Shown here: piece by piece, positions 1 to 64,000 of the stretch
Numbering within the stretch: position 1 is the stretch's first letter
Layout: each line of letters begins with the position of its first letter
Assembly: GCA_024707405.1 (NCBI GenBank)
Contig: JANPZU010000003.1
Location: 124,001 to 188,000, forward strand
Length of the DNA: 64,000 nucleotides
Reading direction: 5' to 3'
From: Luteimonas sp.
Lineage (GTDB): Bacteria; Pseudomonadota; Gammaproteobacteria; Xanthomonadales; Xanthomonadaceae
Program-made: the position numbers and the translations under genes
The notes under the pieces: generated by a model
The model's input: only the letters and a program-made list of their open reading frames with translations
Told to the model about the DNA's origin: nothing
Databases searched by the model: none

Positions 1-296
1 ATCCAGCACTGGATCAGCAGCAGGAAGAGGCTGGCGAGGCAATCGAGCCACGGCTGGCCACCGGACAATGCCGTCGTGGCCAGCAATACCGCGTAGGCCG
101 CGACATGCAGGTGGCTGTCGTCGTGGATGCGCCAGAACCCGGACTCCGCCAGTGCCCGCGCTTGCCACGCCTCGAACATCGGCACCAGGTCGATGTGATC
201 CCACAGCATTAGCGGCAGGTGCCACGCAAGCGTGCCGACAAGCAACAATGCGGCAAAGGCCGCGAACACCGACCCGTTGCGCACCGGCGTGCTCAT
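1..296 (-). CDS. Hypothetical membrane protein, N-terminal part (cut by window edge)
   Basis: Reading down from an ATG at 296, 98 codons stay open to the edge of the window, so only the N-terminus is present. The start shares an ATGA overlap with the stop of the upstream glycosyltransferase gene, so the two are probably co-transcribed. The visible protein has one clear hydrophobic segment near residues 9-26, a polar stretch with several acidic and histidine residues, and a second hydrophobic segment from about residue 72. This resembles the first helix and first periplasmic loop of a polytopic glycosyltransferase like its neighbour, but the catalytic part is outside the window, so the function is inferred only from position. 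Confidence 0.6.
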   Translation of the reverse strand, partial: MSTPVRNGSVFAAFAALLLVGTLAWHLPLMLWDHIDLVPMFEAWQARALAESGFWRIHDDSHLHVAAYAVLLATTALSGGQPWLDCLASLFLLLIQCW

Positions 297-2146
297 TCGC
301 TGCGCAACACCACGCGACCGATGGCGAGCGATTCGACGCTGCCATCGCCACCGGTGATTTCAAGACCCAGCCGGTAACCCCCCGCAGGCAAGTCCGTCGC
401 GTCCACTTCCACACGGAAACCGACGCGCGGCAGGGCGGGATCCTTCGACCGCCCCTGGTAGAACTGGCCGGGCAGTTCGTCGTCCAACCCGTACTCGGCC
501 TCCGCCACGACGCGGCCATCCAGGGTCACCGCCACGCGATCCACGCCCACGACATCCTTGATCGCCCAACCGGACACGGTGAAACGCGGAGCGACTCGCG
601 CATCGGGAACAGGCTCGTTGACGTGCGCGATGGCAGGCGTGACGCAGGCAGCATCTGCTTCACCCGTGCGTTCGGCAAGTGCGAACAACAGGAAGCGCTT
701 CCCGCCATGGTCGACATCCACCACGCGCGGCGACGGCAGCGCACCGAATCCCGTGCACAGCCGTTGGTAGCGATCCAGCAGTTCGCTCAGCTTCTTGTCC
801 GATGGCGAGGCCACCAACAGCAACGGCCCGTCACCGAGATCCTGGCGCGAGGTGATTTCCAGCCCCCACAGCCGGAGTTGCGGCGCCCGCCCGTGGGCAC
901 GGTTGAGCGCGTGCTCGAGCACATGGATGCCCGGATCGCCCAGCGCGAACCCGAGTTCGGCCCCGACCTTGAAGTTGTCGGCCACGATGCGCGTGCCGGC
1001 AGGCATCTCCGCCTGCATCGTGCGCACGGCGTCGGCCAGTTCGCCCCATCCCGAGAAATTCTGCGGATACCACTTCGTGTTCGCGGTGCGCTCGCGGGCT
1101 TCAGGCATCGACACGACGGCGTAGTAGCCGAACATCAACAGCACGCCACAGGCCGCCGTCGCCCAGGTCAGGCCGCGCAACCAGAGCGGCCAGCGCATGA
1201 GCACCAGCGGCAGCAACGGCAGCAACGCAACGTATCCCGGCAACGGCCAGTGGAAGCTCACGCGCTCGGTGTCGGCGACGAAGCCCAGCACGAAGAAACC
1301 GAGCACCACGACCCCGCCGGCGAGCGCCAGGAACCGGATCGATGCGCGGGCATCGTCGCGGAACGACCATGCCGCCGACAGCAGCGCGACCAGCAGCAGC
1401 GGCGTGACGAAGGCGGCCTGGATCGGGATGAAGTCGAGGCCCTCGCCATGCAGGGCCCACGGATGCCGATCGACCAACTGGAAACGCAAGCCTGCTTCGG
1501 CGTTCTCGATGTTCCATGCCAGCAGCGGGATCCACGCCGCCGCGCCGAACGCCAGCGCGACCAGCACGCGAGGATCGCGCAGCAGCACGCGCCCCTGCGG
1601 CAACAGCAACAACGCCAGGCACCCGGCCCCGATCACCGCGATGAACCGGTAGTGGCTCAACGCACCGATCGCCAGCCCAAGCGCAAGCTGCAAGGCCACG
1701 CCGTGGGTGACGCCCTTGAACATGCGCGTCATCGCATCGAGGCAAATCACGGTGGCCAGCGTCATCGCCACGTCCGGCAGCGCCAGCAGGCCCAGCGTGG
1801 TGAACAGCGGCAACAGGAGGGCACAGCAACCCGCCACCCAGGCTTCGCGTTCGCCGACCTCGCGCGCCGTGATGCGTACTACCAGCCACGGCAGCAGCGC
1901 CGCGACCAGCAGGAACATCGTGCGCACCGCGAGCATGCCGTCGCCGAACAGCACTTCCCCGGAGCGGATCAACCACGCCGTCAGTCCCGGAAGATCGGAA
2001 TAGGCCCATGCCAGGTGGCGCCCTTCCTGCCAGTAGAACGCCTCGTCCACGAACAGCGGCAGTCGCGACGCGATGACCGCCTTGGCCAGCACCAACGCCG
2101 CCCACAGCGTGACGTACACCGCTTTCGCATCGATCCGACCACGCAT
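293..2146 (-). CDS. GT39/ArnT-like membrane glycosyltransferase with C-terminal soluble domain
   Basis: A 617-residue polytopic inner-membrane protein. After a first helix (about residues 8-28) it has the motif LFVDEAFYW, which matches the acidic catalytic loop of the dolichyl-phosphate-mannose mannosyltransferase/ArnT superfamily, followed by about ten further hydrophobic segments to about residue 350. These enzymes move a sugar from a polyprenyl phosphate carrier onto a periplasmic acceptor. Residues 370-617 are soluble; the last ~110 look like an Ig-like beta domain, with the pattern SGWAIKDVVGVDRVAVTLDG. The donor and acceptor cannot be told from sequence. The downstream gene overlaps by four bases. 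Confidence 0.75.
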   Translation of the reverse strand: MRGRIDAKAVYVTLWAALVLAKAVIASRLPLFVDEAFYWQEGRHLAWAYSDLPGLTAWLIRSGEVLFGDGMLAVRTMFLLVAALLPWLVVRITAREVGEREAWVAGCCALLLPLFTTLGLLALPDVAMTLATVICLDAMTRMFKGVTHGVALQLALGLAIGALSHYRFIAVIGAGCLALLLLPQGRVLLRDPRVLVALAFGAAAWIPLLAWNIENAEAGLRFQLVDRHPWALHGEGLDFIPIQAAFVTPLLLVALLSAAWSFRDDARASIRFLALAGGVVVLGFFVLGFVADTERVSFHWPLPGYVALLPLLPLVLMRWPLWLRGLTWATAACGVLLMFGYYAVVSMPEARERTANTKWYPQNFSGWGELADAVRTMQAEMPAGTRIVADNFKVGAELGFALGDPGIHVLEHALNRAHGRAPQLRLWGLEITSRQDLGDGPLLLVASPSDKKLSELLDRYQRLCTGFGALPSPRVVDVDHGGKRFLLFALAERTGEADAACVTPAIAHVNEPVPDARVAPRFTVSGWAIKDVVGVDRVAVTLDGRVVAEAEYGLDDELPGQFYQGRSKDPALPRVGFRVEVDATDLPAGGYRLGLEITGGDGSVESLAIGRVVLRSE

Positions 2147-2193
2147 CCGTCCACGTCCCCGCTACACTCGACCGGTACCGTCAGGAGCCAGAC

Positions 2194-3147
2194 ATGTCCG
2201 TGTCCCCTGCTGTTGAGCACATGCTAACCGACGCGCATCACGACGCGATGAATCGCGCACTGGCACAGGTCAATGCGCTCGTGCTCGGCAAGCCGCACGA
2301 AGTCCGCCTCGCATTGGTCGCCCTGCTCTCCGGTGGCCATCTGTTGATCGAAGACCTGCCGGGACTGGGCAAGACCACGCTTGCGCACGCACTGGCGGCG
2401 ACGCTGGGCCTCGGCTTCCAGCGCGTGCAGTTCACCTCCGACCTGCTGCCGTCGGACATCGTCGGGGTCTCGGTGTTCGATGCGCAATCGCGGCGGTTCG
2501 AGTTCCATCCCGGCCCGGTTTTCGCGCACGTATTGCTGGCCGACGAGATCAACCGCGCGCCGCCGCGCACGCAGAGCGCACTGCTCGAAGCGATGGCCGA
2601 ACAACAGGTGAGCGTCGACGGCACCACGCATCCGCTGCCCGAACCCTTCTTCGTGATCGCGACGCAGAACCCGGTCGACCTGGCCGGCACCTACCCCCTG
2701 CCCGATTCGCAACTCGACCGCTTCCTGCTCCGGCTCAACCTCGGCTATCCGAACGAAGAGGCCGAACGCGCATTGCTGTCGGGCGAGGATCGACGCGACC
2801 TGATCGCTGGCGCCAGGCCCGTGTTCGATGCCACCAGCGTGCTCGAACTGCGGCGCGCGGTGGCCGGCGTGCATGCCAGCGCGGCGCTGGTCGCCTACGT
2901 GCAGGCGCTGCTGGCCAGGAGCCGCCACCAGTCGGGCGTCCGTGTCGGACTCTCGCCGCGCGCCGGCATCGCGCTGCTGCGTGCAGCCCGCGCCTACGCG
3001 ATGTTGCTGGGTCGCCCGCACGTGCTGCCGGAAGACGTGCAGGCGCTGTTCGTCGCGGTGGCCGCGCATCGGCTGGTGCCGGAAAGCGATGGCGGCGACG
3101 GCACGTCGCTTGCCCGCGCGATCCTTCAGGGCGTCCCGGTGGACTGA
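2194..3147 (+). CDS. MoxR-family AAA+ ATPase
   Basis: A 317-residue cytoplasmic ATPase. Walker A is DLPGLGKTT (Lys60) and Walker B is LLADEIN (Asp117-Glu118). The sensor-1 region ATQNP and the ENRAPP-like signature typical of the MoxR family are also visible. MoxR proteins act as chaperones that activate or mature partner proteins, usually ones encoded next to them. Here it is followed after 12 bases by a DUF58 protein and then a transglutaminase, the standard MoxR-DUF58-TgpA arrangement. The ATG at 2194 has a GGAG ribosome site 8 bases upstream; a -10-like TACACT lies at 2163-2168. A second in-frame ATG at 2221 is a possible alternative. Confidence 0.9.
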   Translation: MSVSPAVEHMLTDAHHDAMNRALAQVNALVLGKPHEVRLALVALLSGGHLLIEDLPGLGKTTLAHALAATLGLGFQRVQFTSDLLPSDIVGVSVFDAQSRRFEFHPGPVFAHVLLADEINRAPPRTQSALLEAMAEQQVSVDGTTHPLPEPFFVIATQNPVDLAGTYPLPDSQLDRFLLRLNLGYPNEEAERALLSGEDRRDLIAGARPVFDATSVLELRRAVAGVHASAALVAYVQALLARSRHQSGVRVGLSPRAGIALLRAARAYAMLLGRPHVLPEDVQALFVAVAAHRLVPESDGGDGTSLARAILQGVPVD

Positions 3148-3159
3148 GGCACGCACACG

Positions 3160-4140
3160 ATGCCTTCCGCATTGGCGATGCGATTGCACGCCCGCTTCGA
3201 GCGTCTCGCGCGCCCGCGTTCGCCCGAAACGCTCCCGGTGCGCTTCGACCGTCGCCGGATCTACATCCTGCCGACGGCGTTCGGAGGGTTCTTCCTCGCT
3301 CTGCTGCTGGCGATGGCGCTGGGTGCGCTGAACTACAACAACAATCCTGCCTTGATGTTGTGCCTGTTGCTGGCGGGCACCGGCATCGCCAGCCTGCTGC
3401 ACTCGCAGTTGCAACTGAGCGGGCTGCAGGTCCACGCCGTAGGCGGCGATCCGGTTCCGGCCGGTAATCCGCTGCAGTTGCGCGTGCACGTGCGGGCCGC
3501 AGCCGGGCGCGAGCGTCGCGGTCTGCGCGTCGAATGCCTGGGCGTCGCCTCGACGCTGTCGCTGTCCGATGGCGCCGGCGAAGCCGTTGTCGCGATCCCC
3601 ACCACGATGCGCGGCTGGCTCGACATCGGGCGGCTGCGCGTATCGACGACACGCCCCTTGGGACTTGCGCGCGCATGGGCGTATGCCTGGCCCGATGCTC
3701 CCCTGCTCGTCCACCCCTCTCCCGAACGAAACGCACCTGCGCTTCCGCAAGGACAAGGCGAGCAGGCGCAAGCACGGCTCGATCCCGCCGGCGACGATGC
3801 CCACCACCTGCGCACATGGCGTCGCGGCGATTCACGGCGCGCGATTGCGTGGAAACCGTCGGCGCGACGCGACGCGCTGCTCGTGCGCGAATACGAACAA
3901 CCCGTGGGCGCCGACATCGTGCTCGACTGGCATGCGTTGTCGTCACTGGCGTACGAAGACCGCATCCGCCGGCTCGCCGCCTGGATCGACCAGGCCGAAC
4001 GCGAATCGCGCCGCTACCGATTGCAGTTGCCTGGGCAACCTCCGATAGGCCCTGCCCTGGGCATGCAACATCGCCATGCCTGCCTCCGCGCACTGGCCCT
4101 GCTTCCCGCCGCGACACCGTCCCATGCCCAAACGCGCTGA
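3160..4140 (+). CDS. DUF58 domain protein
   Basis: A 326-residue protein with two adjacent hydrophobic segments near the N-terminus (about residues 43-75) and a soluble C-terminal part. The C-terminal motif RRGDSRRAIAWKPSARRD is the DUF58 signature (R-GD-R-I-WK-AR), and a vWA-like fold is expected there. DUF58 proteins are partners of MoxR ATPases; their biochemical role is not settled. The gene lies between moxR (12-base gap) and the transglutaminase gene, whose start lies inside the last codons of this one, which indicates translational coupling. Confidence 0.85.
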   Translation: MPSALAMRLHARFERLARPRSPETLPVRFDRRRIYILPTAFGGFFLALLLAMALGALNYNNNPALMLCLLLAGTGIASLLHSQLQLSGLQVHAVGGDPVPAGNPLQLRVHVRAAAGRERRGLRVECLGVASTLSLSDGAGEAVVAIPTTMRGWLDIGRLRVSTTRPLGLARAWAYAWPDAPLLVHPSPERNAPALPQGQGEQAQARLDPAGDDAHHLRTWRRGDSRRAIAWKPSARRDALLVREYEQPVGADIVLDWHALSSLAYEDRIRRLAAWIDQAERESRRYRLQLPGQPPIGPALGMQHRHACLRALALLPAATPSHAQTR

Positions 4141-6109
4141 ATCGCCCATCCTTGAGGCCAGCAGCCGGGCATGGGCCTTGCTCGCGGCCGCGGCCTGCCT
4201 GCTCCCCCTTCTGCTGCAACTCGCGCCACGGATCGCGATCGGCGTCGCCGTCGTCGGCACGCTGGTCGCTGCCCTGTCCTGGCAGCGGCGCCTGCCCGGC
4301 TGGCTGCGCCTGTTGCTGGCAGTGGGCATCGTCGCCATCGTGATGACCGAGATGGGTTTCCGCATCGGTCGCGACACCGGCTGCGCGCTGCTGGCGGCGA
4401 TGCTTGCGATCAAGCCGATGGAGCTACGCACCCTGCGCGACGGACGCAGCCTGCTGGGGTTCGCCTTGTTCGCGCCGTTCGCCACCTTCCTGCTCGACCA
4501 AGGGCCGCTCTCGCTCGCGCTGGGACTGGTCGCGGCATTGCTGGTGCTGGTCGCGTTGCTGCGGCTGTCGGAGCAGGAATCCCGCGATCCGCTGCAGCCA
4601 CGCACGCTGCGCCGCATCGGCACCGTGCTGCGTTTGTCGGCGATCGGATTGCCGCTTGCGCTGGCTGCGTTCTGGCTGTTCCCGCGCATCGGCACGCCGT
4701 TGTGGGGCGTACCCGAACGCGCGCTCGCCCGCCCGGGGTTGTCCGACACCATGAGTCCGGGCGAATGGCTCGACCTGATGACCGACGACCGTCCCGCGAT
4801 GCGCGTGGTGTTCTTCGGTGACGAGCCGCCGCCGGACCAGATGTATTGGCGCGGCCCGGTATTGATGGACTTCGATGGCCGCGACTGGACGCAGTCGCGC
4901 TGGCTGCGCAACCTGCCGCCGGCCGAGATCGTGCAATCGGATCTCGTGTGGGACTACGAGATGGAGATGGAGCCGACTGATCGCCGGCAGTTCGTCGCGC
5001 TGGAAATGCCGCTCGCGATGCCGGCAGGCACCAGCAACGCATGGGATCACAGCATGCAGTCGGATCGCACCTTGAGTGCACTGACCCGCTGGCGGATGCG
5101 CTCTTCGCCTGTCATCCAGTTCGAACCTCGCCTGCCGGTCATGCTCCGGCAGCAGGCCCTGCGCCTGCCCGAAGGCTTCAATCCCAGAACCGTGGCACTC
5201 GGCCGGCAATGGCGGATGGAAGCCGGCGACGGCAACGACGCGGCGATCGTCGATCGCGCGATGCGGATGATCCGCGCCGAGTTCGGCTACACGCTCGACA
5301 CGCCCTTCCCCGGCCGGCATTCGGCGGACGAATTCCTGTTCGAATGGAAGCAGGGCTTCTGCGAGCACTTCAGTTCCGCGTTCGTGATCCTGATGCGCTC
5401 GGCAGGCGTGCCCGCGCGCGTGGTCACTGGCTACACCGGCGGCTACCGCAACCCCTTCGGCAACTACTGGATCGTGCGCCGCATGGACGCGCATGCCTGG
5501 GCCGAAGTCTGGCTGGAAGGCCACGGCTGGGTGCGCGTGGATCCGACCGCCGCCGTCGCGCCGGAACGGATCTACGACACCCTCGAGGATCGGATCGGCG
5601 GCAGTGCCCTGCGTGCGCTGCCCGGCTTCGTCACGGCGCTGGATTTCGGCGACTGGATGCGCCGCGGCTGGAACGACCTCGTGCTCGGCTTCGATGCCGA
5701 CCGCCAACGCAACCTGTTCAAACCCCTCGGCGGCACCGGCCTCGGCTCTGGCAGCCTGGTCGCCCTGTTCGCGCTGGCCGCGTGCCTGGCATTGGCGTGG
5801 ATGCTGTGGCTGAGTGCGCGCGATGTCCGCGAGCGCGACCCCGTCCTGCGCGCCTGGCACCGGATGAACCGACGCTACGCCCGCCGCGGCCTGGCGCGCG
5901 CGCCTGACGAACCGGCATCACACTGGGCGGCGCGCCTGTCCCAAACGCTGGATCCGGCAGCAGCCCGCGCCCTGTCCTCGCTCACCCAACGTTTCATGCA
6001 ATGGCGGTACGCTGCGCACACGGGAGATCCGGCCGCCACGCGCCAGCTTGTGCGCGACCTGCGCAGGCATCGCCCCGGCCACGCCGATCCAAGGGAGCCA
6101 TCGCCATGA
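4124..6109 (+). CDS. TgpA-like membrane transglutaminase
   Basis: A 661-residue protein with six or more N-terminal transmembrane segments (DUF3488 region, residues 1-190), a periplasmic transglutaminase-like domain and one more C-terminal helix followed by a DUF4129-like tail. The papain-like triad is visible: Cys in KQGFCEHFSS, His in MDAHAWAEVW and Asp in VRVDPTAAV. TgpA of Pseudomonas aeruginosa is an essential protein of this type linked to the cell envelope. I chose ATG 4124 (protein MPKRAES...), which overlaps the DUF58 gene by 17 bases, over an in-frame ATG 48 bases upstream that would run deeper into that gene. The stop shares ATGA with the next start. Confidence 0.88.
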   Translation: MPKRAESPILEASSRAWALLAAAACLLPLLLQLAPRIAIGVAVVGTLVAALSWQRRLPGWLRLLLAVGIVAIVMTEMGFRIGRDTGCALLAAMLAIKPMELRTLRDGRSLLGFALFAPFATFLLDQGPLSLALGLVAALLVLVALLRLSEQESRDPLQPRTLRRIGTVLRLSAIGLPLALAAFWLFPRIGTPLWGVPERALARPGLSDTMSPGEWLDLMTDDRPAMRVVFFGDEPPPDQMYWRGPVLMDFDGRDWTQSRWLRNLPPAEIVQSDLVWDYEMEMEPTDRRQFVALEMPLAMPAGTSNAWDHSMQSDRTLSALTRWRMRSSPVIQFEPRLPVMLRQQALRLPEGFNPRTVALGRQWRMEAGDGNDAAIVDRAMRMIRAEFGYTLDTPFPGRHSADEFLFEWKQGFCEHFSSAFVILMRSAGVPARVVTGYTGGYRNPFGNYWIVRRMDAHAWAEVWLEGHGWVRVDPTAAVAPERIYDTLEDRIGGSALRALPGFVTALDFGDWMRRGWNDLVLGFDADRQRNLFKPLGGTGLGSGSLVALFALAACLALAWMLWLSARDVRERDPVLRAWHRMNRRYARRGLARAPDEPASHWAARLSQTLDPAAARALSSLTQRFMQWRYAAHTGDPAATRQLVRDLRRHRPGHADPREPSP

Positions 6110-6591
6110 TCCACCGCCTCCTCGCCGCCGCGATACTGCTGGTATTGCTGTCGGCCTGCGCCAGCTACCCCAAGCCGCTGCAGGGCAGCTTCACCGAGAC
6201 CACGCCGCATGCCGCGATGCAGGGCGACGGCATCGGCGCGACCGTGCGCTGGGGCGGACGCATCGTGCAGGTCGAACCGCGCGCGGACGCCACCTGCTTC
6301 GAGATGATCTCGACCCGGCTCACCGCCACCGGCCGTCCCTACTGGGCCGACGACGACACCAACGGCCGCTTCATCGCCTGCCGCGCCGGCTTCTACGATC
6401 CGGCGGTGTTCGAGAAGAACCGCGAAGTCACCTTCACCGGCCGCATCGACGGTTACGAAAGCCGCCGCATCGGCGAATACGAGTATCGCTTCCCGCGCGT
6501 CGCCGCCGACGTGGTCTACCTGTGGCCCGTGCGCGAAACCGTGCAGGTCGTGACCCGGCCGGCACCCTGGCCGTGGTGGGGCTGGTGGTGA
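6106..6591 (+). CDS. Slp-family outer-membrane lipoprotein
   Basis: A 161-residue lipoprotein precursor with a short signal peptide and the lipobox LLSAC, giving Cys18 as the lipidated residue. The rest matches the Slp family (starvation/carbon-induced outer membrane lipoprotein), including the GGRIVQVE segment, a conserved Cys pair (in DATCFEM and FIACRAGFYDP) and a C-terminal half with YEYRFPRVAADVVYLW. The C-terminus is Pro/Trp-rich and ends WPWWGWW. It overlaps the tgpA-like gene by ATGA, so it is the last gene of the MoxR operon, and a bidirectional hairpin terminator follows. Confidence 0.85.
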   Translation: MIHRLLAAAILLVLLSACASYPKPLQGSFTETTPHAAMQGDGIGATVRWGGRIVQVEPRADATCFEMISTRLTATGRPYWADDDTNGRFIACRAGFYDPAVFEKNREVTFTGRIDGYESRRIGEYEYRFPRVAADVVYLWPVRETVQVVTRPAPWPWWGWW

Positions 6592-6613
6592 CCTGCACTG
6601 TCCACGCCAATGA

Positions 6614-6638
6614 AAACGCCCGGCAATGCCGGGCGTTT
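6614..6638. terminator. Bidirectional rho-independent terminator
   Basis: A perfect 11-bp stem, AAACGCCCGGC with GCCGGGCGTTT, encloses an AAT loop. A-rich and T-rich flanks on opposite sides suit termination from both directions. It lies between the convergent slp-like and HIT genes. Confidence 0.85.
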
Positions 6639-6640
6639 CG

Positions 6641-6991
6641 TCATCCGGGAGTACCGAACCTTCCCAGTGGCGCACCGGCCAGCAGGTGCAGGTGGATCTG
6701 GAACACGGTCTGCCCGCCGTCGCCGTTGCAGTTCATGACGATGCGGTAGCCATCCTCGTCGAAGCCCTGCGCCTTCGCGTACGCCGCAGCGGCCACCGCA
6801 AGACGACCGATCACTTCCGGCTCGCCGACGGGCACGTCGTTCAAGGTCGCGAAGGTCTGCTTAGGCACGAACAGCACGTGCACCGGCGCTTGCGGCGCGA
6901 TGTCGCGGAAGGCGATGACGTGCTCGTCCTCGAACACGATGTCCGCCGGGATCTCGCGCCGGATGATCTTGTGGAAGATGGTGTCGGACAT
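6641..6991 (-). CDS. HIT-family nucleotide hydrolase (HinT-like)
   Basis: A 116-residue cytoplasmic protein of the histidine triad family. The triad appears as VFQIHLHLLAG near the C-terminus (H-x-H-x-H-like; the first position is Gln-Ile-His) and the conserved VLFVPK segment is present. HinT-type enzymes hydrolyse purine nucleoside phosphoramidates and aminoacyl adenylates. The length is normal for the family. It is downstream of recR on the same strand with a 12-base gap, so it probably forms the end of the dnaX-ybaB-recR transcript. Confidence 0.88.
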   Translation of the reverse strand: MSDTIFHKIIRREIPADIVFEDEHVIAFRDIAPQAPVHVLFVPKQTFATLNDVPVGEPEVIGRLAVAAAAYAKAQGFDEDGYRIVMNCNGDGGQTVFQIHLHLLAGAPLGRFGTPG

Positions 6992-7003
6992 GCCTTGCTC
7001 CTC

Positions 7004-7603
7004 TTATTGCGGCACTTCGCTGCGCGTGCCGAATGCGTGCGACAGCGTGCCGCGATCCACGTATTCCAGTTCGCCGCCCAACGGTACGCCATGGGCGAGA
7101 CGGCTCGGCCTTACGCCGGCCTGCCGCGCGAGTTGCGCCAGGTAGTGCGCGGTGGCTTCGCCTTCCACGGTGGGATTGGTGGCGATGATGAGTTCCTGCA
7201 CCTCGCCTTCCTTCAACCTGTCGGCCAGCATGTCGAGCCCGAGCTCGCGCGGGCCGATGCCATCGAGCGGACTCAGCCTGCCCTGCAACACGAAGTAATG
7301 GCCGCGATAACCGGTCGCTTGCTCGATCGCCAGTCGGTCGACCGGCGACTCCACCACGCACAACTGGTGTGCGTCGCGCGCGGCACTGGCGCAGGTGGCG
7401 CAGGTCTCGGTCTCGCTGAAGTCGCGGCAGCGCCTGCAGTGGCCGATGCGTTCGACCGCCTCGGCCAGCGCCGACGACAAGCGCCGCCCGCCCTCGCGCT
7501 CGCGCTCGAGCACGTGGTAGGCCATGCGTTGCGCCGTCTTCTGGCCGACGCCCGGCAACACGCGGAAGGCTTCGATCAGTTGTTCGAGGAGGGAACTGGA
7601 CAT
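7004..7603 (-). CDS. recR: Recombination protein RecR
   Basis: A 199-residue protein that works with RecF and RecO to load RecA at gapped DNA. Domains in order are a helix-hairpin-helix segment ([16 protein letters not shown]), a C4 zinc finger ([16 protein letters not shown]) and a Toprim domain ([12 protein letters not shown] ... [18 protein letters not shown]). I start at ATG 7603 (MSSSLLEQL...); an earlier in-frame codon would add 24 residues unlike the family and would run into the intergenic hairpins. The order dnaX-ybaB-recR is conserved in many bacteria. Confidence 0.96.
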
Positions 7604-7674
7604 GTCCTTGGTCGTGATGGCGGCAACGGAGCGGGCATTCGCATTGCGAACAACGCACTCATCCGCCTTCGGCA

Positions 7675-7720
7675 CCCCCGCCTTCGCGGGGGCAGGCTCT
7701 TCTCCCGCCAGCGGGAGAAG
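7675..7720. repeat. Paired intergenic hairpins between ybaB and recR
   Basis: Two perfect inverted repeats lie side by side: CCCCCGC-CTTC-GCGGGGG (7675-7692) and CTTCTCCCGC-CA-GCGGGAGAAG (7699-7720). There is no T tract, so it does not look like a simple intrinsic terminator. CCCTCTCCCGC-type hairpins are common in Xanthomonadaceae intergenic DNA, from general knowledge, so this is likely a small dispersed palindromic element affecting processing or stability of the ybaB-recR mRNA. Confidence 0.6.
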
Positions 7721-7729
7721 GAACAGCCT

Positions 7730-8050
7730 TCAGAACGGCAATTTCATGCCCGGCGGCAGCGGCATGCCCGCGGTCGCCGAGGCCATCATTTCCTTGGACA
7801 CCGCATCGGCCTTGTTGGACGCATCGTTGAATGCCGCGGCGATGAGGTCTTCCGCCATCTCCTGGTCGGACAGCACGCTCGGATCGATGCGCACCTTGCG
7901 GCACTCCTTGGCACCGGTCAGCGTGACGCTGACCATGCCGCCACCGGCATTGCCGGTGACTTCGAGGGCGGCGATCTCCTGCTGCACGCGCTGCATGTTT
8001 TCCTGCATCTTCTGCGCCTGCTGCATCAATTGGGCGATGTTTCCACGCAT
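7730..8050 (-). CDS. ybaB: YbaB/EbfC nucleoid-associated protein
   Basis: A 106-residue protein of the YbaB/EbfC family, small dimeric DNA-binding proteins associated with the nucleoid. It has the usual N-terminal coiled helix rich in Gln/Met ([20 protein letters not shown]) and the conserved core with GMVSVTLTG. The C-terminal segment [11 protein letters not shown] is also standard. It lies 9 bases downstream of dnaX, as expected for the dnaX-ybaB-recR operon. Confidence 0.93.
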
Positions 8051-8059
8051 CTTCGTTTC

Positions 8060-9769
8060 TCAGTCTTCAATGGGTCGGATGGAATCGGGCACCAGCTTCG
8101 CGCCCTGCTGCTGCATCAGCCGCTGTACGTTCGGATCGGACAGGAACGCGCTTTCGGCGGCCGATTGCCGGGCATCGCGTTCGCGTACGTTGCGCCCATG
8201 CAGGGTATCGCCTGCTGCGGTGGCGGACACGTCGAAGCGCAGTTGCGGCTTCGCCCCGAATGCGGGCACCAGCGCATCGGCCAGTTGCGCAACGAGGCCC
8301 GGCATCTTGAGGTGATCCTTGTCCTCAGGCAACGAAAGTTGCAGCACGCCGTCGAGGTAGGACACGAAGCCGGCATGCACGCCCAGTTCGCGCACCGGGC
8401 CACCCAGGCGCAGGCCGGCGACGATGTCGAGCCACTCGGCACCATCGAGCGTTGCGCGAAGTGGCGGTGTCGGGGTGACCTCCTGCGCCGGCATGGCGCT
8501 CGCGGACGGAGCCGGCTCGCGAACCGCCGGCGGCGGTGGCGACATGGCGGGCTGCGGTTGCGGCGTCGGCGCGATGGTCGGTTTGGCAGCCGGCACGGGA
8601 TCGGCAGCCCGGCTTTCGAGCGCGGCACGTGCGGCAGCCGGCCCACTCGCACGTTGCGGCGCGGGCACGGGCGCCGCCTGCGCCCCGCCTTCGGCAGGCC
8701 GGAACGCAAGCATCCGCAACACGCTCATCTCGAAGCCCGCGCGCGGGCTGGGGGCGTACTGCAGGTCGCGACGGCCGTTGAGTGCCATCTGGTACCACAA
8801 CTGCACCAGTTCCGGCCGTACCGACTGTGCCAGCGCATCGAGATCGAGGCCGTCGGCTTCGATGTCGCTCGCAGGCACCAACTGCTTCACCTGGATGCGA
8901 TGCAAGGCACCGGCCAACGCATCCAGCACGCCCGCCCAGTCGGGCGAGAAGTCCGCCAACGCACCGACTTCGGCCAACAAGCGTTCACCATCGCCGAGCG
9001 ACAGCGCATCGAGCAAGGCACCGACGCGGGTGCGGTCGACCGTGCCCAGCATCTTCGCCACGGCATCATCGGCCAGCGTGCCGCCGGTATAGGCGATTGC
9101 CTGGTCGAGCAGCGACAGCCCGTCGCGCAGGCTGCCGTCGGCCGCCTTGGCGATCTGCCGTACGGCGCCCGGCTCCGACCCGATGCCTTCGGCACCGAGG
9201 ATCTTCTCGATCTGGCCGCGGATCTGTTCCTCGTCCAGCCGCTTGAGGTTGAACTGCAGGCAGCGCGACAGCACCGTGACCAGCAGCTTCTCAGGATCGG
9301 TGGTCGCGAACAGGAACTTCACGTGCTCCGGGGGTTCCTCCAGCGTCTTGAGCAGCGCATTGAACGCCGGCTTGGACAGCATGTGGACTTCGTCGATCAG
9401 GTAGACCTTGTAGCGGCCGCGCGAAGGCATGTACTGCGCGTTGTCGATCAGGTCGCGGACGTTGTCGACACCGGTGTTGGAGGCCGCGTCGATCTCCAGC
9501 AGATCGATGTAGCGGCCGGCATCGATGGCCAGGCAGGTCTCGCACGCACCGCAGGGATCGGCACCGGTGCCCTTCTCGCAATTCAGGCTCTTGGCGAAGA
9601 TGCGGGCGATGGTGGTCTTGCCGACGCCGCGGGTGCCGGTGAACAGGTAGGCATGGTGCACGCGGCCCGATTCCAGCGCATTGGTCAGCGCGCGCACCAC
9701 GTGCTCCTGCCCCACCAGCTCGGCGAAACGCTTGGGGCGCCACTTGCGGGCGAGGACGAGGTAGGACAT
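8060..9769 (-). CDS. dnaX: DNA polymerase III subunit tau/gamma
   Basis: A 569-residue clamp-loader ATPase. The N-terminal AAA+ module has Walker A GTRGVGKTT, a four-Cys zinc module (CEKGTGADPCGACETC), Walker B IDEVHML and the SRC sensor (VLSRCLQF). A Pro/Ala-rich linker (about residues 375-455) leads to the tau-specific domain that binds polymerase alpha. I see no A-rich slippery sequence of the Escherichia coli type at the gamma/tau junction, so whether a short gamma form is made is unclear. It heads the dnaX-ybaB-recR-HIT run. Confidence 0.96.
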   Translation of the reverse strand: MSYLVLARKWRPKRFAELVGQEHVVRALTNALESGRVHHAYLFTGTRGVGKTTIARIFAKSLNCEKGTGADPCGACETCLAIDAGRYIDLLEIDAASNTGVDNVRDLIDNAQYMPSRGRYKVYLIDEVHMLSKPAFNALLKTLEEPPEHVKFLFATTDPEKLLVTVLSRCLQFNLKRLDEEQIRGQIEKILGAEGIGSEPGAVRQIAKAADGSLRDGLSLLDQAIAYTGGTLADDAVAKMLGTVDRTRVGALLDALSLGDGERLLAEVGALADFSPDWAGVLDALAGALHRIQVKQLVPASDIEADGLDLDALAQSVRPELVQLWYQMALNGRRDLQYAPSPRAGFEMSVLRMLAFRPAEGGAQAAPVPAPQRASGPAAARAALESRAADPVPAAKPTIAPTPQPQPAMSPPPPAVREPAPSASAMPAQEVTPTPPLRATLDGAEWLDIVAGLRLGGPVRELGVHAGFVSYLDGVLQLSLPEDKDHLKMPGLVAQLADALVPAFGAKPQLRFDVSATAAGDTLHGRNVRERDARQSAAESAFLSDPNVQRLMQQQGAKLVPDSIRPIED

Positions 9770-9822
9770 GCGCCCATTCTGACATGCGGCGCACCCGCGC
9801 CGGGCCCCGACGGCGGCCGCGC

Positions 9823-9851
9823 TTGTGGCAAGTCCCTGCCACGGCTAGAAT
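9823..9851 (+). promoter_or_regulatory. Sigma-70 type promoter for tRNA-Ser(GGA)
   Basis: A -35-like TTGTGG (9823-9828) and a -10-like TAGAAT (9846-9851) are separated by exactly 17 bases and lie about 43 bases before the mature tRNA. It may also drive the SRP RNA gene downstream. Confidence 0.65.
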
Positions 9852-9893
9852 TTGCGCCCCTGAGCGTGGCCGCAAGCCTGCCTCGGGGATCCC

Positions 9894-9987
9894 GGAGAGG
9901 TGTCCGAGTGGTTGAAGGAGCACGCCTGGAAAGTGTGTAAGCGTCTAAACCGCGCTTCGGGGGTTCGAATCCCCCCTCTCTCCGCCA
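9894..9987 (+). tRNA. tRNA-Ser(GGA)
   Basis: The sequence folds as a class II tRNA with a long variable arm. The acceptor GGAGAGG pairs with TCTCTCC, followed by discriminator G and an encoded CCA (9985-9987). The anticodon loop CTGGAAA gives anticodon GGA, which reads UCC/UCU serine codons. The T arm is GGGGGTTCGAATCCCCC. Confidence 0.97.
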
Positions 9988-10029
9988 GTTTCAGTTCCAC
10001 GGGCCGCGCGTTGCGCGGCTTCAGTCTAT

Positions 10030-10137
10030 GGTGGCCCCGTCGGCCCCTCGCGACGCTAGATCGAAAATCCCGCCAGGGCCGGAAGGCAGCAACGGTATCG
10101 GTCGATGCGGGTGCCGAGGTCAGCCGGCGGGGCCATC
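10030..10137 (+). ncRNA. ffs: 4.5S signal recognition particle RNA
   Basis: This is the bacterial small SRP RNA, which binds Ffh and targets membrane proteins for co-translational insertion. The near-invariant apical region GGGCCGGAAGGCAGCAACGG is at 10076-10095, with the GGAA tetraloop. The ends pair as TGGCCCCG (near 10032) with CGGGGCCA (near 10128). The gene lies about 45 bases after tRNA-Ser(GGA) and may share its promoter. End points are set by the outermost pairing and may be off by a few bases. Confidence 0.93.
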
Positions 10138-10355
10138 GCCATTTCTCCACCCACACCTGCGGCAAGCCGTCGGCAATTGATTATCTGCGCCCGTGGCGAC
10201 GGGCCAACCATCCTCGCAACGAATCGCCTCATCCGGCGCGGCGGGGCCATCGCCATTCCTGCGCAAGCTGAAGCCTGTTCGCGGCGATTCATTTCCATCG
10301 CCCGTTGCGACGGCACGGCAACTTCGCAATGGGAACGCTCATGCGGCACGCGCCG
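10127..10355 (+). repeat. Diverged tandem duplication after the SRP RNA gene
   Basis: Two units of about 114 bases start with the same 17-mer GCGGGGCCATCGCCATT (10127-10143 and 10241-10257). The first copy is part of the 3' end of the SRP RNA gene. Later in each unit a second conserved block has the core CGCCCGTKGCGACGG (10171-10202 and 10282-10313). The stretch has no gene on either strand that I can support. Confidence 0.65.
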
Positions 10356-10357
10356 CA

Positions 10358-11389
10358 TCAATCACGATTGAGCACGATCCCCAGCGCATCGGGCTGGTTG
10401 CCCGTCTGCCAGTACCCGATCACTTTCCACTCCACCGTATCCACCACCGCGATCCGGTTCGCACCGCTGATCGCGACATAGGCACGCGGACGCGCAGGGT
10501 CGACGATCACGCCGATCGGCAAAGCACCCTGCCCGAGCAGGGTGTCGTTGAAGGTTTCGCCTTCCGGCACCAGGTCGAGCGTCAGCTCGAGTTCCCGCGA
10601 TTGGGCATCGAAGACCGACAACGTGCCCGCGGTGGCGTTGGTCACCAGCGCGGATTTTCGATTGGGCGTGAACACCACGCGGATCGGGAAGCCCTTGCTT
10701 TCCAGCGTCGCCAGGATCTCGAGGCTGTCCGGATCGTGCACCGTGACGGTGTCGTCGGCACGATTGGTGACCCAGACCGTGCCATCGGGCGCAACCTCGA
10801 TGCCTTCCGCCCCTGCACCGGCGGGCATCTCCAGCGTTACGCCCGATCCCGTGAGATCGACGCGCACCACCGTGCCCGCCGCAATCTTGCTGACATACGC
10901 CGTGGTGTCGTCCTGCGACAGCGCGACCATGTGGCCCACGCCGGGGCCGACGTCGAATCCACCGATGGATCGAATATGCGCCTGGAGGGCCATGGGCATA
11001 TCGACCGTCAGCAAGCGCCAGCTGCTTTCGGTGGTCACCAGCAAGTGGCGCCCGTCGAGCCGGTAGCGGATGCCATGGGGACGGCCATGCCGATGCAAGT
11101 CGATGCTGCCTGTCACCTCCCCGGCCACGGGGTCGTAGACGGTCAACGAATTGCCGGCATCCTGGTGTCCGTAATCGGTGACCACGACCGTCTTTCCATC
11201 GGGCGACACGGCGATCTCGTGCGGGCCGGGGCCGGTGGCGAATTCGCCCAGCTTGCTGCCATCGTCCAGGCTCAGGCGCCAGACAGTGTCATCGGACTTG
11301 TTGCCGACCAATAGCTCGCCGCGCACGTACTCGGCCGAACACGGCAGTGACAGCGAGAGTCCCAGCAGGAGCGATGCGAAACGCTTCAT
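10358..11389 (-). CDS. YncE-like beta-propeller protein, exported
   Basis: A 343-residue protein with an N-terminal signal peptide (about residues 1-19, ending CSA) and seven-bladed-propeller style repeats. Recurrent blade motifs are VSPDGKTVVVTDYG, VAPDGTVWVTNRADDTVTVHD and VDPARPRAYVAISGANRIAVVD. These match the YncE/YVTN (NHL-like) group of periplasmic proteins, whose ligands are mostly unknown. No lipobox or anchor is seen. It is alone on the minus strand, downstream of moaE with a 96-base gap that carries another copy of the dispersed repeat. Confidence 0.78.
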   Translation of the reverse strand: MKRFASLLLGLSLSLPCSAEYVRGELLVGNKSDDTVWRLSLDDGSKLGEFATGPGPHEIAVSPDGKTVVVTDYGHQDAGNSLTVYDPVAGEVTGSIDLHRHGRPHGIRYRLDGRHLLVTTESSWRLLTVDMPMALQAHIRSIGGFDVGPGVGHMVALSQDDTTAYVSKIAAGTVVRVDLTGSGVTLEMPAGAGAEGIEVAPDGTVWVTNRADDTVTVHDPDSLEILATLESKGFPIRVVFTPNRKSALVTNATAGTLSVFDAQSRELELTLDLVPEGETFNDTLLGQGALPIGVIVDPARPRAYVAISGANRIAVVDTVEWKVIGYWQTGNQPDALGIVLNRD

Positions 11390-11451
11390 GACGGCCTCCG
11401 TGTGGCGAACGATGCCGGATGGATGGAGGAATCAACTTGATTCCAGGGCAT

Positions 11452-11483
11452 CGGCTATTTGTTGCTGTCGCCCGTGGCGACGG
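11452..11483 (+). repeat. Third copy of the CGCCCGTGGCGACGG block
   Basis: This 32-base segment matches the second block of the tandem repeat at 10171 and 10282 (CGGC-ATT-CGCCCGTGGCGACGG pattern). It sits between the beta-propeller gene and moaE, so the element is dispersed, not confined to the SRP RNA locus. Confidence 0.5.
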
Positions 11484-11485
11484 TG

Positions 11486-11929
11486 TTACTCGCCCGAGGC
11501 GGTTGGATCAACTTCGCGCGGATGCAGCCAGTCCGACCTGCCATCGACGTAGCGCTCATGCTTCCAGATCGGCACCCGCGATTTCACCTCGTCGAGGATC
11601 CAGCGACATGTGTCAAAAGCCATGCCCCGGTGCGCGGCACTCACGCCCACCCAGACCGCCATGTCGCCGATGGCGAGATCGCCGATACGGTGCGTGCACA
11701 CAGCGTCGATGGCACCGAAGCGCCGCAGCGCTTCCTCGATGATGCGTTCGCCCTCGGCTTCGGCCAATGCCACGTAGGCCTCGTAGCGCAGGCCATCGAC
11801 CGACTGGCCCTCGTTGTGGTTGCGCACCCAGCCCTCGAAGCTGGCGAAAGCGCCCGCGCGTGCATCCAGCAACCGCGCGCGCAAAGGCGTGGCATCGATG
11901 GTCGCGTCGGACAACCAGAAGCGCCGCAT
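11486..11929 (-). CDS. moaE: Molybdopterin synthase catalytic subunit MoaE
   Basis: A 147-residue large subunit of molybdopterin synthase, which inserts dithiolene sulfurs into precursor Z using thiocarboxylated MoaD. Family segments seen are GAFASFEGWVRNHNEG, HRIGDLAIGDMAVWVGV, and the active-site region VPIWKHERYVDG with its conserved lysine. I start at ATG 11929 (MRRFWLSD); the longer upstream extension overlaps moaD. It begins 4 bases after the moaD stop and ends the moa operon. Confidence 0.95.
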   Translation of the reverse strand: MRRFWLSDATIDATPLRARLLDARAGAFASFEGWVRNHNEGQSVDGLRYEAYVALAEAEGERIIEEALRRFGAIDAVCTHRIGDLAIGDMAVWVGVSAAHRGMAFDTCRWILDEVKSRVPIWKHERYVDGRSDWLHPREVDPTASGE

Positions 11930-11933
11930 GCCC

Positions 11934-12176
11934 TCAGCCCCCGGACACCGGCGGAATGAAGGCGATCTCGCTGCCGTCGCGCACGTCGTCATCCAGTTTC
12001 GCGAACGCACCGTCCACCGCGACCCGGATGCGCTCAAGCGGCATCACGAAGCCATGTCGCTCACGCAACTCGGCATACAGCGCGCGCAAGTCGGCAGCCG
12101 TGGTGCCCAGGGTTTCCTCGGCCACGCCGGCCGCATCACGCAGGCTGGCGAAGTAGAGCAGCTTCACCGTCGCCAT
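11934..12176 (-). CDS. moaD: Molybdopterin synthase sulfur carrier MoaD
   Basis: An 80-residue ubiquitin-fold protein that carries the sulfur as a C-terminal thiocarboxylate. It ends in FIPPVSGG, the double glycine essential for adenylation and thiocarboxylation. The start at 12176 ([14 protein letters not shown]) overlaps the moaC stop as TGATG, so the two are translationally coupled. Confidence 0.95.
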   Translation of the reverse strand: MATVKLLYFASLRDAAGVAEETLGTTAADLRALYAELRERHGFVMPLERIRVAVDGAFAKLDDDVRDGSEIAFIPPVSGG

Positions 12177-12667
12177 CACCCCGCCTTCCCGACATCGCGC
12201 TTGCCACCGTGCTTGCCGACGAGCTTCGCCGGGCCGAGCACGATGGCATGCGACAACGCCTTGCACATGTCGTAGACCGTCAACGCAGCCACGGTGGCAC
12301 CGGTCAGCGCTTCCATTTCCACACCGGTGCGATGCACGGTCTTGACCATGCATTCGATCCGCAACTCGCGCTCGCCGTGCCAGTCGATGGCGATGCGCAC
12401 GCCGTCGATCGGCAGCGGATGGCAGAACGGGATCAACTCATGCGTGCGCTTGACCGCCATCGTGCCGGCGATCACGGCGGTATCGACGATGCCGCCCTTC
12501 GCACTGCGCAGGCCCGACTTGCGCAATTGCACCGCGACATCGGCGGGAAAGCGGACGCGGCATTCCGCCAGCGCTTGGCGCGCCGTGGTTGCCTTTCCGG
12601 ACACGTCGACCATTGCGGGCCGCCCGGCTTCGTCGATGTGGGTCAATGTCTGTTTCGCTCGCTTCAT
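12176..12667 (-). CDS. moaC: Cyclic pyranopterin monophosphate synthase MoaC
   Basis: A 163-residue enzyme acting after MoaA in molybdenum cofactor synthesis, converting the MoaA product to cyclic pyranopterin monophosphate. Conserved segments include [14 protein letters not shown], the active-site PFCHPLPI, and [20 protein letters not shown] followed by MCKA. Length is normal. It lies 24 bases after moaA and overlaps moaD by one base. Confidence 0.96.
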
Positions 12668-12691
12668 CCGTTGTCTATCCGCAATCCGATT

Positions 12692-13714
12692 TCATCCGCC
12701 TACCAAAAACATCTCGACATGCCGCTTCGAGGCGCGTGTGCTGCCACGTAGCTCGCTGTAACGATCCGCACGCTTCGCCCACAGGCCTGCCAGTTGTTCG
12801 GCGAATACGGATTCACCCAGTGACAGCGTCGGTCGCAAGGCGATTCCTGCGGCGGAGAACAGGCAGGTATAGAGCGTGCCATCGGCGGACACGCGTGCGC
12901 GATGGCAGTCGCCGCAGAATGGCGCTGTGACCGAACTGACGAACCCGACTTCGCCTCCGCCATCGACGAAGGCGTGTCGTTCGGCCACCTCTCCGCGATA
13001 GTTCGCATCCAGCGTCTGCAGTGGCCAGCGGGCGTGGATGCGGTCGCGCAGTTCGGTCGAGGGCACCACGCGGTCGCGCTGCCAGCCGTTGCACGTCCCC
13101 ACGTCCATGTATTCGATGAAGCGCACGACATGGCCGCTGCCGCGGAAATGTTCCAGCAGGCGGATCGGCTCGTCGTCGTTGACGCCGCGCTGCACGACGC
13201 AGTTGATCTTGAGGCTCTCGAACCCGGCCGATTCCGCCGCGGCGATCCCGGCCAGTACGTCGTCGATGTCGCCACGGTTCCCGGACAGTTCACGGAACAA
13301 TTCGGGATCCAGCGCATCGAGGCTGATCGTCAGCCTACGCAACCCCGCCTCGCGTAGCGCGCGCGCATGCCGCGCGAGCAGCGAACCGTTGGTGGTCATG
13401 GCCAGGTCGTCGATGCCGTCGATCCGCGACAACCGGGCGATGAGCTCCGGCAGCCCCTTGCGCAGCAACGGCTCGCCACCGGTGATGCGCAGCTTGGACA
13501 TGCCCAATCGCGTGGCGCCACGCACCAGCGTCTCGATCTCGTCGAACGACAGGCGTCCCGCCGCATCGAAGCCGTAGTCGTCAGGCACCTTGTCGGCCGG
13601 CATGCAGTAGCCGCAACGGAAGTTGCAGGCCTCGATCACCGACAGGCGCAGGTCGCGCAACGGACGCCCCAGGCGATCCAGCGGCGCAAGCGGCGTTTGC
13701 GGCAGGGCGCTCAT
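12692..13714 (-). CDS. moaA: GTP 3',8-cyclase MoaA
   Basis: A 340-residue radical SAM enzyme that starts molybdenum cofactor synthesis from GTP. The N-terminal cluster motif is CNFRCGYC and the C-terminal second cluster is CGDC plus a third Cys 13 residues on (TLYTCLF). The SAM-binding RITGGEPL is present, and the protein ends VGG, the C-terminal GG needed for activity in the family. Its start overlaps the stop of the upstream metallohydrolase gene (ATGA), so moa expression is probably coupled to the kdkA transcript. Confidence 0.96.
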   Translation of the reverse strand: MSALPQTPLAPLDRLGRPLRDLRLSVIEACNFRCGYCMPADKVPDDYGFDAAGRLSFDEIETLVRGATRLGMSKLRITGGEPLLRKGLPELIARLSRIDGIDDLAMTTNGSLLARHARALREAGLRRLTISLDALDPELFRELSGNRGDIDDVLAGIAAAESAGFESLKINCVVQRGVNDDEPIRLLEHFRGSGHVVRFIEYMDVGTCNGWQRDRVVPSTELRDRIHARWPLQTLDANYRGEVAERHAFVDGGGEVGFVSSVTAPFCGDCHRARVSADGTLYTCLFSAAGIALRPTLSLGESVFAEQLAGLWAKRADRYSELRGSTRASKRHVEMFLVGG

Positions 13715-14466
13715 GCGACCACCACCCGTTCGGCAGTGGCTTCAGCCAGCGCGAACACTTCGTCAGGATGTGCGACGCGGTGCCCGCGTGCCTCGAGCGC
13801 ATCGCCATCGGCTGCCGATGCGTAGTGGTACAGCACGCAGCGCGACAACACGCCGGCGTCGTACTCGCGCTCGAGATCGTCGATGCCGCTGTGCGAGGGA
13901 TTGCCGTGCAGCGCGCAATCGTGCGCGATCAACTCACCGGCATCGGCATGCTTGCGCAGCATTTCCGGGATCGGTCGCGTGTCGCCCGTCCACACCACGC
14001 TGCCGCGCAAGCGCAGGCCATAGGCCGTCTCCGGCCAGTGATGGCGCACCGGGAACACCTCGATGCGCACGCCGTCGTGCCAGAACGCGTCGCCCACCGG
14101 AATCACGCGGAAGGCATCCCAGAAATTCGCACCACCCTCGGCCAGCACGTTCGGATACGCGCCGACGCGCTGGTGCAACAGCGGCACCACGCTGGCCGGC
14201 ACGTACACGAGCATGCGGCCACGGCGCGCGGCATCGAAATACTCGGACACGAACAGGCGCTCGAAACCGCCGACATGATCGAGGTGCGTATGGGTGACGA
14301 ACAACGCGCGCGGCGGCTCGCCGTAATGCGCGAAGAACGCGGTCAACCCCTCGCTGCCGCAGTCGATGGTCAGCCACGGTGCGCCGTCGCGTTCGATGGT
14401 CGCCATCGGCGAACCGAGTTCGGTCGCCGAGGCATTGCCGACGCCGTGGAAGCGCAGCGCCCACAT
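13711..14466 (-). CDS. MBL-fold metallohydrolase, RNase Z-like
   Basis: A 251-residue cytoplasmic protein of the metallo-beta-lactamase fold. The metal motif is THTHLDHVGG, further ligands are probably the His in VFPVRHHWPE, the Asp in WTGDTRP and the His in LIAHDCALHG. The closest groups are the RNase Z/PqqB-like hydrolases; substrate unknown. ATG 14466 is used; a GTG one codon earlier (14469) abuts the kdkA stop. It overlaps moaA at the other end. The link to kdkA upstream and moaA downstream is by position only. Confidence 0.82.
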   Translation of the reverse strand: MWALRFHGVGNASATELGSPMATIERDGAPWLTIDCGSEGLTAFFAHYGEPPRALFVTHTHLDHVGGFERLFVSEYFDAARRGRMLVYVPASVVPLLHQRVGAYPNVLAEGGANFWDAFRVIPVGDAFWHDGVRIEVFPVRHHWPETAYGLRLRGSVVWTGDTRPIPEMLRKHADAGELIAHDCALHGNPSHSGIDDLEREYDAGVLSRCVLYHYASAADGDALEARGHRVAHPDEVFALAEATAERVVVA

Positions 14467-14469
14467 CAC

Positions 14470-15225
14470 CTAGTTCCCCTTCGCCCAGCGCGCGTCGTAT
14501 GCGGCACGCAAGCGCGCGAAGTCGGCATCGATCTGCGCCGCACTGCGCCCGCCGGGGTGCTTGTGCAGCGAACGCTGCAGGCGCGCCAAGTTGCGCGTGC
14601 GCCAGGCGGTTTCCGGAATGTGCATGCGGCCACGGTCGAAATCGATCAGCCAGCCCTTGCCGCCTTCGTCGAACAGGATGTTGGTGGCGTTGAGGTCGGC
14701 ATGGTCGAGTCCCTCGCGATGGAACTTCGCGATCAGGCGCCCGGTCTGTTCCCACGGCGCATCGCCGCCCTCGTTGGCGGCCAGTTCGGAAAAGGAACGC
14801 ACGCCGACCAGCCGTTCGACGATGATCCATGCGCGGTAGGTGAAGCGCGAGCGCAGGTAGCAGGCAGCGACCGGCTGCGGCACCGGCAGCTTGCGCCGCA
14901 GCAGTTCACGCAGCAGGCGGAACTCCTCGAAGCTGCGCACCCGGTTCGCATCGCGCCAGAGATAGCGGTCGCGGCTCAGCTTCGCGGCCATGCCGCCGCG
15001 CAGGTACTGCCGCAGCACGCACGGGCCGTGGCTGGCATCGATGAACCATGCGCCGCCCCTGCCGCTGCCGCCTACCTGCGTGGCCCGCTCGCCCCATTGC
15101 ACCGGATCGAACCAGCGCGGATCGACCTGGCGCAGTTGCGTCGAGTCGAACAGGATCGCGCCGTACTCGCCGCTGCGGTCGTCGTGGAAGGGGGTCAGGC
15201 TTTCGGTGGCATCGAACACGGCCAT
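14470..15225 (-). CDS. kdkA: 3-deoxy-D-manno-octulosonic acid kinase
   Basis: A 251-residue Kdo kinase, which phosphorylates the single Kdo residue of the inner LPS core. It has the kinase-like fold with catalytic loop [15 protein letters not shown] and metal motif [10 protein letters not shown], and the N-terminal YGAILFD segment typical of KdkA. The gene is common in Pasteurellaceae and Xanthomonadaceae. It heads a tightly packed run with the metallohydrolase and moaACDE. It is divergent from a glycosyltransferase gene across 111 bases. Confidence 0.93.
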
Positions 15226-15336
15226 GGCCCGCAGAGTCTAGCAATTCAGTCAACGACGGCCCGACCGCCATGCCCCGGCCTCTATACTTGCGTTCATCGC
15301 CACTTCCACGGCCTCCGCGCCGCCATCGGATCACGC

Positions 15337-16077
15337 ATGCAGACCGTCAACGTCCTTTGCATCAAGTGGGGCACCAAGTACGGCCCGGAATACGTCAACA
15401 AGCTGCGCTCGATGGTGCGGCGCCATCTCAAACGCCCACATCGCTTCGTCTGCCTGACCGACGATCGCGCCGGCATCGAGGCCGATATCGAAGTGCTCGA
15501 CATCCCGGCGGTCGGCATCCCCGATTTCGATGCCCGCAAGCCGTGGACGTTCGGGCATGGCTGGCTGAAGCTGACCAGCTTCGCCGATCCCCTGTACGAC
15601 CTGACGGGCCCGACGCTGTTCATCGACCTGGACGTGGTGATCGTGGGCAGCCTGGATGAGTTCTTCGACCTGCCGGGCGAATTCCTGGTCATCAAGGAGT
15701 GGGACAAGCGCGACGAGACCGGCAACACCTCGGTCTACCGCTACACCATCGGCGCCCATCGCGACGCCCTCGATCATCTGCGCGACCACCAGGCCGAGGC
15801 GCTGTCGAAGGTGCGCAACGAGCAGGAATACATCACCGGCTACCTCGCCAGGCAGGGCAAGCTGGGCTACTGGCCGGCCGAGTGGTGCCGCAGCTTCAAG
15901 CGCCATTGCGTGCGCGGGCTGGTGCTGGGCTGGTTTCTGCCCCCGCGGATCCCCGAGGGCGCCAAGATCATCGCCTTCCACGGCAAGCCCAACCCGCCCG
16001 ACGCCATCGCCGGCCGCAGCGGCAAGTGGTACCGGCGCGTGCTGCCGACGCAGTGGGTGGCCGATTTCTGGCGCTGA
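15337..16077 (+). CDS. Glycosyltransferase, GT-A fold
   Basis: A 246-residue protein without signal peptide or membrane span. The N-terminal NVLCIKWGTKYGPEYVNKL and the central TLFIDLDVVIVGS, with a D-x-D metal/nucleotide-sugar motif, place it in the GT-A superfamily near GT8. A C-terminal IIAFHGKPNP segment is also typical, with a conserved His. Divergence from kdkA suggests a role in LPS core or surface glycan, but this is inference. I used ATG 15337; a -10-like TATACT lies at 15283-15288. Confidence 0.78.
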   Translation: MQTVNVLCIKWGTKYGPEYVNKLRSMVRRHLKRPHRFVCLTDDRAGIEADIEVLDIPAVGIPDFDARKPWTFGHGWLKLTSFADPLYDLTGPTLFIDLDVVIVGSLDEFFDLPGEFLVIKEWDKRDETGNTSVYRYTIGAHRDALDHLRDHQAEALSKVRNEQEYITGYLARQGKLGYWPAEWCRSFKRHCVRGLVLGWFLPPRIPEGAKIIAFHGKPNPPDAIAGRSGKWYRRVLPTQWVADFWR

Positions 16078-16176
16078 ACACAGCTCACCGGGGACATCCG
16101 CCTTGTCCCCACCCCACCTCGCCCGTATCATTGCGCCCCCGGCCACGCGGCCGGGACACTGCGACAACCGGATTCC

Positions 16177-16267
16177 GGGGAGGTGGCAGAGTGGTTGAAT
16201 GTACCTGACTCGAAATCAGGCATACGTTAATAGCGTATCGGGGGTTCGAATCCCCCCCTCCCCGCCA
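16177..16267 (+). tRNA. tRNA-Ser(CGA)
   Basis: A class II tRNA with acceptor GGGGAGG pairing with CCTCCCC, discriminator G and encoded CCA at 16265-16267. The anticodon arm CTGACTCGAAATCAG gives anticodon CGA, reading UCG. The variable arm TACGTTAATAGCGTA and T arm GGGGGTTCGAATCCCCC are intact. Confidence 0.97.
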
Positions 16268-16278
16268 GTTGTACCGAG

Positions 16279-16299
16279 CGCCCCGACAGGGGCGTTTTT
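16279..16299 (+). terminator. Rho-independent terminator after tRNA-Ser(CGA)
   Basis: A 6-bp stem CGCCCC/GGGGCG with loop GACA is followed by five T residues, 12 bases after the tRNA. Confidence 0.85.
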
Positions 16300-16369
16300 C
16301 GTTTCCGGGCCCGTCCCCACGCCTGCGGCGATCCACGGCACAATGCCCCGGACTTCCGAGGACTTCCCC

Positions 16370-16690
16370 ATGCGCAAGATCGCCCAGATTCCGGCTGCAG
16401 CCTGCTTGGCCATGACGCTGCTGGCGACCGGCTGCAGCTCCCTCCAACCAGAACCCGGCAAGCCGGACGAACGTGCGGCGGCTTCGGGCGCCTGTCACGC
16501 CGATCCGGTGCAATGGGCCATCGGACAGGAAGCGACCTCGGAAACCATGGGACGCGTCTGGCGCGAAAGCCACGCCGGGCTGATCCGCCCCATCTCGCCT
16601 GGCCAGGCGGTCACCATGGACTACCGTCCGGATCGCGTGAACGTGGAACTCGACGCCGGCAACCGCATCGTCCGGATCCATTGCGGTTGA
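16370..16690 (+). CDS. I78-family peptidase inhibitor lipoprotein
   Basis: A 106-residue precursor with a signal peptide and lipobox LLATGC (Cys22). The mature part matches the I78 inhibitor family: first Cys in ASGACHADPVQW, IGQEATSETM, the RPISPGQAVTMDYRPDRVNV core and the terminal CG (IVRIHCG), so one disulfide is likely. I78 proteins inhibit serine proteases; many Xanthomonadales carry lipoprotein versions that may protect the cell from its own exported proteases. Start is ATG 16370, since upstream in-frame codons would run into the tRNA. Confidence 0.8.
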   Translation: MRKIAQIPAAACLAMTLLATGCSSLQPEPGKPDERAAASGACHADPVQWAIGQEATSETMGRVWRESHAGLIRPISPGQAVTMDYRPDRVNVELDAGNRIVRIHCG

Positions 16691-16756
16691 TCTGAGCCGC
16701 GCCCCGGCCTGGCCGGATGTAGCGGCACGCACTCATAACCCATCGAGGTGATGTCG

Positions 16757-17602
16757 ATGTCGCCACACCGCTTCGCCAATCGCCCCTTCGTCCGTTGGCT
16801 GGTCGCACTGTCGTTGATCGCACCGGCCATGGTTCACGCCGACGATACGTTGCCCCCCAGCGATCGCTTCCATGTCGCCGCCGGTCATTTCAGGTCGGAT
16901 CACAACCTGCGATTGCGCTGGGATTCGTCCGCCGGCACGTATGGCACCGAGATCGATTTCCAGCGCGACCTGGGTTTCGATCGCAAGCAGGACACGTTGC
17001 CGTGGAACGTGCATTTCGCCGTCGGGGACGAGCGACAGCACAAGTTCGAGGCCCATGGCTACGGCTACAGCGACCGCAGCCGCTTCGTCATCCAGCGGGC
17101 ACTGGCCATCGGCGACAACGTCTACCCCATCGATGCCGAGGCGTCGTCGCGCTTCGACCTGCGCACCGGCAGCCTGTCCTACACCTGGTTCTTCCAGCGC
17201 GACGACCGGCAAGCCACGGGCATCGGCATCGGAGCACTGCATTACCGGTTGGACATCGGCATCGATGCGCTCGTCCGTGGCAGCGAAGGCGATATCCGGC
17301 TCGCCAACACGCATGCCGGCGAGAAGTGGGCGCCCATGCTGCGGGCCGAATACGTGCGTGTCCTGTCGCCCCAGTGGAGATGGAAGACGGCGGCGGCCTA
17401 CATCAGGAAACCCAACGGCGACACGACCGGCGACATCATCGATGCCTCGGTCGAGCTCGAATGGCTTCCCTTGCGCAATGCCGGGCTCGCCTTGCGCTAC
17501 AGCTACAACCGCCTGGACTTCGACCTGGATCGCTCCACCTTCGTTGGCCGCGTGCGGATGCGCCAGGACGGCCCGCAATTGCTTGGCATCATCCGGTACT
17601 GA
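16757..17602 (+). CDS. Outer-membrane beta-barrel protein, uncharacterised
   Basis: A 281-residue protein with a signal peptide (about residues 1-26, ending VHA) and alternating amphipathic strands throughout, e.g. RFHVAAGHFRSDHNLRLRW, FEAHGYGYSDRSRFVI and NAGLALRYSYNRLDFDL, ending GIIRY with an aromatic last residue as in outer-membrane barrels. No family name is certain. I chose ATG 16757, 6 bases after GAGGTG; a GTG at 16748 and ATG at 16751 are in frame but overlap that ribosome site. It ends 10 bases from asnB, in convergent orientation. Confidence 0.68.
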   Translation: MSPHRFANRPFVRWLVALSLIAPAMVHADDTLPPSDRFHVAAGHFRSDHNLRLRWDSSAGTYGTEIDFQRDLGFDRKQDTLPWNVHFAVGDERQHKFEAHGYGYSDRSRFVIQRALAIGDNVYPIDAEASSRFDLRTGSLSYTWFFQRDDRQATGIGIGALHYRLDIGIDALVRGSEGDIRLANTHAGEKWAPMLRAEYVRVLSPQWRWKTAAAYIRKPNGDTTGDIIDASVELEWLPLRNAGLALRYSYNRLDFDLDRSTFVGRVRMRQDGPQLLGIIRY

Positions 17603-17612
17603 TCGCCCGCAA

Positions 17613-19325
17613 TCACGCCGCCGCGTTGTGCACGCCCGCGACGGCACGGCCGGAAGGATCCGCCGCCGCGGCGAAGCTGGCATCCCACGCAATCGCCGCG
17701 GGTGACGAACAGGCGATCGACTTGCCGCCCGGCACCGTCTCGGCGCAGGCCTGTCCCGGATACAACTGCTCGAACAGCGTGCGGTAGAAGTACGCCTCCT
17801 TGGTCTGCGGCGGGTTGACCGGGAATCGCTTGTCGGCGGCAGCCAGTTCGCGGTCGCTGACCTGCGCTTCGGCATGCGCCTTGAGTCCGTCGATCCAGCC
17901 ATAGCCGACGCCATCGCTGAATTGCTCCTTCTGCCGCCACAGGATGGATTCGGGCAGGTAACCGTCGAAGGCATCGCGCAGCACGCCCTTTTCCATGCGC
18001 TGTGCATCGGTGCGCGACCTGTCGACCATCTTGTGCGCGGCGTCCATTTTCATCGCCACGTCGAGGAATTCGACGTCCAGGAAGGGCACGCGCGGCTCGA
18101 CGCCCCAGGCCATCATCGACTTGTTCGCGCGCAGGCAATCGTAGTTGTGCAAGGCATCGAGCTTGCGCACCAGTTCCTCGTGGAACTCCCCCGCGTTCGG
18201 CGCCTTGTGGAAGTACAGGTAGCCGCCGAAGATCTCGTCGCTGCCCTCGCCCGACAGCACCATCTTCACGCCCATCGCCTTGATGCGCCGGGCCAGCAGG
18301 TACATCGGCGTGGACGCACGGATGGTGGTGACGTCGTAGGTCTCGACATGGCGGATCACTTCGGGGATCGCATCCAGGCCTTCCTGGAACGTGTAGGTGA
18401 AACCGTGGTGCACGGTACCCAGCGCCTTCGCCGCCACCTCGGCTGCGGCCAGGTCGGGCGAGCCTTCAAGACCAATGGCGAACGAATGCAGCCGCGGCCA
18501 CCAGGCTTCGGTCGTGTCGTTGTCCTCGATGCGGTGGCGTGCGTAACGCGCGGCGACTGCAGCCACCAGCGAGGAATCCAGCCCACCCGACAGCAGCACA
18601 CCATAAGGCACGTCGGTCATCAATTGCCGGTGCACGGCGCGCTCGAAGGCCTCGCGCAATTCGTCCTTCGGCACCTGCACGCCCTCGACGGCAGCGTAGT
18701 CGCGCCATGCCTTGTCGTAGTACTTCCGCAGGGCGGGCCCAGGCCCGCCATTCGCGACATCCATCGAAAACTCGTAGTAATGCCCCGGCGGGAACTGCGC
18801 CACGTCCGCACAGATCGGCGCCAGCGCCTTCATTTCCGAGGCCACGCACAGCCGGCCTTCGCGGTCATGCCCCCAGTACAGCGGGCAGACGCCGATGGGA
18901 TCGCGGGCGATGAGTGCGCGGCCCTTCGCCTTGTCCCACAACGCGAACGCGAAGATGCCATTGAGGGCGTTGAGGAACGAGGCCGGATCGTCCTCTCGGT
19001 ACAACGCGTTGATGACTTCACAGTCGGAACCGGTCTGGAAGGCGTAGTCCTGCGCCAGTTCCGCCTTGAGTTCGCGATGGTTGTAGATCTCGCCATTCAC
19101 CGCCAGCGCGAGTTTGCCGTCTGCAGACCGTAGCGGCTGCGAGCCGCCTGCCGGATCGACGATCGCCAGTCGCTCGTGGACGAGGATGGCGCCATCGTCG
19201 TGATACACGCCGCTCCAGTCCGGGCCACGATGGCGCTGCTTCTGCGACAGTTCCAGCGACTGGCGCCGCAATGACGGGATGTCGTCGCCGGGCTGCAGCC
19301 CGAAGATGCCGAAGATCGAACACAT
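17613..19325 (-). CDS. asnB: Asparagine synthase B (glutamine-hydrolysing)
   Basis: A 570-residue enzyme making asparagine from aspartate, ATP and glutamine. The start MCSIFGIFG leaves Cys2 as the nucleophile of the class II glutaminase domain after Met removal (residues 2 to ~190; RGPDWSG and NGEIYNH seen). The synthetase domain has the PP-loop VLLSGGLDSS and SGEGSDEIFGGY. Length is like the E. coli AsnB. AAGGAG precedes the ATG by about 11 bases. Upstream are an Asn-rich leader ORF and terminator, so expression is likely attenuated by asparaginyl-tRNA charging. Confidence 0.96.
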   Translation of the reverse strand: MCSIFGIFGLQPGDDIPSLRRQSLELSQKQRHRGPDWSGVYHDDGAILVHERLAIVDPAGGSQPLRSADGKLALAVNGEIYNHRELKAELAQDYAFQTGSDCEVINALYREDDPASFLNALNGIFAFALWDKAKGRALIARDPIGVCPLYWGHDREGRLCVASEMKALAPICADVAQFPPGHYYEFSMDVANGGPGPALRKYYDKAWRDYAAVEGVQVPKDELREAFERAVHRQLMTDVPYGVLLSGGLDSSLVAAVAARYARHRIEDNDTTEAWWPRLHSFAIGLEGSPDLAAAEVAAKALGTVHHGFTYTFQEGLDAIPEVIRHVETYDVTTIRASTPMYLLARRIKAMGVKMVLSGEGSDEIFGGYLYFHKAPNAGEFHEELVRKLDALHNYDCLRANKSMMAWGVEPRVPFLDVEFLDVAMKMDAAHKMVDRSRTDAQRMEKGVLRDAFDGYLPESILWRQKEQFSDGVGYGWIDGLKAHAEAQVSDRELAAADKRFPVNPPQTKEAYFYRTLFEQLYPGQACAETVPGGKSIACSSPAAIAWDASFAAAADPSGRAVAGVHNAAA

Positions 19326-19374
19326 GCTGGAAACGCTCCTTCGAATGGAATCGGATGGCCACCCGCCCATGCAC

Positions 19375-19401
19375 AAAAAAACCCGCATCTCTCGATGCGG
19401 G
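19375..19401 (-). terminator. Attenuator terminator of asnB
   Basis: Read on the minus strand, CCCGCATC (19401-19394), loop GAGA and GATGCGGG (19389-19382) form a perfect 8-bp stem, followed by seven U residues (19381-19375). It sits 50 bases before asnB and after the leader ORF. Its 5' arm overlaps AGCCCGC (19403-19397), which can instead pair with GCGGGCT in the end of the leader ORF (19452-19446), giving a competing antiterminator. Confidence 0.85.
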
Positions 19402-19431
19402 CTCCTGTCGTGCCGGGCGTGTCTCTGGGAT

Positions 19432-19527
19432 CTACGCCTGGCTGCAGCCCGCTTCGCGCGCACGGTTATTCGCCGCATTGGAATTGCGGTTGCGAATGTC
19501 CGCGTTGCGGAGGGACTGCATTGCCAT
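19432..19527 (-). CDS. asnB leader peptide, asparagine-rich
   Basis: A 31-codon ORF from ATG 19527 to TAG, encoding a peptide with six asparagines: N8, N13, N15, N17, N20 and N21, five of them in nine residues. It lies just upstream of the asnB terminator. The RNA can form 1:2 pairing, GCAGTCC (19519-19513) with GGGCTGC (19450-19444), or 2:3 pairing, GCGGGCT with AGCCCGC. Ribosome stalling at the Asn codons would cover strand 1 and favour 2:3, so that asnB is read. The role is inferred from this architecture; it is too short for most gene finders. Confidence 0.75.
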   Translation of the reverse strand: MAMQSLRNADIRNRNSNAANNRAREAGCSQA

Positions 19528-19533
19528 GTCGCG

Positions 19534-19571
19534 AACGTAACCGCCCCTGCCGCCGCTTGCAACAGTTGCAA
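19534..19571 (-). promoter_or_regulatory. Candidate asnB leader promoter and overlapping palindrome
   Basis: On the minus strand TTGCAA (19562-19557) and TACGTT (19539-19534) are 17 bases apart. Only six bases separate the -10 from the leader ATG, so a transcript from here would be nearly leaderless. The -35 lies in a perfect palindrome, TTGCAACAGTTGCAA (19557-19571), a possible operator shared with the divergent ubiB-like gene. Both hexamers match consensus only partly. Confidence 0.4.
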
Positions 19572-19641
19572 ACACAACCATCACCCGCGTCCCGGGATAC
19601 TCGGTGAATGACCGGAAGCCGGTGACCGAGGGGACGACACC

Positions 19642-21315
19642 ATGAGCGAGACCTTGCAGCGACTTTCCCGTACCGCCCAGGTCGTCGCGATGCTGGCGCG
19701 ATACCGCAAGTCGGGCATCCTGACCGGCCTCGACCTGGGCGATGCCCCGGACGACGATGGCGCCGACGACGAGACCGACGCGCTCGCGGAGCGTTTCGCT
19801 TCCGACCTCGAGGACATGGGGCCCGCCTTCGTCAAACTGGGACAGGCACTGTCGACGCGGCCCGATCTCGTCCCCGCCAGCTGGATCGCCGCGCTCGAAC
19901 GCATCCAGGACGATGCCACGCCCGCACCGGTCGGCGACATCGAAGCCTTGCTGGAGTCGGAACTCGGCGTCCGCGCCAGCAAGATCTTCGCCGAGATCGA
20001 TCCGGAACCGATGGCCGCCGCCTCGCTGGCGCAGGTACATCGCGCGGTACTGCACGACGGCCGCGTCGTGGCGTTGAAGATCCAGCGCCCGGATGCGTCG
20101 GGCGCGGTGCGCACCGACCTTGACGTGCTTGCCGGGCTCGCCGGTACCGCCGACACCATGACCGATGCCGGCCGCCGCCTCCGGCTCTCGGACTGGATCG
20201 CCGAATTCCGAAAGACGATGCTCAACGAACTGGACTACCGCATCGAGGCGGAAAACCTCGAGCGCTTCGGTCGCCATCTCGCCGAGTACCCGTTGCTGCG
20301 CGTGCCCAAGCCGTTGTGGGACTACGTGACGCCGCGACTGCTGGTGATGGAATGGATCGACGGCATCAACGTCACCCGCATCTCGGGGCTGCGCCGCACC
20401 GAACTGGATACCTCGCCGGCGACGATCCAGTTGTTGCGCGCCTACCTCGACCAGGTCTTCGTGCACGGCGACATCCATGCCGATCCACATCCGGGCAACG
20501 TGCTGCTCTGCGACGACGGCCGCATCGCGCTGATCGACCTGGGCATGGTCGCCACCATCCCGCCGCGCCAGCGCGAACGCCTGCTCAAGCTGGTGTTCGC
20601 GGCGGTCGATGGACGCGGCGAGGATGTCGCCCGCGAGCTGGTCGCCATCGGCACCCGGCTCGAGGATTTCGACGAGGGTGCGTACGTGCGCGAGGTGTCG
20701 CAGGTGGTTGCGCGCTACGCCAGCAGCGTCCGCAGGTCTTCCGAAGGGCGGATGGTGCTGGAACTGGTGCGCCGCGCGACCGAGTGCGGACTGCGTTCGC
20801 CGCCGGAAATCAGCCTGCTCGGCAAGACCCTGCTCAACCTGGAGCGCGTGGTCGATGCGTTGTCGCCCGAACTCGACGTCAAGGCGCAGATCGAGGATCA
20901 CCTGCAGTCGCTGTTGCGGGCACGCGTGCGCAAGGCGCTGTCGCCCGCGAACCTCGCAACCGAGGCGATGGAACTGCACGAACTGGTGCGCGAAGCGCCG
21001 CGCAAGTTGTCCGACACCCTGTCGCTGCTGGCATCCAACCGCCTGCAGGTGCGGCTGGCGGGACTGGATGACTCCCGGTTGATGGAGAACCTGCAGAAGA
21101 TCGCCAACCGCATCGCATCGGCGGTGGTGATCGCCGCTCTGTTGTTGTCGTCGACGCAATTGATGCAGATGTCGGTCGGCCCGCGCCTGTTCGGGTATCC
21201 GGCACTGGCCGTGGTGATGTTCGTCGTCGCCGCGATCCTTGGCGTGATGCTGGTGCTCAGCGCGATGCGCTACGACCGCCACGCGCGTCCGTTCGAGCGC
21301 AGCGGTTCGGAATAG
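19642..21315 (+). CDS. UbiB/AarF (ABC1) family atypical kinase
   Basis: A 557-residue membrane protein of the ABC1/UbiB family. It has the QALSTRPDLVP segment (KxGQ-like motif preceded by FVKLGQ), a nucleotide-binding lysine in VALKIQRP, the ExD-like ELDYRIEAENLE, the catalytic loop VHGDIHADPHPGNVL and metal motif LIDLGMVA. Two transmembrane helices end the protein (about residues 493-512 and 518-540). UbiB members support ubiquinone synthesis; several paralogues exist per genome, so I do not assign ubiB itself. Divergent from asnB, convergent with dapE. Confidence 0.88.
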   Translation: MSETLQRLSRTAQVVAMLARYRKSGILTGLDLGDAPDDDGADDETDALAERFASDLEDMGPAFVKLGQALSTRPDLVPASWIAALERIQDDATPAPVGDIEALLESELGVRASKIFAEIDPEPMAAASLAQVHRAVLHDGRVVALKIQRPDASGAVRTDLDVLAGLAGTADTMTDAGRRLRLSDWIAEFRKTMLNELDYRIEAENLERFGRHLAEYPLLRVPKPLWDYVTPRLLVMEWIDGINVTRISGLRRTELDTSPATIQLLRAYLDQVFVHGDIHADPHPGNVLLCDDGRIALIDLGMVATIPPRQRERLLKLVFAAVDGRGEDVARELVAIGTRLEDFDEGAYVREVSQVVARYASSVRRSSEGRMVLELVRRATECGLRSPPEISLLGKTLLNLERVVDALSPELDVKAQIEDHLQSLLRARVRKALSPANLATEAMELHELVREAPRKLSDTLSLLASNRLQVRLAGLDDSRLMENLQKIANRIASAVVIAALLLSSTQLMQMSVGPRLFGYPALAVVMFVVAAILGVMLVLSAMRYDRHARPFERSGSE

Positions 21316-21327
21316 GCACGGAGCCGG

Positions 21328-22458
21328 TCAGGGCAGCAGGAGACGCTCGACCAGCCGCAGGTAAAGCGCAGGCAAGGCCTTGAGATCGGCCACGCGGACG
21401 TGTTCGTCCACCTGGTGGATGCTGGCGTTGACCGGGCCCACTTCGATGCACTGTGCGCCCAGCGGTGCGATGAAACGCGCGTCCGAGGTGCCACCACCCG
21501 TGCTTTCCTCGGGCGGCGCGCCTGCGAATTCGCCCAACACTTCGCGCGCCGTCGCGCGCAGCGTGCCTTCCGGCGTGTAAAACGGTTCACCGCTGCGATG
21601 CCACGCCAGGCTGTAGTCGAGGCCATGGCGGTCGAGCATCGCGACGACCTCGGCCTCCAGCCGCATTGCATCCCAGTGCGGGTTGTAGCGCAGGTTGAAC
21701 AGCACCTGCAGTTCGCCCGGGATGACGTTGTTCGCGCCGGTGCCGGCATGGATGTTGGACACCTGCAGACTGGTCGGCGGGAAGCTCTCGTAACCATCGT
21801 CCCAATGCCGCGCGGTCAATTCGGCCAATGCAGGCGCCGCGAGATGGATCGGATTGCGTGCCTTGTGCGGATACGCCACGTGCCCCTGCACGCCCTTCAC
21901 CGTCAACGTGCCGGACAGGCTGCCGCGACGCCCCACGCGCAGCAGGTCACCGAGTCGTTCGGTGGAGGATGGCTCGCCGGTGATGCACCAGTCGATGCGC
22001 TGGCCACGCTCGCGGAAGGTCTGCGCGACCCTGCGCACGCCGTTGATGGCATCGCCCTCCTCGTCCGAGGTCAGCAAGATCGCCAACGTACCGGGATGAT
22101 CCGGATGCGCTGCGACGAATCGCTCCGCCGCGGCCACGAATGCCGCCACGCTGCCCTTCATGTCGGCGGCACCGCGACCGTACAGCACACCGTCGCGCAC
22201 AGTCGGTGCGAACGGATCGCTTGTCCACGCTTCGAGTGGCCCTGGCGGCACGACATCGGTATGGCCCAGCAGCACCAGCACCGGCCCACCCTCGCCATGC
22301 GTGGCCCACAGATTGTCCACTTCACCGAAGCGCAGCGATTCGATTCCGAAGCCGGCGCGCTGCAGGCGCCCGGCGATCAGCGACTGGCAACCGGCATCGT
22401 CCGGCGTGACCGACGGGCGCGAGATCAGTTCGGAAGCCAGCGCGAGGACGTCGCTCAC
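21328..22458 (-). CDS. dapE: Succinyl-diaminopimelate desuccinylase
   Basis: A 376-residue M20-family metalloenzyme that removes succinate from N-succinyl-LL-diaminopimelate in lysine and peptidoglycan precursor synthesis. Metal ligands are visible in [19 protein letters not shown] and TSDEEGDA, and the C-terminal [11 protein letters not shown] is typical. I place the start at GTG 22458, overlapping the stop of the upstream gene (GTGA); the longer frame above it is the shadow of that gene. It ends the map-glnD-dapD-arsC-like-dapE run and converges with the ubiB-like gene. Confidence 0.95.
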
Positions 22459-22814
22459 TTGTCGATGCCGAACCGCTTCTTGAAACCGTTGTCGGTGAAA
22501 CCCTGCGTCACCTCGCCATCGTCGGTCACCACCACGGGACGGCGGATCAGCTGCGGATGCTCGCGCAGCAGCAGTTTCCATTCCGCCTCGGAACCGGGCG
22601 CCTTGCGCGCATCCGGCAACTGCCGCCAGGTAGTCGACGACTTGTTGATCAGCGCATCCCAGCCACCCGCCTTCACTGCCCATGCGGTCAACGCCTCGGG
22701 CGGCTGGCGGTTGTCGCGGTAATCGACGAAGTCGTGCTTGATGCCGAAGCGGTCGAGCCACTTCAGCGCCTTCTTGCAGGTATCGCAATTCTTCAGTCCG
22801 AAAATCGTGGCCAT
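22455..22814 (-). CDS. ArsC/Spx-family thioredoxin-fold protein (YffB-like)
   Basis: A 119-residue protein with thioredoxin-like fold and the N-terminal active site [12 protein letters not shown] (Cys-x-x-Cys), followed by the conserved RRPVVVTD segment. This matches the YffB/ArsC-like reductases encoded next to dapE in many gammaproteobacteria; a glutathione-dependent thiol reductase activity is proposed for the family, while arsenate reduction is not shown. The ATG at 22814 begins 2 bases after dapD ends, and the stop overlaps the dapE start. Confidence 0.88.
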
Positions 22815-22816
22815 GG

Positions 22817-23734
22817 TCAGTCGGCCAACCCGCGCAACAGGTCGTTCACGCTGGTCTTGCTGCGGGTCTTCTCGTCCACCTGCTTGACGATCACCGCGCA
22901 GTACAGCGAATGCGAACCGTCCTTCGCCGGGATCTGCCCCGACACCACCACGCTGTACGGCGGCACGTAGCCGTAGCTGATCTCGCCCGTGGCGCGGTTG
23001 TAGATGCGCGTGGACTGGCCGAGGAACACGCCCATGCCGATCACGCTGTGGTGGCCGACCACGACGCCCTCCACCACTTCCGAACGCGCGCCGATGAAAC
23101 AGTGGTCTTCGATGATCGTCGGGCTGGCCTGCAGCGGCTCCAGCACGCCACCGATGCCTGCACCGCCGGAGAGGTGGCAATGCTTGCCGATCTGCGCGCA
23201 CGAACCCACCGTGGCCCAGGTATCGACCATCGTGCCTTCGCCGACGTGTGCACCGATGTTGACGAAGCTCGGCATAAGCACCACGTCCTTGCCGAAGTAG
23301 GTACCGCGGCGCGCGATGGCACCGGGCACCACGCGCACGCCCAGCTTGCGGAAATCGGCTTCATCGAAGGCGCCGAAGCGCGCTTCCACCTTGTCCCAGA
23401 ACGGCGCCGGATAAGCCTCCACCAGCTCCATCTCGTTGACGCGGAAATAGAGCAGCACCGCCTTCTTCAGCCACTCGTTGACCTTCCAGCCGCCCTTGCC
23501 GTCGGGTTCGGCCACGCGGAACTCGCCGCTTTCCAGGCCGTCGATGGCACGCTCGATGAGCGGACGCGTCGAGCCTTCGATCTCGTCCGGCGTCAGCATC
23601 GTGCGCCGTTCCCACGCGCTGTCGATGACGAATTTCAGTTCGGCATGCGGATCGGCCTTGCGCACGGCGCGCTTGGTCGTCTTTGCCGCAGGCGCGGACT
23701 TGGCGGTGGACTTCTTCTTCGCGGGGGACATCAT
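22817..23734 (-). CDS. dapD: Tetrahydrodipicolinate N-succinyltransferase
   Basis: A 305-residue acyltransferase with a left-handed beta-helix that succinylates tetrahydrodipicolinate. Family features are the N-terminal AWERR and [11 protein letters not shown] segments, the hexapeptide coils ([20 protein letters not shown]) and [16 protein letters not shown]. The E. coli enzyme has 274 residues; here about 28 extra Lys/Ala-rich residues precede it ([20 protein letters not shown]), a basic tail of unknown use. The start overlaps the glnD stop by ATGA, so shortening the protein to a later start is unlikely. Confidence 0.94.
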
Positions 23735-26298
23735 TGCTCTCCTTCGATACCTGATTTCAACGCGGCGAACAGCGCGTCGCGTTGCACTTCGACAAGCGCG
23801 CGATCTTCCCGGTCGCTGACCAGGAACACGTCCTCGGCGCGCGCGCCGAAGGTCGCGATGCGCGCATCATGCACGCGGATGCGCTGCTCGCGAAGCACGT
23901 GCGCGATGTCGGCCAGCAAGCCCGGGCGATCCGTGCAGACCAGGCTCATCACCGTACGCCTGCCGTCCGCGGCCGCATCGAAATCGACCTGAAGCGGGAT
24001 GCGGAAGTGCCGCAGGTGGCGCGGCTGCACGCGCCTGGCCGGGCGCACGTCCAACGATCCCGACAAGACCGTGGACAGCTTGCGCTCGATGGCGGCCACG
24101 TCGGGCACCTGCCGCGGGTCGACGGACAGTACCTGGAAGGTATCGAAGATGGTGCCGCCCGGCCCGTCCAGCGCACGCGCCTGCTGGATCGCCAATCCCA
24201 AGCGATCGAGCGTGATCACGATCGCCGCGAACAGGCCGTCGCGGTCGGGGGAATGCACGAACACGTCCAGCGCATCGCCACTGCCCGGCAGCTTGCGGGC
24301 GCGCACCACCACGCTTCCAGGCGACGCTGCGCGCAAGGCCAGCGCCTGCGAAACCAGTTGGTCGGTGCGGGCGCGCAGGAAATTGGTGTCCGGCATGCGC
24401 GCGAACAGCGCATCGGCATCCTCCACGCCTTCGGCCGCGAGCAGGCCGCGCACCTTGTCGCGCGCCTCGGCGATGCGTTCCGCTGCATCGATCCGGTTCT
24501 CCAGCCCACGGCGCAAGGCGTAGCGGGTGGCTGTGCGCAGGTCGGCAAGCAGGCGATCTTTCCAGGCGTTCCACAGTTTCGGTGATGTGCCGGCGATATC
24601 CGCGCAGGTCAGCAGGTACAGATAATCGAGTCGCTCGCGATCGGCCACTTCGACCGCGAAGCGATGGATCACCGCCGGGTCGGAAATATCCTGCTTCTGC
24701 GCCGTGGTCGACATCAGCAGGTGCTTGAGCACCAGCCACTCGACCAGTGCCGTGTCGCGTTCCGCGAAGCCGTGCGTTTCGCAGAATGCGCGCGCATCCA
24801 CCGCGCCGAGTTCGGAATGGTCGCCGCCACGTCCCTTGGCGATGTCGTGGAACAGGCCGGCCACCAGCAACAGCTCGGGCTTGGGCAGCAGCGGCCACAC
24901 TTCGTGCGCCATCGAGAAGCGCTCGTCCGGTATGCCGGTCGAGAACGACGCCAGGTTGCGCAACACCGCCAGCGTATGCTGGTCGACGGTGTAGACATGG
25001 AACAGGTCGAACTGCATCCGGCCCGACACGCGGGCGAACGCCGGGATCCAGCGACCGAGCACGCCGAGCCGGGCCATGCGTTCGAGCGTGCGTACCGGCC
25101 CCGGCCCGCGCAGCAGGTCGACGAATGCCTCACGCAGGTGTTGCCCGGCGACATCGTGCGACGGCAGCGCGTGCAGCGATTCGGCCAGCGCACGCGCGGT
25201 CTTGGAGTGCAGTCCCTTGGCCTCGGGATGGTCGGCCCACAATGCGAACAGCGCGAACACGCGTTCCATGTCGCCACCCGGCCAGAACTCGTCGCGCGCC
25301 ACCAGGTAGCCTCGCTTGAACGCGAACTCCGCATCCAGCGGCTGCAGCGGCGCCTCGCCCTCGATCTGTTCCTCGAAGCGCTGCAGCAACCGGTCGCCGA
25401 TGCGCAGCACGATCGCGGCGCTGCGATAGAACTGTTGCATCATCTGCTCGACCGCGAGGTTGTCGGCATCGCCGGTGTGCTGCAGGCGCGCGGCCAGCAC
25501 TTTCTGGTAATCGAAGCGCAGGCGCTCCTCGCGCTTGCCGGCCACCAGGTGCAGGCCGTAGCGCAGCCGCGAGAGCACGCGCCACTCGCGTTCGAGCGCG
25601 GCGTATTCGTCCACGCCGATATGGCCCAGCGGGATCAACGATTCAATGTCGCGCGTGCCGAACATGCGCCGTGCCATCCAGCGCAGTGCGTGGATGTCGC
25701 GCAGTCCGCCGGGCCCTTCCTTGATGTTGGGTTCCAGGTTGTCGGCGGTATCGCCGAAACGTGCGTGACGCTGCCGCCATTCCTCGCGCTTGGCATGGAA
25801 GTAGTCTCGCGCCGGCCACACCTTGTCCACCGACACCGCATCGGCCAGTTCGACCACTTCCTCCGGCGACGCGACCAGGGGACGCGCTTCCAGCATCGCG
25901 GTCATCACGGTGAGGTCTTCGCCGGCCACGCGGACACATTCGTCCAGCGTGCGCACCGCGTGTCCCACCGGCAGCCCGGCATCCCACAACAGGGCGAAGA
26001 AGCGCGACAACGCCTCGCGCCGGGCATCGCCCTCGCCGCTGTCGGCGACGACCAGCAGGTCGATGTCCGATTGCGGGAACAGTTCGCCACGCCCGTAACC
26101 ACCGACCGCGAACAGCGCGAGGCCCGCATCGGCGGGGATGCTGCGCGACCAGGCCTGGCGCACCAGTCCATCGACCGCGATCACCCGCGCCATCAACAGG
26201 CGTTCAATGTCCCCGTCGGCATCGAAGCGTTGCGCGAGCGAGGCATCCTGCGACTTCAACGCAGCGGTCGCGGCCTCGTTCCACGCAGCGTCGTCCAC
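23731..26298 (-). CDS. glnD: PII uridylyltransferase/uridylyl-removing enzyme
   Basis: An 855-residue sensor of glutamine that adds or removes UMP on PII proteins. Domains in order are the nucleotidyltransferase ([18 protein letters not shown], about residue 67), a central helical region, the HD hydrolase ([18 protein letters not shown], about residue 470), and two C-terminal ACT domains ([18 protein letters not shown] and [17 protein letters not shown]). It is near full length. It lies 12 bases after map and overlaps dapD by four bases. Confidence 0.96.
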
Positions 26299-26310
26299 GG
26301 GCCGGCAGCC

Positions 26311-27087
26311 CTAGAGGTCGTTGTCGTCGCCGGGCAGGCGCGTGAGGATCTCCACACCGGTCTCGGTCACAGCCACGGTGTGCTCCCACTGCGCCGAAAG
26401 CTTGCGATCCTTGGTCACCACGGTCCAGCCATCGGGCAGCAACTTGGTGTGCCGCGTCCCCTCGTTGATCATCGGCTCGATGGTGAAGGTCATGCCCGGC
26501 TTCAGCACCAGCCCCTCGCCCGCGCGGCCGTAGTGCAGCACCTGCGGATCCTCGTGGTAGACCTTGCCGATGCCGTGGCCACAGTACTCGCGCACCACGC
26601 TGAAGCGCTCGCCTTCGGCGAACTGCTGGATCGCGTGGCCGATGTCGCCCAGCGTCGCGCCGGGCTTGACCGTTCGGATGCCGCGGAACATCGCCTCGCG
26701 GGTCACCTCGACCAGCCGCTTCGCCATCACCGACGGCGTGCCGACGTAGTACATGCGACTGGTGTCGCCGTGCCAGCCGTCCTTTATGACGGTGACGTCG
26801 ATGTTGATGATGTCGCCGTCCTTGAGCACCTTGCCGACGCTGGGGATGCCGTGGCAGATGACGTTGTTGGCCGAGATGCAGGTCGCCTTGGGGTAGCCCT
26901 TGTAGCCGACGTTGGCCGGGGTGGCGCCCTGGATGTTGACGATGTGCTCGTGGCAGATGCGGTCGAGATCCTCGGTGGTCACGCCCGGCTTCACATGGGC
27001 GGCGACGACCTGCAGCACCTCGGCGGCCAGACGGCCGGCCACGCGCATCTTCTCGATCTCTTCGGGGGTCTTGGTTGTAATGCCCAT
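26311..27087 (-). CDS. map: Type I methionine aminopeptidase
   Basis: A 258-residue enzyme that removes N-terminal Met from nascent proteins. The five metal ligands are visible: Asp in NIDVTVI and HGDTSR, His in YCGHGIG, Glu in FTIEPMIN and Glu in QWEHTVAV. The start is ATG 27087 (MGITTKTPEEI); an upstream in-frame extension has no family similarity. In most gammaproteobacteria map is directly divergent from rpsB; here a pilus cluster separates them. Confidence 0.96.
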   Translation of the reverse strand: MGITTKTPEEIEKMRVAGRLAAEVLQVVAAHVKPGVTTEDLDRICHEHIVNIQGATPANVGYKGYPKATCISANNVICHGIPSVGKVLKDGDIINIDVTVIKDGWHGDTSRMYYVGTPSVMAKRLVEVTREAMFRGIRTVKPGATLGDIGHAIQQFAEGERFSVVREYCGHGIGKVYHEDPQVLHYGRAGEGLVLKPGMTFTIEPMINEGTRHTKLLPDGWTVVTKDRKLSAQWEHTVAVTETGVEILTRLPGDDNDL

Positions 27088-27403
27088 GTGGTGATTATCG
27101 CCTAAACCGGGGTTTCCTGAATGCAGCCCGCGAACAGGCACCCGGCACGGATCGGCGCACCCACCGCGGATCCAGGGCTTCATCCGCATCGCACCGCATT
27201 GCGGCAGCGGCCGAAATTGAGGTCGTTTATCGACAAGAATCGGCAGTCGGCATCACTCGATTCAGGTACTTGACCGGGGTTTCGTGAACCTCCGCACGGA
27301 ATTCGATGGCCGTGTTGGCAGGATCGGTGATGGCATGGATCGTGCTGCCATCATCTGCAACACCCCGACCGTCCAGTCGCACACCATTCCGGAGCATGCA
27401 GCC
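27088..27403. other. Intergenic region between map and the pilus cluster
   Basis: This 316-base divergent spacer should hold the promoters of map and of the pilus operon. I find no strong consensus promoter, hairpin terminator or RNA gene in it. A 56-codon antisense frame (27227-27397) is open but unsupported. Confidence 0.5.
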
Positions 27404-27907
27404 ATGAACATCCGCAACACCCTCGCCAGCCTTGCCCTGCTGGCCGCCGCCACGCAGGCACCCGCCGCCCTGGCGCAATCGGCCAACGATACCTTCGACG
27501 TCACCATCACCATCACCAGCGCGTGCAGCATCGACGCAGAGACCGCCGGCGACATCGCCTTCGGCTCGCACCCGTCCACCGCCACCAACATCGATTCGAC
27601 TGGCGTGCTCAGCATCACCTGCACGCCACAGACCGGCTATACCGTCGCACTCGGCAACGGCGTCAACAACGACGGCAGTGGCATCACCGGACGGCGGATG
27701 CTCAACCAAGCGGTCGCGGGCACCTACGTGCCGTATCAGCTCTACAACGATGCCGCACGCGAAACCCCGTGGGGCAGCAGCACGGGCACGGTGCCCGGTA
27801 CCGGCACCGGCACGCCGCAAACGCTGACCGTGTACGGAAGGGTTCCGAACGCCAACTTTCCTGCTGGCAGTTACCTTGACACTGTGACCGCGACGGTGAC
27901 GTACTGA
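27404..27907 (+). CDS. Spore coat U domain major pilin (CsuA/B-like)
   Basis: A 167-residue secreted subunit with a signal peptide (about 1-24, ending ALA) and one spore coat U (SCPU) domain. Typical features are the N-terminal beta strand DTFDVTITITSACSI, a Cys pair (SACSI and SITCTPQ), the LGNGVN block, RRMLNQ and the C-terminal strand GSYLDTVTATVTY, which is used in donor-strand complementation. It resembles the main subunit of Csu-type pili that mediate attachment to abiotic surfaces. It is the first gene of a four-gene cluster. Confidence 0.88.
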   Translation: MNIRNTLASLALLAAATQAPAALAQSANDTFDVTITITSACSIDAETAGDIAFGSHPSTATNIDSTGVLSITCTPQTGYTVALGNGVNNDGSGITGRRMLNQAVAGTYVPYQLYNDAARETPWGSSTGTVPGTGTGTPQTLTVYGRVPNANFPAGSYLDTVTATVTY

Positions 27908-27923
27908 CCACGGCCACCGGGCG

Positions 27924-28679
27924 ATGCCCATGCATGCACGCCGCCGCCAGCTTCCAGGGCTGGCTTCGATCGCGGCACTGTGGATGGCCGCTGCGTTCGC
28001 GCACGCCGCCAACCTGCAGGTCGCGCCCACCATGGTGAAGGTGCCCGCCGAGCGCGCTGCCGAAGGGCTGACGCTGAGCAACAGCGGTGACGTCGTGCTG
28101 CACGCGCAGGTTCGCGTGTTCCAGTGGCTGCAGCGCGATGGCGAGGACGTCCTCGTGCCGACGCAAGACATCGCGATCAGTCCGCCGATGCTGGAAGTCC
28201 AGGGCGGCGGCACGCAACTGGTGCGCATCGTGCGCCTTGGCCCGCCGCCACAAGACGGCATCGAAGCCAGCTATCGCCTGCTGGTGGACGAGTTGCCCAT
28301 CGACTTGCCGCCCGAACAGGGCGCAGGCCTGCGCTTCGTGCTGCAGTATTCGATCCCTGTGTTCCTGTCGCCACCCGGCAGCGTGGCCGTGTCGCCACGA
28401 CTGCAGGCACGCCTCCGCGACGAGGGCGACCGGCGCACGCTCGAGCTGGCGAACGAAGGCAACGGACATGCCCAGATCGTCGACCTCGCCTACGTTTCAC
28501 CGGAAGGGGTACGGATAAACATCGCCCACGGGCTGGCCGGCTACGTCTTGCCGGGCAACCGCAGGCAATGGCCGCTGCCGGACGGAATCAGCTCGACGGA
28601 TGGCGGCACATTCACGGCGAGGGTGAACGGTGACGCTGACGAACGCACGCTCGCGATCGACGCCCCGCTGCACCATTGA
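27924..28679 (+). CDS. Pilus periplasmic chaperone (CsuC-like)
   Basis: A 251-residue PapD-like chaperone with a signal peptide (about 1-28). It has the N-terminal VAPTMVKVPAERAAEGLTLSN strand, the TQDIAISPPMLEV segment, the RIVRLGPP segment that carries the subunit-binding basic residue, and a second Ig-like domain starting near residue 150. It would hold pilus subunits in the periplasm and deliver them to the usher. It starts 16 bases after the pilin gene and overlaps the usher gene by 50 bases. Confidence 0.88.
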   Translation: MPMHARRRQLPGLASIAALWMAAAFAHAANLQVAPTMVKVPAERAAEGLTLSNSGDVVLHAQVRVFQWLQRDGEDVLVPTQDIAISPPMLEVQGGGTQLVRIVRLGPPPQDGIEASYRLLVDELPIDLPPEQGAGLRFVLQYSIPVFLSPPGSVAVSPRLQARLRDEGDRRTLELANEGNGHAQIVDLAYVSPEGVRINIAHGLAGYVLPGNRRQWPLPDGISSTDGGTFTARVNGDADERTLAIDAPLHH

Positions 28680-31020
28680 AGCCCTGGCGTCGGGTTTGTT
28701 GATGGCTTGCGCGTTGCAAGCCCGGGCGGCGGCGACCGACACCCCGACAGGACAACTTGCGGAACACGACACGGCAGCAATGCGCGAGGACGTCCTGTAC
28801 CTGGAGATTGTGCTCAACGAAACGCCACAGCCGGGGCTCCTGCGCGTGATCCGTCGCGGCAATGCGTTCCTTGCCGACGCCAGCGACCTGCGTCGCATGG
28901 GCCTGTTGCCGCCTGCCGGCGACGGCAGCGGGGCGGTCGCGATCGACACGATCCCCGGTGCAGCGCTGCGCTACGAGCCCTCGACCCAGCGGCTGCGCAT
29001 CGACGTACCGTTGGCGGCATTGTCGCTGCCGACCACCCGACTTGGTGCGATGGATACCCGGCAACCCGTGCCCGCGACTACCTCGCCAGGCGCCGTGCTC
29101 AACTACGACGTGTACGCCAGCAGCGGCAACGGCAGCCAGCTCAGTCTCGGCACGGATCTGCGCGTGTTCGGCATCGGCAACGCCGTACTCGAGAACACCG
29201 CCATCACCAGCGCCCATCGCGGCGGAACCGGCAGCGATTGGCAGGGACGCAGCGTCCGCCTCGATACCAGCCTCGCATGGTCGTTCCCGGAGGCGGCGAC
29301 GAGTCTGGTCGTGGGCGACACCGTCACCGGCTTCCTCGGCTGGTCACGCGCCTTGCGCATCGGCGGCCTCCAGTTCGGTCGCAACTTTGCACTGCAGCCG
29401 TACCGGATCACCTCGCCCCTGCCCACGTTCGCCGGCGAAGCCGTGGTGCCGTCCACCGTGGAGCTGTATGTCGATGGCGTGCGCCAGTCCGGCGATCGCG
29501 TGCCTGCCGGACCTTTCCAATTGACCTCCGTGCCGGGCATCACCGGCGCCGGCATGGCGCAATTGGTGGTGACCGATTCCTTCGGCCGCACGCGCACGCT
29601 CGACTTCCCGTTCTATTCCACGCAACAGTTGCTGGCCCGAGGACTGTCGGACTGGTCGGCCAGCATTGGCTTGGTGCGCGAGGACTATGGACTGCGTTCG
29701 TTCTCGTATGGCGACGACCTGGTCGCCAGCGCACAGTTCCGCCGCGGCGTGAGCGATCGCTTCACCGCCGAAGTGCATGCCGAAGCTGGCGATGGCATCA
29801 CGCTCGCCGGCGTGGGCGGTACGTGGCTATCGGGCCGCGTCGGCGTGTTCGGCGCGTCACACGCTCGCAGCAGCGAAGGCGGCTCACAAAGCGGCGCGTC
29901 CTGGCATTGGACCGATGGACGCTTCACGTTCTCGCTCGACAGCCTGCGCACGCGAGGGGATTACCGCGATGTCGCTTCGCTTTACGGCCCGCTGCCGCCG
30001 CGGATCAGCGAGCGGGCATTGCTGGGCTATTCCCACGCGCGCCTAGGCAGCCTCAGCGCCAGCCGTGTCCGCCTCGCCTATCGCGCACCGGAATCCTCCA
30101 GTGCACGCCTGCTCGGATTGTTCTGGACACGCGGCTTCCGCGACTGGTCGATGCACCTGTCGTGGAATCGCGATCTCGACCGCGACGAGCACGACAGTGT
30201 GTACCTGGGCGTCATGGTGCCGCTGGGTCGCCAGCGGCAACTCTCGACATCATGGCAACGCAGCGGCGGGAGCGACGACGTCCTGGTCGACGCGATGCAA
30301 CCCGTACCCGCCGACGGCGGCTTCGGCTGGCGCCTGCAGGCACGCGCGGGCGACAACCGTGGCGGCGTTGCCGAGGCCGGCTGGCTGGGCGATCGCGGGC
30401 GGCTGGCCATCGGCATCTCGGAGTTCGCCGGCGACACCCGCGGCTACGGCCAGTTCAACGGCAGCCTGGTCGCAATGGCGGGCCGCGCGTTCCTCGCACG
30501 CGACATCCATGACGCCTTCGCCGTGGTGTCCACCGATGGCGTGGCAGGCGTGCCGATCAAGCGAGAGAACCGCATCATCGGCTACAGCGGCAACGATGGC
30601 TTGTTGCTGGTCAGCGGCCTCAACGCCTGGCAATACAACAAGCTTTCGATCGACCCGATGGATCTGCCGGCCGACCTACGCGTGACCGAGGTGGATCTCA
30701 ATGCGACCCCCAGCGATCGCGCCGGCACCGTCGTGCGATTTTCGATCCAGCCGGTACGCGCCGCCATCGTCGTGCTGCACGACGCCTCCGGTCGACCACT
30801 GCCCCTGGGCAGCCGCGTGCATGTCGACGGAAGCGTGGATGCGCAGGCGTTCGTCGGACACGGCGGAGAGGCTTACGTCGAATCGCTGGGCGCACGCAAC
30901 CGCCTGCGGGTGGACGGCGAAGACGGCACTTGCATCGTCCATTTCGACTATCCGGCCACAGCCACGGGCACCATTCCCCGGATCGGGCCCGTGCCATGCA
31001 GGAAGGAGGAAGCGCCATGA
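28630..31020 (+). CDS. Outer-membrane usher (CsuD/FimD-like)
   Basis: A 796-residue usher that assembles and exports the pilus. After a signal peptide (about 1-34) come an N-terminal domain (YLEIVLNETPQPGLLRVI), the barrel, the plug region (PSTVELYVDGVRQSGDRVPA, GPFQLTSVPGITGAG) and C-terminal domains ending CIVHFDYPATATG...GPVPC with a terminal Cys pair. The start lies inside the chaperone gene (50-base overlap), so it is probably translationally coupled. The downstream gene overlaps by ATGA. Confidence 0.9.
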   Translation: MTLTNARSRSTPRCTIEALASGLLMACALQARAAATDTPTGQLAEHDTAAMREDVLYLEIVLNETPQPGLLRVIRRGNAFLADASDLRRMGLLPPAGDGSGAVAIDTIPGAALRYEPSTQRLRIDVPLAALSLPTTRLGAMDTRQPVPATTSPGAVLNYDVYASSGNGSQLSLGTDLRVFGIGNAVLENTAITSAHRGGTGSDWQGRSVRLDTSLAWSFPEAATSLVVGDTVTGFLGWSRALRIGGLQFGRNFALQPYRITSPLPTFAGEAVVPSTVELYVDGVRQSGDRVPAGPFQLTSVPGITGAGMAQLVVTDSFGRTRTLDFPFYSTQQLLARGLSDWSASIGLVREDYGLRSFSYGDDLVASAQFRRGVSDRFTAEVHAEAGDGITLAGVGGTWLSGRVGVFGASHARSSEGGSQSGASWHWTDGRFTFSLDSLRTRGDYRDVASLYGPLPPRISERALLGYSHARLGSLSASRVRLAYRAPESSSARLLGLFWTRGFRDWSMHLSWNRDLDRDEHDSVYLGVMVPLGRQRQLSTSWQRSGGSDDVLVDAMQPVPADGGFGWRLQARAGDNRGGVAEAGWLGDRGRLAIGISEFAGDTRGYGQFNGSLVAMAGRAFLARDIHDAFAVVSTDGVAGVPIKRENRIIGYSGNDGLLLVSGLNAWQYNKLSIDPMDLPADLRVTEVDLNATPSDRAGTVVRFSIQPVRAAIVVLHDASGRPLPLGSRVHVDGSVDAQAFVGHGGEAYVESLGARNRLRVDGEDGTCIVHFDYPATATGTIPRIGPVPCRKEEAP

Positions 31021-32039
31021 CCGCGATCCGCCAACCCACAATCGTCTGGCTGCTCGTCATCGGCGGATGTCTGCTTGCGCCTCAGGCTCAGGCGGCAACC
31101 ACATGCACCTCAACCAGCACCGACCTGAATTTCGGGCCAGTCAACGGCACTACGGCGATCAACGGCCAGGCCACCATCACGATCCGCTGCAACACCACCG
31201 GGCTCACCGCCATCTCCAGCGTACGGGTACGCATGTGCCTGCACCTGGGCGACGGCAGCAATGGCATCGGCTTCTTCAATCCACGCCGGATGACCAACGC
31301 ACAAGGCGATCCGATGAACTTCCAGTTGTACCGCAACAGCGCCCATACCCAGATATGGGGCAGCACATCCATCCCGGCCATTCCAACACCCTTGCTGCTC
31401 GACTTCGAATACAGCACCGGCATCTTCACCGGCAGCGGTGAAACTTCGGCCGTCATCCATGGGCAAGTCCCGGTGCAATCGGGTTTGTCGGCGGGAAACT
31501 TCACCAATCCATTCATCGACAACCACACGCGACTGGACTATCGCGCCGCCGAAGGCCTGATCCTTTTTCCTCCCGCATACCCCGCTTCATGCACGAGTGG
31601 CGGTATCAGCGGCGGCACGATCCGTTTCCCTTTCACCGTCCGCGCCAACGTACCCAACCGCTGCACGATCGCCGCCGCCAGCGACCTCGACTTCGGCAAC
31701 ACTCCCGGCTTCATCACCACCGACCACGACCGAACCTCGACGATCTCGTTGTCATGCACCAACCGCACCGCATGGAACGTGGCGCTCGACAACGGCCAGA
31801 ACGCGATCGGCAACGTCCGCCGCATGCGCCTGGGCGCAACCTCCCAATACGTGGCCTACGAGCTGTACCGCAATCCCGGCCGCACCCAGCGCTGGGGGGC
31901 AACCATCGGCAGCGATACCTTGACCGGCACTGGCAACGGCTCCACGCAGAACCAGACGGTCTTCGGCCGGGTGGCCGCCCCGCAGACCGTCCCGGCCGGC
32001 GAATACCGGGACGTGGTCACCGTCACCGTCACCTATTGA
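31017..32039 (+). CDS. Two-domain spore coat U protein, probable pilus tip adhesin (CsuE-like)
   Basis: A 340-residue exported protein with signal peptide (about 1-26) and two SCPU domains, about residues 27-190 and 195-340. Domain 1 starts TTCTSTSTDLNFGPVNG and domain 2 starts RCTIAAASDLDFGNTPGF, with paired cysteines in each. The C-terminus EYRDVVTVTVTY matches the donor-strand segment of the pilin gene at 27404. In the Csu system the tip subunit CsuE also has two domains, so this is the likely tip. It is the last gene of the cluster. Confidence 0.82.
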   Translation: MTAIRQPTIVWLLVIGGCLLAPQAQAATTCTSTSTDLNFGPVNGTTAINGQATITIRCNTTGLTAISSVRVRMCLHLGDGSNGIGFFNPRRMTNAQGDPMNFQLYRNSAHTQIWGSTSIPAIPTPLLLDFEYSTGIFTGSGETSAVIHGQVPVQSGLSAGNFTNPFIDNHTRLDYRAAEGLILFPPAYPASCTSGGISGGTIRFPFTVRANVPNRCTIAAASDLDFGNTPGFITTDHDRTSTISLSCTNRTAWNVALDNGQNAIGNVRRMRLGATSQYVAYELYRNPGRTQRWGATIGSDTLTGTGNGSTQNQTVFGRVAAPQTVPAGEYRDVVTVTVTY

Positions 32040-32048
32040 CCCTTCGGC

Positions 32049-32077
32049 TTGCCCCGCATCCGGGACGACACTACAAT
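32049..32077 (+). promoter_or_regulatory. rpsB promoter
   Basis: TTGCCC (32049-32054) and TACAAT (32072-32077) are exactly 17 bases apart, giving a predicted transcript start near 32084 and a leader of about 250 bases. It starts 10 bases after the end of the pilus cluster, with no terminator between. Confidence 0.75.
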
Positions 32078-32083
32078 GGCCAG

Positions 32084-32336
32084 TTCCCTGGATCGGCACC
32101 TGCCGGGCCAGGCGCCCACGCCGGGCGAAGCATGCCCTCCCCATCGGAGGCAGCAGGCGAATACACACCCGCTGCAACCACCCGTTCCGGGGTGTCCCGA
32201 AGTCCGCCAGGACGAGGGATCTGGACACGGAGGCAGCGGGGAGGCCCAACCCCGGAACCACGCGCCCTGCCCTCGTGCAGGCGCACCGCCCATCCCTTGT
32301 CCGTGGCGGCCGGTTCCACTGTCAGGAGTACAAGCA
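32084..32336 (+). ncRNA. Structured rpsB 5' leader RNA
   Basis: The long leader holds nested complementary arms: TTCCGGGG (32185-32192) with CCCCGGAA (32250-32257), inside it GTGTCC (32192-32197) with GGACAC (32223-32228), and a small hairpin GTCC-GCCA-GGAC (32202-32213). The decamer CGGAGGCAGC occurs twice (32145-32154 and 32228-32237). Proteobacterial rpsB leaders are known to mediate feedback by protein S2; that this one does so is inference. Confidence 0.55.
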
Positions 32337-33170
32337 ATGCCCCAGATCACCATGCGCCAGATGCTGGAAGCCGGCGTGCATTTCGGCCACCAGACGCGCT
32401 ACTGGAACCCCAAGATGGCCCCGTACATCTTCGGTGCCCGCGGCAAGATCCACATCATCAACCTCGAGAAGACCGTCCCGCTGTTCTCGGACGCGATGAA
32501 CTTCATCTCCGGCATCGGCCAGAAGCGCGGCATGATCCTGTTCGTCGGCACCAAGCGCAGCGCGCGCGAGGCGATCAAGGAAGAAGCCGAACGTTGCGGC
32601 ATGCCCTTCATGACCCAGCGCTGGCTGGGCGGCACGCTGACCAACTTCGCCACGGTGAAGAAGTCGGTCTCGCGCCTGAAGGAGCTGGAAGCGGCCGAGA
32701 CCGACGGCACCTTCGAGAAGCTGGTCAAGCACGAAGTGCTGGGCCTGCGCCGCGAGCGCGAGAAGCTGCAAGCCTCGCTGGGCGGCATCAAGGACATGAA
32801 CCGACTGCCCGACGCGCTGTTCGTGATCGACATCGGCCATGAAGACATCGCCATCAAGGAAGCCAAGAAGCTCGGCATCCCGGTGATCGCGGTCGTCGAC
32901 ACCAACTACGACCCGGCCTTGGTCGACTACGCCATCCCCGGCAACGACGACGCCATCCGCGCCGTGCAGTTGTACGCCCGCGCCGCCGCCGACGCCGTGC
33001 TGGAAGGCAAGGCCGCCGCGCCCAGCGCCTCCAGCGTGCGCGAGGAAGAGTTCGCCGAAGGTGGCGACAAGCCTGCCCGCCGCGCCCCGGCCAAGAAGGC
33101 ACCGGCGAAGCAGGCCGACGCCGAAGTCGAAGCCAAGGCCGACGACTCGGCCGAAGCCGCCGCCGAGTAA
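32337..33170 (+). CDS. rpsB: 30S ribosomal protein S2
   Basis: A 277-residue S2 beginning [20 protein letters not shown], with [23 protein letters not shown] and [12 protein letters not shown] blocks as in all S2 proteins. It has a long Ala/Lys/Glu-rich C-terminal tail (about residues 235-277) beyond the E. coli protein. S2 binds late to the 30S head region and is needed for S1 binding. It is followed by tsf after 126 bases. I chose ATG 32337; the upstream open frame lies in the structured leader. Confidence 0.97.
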
Positions 33171-33296
33171 CCGGCACGCAACGCAGCCGCGGCATCCTGC
33201 CGCGGTTGCGATCCCGGCTGGCGTCCCCACTTCAGTCGTATCGAATCCCGCGGCGGGCATCGCCCGCACGCCACTTTTCAAGAATCCGAGGTACCC

Positions 33297-34166
33297 ATGG
33301 AAATCACCGCATCCCTGGTCAAGGAACTGCGCGAGCGCACCGGCGCCGGCATGATGGAATGCAAGAAGGCGCTCACCGAGCACAACGGCGACATCGATGC
33401 CGCCGCCGAAGCCCTGCGCAAGTCCGGCCTGGCCAAGGCCGACAAGAAGGCCAGCCGCGTCGCGGCCGAGGGCCGCATCGCCGCGGCACAGGCAGACGGC
33501 AAGGCCGTGCTGGTCGAGATCAATTCCGAGACCGATTTCGTTGCCAAGGACGACAACTTCGTCGGCTTCACCGAGACCGTCGCGCAGGCCGCGCTGTCCG
33601 CTGCCGATGTCGAGGCGCTGAAGGCCGTCAAGCTGGCTTCCGGCGAGACCGTCGAAGAGACCCGCGCCGCCGTCATCGCCAAGGTCGGCGAGAACGTGCA
33701 GGTGCGTCGCCTTGCCCGCATCGACAGCGCCAACAACGTGTCGGCCTATGTGCACGGCGGCAAGATCGGCGTGCTGGTCGAGGTCAAGGGCGGCGATGCC
33801 GACCTGGCCCGCGGCCTGGCGATGCACGTCGCCGCGATGAACCCGCCGCACAACAAGCAGTCCGACGTGCCGGCCGACTTCATTGCCAAGGAAAAGGAAA
33901 TCGAACTGGCGAAGATGTCCGACAAGGATCGCAGCAAGCCGGCCGAGATCCTCGAGAAGATCATCGGCGGCAAGATCGCCAAGATCGTCAACGAGGTCAG
34001 CCTCTACGGCCAGCCCTACGTGCTCGACACCGACAAGACCGTCGAAGCGGTACTCAAGGGCGCCGGCGCCGAAGTCGTCGGCTTCCAGCGCCTGGCCGTC
34101 GGCGAAGGCATCGAGAAGGTGGTCGAGGACTACGCCGCGGAAGTGGCGAAGGCCATGCAGGTCTGA
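33297..34166 (+). CDS. tsf: Elongation factor Ts
   Basis: A 289-residue nucleotide exchange factor for EF-Tu. Signatures are [16 protein letters not shown], the EF-Tu-contacting [11 protein letters not shown] and HVAAMNPPH. The length is close to the E. coli protein (283). It follows rpsB in the usual order and is closed by a strong terminator at 34204. The window then departs from the usual order because a peptidase gene precedes pyrH. Confidence 0.97.
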
Positions 34167-34203
34167 TGGCCCCGGCCTGACAAACCACTTCAAGAGTGGA
34201 ACG

Positions 34204-34231
34204 AAAAGCCGCGGTTATCCGCGGCTTTTTT
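34204..34231 (+). terminator. Rho-independent terminator of rpsB-tsf
   Basis: AAGCCGCGG (34206-34214) pairs with CCGCGGCTT (34219-34227) around a TTAT loop, with T residues continuing to 34231. Confidence 0.93.
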
Positions 34232-34630
34232 GTGCCTCGCGGATTCTCCCTTTACGCCAACAAGACCACCCAGCCAACAAACGCCACGCTGCGCGATCCA
34301 CTCTCATGCAAGCGGAATGTTGACACGCATCACAATCGGGTGTAGATCGTGCCGAATCGGGATTGCATGCATCCATCGGCACGGGGAGCCGGCATGCGCC
34401 CTCCGATCCAAACGGGGAAGCGGGTTAATCCGAAGCCGTGGCGCGCCTGACGATCGAATCGTTTTGGTGAGTTTGTGGCTGCCAAGCAATTCCGCCAACC
34501 ATGCAATTCCATAGCAAATGCATGCAGCTTGGGCGAGCAGGTCGTCCGCTTTCAGCAGATCAGTCCGTTTCCGAATTCATCAAGAGACAACAGGCTCGAC
34601 GACACCCCTCGATCTTCGAAAGGAATCCAC
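34232..34630. other. Intergenic region upstream of the M64 peptidase
   Basis: A 399-base stretch, visibly less GC-rich than the flanks, with no supportable gene. A TTGACA at 34320-34325 with TAGATC 17 bases downstream (34343-34348) is a possible promoter, with a leader of about 280 bases before the peptidase start. Confidence 0.45.
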
Positions 34631-35971
34631 ATGAAATTGCGCATCGGCTTTCTGGGATTTTTGATGGTGCTGTGTACTCTTGCCGGCACCGGTTGGGCTC
34701 AACAGCCACAGGGGCATTACCTCGTCCTGAAGGTCGATCGCCTCGGCAACGTGCAGCCCGTCTTCCACCGTGCGGTGGACGTCGAAGCCCGGCCGATGCC
34801 CGAGAAGAGCCTCCGCGAGAAAGCCGCCCGCAGCTCCAGCCAGTTGCTCGCCGAGACTGCGGCCTGGGCGGAGATCGCGGAAATACCGCCCCACCTGCGC
34901 GGTGAATTCGCGGCAGACGGGCAAGGGGGACAGATCATCCCCCACCGGGTGCCACTCAACGAGCACTATTTCGCGCTCCGCATCCCTGCGTCCGCCGGCA
35001 ACCGGGTGTCCGTGAGCTACCTTGGGCGCAAGACCACGCTCGATCTCGGCGAAATCTCGGCGAAATCATCCAGCCTCCCTTTTGCGGGCAGCAGCGGTGC
35101 GCGGAGTAAACGTGCCGCTGCCAACTCCGCGAACAGACTGGACATCTTGGTCATCGGTGACGGTTACACCGCCGCGGAACAGGCACAGTTCCAGACGCAT
35201 TTCACGAACCTGCGCAATACCTTCCTGGCACACACGCCTTATGCGGAGTACGCAAGCTTCGTCAACTGGGAATCCTTGTTCGTGGCGTCGAACCAATCCG
35301 GTGCCGACCATCCTCCGTACCAGGCAGGCTGCACGACGACGAGTTGTTGCGCCGATACCGCCGCGCAGGACGATCCTCGCGCGGGGCTGATCGTGGACAC
35401 CGCCTTCGACGGGACGTTCTGCACGGCGCAGATCCATCGCCTGGTGACCGTCAGCTACGGCAAGGTGCTGGCGGCTGCAAGCGCAGCACCGCATTGGGAC
35501 CAGATCATCGTCATCGTCAACGACCCGGTGTACGGCGGCGCCGGCGGCTCCTTTTCGGTGGCCACCGCAAACGAATGGTCCAGCCACATCGCCGTGCACG
35601 AGTTCGGCCATACGTTCACGCGACTCGCGGACGAATACACCACACCCTATCCCGGCTTCCCGAATTGCTCGGACACGGGCGGCGGCTATCCCTGCGAAGT
35701 GAACGTCACGAACCAGACCGACCGTTCGCTGATCAAGTGGAACTACTGGATCGGCGCCAGCACACCGATCCCGACGTCACCGGGGACGACCGGCATCGGC
35801 CTGTTCGAAGGCGCGCGCTACCAGGAAACGGGCATGTACCGCCCTGAACACACCTGCGCGATGCGGAACCTGGCGGTGCCGTTCTGCAACGTCTGCTCGC
35901 AGGCCTACGTGATGATGCTCTACGCGGGAGGAAGCGGATTCGCGGGGGGCCGAACAACGGCATCAAGTTGA
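34631..35971 (+). CDS. M64-family secreted metallopeptidase (5' part of a frame-split gene)
   Basis: A 446-residue frame with a signal peptide (about 1-23, ending WAQ), a propeptide-like M64 N-terminal domain (about 24-150) and the catalytic domain. The zinc motif is HEFGH (residues 323-327) followed by LADEY, as in IgA-type M64 peptidases. Cys residues are paired late (CAMRNLAVPFCNVC). The frame ends shortly after the catalytic domain. One extra G in the G6 tract at 35944-35949 would join it in frame to the following repeats ([14 protein letters not shown]), so it is probably the first part of an ~843-residue protein. Confidence 0.8.
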   Translation: MKLRIGFLGFLMVLCTLAGTGWAQQPQGHYLVLKVDRLGNVQPVFHRAVDVEARPMPEKSLREKAARSSSQLLAETAAWAEIAEIPPHLRGEFAADGQGGQIIPHRVPLNEHYFALRIPASAGNRVSVSYLGRKTTLDLGEISAKSSSLPFAGSSGARSKRAAANSANRLDILVIGDGYTAAEQAQFQTHFTNLRNTFLAHTPYAEYASFVNWESLFVASNQSGADHPPYQAGCTTTSCCADTAAQDDPRAGLIVDTAFDGTFCTAQIHRLVTVSYGKVLAAASAAPHWDQIIVIVNDPVYGGAGGSFSVATANEWSSHIAVHEFGHTFTRLADEYTTPYPGFPNCSDTGGGYPCEVNVTNQTDRSLIKWNYWIGASTPIPTSPGTTGIGLFEGARYQETGMYRPEHTCAMRNLAVPFCNVCSQAYVMMLYAGGSGFAGGRTTASS

Positions 35972-37161
35972 TCGAACCGGGCAGCGCATCCCCGTCAGCG
36001 TCCGCGCCTGTCGCCTACGAAACCGGTTCGACCCGGACATTCAGCGCAGCCGTACTGCAGCCTTCTCCCAATACGACCAGCATCCAGTGGTACCTGGACG
36101 GACAGGCCATCGCCGGCGCAACCGGTACGAGCTTCAATTTCTCCCAAGCACAAACCACGCCTGCGAACCGTACGCTCGAAATGCGCGTCACCGACAACAC
36201 GCCGCTCGTCAACCGCGCAGTGGCCGGTGATCGCCTCGTCCATTCGCAGCAATGGTCGATTGCCGTTACCAGGGGAACCACGCGCGTCGCGCGCCGCGAC
36301 TTCAACGGCGACGGCATATCGGACGTGCTGTGGCAACATGCCAGCACGCTGGCCAACCAGATCTGGCGCTCGGGCAACAACGCCACCCTCCAAGCGGTCA
36401 CCACCGTCAGCAACGCCGCCTGGAAGATCGTCGGCGCAGGCGACTTCAACGGCGACGGCACCTCCGACCTGCTCTGGCGCAACACCACCACCGGCGCAAA
36501 CACCATCTGGCTCTCAGCCAACAGCGCCACACAGCAGGCCGTCACCGGCGTCACCGGGCAGGCCTGGCAAATCTTCGGTACCGGGGACTTCAATGGCGAC
36601 GGCCGGGACGACATCCTCTGGCGCAACACCAGCAACGGCAAGAACGCCATCTGGCTGTCGGGCAACTACGCCACCCAGCAAGCCATCACCGGCGTCACCG
36701 GGCAGGCCTGGCAAATCGTCGGCACCGGGGACTTCAACGGCGACGGCCGCGCCGACATCCTCTGGCGCAACACCAGCAACGGCAAGAACACCATCTGGCT
36801 GTCGGGCAACAGTGCCACCCAGCAAGCCGTCACCGGCGTGACCGGACAGGCGTGGCAAGTCGTCGGCACCGGGGACTTCAACGGCGACGGCCAGGACGAC
36901 ATCCTCTGGCGCAACGTCGCCAACGGCAAGAACGCCATCTGGCTGTCAGGCAACTACGCCAACCAACAGACCGTGACCAGCGTGACCAGCCTGGCCTGGA
37001 ACGTCGCTGGCGTGGGTGACTACAACGGCGACGGACGTGCCGACATCCTTTGGCGCAATGCAACTTCCGGTGCCAACGCCATCTGGCTGTCCGGCAACTA
37101 CGCCAACCAGCAGTCGATCACCAGCGTCGGCAACCTCGCTTGGCGGGTCGTCCGTTTCTAG
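35968..37161 (+). CDS. C-terminal Ig-like and VCBS/FG-GAP repeat part of the M64 gene
   Basis: A 397-residue frame starting at a poor TTG codon with no ribosome site or signal peptide. An Ig-like segment (about 1-100; [20 protein letters not shown]) is followed by six 48-residue repeats with the calcium-loop motif DFNGDGxxD and ILWRN. The frame is open upstream through PNNGIKL, which continues the peptidase when read -1 at the G tract. It is therefore best seen as the C-terminus of the M64 protein, separated by a frameshift that is either real, programmed, phase-variable or a sequencing error. Such repeats usually aid surface or ligand binding. Confidence 0.7.
36295..37158 (+). repeat. Six tandem 144-bp FG-GAP/VCBS units
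   Basis: Units begin at 36295, 36439, 36583, 36727, 36871 and 37015, each encoding 48 residues of the form GDFNGDG-D-LWRN-...-IWLSGN-..-QAWQ. Units 3 and 4 are almost identical at DNA level over most of their length, while units 1 and 6 are diverged. Confidence 0.9.
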
Positions 37162-37310
37162 GATGCTCAACCACTGACATCGCAACGTCCGGCAAGGAAG
37201 CCGGACTGCATCCTTGCGTCCACGCCATCGACCTGCTGTCACCTGCCCGACGGAACGACTGGCTGCGCACATCGGCTAGAATCTCCGCGTTTGCCCGCCC
37301 GGAGCCTGTC

Positions 37311-38042
37311 ATGTCGCTACTCGCCTATCGCCGCGTCCTGTTGAAACTGTCCGGCGAGGCGTTGATGGGCGATGAAGACTACGGGATCGACCCGAAGGTC
37401 ATCACCCGGCTGGCGCGCGAGATCATCGAGGCGCAGCAGGCCGGCGCCGAGGTCGGGGTGGTCATCGGCGGCGGCAACATCTTCCGCGGCGCGGGCCTGG
37501 CGGCCGGCGGCATGGATCGGGTGACCGGCGACCAGATGGGCATGCTGGCCACGGTGATCAACGCACTGGCGATGCAGGACTCGCTGGAAAAGCTGGGCGC
37601 ACGCGTACGGGTGATGAGCGCGATCAAGATCAACGACGTGTGCGAGGACTACATCCGCCGCCGCGCGATCCGCCACCTCGAAAAGGGCCGCATCGGCATC
37701 TTCGCCGCCGGCACCGGCAATCCGTTCTTCACCACCGACTCGGGCGCTGCGCTGCGCGCGATCGAGATCGGCGCCGATCTGCTGCTCAAGGCGACCAAGG
37801 TCGACGGCGTGTACGACAAGGATCCCAAGAAGCACGCCGATGCGGTGCGCTTCGACAGCCTGAGCTACGACGAGGTCATCTCCCGCGACTTGCAGGTGAT
37901 GGACACGGCCGCCTTCGCCCTGTGCCGCGACAGCGACCTGCCGCTGCGCATCTTCGACATGTCACAGCCGGGCGTGTTGCTGCGGATCCTGAAGGGCGAG
38001 CCGATCGGCACCCTGGTGCGCGGCCGCTCCGGCGGGCATTGA
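37311..38042 (+). CDS. pyrH: UMP kinase
   Basis: A 243-residue amino-acid-kinase-fold enzyme converting UMP to UDP. It shows [19 protein letters not shown], the [15 protein letters not shown] helix and [13 protein letters not shown]. The start ATG 37311 follows GGAG by 7 bases. A -10-like TAGAAT at 37277-37282 suggests its own promoter, consistent with the peptidase gene lying between tsf and pyrH here. It is followed 180 bases later by frr. Confidence 0.97.
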
Positions 38043-38222
38043 TCGCCACGGAGCCGGGAGGGCTCATCCCCACGGGCAGCGCTGGCACATCGGCCGCATC
38101 GATTCTGTACGGATCCACCATCCCCGGACGAACTCGGCGCCCGGGATTCCCCTCGCCCGGACGCCCTCCACCCCGGCTCCGCCTATAATCCCGAGGCTAG
38201 CCAGACGGATACGGAACCCACC

Positions 38223-38780
38223 ATGCCCAACGACATCAAGAAAGACGCCCAGGCCCGCATGGCCAAGAGTGTCGAAGCGCTGCGCCACAACCTGGTGAAG
38301 GTGCGCACCGGCCGCGCGTCCACGGGCCTGGTCGACTCGATCAAGGTCAACGCCTACGGCAGCGAAGTGCCGTTGTCGCAGGTCGCAGCCGTGTCGGTCT
38401 CCGATGCCCGCTCGCTGGTCATCAACCCCTGGGACAAGGGCATGGTAGGCGCCGTCGAGAAGGCGATCCTTGCTTCCGACCTGGGCCTGACGCCCAACAC
38501 CGCCGGCACCACGATCCGCCTCAACCTGCCCGCGCTGACCGAAGAACGCCGCAAGGACCTGACCAAGGTCGTGCACGGCGAAGGCGAGGATGCCAAGGTC
38601 GCGATCCGCAACATCCGCCGCGACGCCAACCAGCAGGTCAAGGAGTTGCTGAAGGAGAAACTGATCTCCGAGGACGACGAGCGCCGCGTCGAAGGCGAGA
38701 TCCAGAAGATCACCGACCAGGCCATCAAGGACGTGGACGAGGTGGTGAAGGCGAAGGAAACGGAGCTGATGGCGGTCTGA
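38223..38780 (+). CDS. frr: Ribosome recycling factor
   Basis: A 185-residue factor that splits post-termination ribosomes with EF-G. It has the usual [18 protein letters not shown] block and the C-terminal two-helix [18 protein letters not shown]. Length matches E. coli RRF (185). The 180-base gap after pyrH has a TATAAT at 38184-38189, so frr may start a transcript that continues to uppS and the lipid genes. Confidence 0.97.
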
Positions 38781-38810
38781 TCCGGCTGCACGCGCATCCC
38801 CGGACTGCCC

Positions 38811-39584
38811 ATGCCCATCCCGCAGAACACCCTGCCCGTCCCGCGCCACCTTGCCGTGATCATGGACGGCAACGGGCGCTGGGCCGCGCGACGCAAGCGC
38901 CCACGCATGATCGGCCACCGCGCCGGCGCACGCGCGGTCAACACCTGCATCGACTTCTGCCTCGAACACGGCATCGGGGCACTCACCCTGTTCGCATTCT
39001 CCAGCGAGAACTGGGGGCGGCCCGAAGAAGAAGTCGGCGCGCTGATGAAACTGTTCCTCAACGCGCTCGAACGCGAAGTGGACGAATTGCACCGTCGCGG
39101 CGTGCGCGTTCGCTTCATCGGTGAACGCCATCGCTTCAGCACCTCGATCCTCGAGCGCATGCAACACGCCGAAACGCTCACTGCCGGCAATACACGGCTG
39201 CACCTGAGCATCGCCGCGAGCTACGGCGGCCGCCAGGACATCGCGATGGCGGCGCGCGCGCTGGCCGAAGACGTGGCCGCTGGCCGCCTTCGCCCCGAGG
39301 ACATCGACGAGGCCACCTTCGGGACGCGCGTGGCGCTGTCCGACCTGCCACCGCCCGACCTGTTCATCCGCACCGGCGGCGATACGCGCATCAGCAATTT
39401 CCTGCTGTGGCAACTCGCCTACACCGAACTCTGGTTCACCGAGACGCTGTGGCCGGAACTCGACGCCGACACGCTGCGCCAGGCCATCGCCGCCTATGCC
39501 TCACGTGAACGCCGCTTCGGCCTGACCGGCGACCAGGTCGCCGGATTGGCCACCCACATCCCGCCAGAGGCTGCAGCTCGATGA
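38811..39584 (+). CDS. uppS: Undecaprenyl diphosphate synthase
   Basis: A 257-residue cis-prenyltransferase that makes the C55 lipid carrier for peptidoglycan and O-antigen. The catalytic MDGNGRWA is at residues 19-26 and the C-terminal DLFIRTGGDTRISNFLLWQ contains the conserved RxSNFLLWQ-type signature. Its start follows frr by 30 bases and its stop overlaps the cdsA start (ATGA). Confidence 0.96.
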   Translation: MPIPQNTLPVPRHLAVIMDGNGRWAARRKRPRMIGHRAGARAVNTCIDFCLEHGIGALTLFAFSSENWGRPEEEVGALMKLFLNALEREVDELHRRGVRVRFIGERHRFSTSILERMQHAETLTAGNTRLHLSIAASYGGRQDIAMAARALAEDVAAGRLRPEDIDEATFGTRVALSDLPPPDLFIRTGGDTRISNFLLWQLAYTELWFTETLWPELDADTLRQAIAAYASRERRFGLTGDQVAGLATHIPPEAAAR

Positions 39585-40444
39585 CCAAGACCCGCGTGTT
39601 GACCGCGCTGATCATCGCGCCTTTCGTGATCGGCGCGGTGCTGCTGGCACCAACGCCCTGGCTGGTGGCGATCGCCGCGGTGGTCTTCCTGGCCGCGTTG
39701 TGGGAATGGTTCCGGCTGGTCGAGGTCGAGGACACGCTGGCGCGCACGATCCTGCTGCTGGCGAACCTGCTGATGATGGCCGCGCTGGTCTGGGCCTCGC
39801 CCACCGACGGCGGCGGATCGCTGGTGCTGTTCAAGCTGGCCAGCGTGCTGGGCGTAGCCTGGTGGCTGGCGGCGATGCTGTGGCTGCGGCACCCGACCTT
39901 CGCCGCCGACCATGACACCCATGCCCGCGTGTTCAAGCTCGCCGCCGGCACGCTGAGCGTGGTGCCCGCCTGGTGCGCGCTGGCGCTGATCCATGCCAGC
40001 GATCCCGCCCCCAGCCCCCTGCCATGGGTGGTGCAGGGCCATGTCTGGCTACTTGTCGCGCTGCTGGTGGTGTGGGGCGCAGACACGGGCGCGTATTTCG
40101 CGGGCCGCAAGTTCGGCAAGCGCAAGCTTGCGCCCGTCATCAGCCCCAACAAGACCGTCGAGGGCATGGCCGGTGGCCTGCTGGCCGGCGTATTGATCGC
40201 GGTAGCGGTTGCCCCGCTGGCCGGCGCCTCGCTGGCCGAACTGCCCCTGGTCGCGCTGGTCGCGCTGGTCACGGCGGTGTTCTCGGTGTTCGGCGACCTG
40301 TTCGAGAGCCTGCTCAAGCGCCATGCCGGCGCAAAGGATTCGGGCACGCTGCTGCCGGGGCACGGCGGCATACTCGATCGCGTCGACAGCATCCTCGCTG
40401 CGCTCCCGGTGTTCGCCGTCGGCAAGATCTGGCTGGGGTTCTGA
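39581..40444 (+). CDS. cdsA: Phosphatidate cytidylyltransferase
   Basis: A 287-residue polytopic inner-membrane enzyme that makes CDP-diacylglycerol, the branch point of phospholipid synthesis. About eight hydrophobic segments are visible, and the C-terminal signature [19 protein letters not shown] is the CdsA family pattern. The start overlaps uppS and the stop overlaps dxr (TGATG). Confidence 0.95.
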
Positions 40445-41616
40445 TGCAGCATGTCGCCGTCCTGGGCGCCACGGGGTCGATCGGCACCTCCGCGCTCGAT
40501 GTCATCGCACGGCACCCGGATCGGCTGCACGTCTCCGCGCTGGCCGCGGGCAGCAACGTCGAGGCACTGGTCGCCCTGTGCGCCAGGCATCGGCCGGACG
40601 ATGCGGTCATCGCCGACGACACGCTCTACCCCGCTCTGCGCGACGGACTGGCAGCCGCAGGCCTGCAGACCCGCGCGCATGCCGGGATGGCTGCACTGGA
40701 CGATGTCGCGCGCGCACCGGGCATCGATACCGTCATCGCGGCCGTGGTCGGCGCCGCCGGACTGGATTCGTCACTCGCCGCCGCCGGTGCCGGCAAGCGC
40801 CTGCTGCTGGCCAACAAGGAAGCACTGGTGCTGGCTGGCGAGCTGATGATCGACGCCGCACGAGAAGCCGGCGCGTCCATCGTGCCCATCGACAGCGAGC
40901 ACAACGCGATCTTCCAGTGCCTGCACGGACAGGCCGCCGGCAGCGGCGTGCGCCGGATCGCGCTGACGGCCTCCGGCGGCCCGTTCCGCGGCCGGTCGAG
41001 CACTGAACTCGCGCAGGTCACCCCGGCCCTGGCCGTGGCGCACCCGAAATGGTCGATGGGCCCGAAGATCTCGGTCGATTCGGCGACCTTGATGAACAAG
41101 GGGCTGGAACTGATCGAAGCACACCACCTGTTCGGCCTGCCGGGCGAGCGGCTGGACGTGCTGGTGCACCCGCAGAGCCTGGTGCACTCGCTGGTGGAGT
41201 TCATCGATGGCTCGGTGCTGGCCCAGCTCGGCCTGCCCGACATGCGCACGGCACTGGCCGTCGGCCTGGGCTGGCCGGAGCGGCTGGCATCGGGCGTCGG
41301 CGCCCTGGATCTGCTCGCCCAGGGACGACTGGATTTCGAGCCTCCGGACATCGACGCATTCCCGTGCCTGCGGCTTGCACGCGAGTCGCTGGAGGCCGGC
41401 GGCACCGCGCCGGCGATCCTGAATGCAGCGAACGAAGTCGCGGTTTCAGCCTTTCTTCAGGGCAGGATCGGTTTCCTGTCCATTCCCGCACTCGTGGAAC
41501 ACACGCTTGCGGCCTTCCCCGCTTCGCCCGCCGATTCGCTGGACACCCTGCGCGAGACCGACGCAGCGGCCCGGCGCCACGCAGGCAGCGCAATCTCCAC
41601 CGGCGTGGTCGCATGA
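40444..41616 (+). CDS. dxr: 1-deoxy-D-xylulose 5-phosphate reductoisomerase
   Basis: A 390-residue NADPH-dependent enzyme of the MEP isoprenoid pathway, which feeds UppS. The N-terminal [13 protein letters not shown] binds [30 protein letters not shown] and the flexible loop [21 protein letters not shown] carry active-site residues (the latter listed in part). The start ATG 40444 overlaps the cdsA stop. Confidence 0.95.
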
Positions 41617-41625
41617 GCCTGCTGC

Positions 41626-42990
41626 ATGACTGAATTCGTTGGCTCCGTCTGGTGGCTGCTGGTCAGCCTCGGCATCCTGGTCACCTTCCACGAGTTCGGC
41701 CATTACTGGGTCGCGCGCCGCTGCGGGGTGAAGGTGCTGCGCTTCTCGGTCGGGTTCGGGCGTGCGCTTTGGTCGCGCACCGCGAAGGACGGCACCGAGT
41801 ACCGCATCGCCGCCGTCCCGCTGGGTGGCTACGTGAAGATGCTGGACGAACGCGAGTACGACGTGCCCGCGTCGCAAGTGCACGAAGCCTTCAACCGGGC
41901 GTCGGTGTGGCGACGCATCGCCATCGTGGCCGCCGGGCCGGCCGCCAACCTGCTGCTGTGCTTCGGATTGCTGTGGGCGATGTTCGTCATCGGCCGCCCG
42001 GACTACGCCCCGGCCATCGGTGCCACCACCAACATCGCCGCAGCCTCGGGCCTCAAGGCCGGCGATATCGTGGAATCGGTCGGCGACCGCGCCACGCCGA
42101 CCTGGATGGAACTGCAGATGTCGCTCATGCCCGCGGCCCTCGACCGCGAAGACGTCCCGCTGCAGGTGCGCGACGGGCAAGGCCGCGAGCGCACGGTCTC
42201 CCTCGCCCTGTCCGACCTCGCACCCGGCTTCGACCAGCGCCGCATCTTGCAGACCGTCGGGCTCACCCCCCGCCACGTGCTGGTGCCGGCGATCGTCGGC
42301 CGGGTCGTGCCCGAATCCGCCGCCTGGGGCGTGCTGGCCGAGGGCGACGAGATCACCGCCATCGACGGCAGCCCGATCAGGACATTCGACCAGATCGGGC
42401 CGGAGATCCAGGCGCTGGGCCTGCGCGGCGGCGATGCGCTGGTCGAAGTCACGCGCGATGGCGAGCGGCTGGCGCTCGAGATCCAGCCCCGGCTGACCGA
42501 GCGCCCCGGGGGCGGCGGACAGTTCTGGGCGCTCGGCATCGAACCGCCGGGCAACTACCAGTTGCCGCCCATGGACGCCCTGCAGCGCCACGGGCCGCTT
42601 GCCGCGATCCCCGTCGCCACGCGCGAGATCGGCCACCTGACCCAACAATTGTTCGGCATGATCGGCCGGGCATTCAGCGGCCGCCTGGCCATCGAGAACA
42701 CGGTCGCCGGCCCCGTGACCATCGGCCGCGCGGCCAATGTCTACGCCGGCCAGGGCCTCGCGTGGTTCCTCTCTTTCCTCGCGCTGCTGTCGCTGAGTCT
42801 GGCGATCCTCAACCTGCTGCCGATCCCGCTCTTGGACGGGGGTCACCTGTTGTATTACCTTATCGAGTTGGTCAAGGGCAGCCCGTTAAGCGAACGTGCG
42901 ATGGTCGCCGGTCAATATGTCGGCCTTGCACTCCTGGCTTGCCTGATGGGCCTGGCGTTCCACAACGACATCATCCAACTGGTGCGCTGA
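41626..42990 (+). CDS. rseP: Site-2 protease RseP
   Basis: A 454-residue inner-membrane zinc protease that cleaves anti-sigma factor RseA in the envelope stress response. The active site HEFGH is at residues 22-26 in the first helix and the second motif LLDGGHLLYYL is near residue 404. Two PDZ domains lie between (about 125-195 and 215-300). It starts 9 bases after dxr and its stop overlaps a possible early bamA start. Confidence 0.95.
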   Translation: MTEFVGSVWWLLVSLGILVTFHEFGHYWVARRCGVKVLRFSVGFGRALWSRTAKDGTEYRIAAVPLGGYVKMLDEREYDVPASQVHEAFNRASVWRRIAIVAAGPAANLLLCFGLLWAMFVIGRPDYAPAIGATTNIAAASGLKAGDIVESVGDRATPTWMELQMSLMPAALDREDVPLQVRDGQGRERTVSLALSDLAPGFDQRRILQTVGLTPRHVLVPAIVGRVVPESAAWGVLAEGDEITAIDGSPIRTFDQIGPEIQALGLRGGDALVEVTRDGERLALEIQPRLTERPGGGGQFWALGIEPPGNYQLPPMDALQRHGPLAAIPVATREIGHLTQQLFGMIGRAFSGRLAIENTVAGPVTIGRAANVYAGQGLAWFLSFLALLSLSLAILNLLPIPLLDGGHLLYYLIELVKGSPLSERAMVAGQYVGLALLACLMGLAFHNDIIQLVR

Positions 42991-43055
42991 TGCCTGCCCA
43001 CGACCCCGCCGCCGCATCCCATGCGACGGTGAAATCCCCAACCCGGATCCGATTG

Positions 43056-45584
43056 ATGACGCGTATTCCTGCCCGCCGCATGCTCGCCCTCGCCCTCGCC
43101 ACGGCCATCGCCGTCCCGGCCTGGGCGCAAACGGCAGGGTCGCAGCCCATCGCTTCGGCCCCGTATACCGACAGCCGTTTCACCGTCAGCGACATCCGCG
43201 TCGACGGGCTGCAGCGCATCGGCGCGGGCACCGTGTTCACCTACCTGCCGATCGAACGCGGCGACACGGTCGACCAGACCCGCATCGGCGAGGCGATCCG
43301 CGCGTTGTACCGCACCGGTTTCTTCGAAGACATCCGCGTGTCCCGCCAGGGCAACATCCTGGTCATCGCCGTCCAGGAGCGCCCGGCGATCAACCGGCTC
43401 ACCCTGCAGGGCAACAAGGACATCAAGACCGAAGACCTGACCAAGGGGCTGAACGACATCGGCCTGGCCGAGGGCGAGACCTTCGACCGCCTCGCGCTCG
43501 ACCGCGTCACCCAGGAGCTCACCCGCCAGTACAACAACCGCGGCAAGTACAACGTCGCGATCACCCCGACGGTGTCGCAACTGGATCGCAACCGCGTCGA
43601 TATCACCATCAATGTCGAGGAAGGCAAGGCCGCCAAGATCCGCCACATCAACCTCGTGGGCAACGACACCTTCGAGCAGGAGGACATCACCGACGCATGG
43701 GAATCGGGCGAGAGCAACTGGCTCAGCTGGTACCGCCGCGACGACCAGTACGCCAAGGAAAAGCTCTCCGGCGATCTCGAGAAACTGCACAACTGGTACC
43801 TCGACCGCGGCTACATCGATTTCAGCATCGACAGCACCCACGTGGCGGTCAGCCCCGACAAGCGCGACGTGTTCATCAGCGCCGGCATCACCGAGGGCGA
43901 GGTGTACAAGGTCTCCTCGATCGAATTGACCGGCGACACGGTGCTGCCGAAGGAAGACATCCAGCGGCTGGTGCTGGTGCAACCCGACCAGACCTTCTCG
44001 CGCGCCCTGCTCGAATTCACCTCGAACGCGATCATCGCCACGCTTTCCAACGTCGGCTACGCCTTTGCGCAGGTCAACCCGATCCCCACCGTCGACCGCG
44101 AGAACCGTACCGTCGCGATCAACATGCAGGTGGTGCCCGGCCCTCGCGTGAACGTGCGCCAGGTGCTGTTCAAAGGCAACAACCGCACTTCCGACGAGGT
44201 CATGCGCCGCGAGATGCGCCAGTTCGAGGGCGCCTGGTATTCGCAGGCCGCCATCGACCGCTCCAAGATCCGCCTGCAGCGGCTGGGTTACTTCGAATCG
44301 GGCAGCGTCAACATCGAAACGCAGCCCGTGCCGGGCAGCAACGACCAGGTCGACGTGGTCGTCAACGTCAAGGAAACCACGTCAGGCAGCTTCGTGTTCG
44401 GCCTGGGCTACTCGCAGCTGAGCGGCCTGACCACCTCGATCCAGCTGTCGCAGGACAACTTCCTCGGCAGCGGCAACCGCGTGTCGGTCGCCGCGCAGCG
44501 CAACGTGTACCTGCAGCGCTATTCGTTCTCGTACATGAACCCGTACTTCACCGACGAAGGCCTGCAGCTCGGCTACAACCTGTGGTGGCGCGAATTCGAC
44601 AATTCCGAGTTCAACACCGCCCAGTACTCGTCCACCAGCGCCGCGATGCAGACGATCCTGGGCCTGCCGATCACCGAGACCGACACGGTTTCGGCACTGG
44701 TGGGCATCGACCGCAACCAGATCTTCGCCGGCTCCGGCTACACCCCGCAGTCGATCGTCGACTACATCGACGCCTTCGGTTCGCGCACTTTCCACGCATG
44801 GCGCGCGGAGCTGGCCTGGGCGCGCGACTCGCGCAACGACTTCCTGCAGCCCACGCGCGGCACCATGCAGCGCGTTTCGCTGGAAACGACGCTGCCGGGC
44901 TCGACCGCCGAGTACTACAAGATCAACTACGAGTTCTCCAAGTACTGGCCGATCAACCGCGCCCTGGTGCTCAACACCCGCTTCGAGATCGGCTATGGCG
45001 ACAGCTATGGCAGCGACGTCAGCCGCACGTTCTGCCGCACGCTGCCGGGACAGCCGCTGATCCCACCCGGAAGCGGTGTCGACCCGGATCCGGTCGCGCT
45101 CACCTCCGACGGCATCTGCGCGCCGGGCAGCAATTACTGGAAGACGCTCACCGCGACCGGCCTGCCGTTCTTCGAGAACTTCTATGCCGGTGGCGCCCGC
45201 TCCGTCCGCGGCTTCCGCGACAACACGCTCGGCCCGCGCGAAGCGGCCACGGGCAGCACCTTCCTGCAGCCCATCGGCGGCGCACTCAAGACCGTAGGCT
45301 CGCTGGAAATGTTCTTCCCGCAGTTGATCAAGTCGCCGGCCGCCCGCGTGTCGGCCTTCGTCGACGTCGGCAACGTGTTCAAGGACATCGACACCTTCGA
45401 GAGCAGCGAACTGCGCGCGTCCGCCGGTATCGCGCTGATGTGGCGCGCACCGGTCGGCCCGATCTCGATCAGCTATGCCTATCCGCTGCGCAGCAAGGAC
45501 GCCATCCGCAACTCCGAAGGCGGCCTGATCCAGCAGGGCGACGAACTGGAGCGCCTGCAGTTCACCTTCGGCGGCGCATTCTGA
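43056..45584 (+). CDS. bamA: Outer-membrane protein assembly factor BamA
   Basis: An 842-residue Omp85 protein that inserts beta-barrels in the outer membrane. It has a signal peptide (about 1-24, ending AWAQ), five POTRA domains (about 38-440, starting FTVSDIRVDGLQRI) and a C-terminal barrel with the VRGF-type loop motif (ARSVRGFRDNTLGP) and terminal aromatic residue (LQFTFGGAF). I start at ATG 43056, which gives a normal signal peptide; an ATG at 42990 overlapping the rseP stop would add 22 residues. lpxD follows with no skp gene between. Confidence 0.95.
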   Translation: MTRIPARRMLALALATAIAVPAWAQTAGSQPIASAPYTDSRFTVSDIRVDGLQRIGAGTVFTYLPIERGDTVDQTRIGEAIRALYRTGFFEDIRVSRQGNILVIAVQERPAINRLTLQGNKDIKTEDLTKGLNDIGLAEGETFDRLALDRVTQELTRQYNNRGKYNVAITPTVSQLDRNRVDITINVEEGKAAKIRHINLVGNDTFEQEDITDAWESGESNWLSWYRRDDQYAKEKLSGDLEKLHNWYLDRGYIDFSIDSTHVAVSPDKRDVFISAGITEGEVYKVSSIELTGDTVLPKEDIQRLVLVQPDQTFSRALLEFTSNAIIATLSNVGYAFAQVNPIPTVDRENRTVAINMQVVPGPRVNVRQVLFKGNNRTSDEVMRREMRQFEGAWYSQAAIDRSKIRLQRLGYFESGSVNIETQPVPGSNDQVDVVVNVKETTSGSFVFGLGYSQLSGLTTSIQLSQDNFLGSGNRVSVAAQRNVYLQRYSFSYMNPYFTDEGLQLGYNLWWREFDNSEFNTAQYSSTSAAMQTILGLPITETDTVSALVGIDRNQIFAGSGYTPQSIVDYIDAFGSRTFHAWRAELAWARDSRNDFLQPTRGTMQRVSLETTLPGSTAEYYKINYEFSKYWPINRALVLNTRFEIGYGDSYGSDVSRTFCRTLPGQPLIPPGSGVDPDPVALTSDGICAPGSNYWKTLTATGLPFFENFYAGGARSVRGFRDNTLGPREAATGSTFLQPIGGALKTVGSLEMFFPQLIKSPAARVSAFVDVGNVFKDIDTFESSELRASAGIALMWRAPVGPISISYAYPLRSKDAIRNSEGGLIQQGDELERLQFTFGGAF

Positions 45585-45600
45585 CGCCGCCGGCCACGCG

Positions 45601-46647
45601 ATGTCCGGCGAAAAAATCCTTTTCAAGGCCTCGGCCCTCGCCGAACGCCATGGCCTGGAGTTGCGTGGCGACGGCGACCACGTCGTGACCGGCGTCGCGA
45701 CGCTCGCCAATGCCGGGCCCGGCGACCTCGCCTTCCTCGCCAATCCCCGCTATCGCAACCAGTTGGCCGACTCGCGCGCCGGCATCGTGGTCATGCGCGA
45801 CGCGGATGCGGAGGGCTACGAAGGTACGGCATTGGTGGCACGCGACCCGTACGCCACGTTCGCCAAGCTGTCCGCGTTGTTCGAGTCCAAGCCGACGCAC
45901 GCCGCCGGCATCGACCCTTCTGCCAGCATCGATCCCTCCGCGCAGGTCGATCCTGCCGCCAGCATCGGCCCCTTCGTCAGCATCGGCGCCAATACCCGCA
46001 TCGGCGCGGACGTCCGCATCGGCGCCGGCAGCGTGATCGGCGAGGATTGCCTTCTCGGCGACGGCTGCGAACTGGTCGCCCGCGTGACCCTTGTGCGGCG
46101 AGTGCGCCTTGGTGCGCGCGTGCTGATCCATCCCGGCGCCGTGCTTGGCGCCGACGGCTTCGGTATCGCGCTCGACCGCCCCGCGGACGGAGAGCCGCAC
46201 TGGATCAAGGTGCCGCAACTGGGTGGCGTAGTGGTCGGCGACGACTGCGAAATCGGCGCCAACACCACCATCGACCGTGGCGCGCTCGACGACACAGTGC
46301 TCGAGCACGACGTCCGCCTCGACAACCAGATCCAGATCGGCCACAACGTCCGCATCGGCGCGCATACCGCCATCGCCGGCTGCGCCGCGGTGGCCGGCAG
46401 CGCCCGCATCGGCCGCTATTGCCTGATCGGCGGCGCGGCTGGCGTCGTCGGGCACATCGAGATCTGCGACCGGGTGACGGTGACGGCGATGAGCCTGGTC
46501 ACCGGCTCGATCCGAGAGCCCGGGGAGTATTCTTCCGGCACGCCATTGATGGAAAATCGCGAGTGGCGCCGCAACGCCGCGCGCTTCCGCCACCTGGACG
46601 CGCTGGCGCGCAGGGTCGCGGCACACGAGAAGAAGGGGAAGGAATGA
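45601..46647 (+). CDS. lpxD: UDP-3-O-(3-hydroxyacyl)glucosamine N-acyltransferase
   Basis: A 348-residue trimeric acyltransferase for the third step of lipid A synthesis. After the uridine-binding domain (residues 1-100) come hexapeptide repeats (IGANTRIGADVRIGAGSVIGE) and the catalytic region with NQIQIGHNVRIG. It starts 16 bases after bamA and overlaps fabZ by ATGA. Confidence 0.96.
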   Translation: MSGEKILFKASALAERHGLELRGDGDHVVTGVATLANAGPGDLAFLANPRYRNQLADSRAGIVVMRDADAEGYEGTALVARDPYATFAKLSALFESKPTHAAGIDPSASIDPSAQVDPAASIGPFVSIGANTRIGADVRIGAGSVIGEDCLLGDGCELVARVTLVRRVRLGARVLIHPGAVLGADGFGIALDRPADGEPHWIKVPQLGGVVVGDDCEIGANTTIDRGALDDTVLEHDVRLDNQIQIGHNVRIGAHTAIAGCAAVAGSARIGRYCLIGGAAGVVGHIEICDRVTVTAMSLVTGSIREPGEYSSGTPLMENREWRRNAARFRHLDALARRVAAHEKKGKE

Positions 46648-47102
46648 GCCAGGACGTCACGTTGCCCATGGATATCCGCAGGATCCGCGAGTTGCTGCCG
46701 CACCGCTATCCGTTCCTGCTGGTCGACCGCGTGGTCGAACTCGACCCCGAGGCCCGGCGCATCCTGGCCTACAAGAACGTCACCGGCAACGAAGGCTTCT
46801 TCCAGGGCCACTTCCCGGAAACGCCGGTGATGCCCGGCGTGCTTGTCATCGAAGCGATGGCACAGGCCGGCGGCATCCTCACCAACCACCTGCGCGGCGG
46901 TTACGACCGCGAGGCGACCTCGTACCTGGTCAAGGTCGATGCGGCCAAGTTCTCGCGCATGGTCGTCCCCGGTGATCGGCTCGAACTGGACGTCGAAATC
47001 CGCCGTGTCATCCGCAAGATGACGTTCTATGCAGGTGTCGCCCGCGTCGACGGCAAGGAAGTGGCCTGCGCGGAAATCCTCTGCGCCGAATCCGGCGGCT
47101 GA
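46644..47102 (+). CDS. fabZ: 3-hydroxyacyl-ACP dehydratase FabZ
   Basis: A 152-residue hot-dog-fold enzyme of fatty acid elongation. The catalytic His is in [13 protein letters not shown] and the Glu in [23 protein letters not shown] is also typical. It lies between lpxD and lpxA, which share the hydroxyacyl-ACP pool. The start overlaps the lpxD stop. Confidence 0.96.
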
Positions 47103-47109
47103 CGCAGGC

Positions 47110-47892
47110 ATGGGCAGCGGCATCCACCCGACTGCGGTGATCGATCCCGGTGCGCGACTCGGCGAAGGCATCTCGGTCGGTGCCTTCAGCCTCATCGGCG
47201 CGGATGTCGAGATCGGTGACGGCACCAGCATCGGCCCGCATTGCAGCATCACCGGCCCGACACGCATCGGTCGCGACAACCGCATCGTCGGCCATGCCGC
47301 GATCGGTGGCGATCCCCAGGACAAGAAATTCCACGGCGAGCGCGTCGAACTGGTCATCGGCGACCGCAACCTGATCCGCGAATTCGTCACCATCAACCGC
47401 GGCACCGGCGACGGCGGTGGCACCACGCGCATCGGCAACGACAACTGGTTCCTGGCCTACACCCATGTCGCCCACGACTGCATCGTCGGCAATCACTGCG
47501 TGTTCTCAAACAACGCCACCCTCGCCGGTCATGTCGAGGTCGGCGACTGGGTGATCCTGAGCGGCTTCGCCGGCGTGCACCAGTTCTGCCGCATCGGCGA
47601 CCACGCATTCATCGGCATGGGTGCGTTCATCAACGGCGACGTGCCGCCGTTCCTCATGGTCGCGCAGGACGGCTACGGTCGGCCACGCGGCATCAACGCC
47701 GAAGGCCTCAAGCGCCGGGGCTTCGATGCCGAACGCACCGCCGCAATCAAGCGCGCCTACCGCGCCCTGTACGTTTCGGGCGCCAAGCTGGACGAAGCTC
47801 GCGGGCAGTTGGCCGAACTGGCCAAGGATTCCGACGACGTCCGCGCCTTCCTCGATTTCATCGAGCGCGGCGAACGGCCGCTGTTGCGGTGA
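47110..47892 (+). CDS. lpxA: UDP-N-acetylglucosamine O-acyltransferase
   Basis: A 260-residue enzyme that starts lipid A synthesis. It shows beta-helix hexapeptides ([17 protein letters not shown]), [12 protein letters not shown], the catalytic His in [12 protein letters not shown], and a C-terminal helical domain with [15 protein letters not shown]. It begins 7 bases after fabZ and its stop overlaps lpxB (GTGA). Confidence 0.96.
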
Positions 47893-49052
47893 CCACGCCA
47901 GCCAAGCGCATTGCGCTATGCGCCGGGGAGGCCTCCGGCGACCTGCTGGGCGCTGGCTTGATCGAACGCTTGCGCGAACGCTTCCCCGATGCGGAATTCG
48001 CGGGCATCGGCGGGCAAGCGATGCGCGATGCAGGACTCGATGCCTGGCACGACGCATCGGAACTGGCGGTGATGGGCCTGAGCGAAGTGCTCCGCCACCT
48101 GCCGCGACTGCTGTCGCTGCGTCGTCGCTTCCGCAAGCGTCTGTTGGCATGGCAGCCAGATGTCTTCATCGGCATCGATGCGCCCGACTTCAACCTCGGG
48201 CTCGAACGCAAGCTCAAGCAGCGCGGCATCCGCACCGTGCATTACGTCAGCCCCTCGGTCTGGGCATGGCGCGAGCAGCGCGCGGCGAAGATCGGCCGCA
48301 GCGCCGATCGCGTGCTGTGCCTGTTCCCGATGGAACCGGGCATCTACGCCAGGCACGGCGTCGACGCACGCTTCGTCGGCCACCCGATGGCCGACGCGAT
48401 GCCGCTCAACCCCGATCGCCGCGGCGCACGCAGCGAATTCGGACTCGATGACGATGTTCCCGTGCTCGCGGTGCTGCCTGGCTCGCGCCTCGGGGAAATC
48501 GAACGACTAGGAGCCATCTTCCTCGATGCCGCCGCGAAGGTTGTCACGGACATCGACGGCCTGCGCGTGCTCGTGCCCGCCGCCACGCCCGCCTGCCGCG
48601 ATGCGATCGAACACTTGCTCGCTGCTTCACCACTGCGCGCCGAACAGTACCGGTTGCTCGACGGCAACGCCCGCGACGCGATGATCGCTGCCGACGTGGT
48701 GCTGCTGGCCTCGGGCACGGCCACGCTCGAAGCCATGCTCGCCAAGCGCCCGATGGTGGTCGGCTATCGCATCGCCGAGAGCACCTATCGCATCGTCAAG
48801 TGGCTGGGGCTGCTCAAGGTCGATCGCTATGCCCTGCCCAACGTGCTTGCCGGGCAGACCATCGCTCCCGAACTCATGCAGGACGATTGCACGCCCGAGT
48901 CGCTGGCGAAGGCAATGCTGGCGTGGTTCCGCGATCCTTCAGCGACCACGGCATTGGAGCCGCTCTACCGCGACCTGCACCTGGCCTTGCGACGCGATGC
49001 CTCGGCCAGCGCCGCAGATGCCATCGTCGAACTGATGGCCGAACGCCCGTGA
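47889..49052 (+). CDS. lpxB: Lipid-A-disaccharide synthase
   Basis: A 387-residue GT19 glycosyltransferase that joins UDP-2,3-diacylglucosamine and lipid X. Signatures are [14 protein letters not shown] near the N-terminus, [34 protein letters not shown] and [20 protein letters not shown]. The start is GTG 47889, overlapping the lpxA stop; no ATG gives a complete N-terminus. The stop likewise overlaps rnhB. Confidence 0.96.
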
Positions 49053-49621
49053 CCTTGCTCGTCGCGGGCGTGGATGAAGCAGGGCGCGGGCCACTCGCGG
49101 GGCCGGTGGTCGTGGCGGCGGTGATCCTGGATCCCGCACGGCCCGTCGACGGATTGAACGATTCCAAGAAGCTCACGGAAAAGCGGCGCGAAGCGCTGTA
49201 TCCACTGATCGTCGAACGCGCCCTCGCCCATCGCATCGAATTCGTCGGTTGCGACGAAATCGACGCGATCAACATCCTGCAGGCCACGCTCACCGGCATG
49301 CGTCGCGCGCTGTGCGCGCTGTCGCCCGCTGCGCAGTTCGCGCGGATCGACGGCAACCGCCTGCCGCGCGACCTGCCCTGCCCGGCGGAAGCCGTGGTCG
49401 GCGGCGATGCGCTCGACCCGGCGATCATGGCAGCCTCGATCCTCGCCAAGGTCGCACGCGACCGGATGATGGTCGCGCTGCACGAAGAATTCCCGCAGTA
49501 CGGCTTCGACAAGCACAAGGGTTATCCATCGCCGGTGCATCTGGCGGCATTGCGGGAACACGGGCCGTGCCCGCAACACCGGCGCAGCTACGCGCCGGTA
49601 CAACGGCTCCTCACGCTCTAG
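49049..49621 (+). CDS. rnhB: Ribonuclease HII
   Basis: A 190-residue endonuclease that cuts RNA in RNA-DNA hybrids and single ribonucleotides in DNA. The acidic active site begins with [15 protein letters not shown] (Asp, Glu); further acidic residues lie in RIDGNRLP and [14 protein letters not shown], with DKHKGYP after. Start GTG 49049 overlaps the lpxB stop. It ends the lipid A transcript. Confidence 0.95.
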
Positions 49622-49762
49622 CCCGACCCATCCTCGAAGCAAGTCCGGCAACCCGTCTGCCATCGATCCAGTGTCAGTCCCATCCCGCAGCAATCAACGA
49701 CTGGCAAACCGCAGCCACAGGGCGCTCGGCAATCGAGCCCCCCTTGCCCCTGCCTCGTTTCG

Positions 49763-50032
49763 CTATCGCTTGATCTTGACCTTCCCCGGCTCCACGGTCA
49801 TGTGCATCACGGGCGAGCCGATGAGCGGCTTGATCGAAATCTCGATCAGCAAGCTACGGAAATCATCCACCTTGTACACGATCTCGTACGCGGCAGGCTC
49901 CGGTTGCTTGTCCGTGAACTTGACGCCCCCGATATCCTTCAACGCCTTGCGCAACTTCGATTTGACCGCTGCAGATTGCATTCCCTGCTGGGCCGAGACT
50001 CCTCGCTTGCCGACTTGACGCTTCGTGGCCAT
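49763..50032 (-). CDS. Small basic protein of unknown function
   Basis: An 89-residue protein with a basic N-terminus (MATKRQVGKRG) and a second half with alternating strands (YEIVYKVDDFRSLLIEISIK and HMTVEPGKVKIKR). No signal peptide or known family that I recognise. I chose ATG 50032 because AGGAGAG lies 5 bases upstream; an in-frame ATG 27 bases earlier lacks such a site. It is downstream of the CadC-like regulator on the same strand and converges with rnhB across 141 bases in which I see nothing else. Confidence 0.6.
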   Translation of the reverse strand: MATKRQVGKRGVSAQQGMQSAAVKSKLRKALKDIGGVKFTDKQPEPAAYEIVYKVDDFRSLLIEISIKPLIGSPVMHMTVEPGKVKIKR

Positions 50033-50097
50033 TTCACTCTCCTGGTGGAAGCCCGTCATCTCCCCGGGCGGGAACTGATGTCATGCATCGGCATTGA

Positions 50098-51807
50098 CTA
50101 CGGCCCAGCAACAGCGAGGCCCCGCAACACCGTGTTGCTGGCGATCCGCGTCTCGGACAGCCCCGCCTCACGCGCGGATGCGATGCGTTTCCTGGATTGA
50201 TCCAACTCACCCAGCGCGACGAACGTCATCGCGTTGTAGAGCGCGGCTTCGATCGGATCACCTCCCAAAGCCTCCGAACGCCTGACCAGTTCCCGGGCCT
50301 CGTCGCGCTGTCCGAGGTTGACGCTGAACCACGCCAGCGCCGCCAATGCGGTGGCATCACCGGGCCTCGCGTCGACGTAGGCACGGGCACGCAATGCAGC
50401 TTGCTCGAACGCATGCTTCGCCTGATCCATCGTCGCCGCGTCGGCAAGCAATGTCCTGCCGAGGTTGCCCCACGGAATGTAGTCCGCCGGCTCAAGTGAA
50501 GCCGCTTTTCGGTACAACGCCGTTGCCCCTGCATAGTCACCGGACTGGTACCTGATCTCGCCGAGGTTGTTGAGCGCCAGATGGTTGTCCGGTTCGATCG
50601 CGAGCGAGCGACCAAGCGCATCGGCAGCGGCATCGCTTTCACCCGCGTTTGCGAGCAACGTCCCCAACGTACTCCAGTAACCCGCATCGCCCGGGCTGAT
50701 TTCAATCGCCTTCCTGTAGGCGGCGATCGCCGCCGGCAGGTCGCCCGCAAGATAGTGGTAATAGCCGATATAGGAATGGATGACATCGTCACCCGGGCTG
50801 GCTTCTATCGCCTGCCCAAAATCGCGCAACGCTTCGGCATGCCGTCCTTGACTGCCATGGATCAGGGCCATCCCCACGAGTGCTTCGGCCTTGCGTGCAG
50901 GATCAGCCTCTGCGCGGGCGTAGAACTTGCCCGCCTCCCCCAGGTTGCCCTGTGCATGATGCAGCTTCGCCAATGCCAGGCTTGCCTGGCCTGATCCACC
51001 CGACAGCGACTCAGCGTGCGCGCATGCCTCGCGTGCCTTGTCGAGTGCGTCCGCAATGCGTTCATGCTCGTAGCGAAAGACTTCGGAAAGACAAACGCCG
51101 GCCTGCGCACGCGCAAAGCTTCCATCCGTCGCCAGGGCCCGTTGGAAAAAGCCGATTGCCTCCCCGGGGGCATCGCGATCCTGCCTCGACAATCGCCGTA
51201 TCCCCTTGAGGTACAGATCGAACGCAACGGCACTCTTGGTGGGGGACAGCCGATCCGCGAGCGCCTTGCGCTCTTCGGGTAGCACGTCCAGCAATGCATT
51301 GACGACTTCATCCGCGATTTCGGACTGGATGGCGAAGATCCCCGCCATTTCCCGGTCGTAACTCCTGCTCCACAGGGTGTGGCCGGTTCCAGTGTCGGAC
51401 AAGCGCGCATTGATCCGCACGCGATCGCCTTCACGCCGCACGCTGGCATCGAGCACGGTCGCCACGCCAAGCCGCTGCCCCAATGCCTTGATGTCGGCCT
51501 CGCGCGCCGTCGCCAGCGCAGGCGACATCTGCGCCGCCACGACGAGCCCGGGCACACCCGCAAGCGCATCATGCATCTCCACCGCCAGACCTTCCGCGAA
51601 GTAGTCTTCACTACGATCCGGGCCGAGGCTGGTGAAAGGCAGCACCGCAACCGATGCGCTCGCAGGTCGCGAAGCATCATGCCTTCCGCCCCAAACCGAA
51701 ATCGCGAACACCACCGCGGCAAGCAACGATGCCAGCAACCAGTGGCGCGGACGCCAATGCAGTGGTCGAAGTGCATCACGCCGTTTATCGTCCGCCTCCG
51801 ACTCCAT
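50098..51807 (-). CDS. Membrane-anchored TPR effector part of a CadC-like regulator (frame-split)
   Basis: A 569-residue frame with one transmembrane helix (about residues 22-40, WLLASLLAAVVFAISVWGG), an adenylate-cyclase-associated/TolB-like N-terminal domain (SVAVLPFTSLGPDRSEDYFAEG ... in part; GTGHTLWSRSYD) and then about eight TPR repeats (GDYAGATALYRKAASLEPAD). This is the usual C-terminal half of proteins with an N-terminal winged helix. The frame continues above the ATG without stop as ARRTGEGTAAPQR, and one more G in the run at 51831-51834 would fuse it to the winged-helix frame upstream. Confidence 0.72.
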   Translation of the reverse strand: MESEADDKRRDALRPLHWRPRHWLLASLLAAVVFAISVWGGRHDASRPASASVAVLPFTSLGPDRSEDYFAEGLAVEMHDALAGVPGLVVAAQMSPALATAREADIKALGQRLGVATVLDASVRREGDRVRINARLSDTGTGHTLWSRSYDREMAGIFAIQSEIADEVVNALLDVLPEERKALADRLSPTKSAVAFDLYLKGIRRLSRQDRDAPGEAIGFFQRALATDGSFARAQAGVCLSEVFRYEHERIADALDKAREACAHAESLSGGSGQASLALAKLHHAQGNLGEAGKFYARAEADPARKAEALVGMALIHGSQGRHAEALRDFGQAIEASPGDDVIHSYIGYYHYLAGDLPAAIAAYRKAIEISPGDAGYWSTLGTLLANAGESDAAADALGRSLAIEPDNHLALNNLGEIRYQSGDYAGATALYRKAASLEPADYIPWGNLGRTLLADAATMDQAKHAFEQAALRARAYVDARPGDATALAALAWFSVNLGQRDEARELVRRSEALGGDPIEAALYNAMTFVALGELDQSRKRIASAREAGLSETRIASNTVLRGLAVAGP

Positions 51808-51830
51808 GCGCTGTGGCGCAGCCGTGCCCT

Positions 51831-52232
51831 CCCCTGTTCGGCGAGCAAGGAGGCTGGCGATCCTGCCAACGGCATGTCTGCCATCGCCTCGGGCTCCGGC
51901 AGCAACTCACCGACGAAGCAATAGCCCAGCGCGTGCCGGGTCTGGATGTAGCGAGGATGCTGCGGGTCATCACCGAGGACGCCCCTGAGCTGCGCGATGG
52001 CACGGGTCAGTACACCCGGCGTGACGTGGCGGTGCCCCCAGACCTGGTCGAGCAGGTCATCCCGCGCAATCAGTTCCCCCGGGCGCCTGAGCAACGCCAG
52101 CAGGACGGCGAAGGCCTTGGGTTCGACCGATTGCGCCTGCCCCGCGCGCGACAGCGCATGGGCGGCTTCATCGACGACCACGTCGCCGAACCGATAGCGT
52201 CCCGAACCGGGGGATTCGTCCGCACTGGCCAT
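51831..52232 (-). CDS. Winged-helix DNA-binding part of the CadC-like regulator (frame-split)
   Basis: A 134-residue N-terminal fragment with an OmpR/CadC-type winged helix (about 12-108): YRFGDVVVDEAAHALSRAG, VEPKAFAVLLALLRRPGELI, LLDQVWGHRHVTPGVLTRAI, and YIQTRHALGYCFVG. After LLAEQG (ending at 51831) the same frame turns into low-similarity sequence, while the reading shifted by one base gives EGTAAPQRMESEADD and the membrane/TPR part. The split may be a true mutation or a sequencing error in a run of G. Intact members sense periplasmic or membrane signals and regulate nearby genes. Confidence 0.7.
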
Positions 52233-52376
52233 TGTCCTCGCTCCGCCCTCGGAACCTCATGGTTCCCTCGGCATCGGATCGCAGAAACATCGCGCCCTCA
52301 TCATGACCCAACGCGGGCCGAACCGGAATCTGGTCACACGCGCCGCAGCCCGTGGCGCCCATCCCGGAGAATCGCC

Positions 52377-53009
52377 ATGAACGCCATCATCGATGCCGCC
52401 AACACCCACGACATCGCTCCCGTCGCCTCCAGGCCGCGTCGCAAAACCGCCCTGGTCGGCAACCCGGCCCCCGACGCACTGGATCGCTTCAATGCCACCC
52501 TCGGCCAATTCGGCCGCGTGCCCATGACGCTGGAAGAACTGGCCGCCAGCGCCCACCGCCTGGCACCGGTCGGCGGCACCGCACAAGCATCTGACTGGAT
52601 CGTCCGCCGCATGCGCCGTGCCCTGACCATCGGCCTGATGCTGGCCGACCCCTGCTGGGAGCCTTCGGGACGCTGCGGCGAGGTCGCCGGCATCGTGCTG
52701 GCCTACCTGCGCAGCACCGACGACCTGATTCCCGACGAAACGCCGCGGATCGGACACCTCGACGACGCCCTGGTGGTCGAAGCAGCCTGGCCGCTGCTGG
52801 CCGACGAGATCCGCGACTATCTCGAATTCGGCCGCATCCGGCGAATCGAAGCCGCACTGCGCGGCTGCGCCGAGAACGACTTCGTGTTCACCCGTGCCGA
52901 CTGGCAGCAGGCCCGCCATGCCGAGGCGGCGTTGGTGCGGCACCGGGACGCGGTCGCCTTGCGCAGCTACCTGCCCAGTGCGCGCACGCCTCGCTTCCGC
53001 GTCTGCTGA
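52377..53009 (+). CDS. DUF1232 domain protein
   Basis: A 210-residue protein without signal peptide. The central segment VLAYLRSTDDLIPDETPRIG followed by HLDDALVVEAAW matches the DUF1232 (YkvA-like) pattern of D-hydrophobic-PD-(x)n-G-DD. The function is unknown. It is divergent from the CadC-like regulator (144 bases between starts), so it may be a target of that regulator; this is positional inference. A strong terminator follows. Confidence 0.7.
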   Translation: MNAIIDAANTHDIAPVASRPRRKTALVGNPAPDALDRFNATLGQFGRVPMTLEELAASAHRLAPVGGTAQASDWIVRRMRRALTIGLMLADPCWEPSGRCGEVAGIVLAYLRSTDDLIPDETPRIGHLDDALVVEAAWPLLADEIRDYLEFGRIRRIEAALRGCAENDFVFTRADWQQARHAEAALVRHRDAVALRSYLPSARTPRFRVC

Positions 53010-53034
53010 CCGTCGCGTCTCGCGACCCCGATCC

Positions 53035-53059
53035 GGCCGCCCGCAAGGGCGGCCTTTTT
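53035..53059 (+). terminator. Rho-independent terminator
   Basis: GGCCGCCC (53035-53042) pairs with GGGCGGCC (53047-53054) around a GCAA tetraloop and is followed by five T residues. It closes the DUF1232 gene. Confidence 0.93.
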
Positions 53060-53152
53060 CATGCCGCCCGATGCGAGCACGGATAGCCGGGATGTCAAGC
53101 CTTGTCCGGCAAGGGTGCGGCACCTACCCTGCATGGACTCATCCGGCCCGCC

Positions 53153-56100
53153 ATGTCACGCCGCTTCGTCCACCTCCACGTCCACAGCGAATATTCGCTG
53201 GCCGATTCGACGATCCGCATCAAGGAGCTCGTCGCGCGTTGTGCCGCCCATGGCCAGCCATCGGTGGCGATCACCGACCGCAACAACCTGTTCTCGCTGG
53301 TCAAGTTCTACCGTGCCGCCGAGGGCGCCGGGCTGAAACCGATCGCCGGTGCCGACGTGATGGTGGCCGATGGCGACGAGGCGGCCTGGCCGCTCACCCT
53401 GCTCTGCCGCGACCACGCGGGCTACCTGTCGCTGTCTCGCCTGCTCACGCGTGGCTGGATGGAGGGCCATCGCCATGATGGCGTGGTGGTGCGTCCCGAA
53501 TGGATCCGTGAAGCACATGCCGGGCTGTTCGCGCTGGCGGGCCGGCACAGTGCCGGCGGTCGTCTGCTCGCCTCCGGGCGTGAAGACTTGGCCGGGCAAT
53601 GGCTGGCCGACTGGCAGCGCAGTTTCGGCGAGAACCTGCATCTCGAACTCACCCGCTGCGGCCTCGACGGCGAGGCCGCGTTCAATGCCTTCGCGCTCAA
53701 CGCTTCCTCGGCGCGCGGCATCCCGGTGGTCGCCAGCAACGACGCACGCTTCCTCGATGCCGACGGCTTCGAAGCGCACGAAGCGCGCGTGTGCATTGCC
53801 TCGGGGCGCGTGCTGGACGATCCCAAGCGACCGAAGGACTACGCGCCCGGCCAGTACCTCAAGTCCAGCGAGGAGATGTCTGCACTGTTCGCCGACGTGC
53901 CGGACGCCATCGACAACACCCTCGCACTCGCGCAGCGCTGCAACCTCGAATTGCGGCTGGGCACGTATTACCTGCCCGCGTTCCCCGTGCCCTCGGACGA
54001 AACGCTCGACAGCTGGATCCGCAGTGAAGCACGCGACGGCCTGGCGAAACGACTGGAGAAGCATCCGCTCGCGCCGGATCACACCCGCGCGGATTACGAC
54101 GCCCGGCTCGAACGCGAGCTCGACGTCATCGTCGGGATGGGCTTCCCCGGCTACTTCCTGATCGTCGCGGACTTCATCAACTGGGCCAAGCAGCACGGCA
54201 TCCCGGTCGGGCCGGGCCGCGGCTCGGGCGCCGGTTCGCTGGTGGCCTGGGCGCTGGGCATCACCGATCTCGACCCGCTGCCCTACGACCTGCTGTTCGA
54301 GCGCTTCCTCAATCCCGAACGCGTGTCGATGCCCGACTTCGACATCGACTTCTGCATGGATCGGCGCGACGAGGTGATCGACTACGTCGCGGCCAAGTAC
54401 GGCCGCGACCGCGTCAGCCAGATCATCACCTACGGCACGATGGCCGCGAAGGCAGTGCTGCGCGATGCCGGCCGCGTGCTGGGCCACCCGTACGGCATGG
54501 TCGATGGCCTGTCGAAACTGATCCCGCTGCAGCCGGCCGATCCACTGTCGCTGGAAGACGTGATCGGCCGCAGCAAGCGCTCGCAGGAGAAGGACGGCTA
54601 CCTCATCGCCGAATTCAAGGAGCGCTACGAGACCGAGGACGACGTACGCGACCTGGTCGACCTGGCGCTGCAGCTTGAAGACCTGACCCGAAACGCCGGC
54701 AAGCATGCCGGTGGCGTGGTGATCGCGCCGTCGCCGTTGTCCGACTTCTGCCCGCTGTTCGCCGAACACGACGAAGGCGGCCGCGGCCGCAACCCGGTGA
54801 CGCAGTTCGACAAGGACGACGTGGAGTCCATCGGCCTGGTGAAGTTCGACTTCCTCGGCCTGCGCACGCTGACCATCATCGACTGGGCGGTGAAGGCGAT
54901 CAACGCACGGCGCAAGGCGAAGGGCGAGGCGCCACTCGACATCGACGCGCTGCCGCTCGACGATACCGCCAGCTACGAACTGTTCGCGCGCGGCGACACC
55001 GTCGCGGTGTTCCAGTTCGAATCGCGCGGCATGCGTGAACTGCTCAAGCGCGCGAAACCCGATACGTTCGAAGACATCATCGCGCTGGCCGCGCTGTTCC
55101 GCCCCGGCCCGCTGGGCAGCGGGATGGACAAGCAATGGTGCGACCGCAAGCACGGCATCGAGGACGTCAGCTACCCGCATCCGGCGCTGGAACAGGTGCT
55201 GTCGCCGACCTACGGCGTCATCGTGTACCAGGAACAGGTGATGCAGATCGCCCAGGTGCTTGCCGGCTATTCGCTTGGCGGCGCCGACCTGCTGCGCCGC
55301 GCGATGGGCAAGAAGAAGGCCGAGGAGATGGCCAAGGAGCGCGCCAAGTTCGAGGCCGGTGCGGCCGCGAACGGCGTGGATGCGCGCACCGCCACCCAGA
55401 TCTTCGACCTGATGGAGAAATTCGCCGAGTACGGCTTCAACAAGTCGCACTCGGCCGCCTACGCGCTGGTCGCCTACCAGACCGCGTGGCTCAAGGTGCA
55501 TTACCCGGCCGAATTCATGGCCGCGGTGTTGTCGAGCGACATGGACAACACCGACAAGGTGGTCGGCTTCCTCAACGAAGCCAAGGCCATGGGACTGACC
55601 GTGCTGCCGCCGGACGTCAACGCCTCCAACTACATGTTCGAGGCGATCGACGAGCGCACGATCCGTTACGGCATCGGCGCGGTGAAGGGCGTGGGACGTG
55701 GCGCCTGCGAATCGATCATCGAAGCACGCGCCGGTGGCGGCTTCGACGACCTGTTCGACTTCGGCAAGCGGATCGACACCGGCAAGCTCAACCGCAGGAC
55801 GCTCGAAGCGCTGATCCATGCCGGTGCGATGGATGCACTGGCCGACAATCGCGCTTCGCTCATGCTGCAATTGCCGGAAGTGCTGAAAGCCACCGACCAG
55901 ATCGCGAAGAACCGCGACGCGGGCATCGTCGACATGTTCGGCAATGCGACCGGCGCGCCCGACATCCACATCGACCTGCCGACCTGTGCCGACTGGCCGC
56001 TCAAGCAGAAGCTCGACGGCGAGCGCGACACGCTGGGGCACTACCTCAGCGGCCATCCTCTCGACCCTTATCGCGACGATCTCAAGTCGCTGGTCGGCCA

Positions 56101-56680
56101 CGACCTGGGGCAGCTCGATACGCTCTGGGCCAACCGCAGCGAGGAAAAAGGCCGCAGCTGGCGTCCGGAAACCACCGTGATCATCGCCGGCCAGGTCATC
56201 GCAATGCGCAAGCGCGGCGACTCGCAGGCCTTCGTGCAGATCGAAGACGGGCGTGGTCGACTGGAATGCGCGTTCTTCGCCGAGGAATACTTCTCCAACG
56301 CGGCATTGCTCACGCGCGACCGCATCCTGGTGATCGAAGGCGGCCTGCGCGAAGACGAATTCAGTGGCGGATTCTCGCTGCGCGCGCGCCGCTGCTGGGA
56401 TTTCGAACAGGTCTGCCAGCAACATGCCAACGGCCTGCAGTTCCAGCTCGACCTGCGCGTGCCCGGCGCACTGGATCGCGTGGAATCGCTGTTCGCGCAA
56501 CATCGCCCGGGCAAGACGCCGTTGCGCTACGAACTGCTGCTGCCCAGTGGAGCCACCGGCAAGCTGGACGTCAACGGCAGCCAGGGCGTACGCATCGCCG
56601 CCGACCTGCCCTCCACCCTGCGCTCGTTGCCGGGCGTGCAGGCCGTCAAACTCTCCCTGTCGCGACCCTGGGTGAACTGA
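53153..56680 (+). CDS. dnaE: DNA polymerase III subunit alpha
   Basis: A 1175-residue replicative polymerase. It begins with the PHP domain (FVHLHVHSEYSLADSTIR), and has the catalytic acidic motif MPDFDIDFCMDRRDE near residue 395, the GPGRGSGAGSLVAW palm segment, a helix-hairpin-helix region and a C-terminal OB-fold (VIIAGQVIAMRKRGDSQAF). Length is normal (E. coli 1160). I start at ATG 53153 (MSRRFVHLHVH); an upstream TTG would add 17 unrelated residues. In relatives dnaE directly follows rnhB; here about 3.5 kb of accessory genes intervene. Confidence 0.97.
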   Translation: MSRRFVHLHVHSEYSLADSTIRIKELVARCAAHGQPSVAITDRNNLFSLVKFYRAAEGAGLKPIAGADVMVADGDEAAWPLTLLCRDHAGYLSLSRLLTRGWMEGHRHDGVVVRPEWIREAHAGLFALAGRHSAGGRLLASGREDLAGQWLADWQRSFGENLHLELTRCGLDGEAAFNAFALNASSARGIPVVASNDARFLDADGFEAHEARVCIASGRVLDDPKRPKDYAPGQYLKSSEEMSALFADVPDAIDNTLALAQRCNLELRLGTYYLPAFPVPSDETLDSWIRSEARDGLAKRLEKHPLAPDHTRADYDARLERELDVIVGMGFPGYFLIVADFINWAKQHGIPVGPGRGSGAGSLVAWALGITDLDPLPYDLLFERFLNPERVSMPDFDIDFCMDRRDEVIDYVAAKYGRDRVSQIITYGTMAAKAVLRDAGRVLGHPYGMVDGLSKLIPLQPADPLSLEDVIGRSKRSQEKDGYLIAEFKERYETEDDVRDLVDLALQLEDLTRNAGKHAGGVVIAPSPLSDFCPLFAEHDEGGRGRNPVTQFDKDDVESIGLVKFDFLGLRTLTIIDWAVKAINARRKAKGEAPLDIDALPLDDTASYELFARGDTVAVFQFESRGMRELLKRAKPDTFEDIIALAALFRPGPLGSGMDKQWCDRKHGIEDVSYPHPALEQVLSPTYGVIVYQEQVMQIAQVLAGYSLGGADLLRRAMGKKKAEEMAKERAKFEAGAAANGVDARTATQIFDLMEKFAEYGFNKSHSAAYALVAYQTAWLKVHYPAEFMAAVLSSDMDNTDKVVGFLNEAKAMGLTVLPPDVNASNYMFEAIDERTIRYGIGAVKGVGRGACESIIEARAGGGFDDLFDFGKRIDTGKLNRRTLEALIHAGAMDALADNRASLMLQLPEVLKATDQIAKNRDAGIVDMFGNATGAPDIHIDLPTCADWPLKQKLDGERDTLGHYLSGHPLDPYRDDLKSLVGHDLGQLDTLWANRSEEKGRSWRPETTVIIAGQVIAMRKRGDSQAFVQIEDGRGRLECAFFAEEYFSNAALLTRDRILVIEGGLREDEFSGGFSLRARRCWDFEQVCQQHANGLQFQLDLRVPGALDRVESLFAQHRPGKTPLRYELLLPSGATGKLDVNGSQGVRIAADLPSTLRSLPGVQAVKLSLSRPWVN

Positions 56681-56737
56681 AGGTCATTGCCGGGGCCGAC
56701 GGCGGCACAGCACTTGGCCTCCACCGCATCCCGTGCG

Positions 56738-57421
56738 TCAGAAGCGATAGGTCACGCCGACGGACAGCGAATGGGACGCCAATCGTGCATCCACGGCCCG
56801 ACCCGAGAGGCCGGTCATCTGGATGTCATCGACCCGCAAGTAACGATACCTGACATGGCCTTCGACGTTGTCCGAAAAGGATCTGCGGATCCCCCCGATC
56901 AATTGCCATGAAGACCTCCGGTCGGCGTCCCTGTCGTCCAGCAGGACAGCGCCGCCCTGCTCCAGCGCCATCCCGGAGACCTTGATTCGCGACTTTCCCG
57001 CGCCGCCCCCGGCAAAGAACGCGTAATCGCCACGGCGATGAAGGTCGAAGACCAGGTTCAGCAACATGGTGCTCGCAACGACATCACCATCCAATCCTTG
57101 GTCGCCCACGACCAGTCCGCTCGAATGACTCCAGTCGCTGCCGGCATCATCGATGCCGACGTCGAGGCGGGATGCTTCGGCTTCGACGCGCAACCGGCCA
57201 AAGTCATAGCCGACCAGCAACGCACCGTTGAAACCGGGCTTGTGATCAACCTCCAGCCGTCCGACCGTCCCCGCCGTGCCCCCTGGCGTGAACGTCATGT
57301 CCATCTGCGTCGACACTGCCAGGCCCAACTCGCCGCCGAAGTAGATACCTTTCTCCTGTGCCGCAACCGGGAAAACAAGTGCAGCCGATGAAATCGCTGC
57401 CGCCACGAGAAAACAACGCAT
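56738..57421 (-). CDS. Outer-membrane beta-barrel protein (OmpA/opacity-like)
   Basis: A 227-residue precursor with signal peptide (about 1-21, ending VAAQ) and an eight-stranded-barrel pattern: GIYFGGELGLAVS at the start, GFNGALLVGYDFGRLRVEAE, YAFFAGGGAGKSRIKV, and the terminal strand HSLSVGVTYRF ending in Phe. No peptidoglycan-binding domain. The start at 57421 is preceded by AAGGAGGAG, a strong ribosome site; the frame above it (to 57598) is not protein-like. Exact role unknown. It converges with dnaE across 57 bases. Confidence 0.75.
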   Translation of the reverse strand: MRCFLVAAAISSAALVFPVAAQEKGIYFGGELGLAVSTQMDMTFTPGGTAGTVGRLEVDHKPGFNGALLVGYDFGRLRVEAEASRLDVGIDDAGSDWSHSSGLVVGDQGLDGDVVASTMLLNLVFDLHRRGDYAFFAGGGAGKSRIKVSGMALEQGGAVLLDDRDADRRSSWQLIGGIRRSFSDNVEGHVRYRYLRVDDIQMTGLSGRAVDARLASHSLSVGVTYRF

Positions 57422-57629
57422 GGACTCCTCCTTCAGATCAATGCCCCCGCTCCCCGGCGGCCGGTGACGGCACAAGGTTGCCGTCCATGGAGAAGGCGCA
57501 TTCCGGCAACAAACCGGCTCATCGCAATGCAATGGCGACTCCAATGCCTTGGACACGATCAGCACACGGCGGCACAGCGTGTTGCTCGGACACTTCACCG
57601 AAACCGGCGTCGAACATGACAGTGCACGA

Positions 57630-59051
57630 CTAGGCGAGCATTGCGATCCATTGTTTGCCGACGCGGCGGATGCGAGCGACGGCCTTCAGATCATCCCAGG
57701 CATCCCATGCGGGCCCCGGTCGTCCGAAAGCGAATTTGTAGATTCCAACCCGGGTGGCAACGACCATGCCGCCGGAGAAAAAATGCCACGGAAACACGAC
57801 ACGCACGTCCGCCAGCGGCTGGTCGAACAGCGGCACCCGATGACCAGCCTTGAGCCTTGCCGAAAACGCTTCCCTGCACGCCTGGCGTTCGAGTCGCAGC
57901 AATTGTCGTTCGGCCGCCGTTCCCGGCCCGTGCGCGATGAAGGACAGCCGCCCGCGTCGCAGACTCAATTCGCCCGGCAAGCTACGGATGCCAACGAGGA
58001 GCCATGCAGGCGAGCACAGGAATCGATGCTTGTCGACGATACGTGTCGTCATCTTTTTCGCCGATGCCGCACCGGCGTCGTAACGCTGTTCGTCGGGATT
58101 GCCATACGGATGACTGGAACGGATGTCCCACAATCCGAGACTGCGCCCGGATCGGAAATAGCTGATGTAAGGCCCATCCTGCACGTGGCAATCGCCACGT
58201 CGATAACCAAGCGTGCATTGGTCACGGATGGTGCGCACTTCCCAGGCCAACCACCATTGCGGCATCCACTCGGGATCGAAACGCAACGAACGACGCACGG
58301 CATCAGCCGCATCCGCATCGTATTCGGCTTCGGGCATGCGCAACACCAGTACCGGCCAGGACTGCACTTGGTGCAGGCCACGCGCCTCCTGTCTTGATTC
58401 AACGTCGACCGCGCGCAACTCGCGCATGCGCATGGCCAGACTGTCACGCGACAGCGACAGCCACGCGCCCCCGGCAGACCAGCCCTTGCGGGTCGCCGGC
58501 ATCGCTGCATCCACCGCGACTGGCGCTGCATCGGCCGGGGGAACATCCGACCCGGCGTCCATGCCACGCAACCAGTACGCCGCCATCTCGGCCTGCGGCG
58601 ACCCCAGGCCACCCCCGGGCGTCTCGAAGCCACGGCGCGGCGACAACAGCGCGATCTGTGACATTCCGTCCGGCGACACCGCTTGCCACAGCACGCATTG
58701 CTTCCACCACTCACACGGCACGTGCAGGGCGTGTTCCTGTTCCACGATCCGCCACCCCTTCGGCACCTCGATGCTGCCAAGCACCAGCGGTTCGCCATCC
58801 CGGGTGATCGACTCGCGCATCACCACGACCTCGCGCGCAGCGGTGGCGAACGGCGGCGTCGATATGTCCATCGCCCCCCGCGCGTCGTCCGGAAACCGAT
58901 CCTGTGCGGGCGTCGCCAGCGCCCGTTCGGCCACCACGCCGATCCGGTCGTGCCGCGCATGGTCACCGCACCCCGCCAGCACGCCGCAGCCCAGTCCTGC
59001 CACCAACACACATCGCCAGCAGGCCCGATGCGCGGCCACGAAGTAGTTCAC
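57630..59051 (-). CDS. Lipoprotein of unknown function, third lipoprotein of the operon
   Basis: A 473-residue precursor with lipobox VLAGC (Cys28). Around residues 90-140 a segment (VPKGWRIVEQE ... VSPDGMSQIALLSPRRGFE) parallels the VPAGWQ ... APDSLTALEILPGFNW segment of the two other lipoproteins of this operon, which suggests a common domain. The C-terminal half is different: it has several Cys (DQCTLGYRRGDC) and no long helix. The start overlaps the stop of the upstream lipoprotein gene (ATGA). Function unknown. Confidence 0.7.
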   Translation of the reverse strand: MNYFVAAHRACWRCVLVAGLGCGVLAGCGDHARHDRIGVVAERALATPAQDRFPDDARGAMDISTPPFATAAREVVVMRESITRDGEPLVLGSIEVPKGWRIVEQEHALHVPCEWWKQCVLWQAVSPDGMSQIALLSPRRGFETPGGGLGSPQAEMAAYWLRGMDAGSDVPPADAAPVAVDAAMPATRKGWSAGGAWLSLSRDSLAMRMRELRAVDVESRQEARGLHQVQSWPVLVLRMPEAEYDADAADAVRRSLRFDPEWMPQWWLAWEVRTIRDQCTLGYRRGDCHVQDGPYISYFRSGRSLGLWDIRSSHPYGNPDEQRYDAGAASAKKMTTRIVDKHRFLCSPAWLLVGIRSLPGELSLRRGRLSFIAHGPGTAAERQLLRLERQACREAFSARLKAGHRVPLFDQPLADVRVVFPWHFFSGGMVVATRVGIYKFAFGRPGPAWDAWDDLKAVARIRRVGKQWIAMLA

Positions 59052-60316
59052 GGCACGCGCTGCAGTTCGACGTAATCGTCCGGAGGGTTCGGGTAAGGCT
59101 CATCGGTGCTGTAAGCCCTGGACGGATCTTGCGTGTTCTGGAACACCTGGCTGCCGCCATGGATGCTCGACTGCACTTGCGTGCCTTGCACGCCAGCATG
59201 CGTGTTGTACTCGCCGATGGCTTCCAGTCCCCGCCTGTGCATCCTGTCGCTGGTTGCGCTGGTGTTGGCAGCAATCTGGTTGTAGATGCCGGCGACTTCG
59301 CGGTTGCCGCGCATGCGGATGGCGTGGCGATCGGCCATGCCGCGCGCATTGATGATCGCCATTTGCCGGCTGTGCCATTCATCGATCTTCCTGCGCTGCC
59401 CCGAAAAATAGCGCTCGATGTTCTGCTTCAGGCGCGGCATGGCCAAGGCCTGCCACTGCTTGTCCTGCTCTGCAGTGCCCAGGATGCGATCGATCAGCTT
59501 GAGGTCGAGCCGGTCATTGGGTGCGCGGTAGGACACAACGCCCGTGGCAACGGCGCTGATGTTGCCGTTGATCTGGGTGAAATTGACAACGGTCGAGAGC
59601 ATTTCCCGCATTTCGATGCCGTCTTTCTCGAACGCCAGCAACAGACTCCCCGCCTCGAAACGACGTGCCTGCCCCGGCTGCAGGCCCATGCCCGTTTCGC
59701 GCATCATCCGCTCGCTGTTGCGCTCGGCTTCCTGCACCCATTCCGGCCTGTCGATGTAGTCGAGCACGCGCGCCTCTGGTCGTGATTGCTTCGCCGCAGC
59801 CTGCAGGAACTCGCGTGCCGAGCGGAACGGCGCGACCGGGCAGGGATCGGTCTGGATCTGCGTGCCCTGCACCTGCCAGCCGAAATTGGGCATGAGTTCG
59901 ATCACGCTCAGGCTGTCGGGCCCGATCGCCGACCATGCCGTCTGCACCATGTTGGAATGGCAATTGGCGGCATCGTTCCAGACCACGCCACCGGTGGTCT
60001 GCCAACCTGCCGGAATCTGCACTCGCCATGCCACGACCGGTCGTCCGAATCCGGCCTGATCCATGATTTCCGCCGTCACCAAGCGCGACGTATCAAGCTG
60101 CGGTGGCTGCAGCGGTTCGGCCTGCCCCATCGACGAGGCAGCCAGCATCCCGGCATGCTCGGACTGGAATGCATCCATGCGTGCTTGCGGCCATGGCACG
60201 TCAGCCTGTGCGTGCGCGGATTCTGCAGCCGGCTCGTCGTCCGGCATTGCGCAACCTGCCACCATCGCGGCAACCCATGCGGCGATGGCAATGCCGCGCC
60301 TGATCCCGATATTCAT
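59048..60316 (-). CDS. Lipoprotein of unknown function, paralogue B
   Basis: A 422-residue precursor with lipobox MVAGC (Cys22). It is a clear paralogue of the product at 61184-62455: shared blocks are PPQLDTSR, IPAGWQTTGGVVWNDAANC, DSLSVIELMPNFGWQVQGT, ARVLDY, GIEMREMLS, QMAIINARG, ADRHAIRMR, EVAGIYN-AANTSAT and SSIHGG-VF. Residues about 275-380 are predicted long helices. The C-terminus is Pro/Tyr-rich (YSTDEPYPNPPDDYVEL). No family that I recognise. It sits 91 bases below the rhodanese-like gene. Confidence 0.75.
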   Translation of the reverse strand: MNIGIRRGIAIAAWVAAMVAGCAMPDDEPAAESAHAQADVPWPQARMDAFQSEHAGMLAASSMGQAEPLQPPQLDTSRLVTAEIMDQAGFGRPVVAWRVQIPAGWQTTGGVVWNDAANCHSNMVQTAWSAIGPDSLSVIELMPNFGWQVQGTQIQTDPCPVAPFRSAREFLQAAAKQSRPEARVLDYIDRPEWVQEAERNSERMMRETGMGLQPGQARRFEAGSLLLAFEKDGIEMREMLSTVVNFTQINGNISAVATGVVSYRAPNDRLDLKLIDRILGTAEQDKQWQALAMPRLKQNIERYFSGQRRKIDEWHSRQMAIINARGMADRHAIRMRGNREVAGIYNQIAANTSATSDRMHRRGLEAIGEYNTHAGVQGTQVQSSIHGGSQVFQNTQDPSRAYSTDEPYPNPPDDYVELQRVP

Positions 60317-60407
60317 CTGCCTTCTCCTGGGCCTGCAACGACCCTTCGATTCATCACGCCGTGTGACCCGGCAAACGGGTCATCGTCGTATCCCGTTGCG
60401 TATCCGC

Positions 60408-61187
60408 TCACCATTGCGCCGGTGCGGAAGGTTGCTGTTGCTGCCCCCTCGGTCCTTGCTCCGGCACCGGCCCACCCGCCGTGAGCACCGGCAATCCCGC
60501 CTGCTGCCAGGCTTCGATCCCGCCGCGATACCAGGCCACGTTGCGATAGCCTATGCGCATTGCGCGCAAGGCGGCGTTGTAGGAGCCCCAGCACTGCACG
60601 CCACCGCAATAGAACACCAATGCGCGGGTTTGATCGCCGTTGGTGATCTGCTGCAGGTACTGGCCGAATTCACGCTGCACCTGGTCGTCGAAACTGCCGC
60701 CCTGTGCCGCAGGCCCGACCGGGATCGCACCCGGCAGGTGCTGCATGCTCCCGTAGGCATGCAACAACAGAATGTTCGCTTGGCCTCCCTGCAGCAACTG
60801 CGCGAGTTGTTGTGTCCCGATCACGCGGCCTCCCGGGATGGAGGTCGGCGTCGGGCCACCGAGCTGATTGGAGGGGCGCAGTTGTTGCGTCGGCGCCACG
60901 CCGAAGTCCTGCGCTTCGCTGGAATTGCCTTGCATTGCTGACGTATTGCCGTCGGTGGCGTACAGGCCCGACGACACTGGCGGTGCTTGCTGCTGCAGCG
61001 TGCCCGCGGCCCCGTGCGACCGATCCTGCGGTACGCGCGCCGGTGGGTTGCCCGTTTGCACGGGACGTTGCTGCCCCTGCCCGCGTTGTCCGAAGCTGTC
61101 CTGGGCACCGACGACCAAAGGAAGCGATGCGCACAAGGGAACGGCGAGGAATACGGACAGGATGCGATGCGAAATCCGGCGGCTCAT
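60408..61187 (-). CDS. Exported rhodanese-like protein (CxxCW-type)
   Basis: A 259-residue protein with signal peptide (about 1-29, ending GAQ), a Gln/Pro-rich low-complexity region (about 30-105) and a C-terminal rhodanese fold. The active loop is LVFYCGGVQCWGSYNAALRA, followed by IGYRNVAWYRGGIEAWQQAG, close to the CXXCW proteins linked with PQQ-dependent catabolism. The first Cys is in the rhodanese catalytic position. It is encoded between two paralogous lipoproteins; start overlaps the upstream stop (ATGA). A periplasmic thiol or sulfur-transfer function is inference. Confidence 0.78.
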   Translation of the reverse strand: MSRRISHRILSVFLAVPLCASLPLVVGAQDSFGQRGQGQQRPVQTGNPPARVPQDRSHGAAGTLQQQAPPVSSGLYATDGNTSAMQGNSSEAQDFGVAPTQQLRPSNQLGGPTPTSIPGGRVIGTQQLAQLLQGGQANILLLHAYGSMQHLPGAIPVGPAAQGGSFDDQVQREFGQYLQQITNGDQTRALVFYCGGVQCWGSYNAALRAMRIGYRNVAWYRGGIEAWQQAGLPVLTAGGPVPEQGPRGQQQQPSAPAQW

Positions 61188-62455
61188 GGGATCTGCTCCA
61201 GTTCGGTTGCGTTGGTCGGCTCGTGGTAGGGATCGTTGGTGCTGTAGGCACGCGCGGGGACGTTGTCGTCCTGGAACACGCGGTTTCCGCCATGGATGCT
61301 CGACACGACCTGGGATCCATCCGTCCCCGCGTAACGATTCACTTCGTTGATGCCATCGACCGATCGCCTGTGGATCGAATCGTTCGTGGCGCTGGTATTG
61401 GCGGCCACGGCGTTGTAGATGCCGGCAACCTCCTGGTTGGTGCGCATGCGGATGGCATGGCGATCCGCCGCGCCGCGTGCGTTGATGATCGCCATCTGCC
61501 GGTTGTGCCAATCGTTGATGCTGTTCCTCTGGTCACTGGTGTAACGCTGCAAATTGGCCCTGCTGCGCGCCTTCATGGCCTCCATCCATTGCATGTTGGG
61601 CTTCATCGAGTCCGCGATGCGCTGGGTCAGTTCGAAATCGAGCCGCCCGGACGGTGCACGCAACGCATGGATCGTCGCGGTGCCGGCGACCACGTTGCCT
61701 TGCGCCTCGGAGAAACTCACCGCGGCACTCAGCATCTCGCGCATTTCCACGCCGTCACTGTTGACGTATCCGATCAACAGGCGACCGGCGTCGTGTCGCA
61801 TCCGCGCCTGCGGGTTCTGCTGCCCGGCCTGGGCCATCTTGCTTTCGACTTCGGGCAGTTGCTGGTAATCGAGCACGCGCGCACCGGGGCGCGTGCGCTG
61901 CACCGTCGCTTCAAGGAACTCGCGGGTCGTTCGGAACGGAGCGGCCGGACAGGGATTCATCTGGATCTCCGTACCCTGCACTTGCCAGTTGAAGCCGGGC
62001 AGGATCTCCAGCGCCGTGAGGCTGTCGGGCGCCATCGCGGTCCATCCCATCTGGAACTGGTTTGCGATGCAATTGGTGGCATCGTTCCAGCTCACGCCCC
62101 CAACCGTCTGCCAACCGGCCGGCACCTGCACGTTGGCCACCGCCATGGGCTGCGCGAAGCCGTTGCGATCGATGATCTGCACCTGCTGCATGCGGCTGGT
62201 GTCCAGTTGCGGCGGCATCGGCAGCCTTGCCGCCGGCCCATCCGGAGACATTGAAGGGAAGTTCGCGCGCATCTCCGGCGCAACTACCGACGGATCGAAC
62301 CCCCCATCCTGCGCCGGTGGCCAGGGGGCGTTCCCGGCTCCGGCATTCGGCTCGACCGATGTGATGCCCTCCTGCGGCACGTCGCCTGTACACGCGGCCA
62401 AGGCCAGCGCGAACGTCGCGGCCAGCAGGCCGTGGGTGCGGTTGCATTGCTTCAT
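61184..62455 (-). CDS. Lipoprotein of unknown function, paralogue A (first gene of operon)
   Basis: A 423-residue precursor with lipobox LALAAC (Cys22). Acidic/Pro/Gly-rich linker to about residue 75, then a globular part (VPAGWQTVGGVSWNDATNC ... MNPCPAAPFRTTREFLE), a helical part with KARSRANLQRY and WHNRQMAIINARGAADRHA, then SSIHGGNRVFQDDN and a Tyr/Pro-rich tail. Paralogous to the product at 59048-60316. The start is ATG 62455; an upstream frame adds 37 residues without signal-peptide features. Function unknown. Confidence 0.75.
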   Translation of the reverse strand: MKQCNRTHGLLAATFALALAACTGDVPQEGITSVEPNAGAGNAPWPPAQDGGFDPSVVAPEMRANFPSMSPDGPAARLPMPPQLDTSRMQQVQIIDRNGFAQPMAVANVQVPAGWQTVGGVSWNDATNCIANQFQMGWTAMAPDSLTALEILPGFNWQVQGTEIQMNPCPAAPFRTTREFLEATVQRTRPGARVLDYQQLPEVESKMAQAGQQNPQARMRHDAGRLLIGYVNSDGVEMREMLSAAVSFSEAQGNVVAGTATIHALRAPSGRLDFELTQRIADSMKPNMQWMEAMKARSRANLQRYTSDQRNSINDWHNRQMAIINARGAADRHAIRMRTNQEVAGIYNAVAANTSATNDSIHRRSVDGINEVNRYAGTDGSQVVSSIHGGNRVFQDDNVPARAYSTNDPYHEPTNATELEQIP

Positions 62456-62619
62456 CGTCGAATCCCCGAGTGGGCGTGATTGCCCTGTCATCGGTGACAG
62501 GCGCAAGACGCCACCGAAATGGCTCACGGAGTCCACGAGAACCGGAATGAGCCATTCCGCCCTCACCTTGCGCCTTGTCGATCAACGGCTCACCGATCGC
62601 CAGGAGGAAGTCGCACGCC

Positions 62620-62829
62620 ATGCCCGATGCCGACCACGAAGTTGCCGCCACCCGCCGGATCCTGTTCGCACGGATCGCCGCGCGTGCCGGCGAGCGGGAT
62701 GTGCTGCGCGCGGAACGCCTGCTGTTGCGTGGCCTGCAACGCCAGTGGCCGGACGCATTGATCAGCAACCTGTTGCACGGCCTGCTGGCCAGGGCCATGC
62801 CAGGCACGCCGCGCGGGGATGCCCCATGA
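62620..62829 (+). CDS. Small protein of unknown function
   Basis: A 69-residue protein rich in Arg, Ala and Leu, likely helical (ARAGERDVLRAERLLLRGLQ). No signal peptide or recognised domain. Support comes from a strong ribosome site AGGAGGAAG ending 10 bases before ATG 62620, and strong third-position G/C bias in this frame. It is divergent from the lipoprotein operon across 164 bases and converges with the sigma factor gene 36 bases on. No homologue known to me. Confidence 0.5.
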   Translation: MPDADHEVAATRRILFARIAARAGERDVLRAERLLLRGLQRQWPDALISNLLHGLLARAMPGTPRGDAP

Positions 62830-62864
62830 TCGACAATGAGTACAAACGCCTGTGCGGCGCGTGG

Positions 62865-63422
62865 TCAGCCCTGATCGGACAGGGCGTCGAACAGCCAGGC
62901 GCGGGCGGCCTGCCAGTGGCGCTTGACCGTGGCCGGCGACAGGCCAAGGGCCTCGGCGGTCTCCTCGATGGTCAAGCCGCCGAAGTAACGCAACTCGACG
63001 ACACGCCCCTTGTCGGGGTCGATGGCTTCGAGTCGCGCGAGCGCAGCGTCGAGTGAAGCGATGTCGATGTCGCTGCACTCCCACACCAGTTCCACCTCGG
63101 TCAGTGACAGCCGCTCGCCACCGTCGCGTTTCCCGGCCGAACGCCTGCGCGCATGGTCGACAAGGATTTCCCGCATGATCCTCGCCGCGAGCCGCACGAA
63201 ATGAACCCGATCCTGCCAATCGATGCGATCCATCCCGCCCAGGCGCATGTAGGCCTCGTTGACCAATGCGGTCGGCTGCAGGGTATGGCTGGCGCGTTCC
63301 CCGGCAAGTTGCCGGCGCGCGATGGCGTGCAGTTCGGGATAGGCAAGCGCGACCAGGCGATCCCGCGCACCGAGATCGCCGCTTCTCCAAGCCACGAGCA
63401 ATTGCGTGAATTCACCATCCAC
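62865..63422 (-). CDS. ECF-type RNA polymerase sigma factor
   Basis: A 185-residue sigma factor with region 2 (LQPTALVNEAYMRLGG, IMREILVDHARRRSAGKR) and region 4 with helix-turn-helix ETAEALGLSPATVKRHW. The pattern matches the TIGR02999-type ECF family common in Xanthomonadales. Such sigma factors are often paired with a Ser/Thr kinase gene, and here a kinase gene starts divergently 104 bases away. No anti-sigma gene is seen next to it. Confidence 0.88.
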   Translation of the reverse strand: MDGEFTQLLVAWRSGDLGARDRLVALAYPELHAIARRQLAGERASHTLQPTALVNEAYMRLGGMDRIDWQDRVHFVRLAARIMREILVDHARRRSAGKRDGGERLSLTEVELVWECSDIDIASLDAALARLEAIDPDKGRVVELRYFGGLTIEETAEALGLSPATVKRHWQAARAWLFDALSDQG

Positions 63423-63526
63423 GCCATCGAGTGTATCAGTGGCAACGCGTCTCGATTCACCGCACCACCCCGAGGTTTGCTACGGTCACGGACTCACCGG
63501 CGGTACCGTCGGCACGGGGACTGGTG

Positions 63527-64000
63527 ATGGACAAGGCCGGGGAACATCTGGTGCTGCAATGGTTCGAGCGGGCGCTCGACGTGTCATCCGCCGATCGCCG
63601 CGCCTGGCTCGATACGCAGGATCTGCCCGAATGGTTGCATGCACGCGTGGCCCGGCTGGTCGAAACGGAATCGGCGCTCGACGGCTTCCTCGAAGAACCG
63701 GCTGCGGCGGTCAGTCCGGAAGGCTTCCCGCAACTGGGCGAGCGCCTCGGCAACTTCGAGCTCATCGCACCCATCGACAGCGGCGGCATGGGCGTGGTCT
63801 ACCTCGGGCGACGCGCAGACGACGCGTTCGAGCAGCGCGTGGCGCTGAAACTCATCCGACCTCTGCACCTGGGCGCGAACCTCGCCTTTCGCAGACAACT
63901 GGTCGCACGTTTCGAGAACGAACGCGCCCTGCTCGCACGCATGACCCACCCGAACATCGCACGCATCCTCGACGGCGGCAGCACCACCTCGGGCATCCCG
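63527..64000 (+). CDS. Serine/threonine protein kinase, N-terminal part (cut by window edge)
   Basis: From ATG 63527 the frame stays open for 158 codons to the end of the window. The first ~80 residues are helical (LQWFERALDVSSADRRAWLD), then the protein kinase N-lobe follows: glycine loop APIDSGGMGVVYLG, VALKLIRP with the ATP-anchoring Lys, and FENERALLARMTHPNIARILDGG. This fits the Ser/Thr kinases partnered with the TIGR02999 ECF sigma factor. The C-lobe and any sensor domain lie outside the window. Confidence 0.85.
   Translation, partial: MDKAGEHLVLQWFERALDVSSADRRAWLDTQDLPEWLHARVARLVETESALDGFLEEPAAAVSPEGFPQLGERLGNFELIAPIDSGGMGVVYLGRRADDAFEQRVALKLIRPLHLGANLAFRRQLVARFENERALLARMTHPNIARILDGGSTTSGIP

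Follow-up and report, generated by a model that had tools for sequence, protein, structure and literature searches.

Background

Ribosome-mediated attenuators are known in proteobacteria for the trp, his, thr, ilv, leu and phe operons. A protector pairing between strands 1 and 2 of the leader RNA (1:2) is typical of the trp and his attenuators, and is not treated here as strictly defining. In Firmicutes, asn genes are under T-box control, in which uncharged tRNA-Asn raises transcription by antitermination. In the arrest peptides TnaC and SpeFL, a ligand is sensed in the exit tunnel of the ribosome.

The mechanism of ribosome-mediated attenuation and several of the operons named above are covered in sections of PMC1183508, which include a model in which synonymous codon choice and synchronised starts of the race between ribosome and polymerase govern sensitivity. 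For S. meliloti trpL, passages of PMC7298713 describe an attenuated RNA whose 5' end is the ATG of its leader, a leaderless small ORF.

A leader-peptide attenuator of asn genes or asnB could not be recognised in searches of the open PMC set on attenuation, asnB, Xanthomonas start sites and leaderless mRNA (the surveys Vitreschak 2004 and Lopatovskaya 2010 lie outside this scope). The original prediction made from this DNA likewise named no such case for an asparagine synthase. The text of PMC2965389 does not contain 'asparagin', and that of PMC4833913 contains neither 'asparagin' nor 'asnB'.

Leader, terminator and asnB in the window

The window is the whole stretch of Luteimonas sp. DNA that was analysed (64,000 nucleotides). 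On its minus strand asnB is preceded by a short Asn-rich ORF and a terminator, with the following features:

17613..19325, minus: asnB, asparagine synthase B, 570 aa (NF006949, 858 bits, cut-off 499; PF00733, PF13537)
19336..19340, minus: asnB Shine-Dalgarno (SD) sequence AGGAG
19401-19375, minus: terminator, CCCGCATC-GAGA-GATGCGGG-T7, with a 4-base loop
19375..19381, minus: U7 tract of the intrinsic terminator, overlapping the outer strand-4 pairs
19377..19389, minus: strand 4, the terminator 3' arm; 13 pairs including an A-U/G-U extension into the U run, with an 8-bp G+C-rich core
19394..19406, minus: strand 3, common to the antiterminator (2:3) and the terminator (3:4)
19432..19527, minus: leader peptide ORF, ATG at 19527, TAG at 19434-19432; 31 codons, 6 Asn; conserved in relatives
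19446..19452, minus: strand 2 (GCGGGCT), 5' arm of the antiterminator, within the leader ORF; its codons are frozen at synonymous sites in relatives
19465..19491, minus: Asn control codons 13-21 (N R N S N A A N N)
19513..19519, minus: strand 1 of the original prediction, GCAGTCC; can pair with strand 2 here, not conserved

The leader ORF (MAMQSLRNADIRNRNSNAANNRAREAGCSQA) has Asn at residues 8, 13, 15, 17, 20 and 21, and re-reading of 19527-19432 on the minus strand gives exactly the 31 codons with six Asn, five of them within nine residues, that had been described. The terminator had been placed 30 bases beyond the ORF and about 50 bases before asnB, with a U7 tract; this is borne out, the 5' arm beginning 30 nt past the leader stop and the T7 run ending 49 nt before the asnB ATG (19325). 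Strands 1 (GCAGTCC, 19519-19513), 2 (GCGGGCTGC, 19452-19444) and 3 (AGCCCGC, 19403-19397) likewise lie exactly where they had been laid out.

The leader of the window folds at -79.1 kcal/mol, against -53.8 kcal/mol in shuffles (z -6.4; 0/200 shuffles as stable), and its minimum-energy fold with strand 4 present consists of 1:2 plus 3:4. A generic scan for terminators and promoters, in which 0.3 and 0.2 sites would be expected by chance, lists neither the leader terminator nor a promoter. At the gathering score, no Rfam family is found in the leader, and the T-box covariance model has no match there at the gathering score or at E ≤ 1. Two Rfam models that overlap the hairpin weakly, isrK (RF01394, 19.6 bits) and Leu_leader (RF00512, 16.7 bits), were rejected as far below the gathering score of 50; compared with Leu_leader, the asnB leader has no run of Leu codons.

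Because the ABC1/UbiB-like kinase gene upstream (start at about 19642) is divergent and the ORF beyond asnB (16748-17602, plus strand, without a family match) points toward asnB, the leader and asnB appear to form a unit of their own. Elsewhere the window also holds two tRNA-Ser genes (GGA, CGA) and a small SRP RNA, at 9893-9983, 10037-10133 and 16177-16267.

Distribution among asnB loci

The loci of the order were drawn from a scan of named genomes (best 80 of 465 relatives), from the window's order as a whole, in which asnB was matched in 254 of 299 genomes and 80 upstream stretches were taken from the matches listed, and from a further sample of 21 more distant members. The asnB start was located by script in 205 loci, and a leader was called where an Asn-rich ORF is followed by a hairpin after its stop. 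The original prediction had proposed a conserved Asn-rich ORF upstream of asnB in relatives as one check on itself. Such an ORF with its hairpin is present in 177 of the 205 loci (156 distinct leaders), with the Asn codons conserved. By sample, it is found in 79/80 loci of the named scan, in all 30 best matches of the order (some of them the same species as named-scan loci), in 67/80 fetched stretches and in 1/15 distant loci; in six more distant loci with atypical asnB starts, a dense Asn ORF was not found.

The sole miss of the named scan, L063, has just 6 nt of upstream sequence. Eleven of the 13 misses among the fetched stretches come from a different family (f9) within the order; the other two are L159 and L160. 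The latter were rejected as loci without a leader when more upstream sequence showed a displaced leader of the same kind further upstream (39 codons, e.g. ending CHSNFNRNLNPRPPQAGD). At L159/L255 and L160/L256 (genus g15), several hundred bases are inserted between the attenuator and asnB, and the control of asnB in this genus may be altered by the insertion.

With L159 and L160 counted in, the leader is present in all 17 fetched loci of family f1, as it is in 49/49 fetched f12 loci whose AsnB is at least 75% identical and in 3/3 f2 loci. It is missing from four f12 genomes (L195, L197, L198 and L201) with a more divergent AsnB (66-68%). The leader therefore travels with the orthologue, and the four genomes suggest gene displacement. 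In family f7, L205 has a short Asn-rich leader of its own (MFAIYNTINTTNNRLLRSAGSF) with a terminator, and the other f7 loci examined have none; isolated retention, transfer and convergence are alternative explanations.

The hairpins have 9-15 bp and begin 19-36 nt (median 26) past the leader stop, with a standard deviation of 4.1 nt in the end spacing, and in five leaders no stretch of 12 residues has more than three Asn. An initial terminator filter, in which a long T run was required, missed 25 loci, of which 23 have hairpins with interrupted T runs; therefore, a looser hairpin search was adopted. At L200 and L208, inspection of the loci missed by that filter found ORFs unrelated to the leader.

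The leader rule is satisfied by 1/306 block-shuffled upstream sequences and 2/204 opposite strands. Under a stricter rule (at least 4 Asn in 12 residues, a stem of at least 9, 15-40 nt past the stop), the counts are 172/205 for the loci of the order, 0/306 for shuffled sequences and 0/204 for opposite strands. When the leader rule was applied outside the order, to 22 fetched loci out of 46 matched gammaproteobacterial asnB loci, the leader was absent in 21 of the 22. The remaining one, L239, passes formally, with an ORF of 4 Asn in 12 residues and then a hairpin. Because the same frame lies upstream of asnB in L240, L243, L244, L247 and L251, this match probably represents the end of an upstream gene, followed by that gene's terminator.

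Terminator and antiterminator pairing

The pairings were assessed in an alignment of 71 rows taken from the 177 loci, consisting of 70 sequences at less than 82% identity over the last 75 bases of the ORF, and the window. In 3:4, 93.2% of the cells are paired and both sides have changed in 7 of 12 pairs; the covariation is 0.390, compared with 0.204 in shuffles (0/500), where, because the sequences are related, this and the following shuffle counts should not be read as probabilities. Two of the five measures for 3:4 do not set it apart from shuffled alignments (number of pairs with two-sided changes, 69/500; pair types, 106/500).

In 2:3, 78.9% of the cells are paired, a figure in which five Luteimonas-type rows that look one column off at strand 2 were kept and count against the pairing. 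Both sides have changed in 5 of 9 pairs (2/500 shuffles) and the covariation is 0.169, compared with 0.094 in shuffles (0/500); the count of pair types is not separated from shuffles (253/500). When the register is slid, pairing drops to 29-46%. Column 140, in strand 3, covaries both with column 164 of strand 4 (71/71 paired) and with column 90 of strand 2 (54/71), as a shared arm should. The search for compensatory changes in relatives, also put forward with the original prediction, thus finds covariation in both 3:4 and 2:3.

Duplexes between strands 2 and 3 were compared in 134 loci, with duplicates, one odd spacing and loci lacking a strict T run left out. Cognate duplexes average -25.0 kcal/mol, compared with -20.6 kcal/mol for those swapped between species; the cognate duplex is better than the mean of the swapped ones in 117/134 loci and better than shuffles at 5% in 88/134. 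The energies range from -37.7 to -5.8; the weakest belong to loci that have an Asn codon beyond strand 2 or in which a different hairpin had been picked. Against dinucleotide shuffles, 2:3 has a mean z of -2.4, with p ≤ 0.05 in 41/69.

These pairings bear on a very improbable alternative, namely that a constitutive partial terminator follows the gene of a small protein, with read-through into asnB unregulated and either the short peptide or the released RNA acting in trans. Products of this kind are shown to be capable of trans action by rnTrpL and peTrpL of S. meliloti, in the passages of PMC7298713 devoted to them; this alternative, however, leaves unexplained why Asn codons stand before an Asn synthetase gene, why the 2:3 pairing is conserved and why the distance from stop to hairpin is constrained.

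Strand 2 lies within the leader ORF, and its synonymous sites are frozen. The second Arg, the Val and the Cys are encoded by CGG, GTC and TGC in 33/33 RPMRVCD leaders, and strand 2 of the LGRVGV leaders has AGG in 9/9, while asnB itself favours CGC and GTG. This freezing points to selection on the strand-2 codons as RNA, with the caveat that the species are related. It also bears on the reading of the leader as an arrest peptide, whose nascent chain would sense a ligand in the exit tunnel with the Asn residues as part of the arrest motif. In favour of an arrest peptide, the C-terminal segment NNRARPMRVCD is nearly invariant within subgroups. In other clades, however, the segment is swapped for the unrelated RWRARA, GWAGV, LGRVGV or PRAGD while Asn richness and pairing stay, and the positions of Asn differ between clades. 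Since the constancy of the segment reaches synonymous sites, it reflects strand 2, and an arrest peptide is very improbable.

Translational control, in which stalling on the leader would free the ribosome-binding site of asnB, is likewise very improbable, for although leader and asnB lie in line on one strand and asnB has an SD, the hairpin runs into T-rich sequence, with 4 or more T in 6, in 173/177 loci, and strands 3 and 4 exclude the SD, because the U run in the window ends 34 nt before it and the leader T runs in the listed loci begin at least 28 nt before the asnB start.

Ribosome states and strand 1

The attenuation reading was modelled on 71 representatives, on the assumption that the ribosome covers about 10 nt past its A-site codon. 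For a ribosome that has reached the stop codon, 3:4 is predicted to form in 71/71. With strand 4 not yet made, 2:3 is predicted to form in 61/71 when the ribosome is at the last Asn codon and in 70/71 when it is at the first control Asn; for a ribosome on the final Asn codon, the model gives no 2:3 of at least 5 pairs in 10/71. Under the assumed footprint, the 5' arm of this exclusive antiterminator would thus be covered at the stop but free at the control codons. At equilibrium with strand 4 present, 3:4 is predicted to win over 2:3 in 69/71 even when the ribosome is stalled; therefore, antitermination would have to be kinetic, with the switch acting during transcription.

The 1:2 pairing is better than shuffles in only 9 of the 69 representatives scored (two of the 71 zones were too short), and in 5/69 when the stretch ahead of the Asn codons is scored by itself. 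In the untranslated leader without strand 4, strand 2 pairs upstream in 24/61 and stays with strand 3 in 36/61, the window being among the 36. Moreover, a ribosome that stalls at codons 13-21 would not cover strand 1 (codons 3-5). As a general element strand 1 is ruled out, since 1:2 is not conserved among the representatives; a protector pairing in the untranslated leader is possible in the window and not conserved, and this feature of the classical attenuators is lacking. The competition had been said to be exactly that of the his and trp attenuators. This holds for 2:3 against 3:4, which covary in relatives, and fails for strand 1 and 1:2, where 9/69 beat shuffles.

Predicted promoter and start of the leader transcript

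Two predicted promoter boxes precede the leader:

19557..19562, minus: TTGCAA, predicted -35 box for the leader; score 13, 17-nt spacer
19534..19539, minus: -10 box TACGTT (predicted); ends 6 nt before the leader ATG

The promoter call rests on conservation, because the generic scan found no promoter here. A promoter score of at least 11 is obtained in 153 of the 156 distinct leaders, compared with 12/730 random positions and 48/780 shuffled upstream sequences; where several in-frame ATG exist, the one with the best promoter score was picked, which favours the real set over the controls. The distance from the -10 box to the ATG is 6 or 7 nt in 146/156 leaders, and the base at -1 is C in 95%. 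An SD-like 4-mer stands before the leader ATG in 11/156, compared with 151/156 before the asnB ATG. Since the -10 box ends 6 nt before the ATG, the transcript is predicted to begin at or beside the AUG, and the leader is probably translated as a leaderless mRNA.

Asn codons of the leaders

Asn makes up 21.0% of the last 32 codons of the 156 leaders, compared with 1.9% in asnB (90 genes). In the window, the leader Asn codons span 19465-19506, and at codons 15, 20 and 21 the first two bases are kept in at least 90% of the 71 aligned sequences and the third is not. The share of AAU among Asn codons is 484/1026 (47%) in leaders and 125/949 (13%) in asnB, and the fraction is above that of asnB in 85/90 leader/asnB comparisons, while the third-position G+C of all other codons is about equal (87.5% in leaders, 85.9% in asnB). 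The preference for AAU may reflect either slower reading or an unpaired control region. By analogy with the trans action of rnTrpL and peTrpL in S. meliloti, a lineage-wide design may be imagined, with the Asn attenuator as its founding case, in which leaderless mRNA synchronises the starts of transcription and translation, AAU tunes the response, and the terminated leader RNA and the peptide also act in trans on other nitrogen genes; such a design is unlikely.

Supply of Asn-tRNA

Among 54 sampled genomes of the order, 52 have an AsnRS that scores above the cut-off. The exceptions, G079 (f9) and G092 (f7), are both without the leader, and GatB was also not found in them; they possibly reflect assembly gaps or another route to Asn-tRNA. 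The amidotransferase route is rejected for the 54 sampled genomes, with gatB in 0/54, while the same model matches 12/14 control genomes. In the window's own genome, where the assembly is 93% complete and the absences of asnA and gatB are limited accordingly, asnA was not found; there is one full AsnB, and PF00733 matches weakly at two other places (34 and 23 bits). A rough tRNA-Asn pattern matches this 93% complete genome only at places that do not fit an Asn anticodon loop. With AsnRS present and gatB not found, free Asn from AsnB should therefore feed the tRNA that is read in the leader.

Proposed mechanism

Ribosome-mediated transcription attenuation of asnB, with asparaginyl-tRNA as the signal, is given a probability of about 0.9. 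The original prediction that asnB is attenuated by stalling at Asn codons finds support in the conserved Asn codons and in the covariation of 3:4 and 2:3. To these features, observed in the sequences themselves, are added the spacing, the promoter-like boxes, and the presence of AsnRS with GatB not found. Translation of the leader, stalling, termination and induction would then proceed as follows.

Judging from the promoter geometry, RNA polymerase would start at or beside the leader AUG, and a ribosome would load on the leaderless 5' end. When Asn-tRNA is plentiful, the Asn codons would be read fast and the ribosome would reach the stop, where it would cover strand 2, so that 3:4 pairs and transcription ends before asnB. 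When Asn-tRNA is scarce, the ribosome would wait on the Asn codons and leave strand 2 free to capture strand 3 while strand 4 has yet to be transcribed, and the polymerase would read into asnB. The product of AsnB would replenish the Asn-tRNA signal and close the loop, since AsnRS charges tRNA-Asn and the sampled genomes gave no sign of an amidotransferase route. By this mechanism, asnB would very probably be switched on only when asparagine is short.

If this is true, leader-peptide attenuation extends to asparagine as well, and control of asnB is predicted across the relatives of Xanthomonas. The 156 distinct natural variants would be material on whether leaderless starts sharpen the race between ribosome and polymerase, and on whether AAU over AAC tunes sensitivity.

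Comparison with known systems

T-box control of asn genes shares the signal, uncharged tRNA-Asn, with the proposed system but differs in that the tRNA binds the RNA directly and there is no leader peptide. S. meliloti trpL (rnTrpL/peTrpL) has an RNA beginning at the leader ATG; such a start is predicted here from the promoter geometry and from the lack of an SD in most of the 156 leaders. In contrast, that system concerns tryptophan in an alphaproteobacterium, and trans roles of its peptide and RNA are reported in passages of PMC7298713.

As far as can be judged from features testable in sequence, the locus fits the attenuator class, except that 1:2 is not conserved. As in the trp, his, thr, ilv, leu and phe attenuators, a leader ORF with cognate codons and a terminator stand before a biosynthetic gene, with a competing antiterminator. 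Unlike those attenuators, it involves asparagine and asnB, apparently controls a single gene, has no conserved 1:2 pairing, and has a probable leaderless start.
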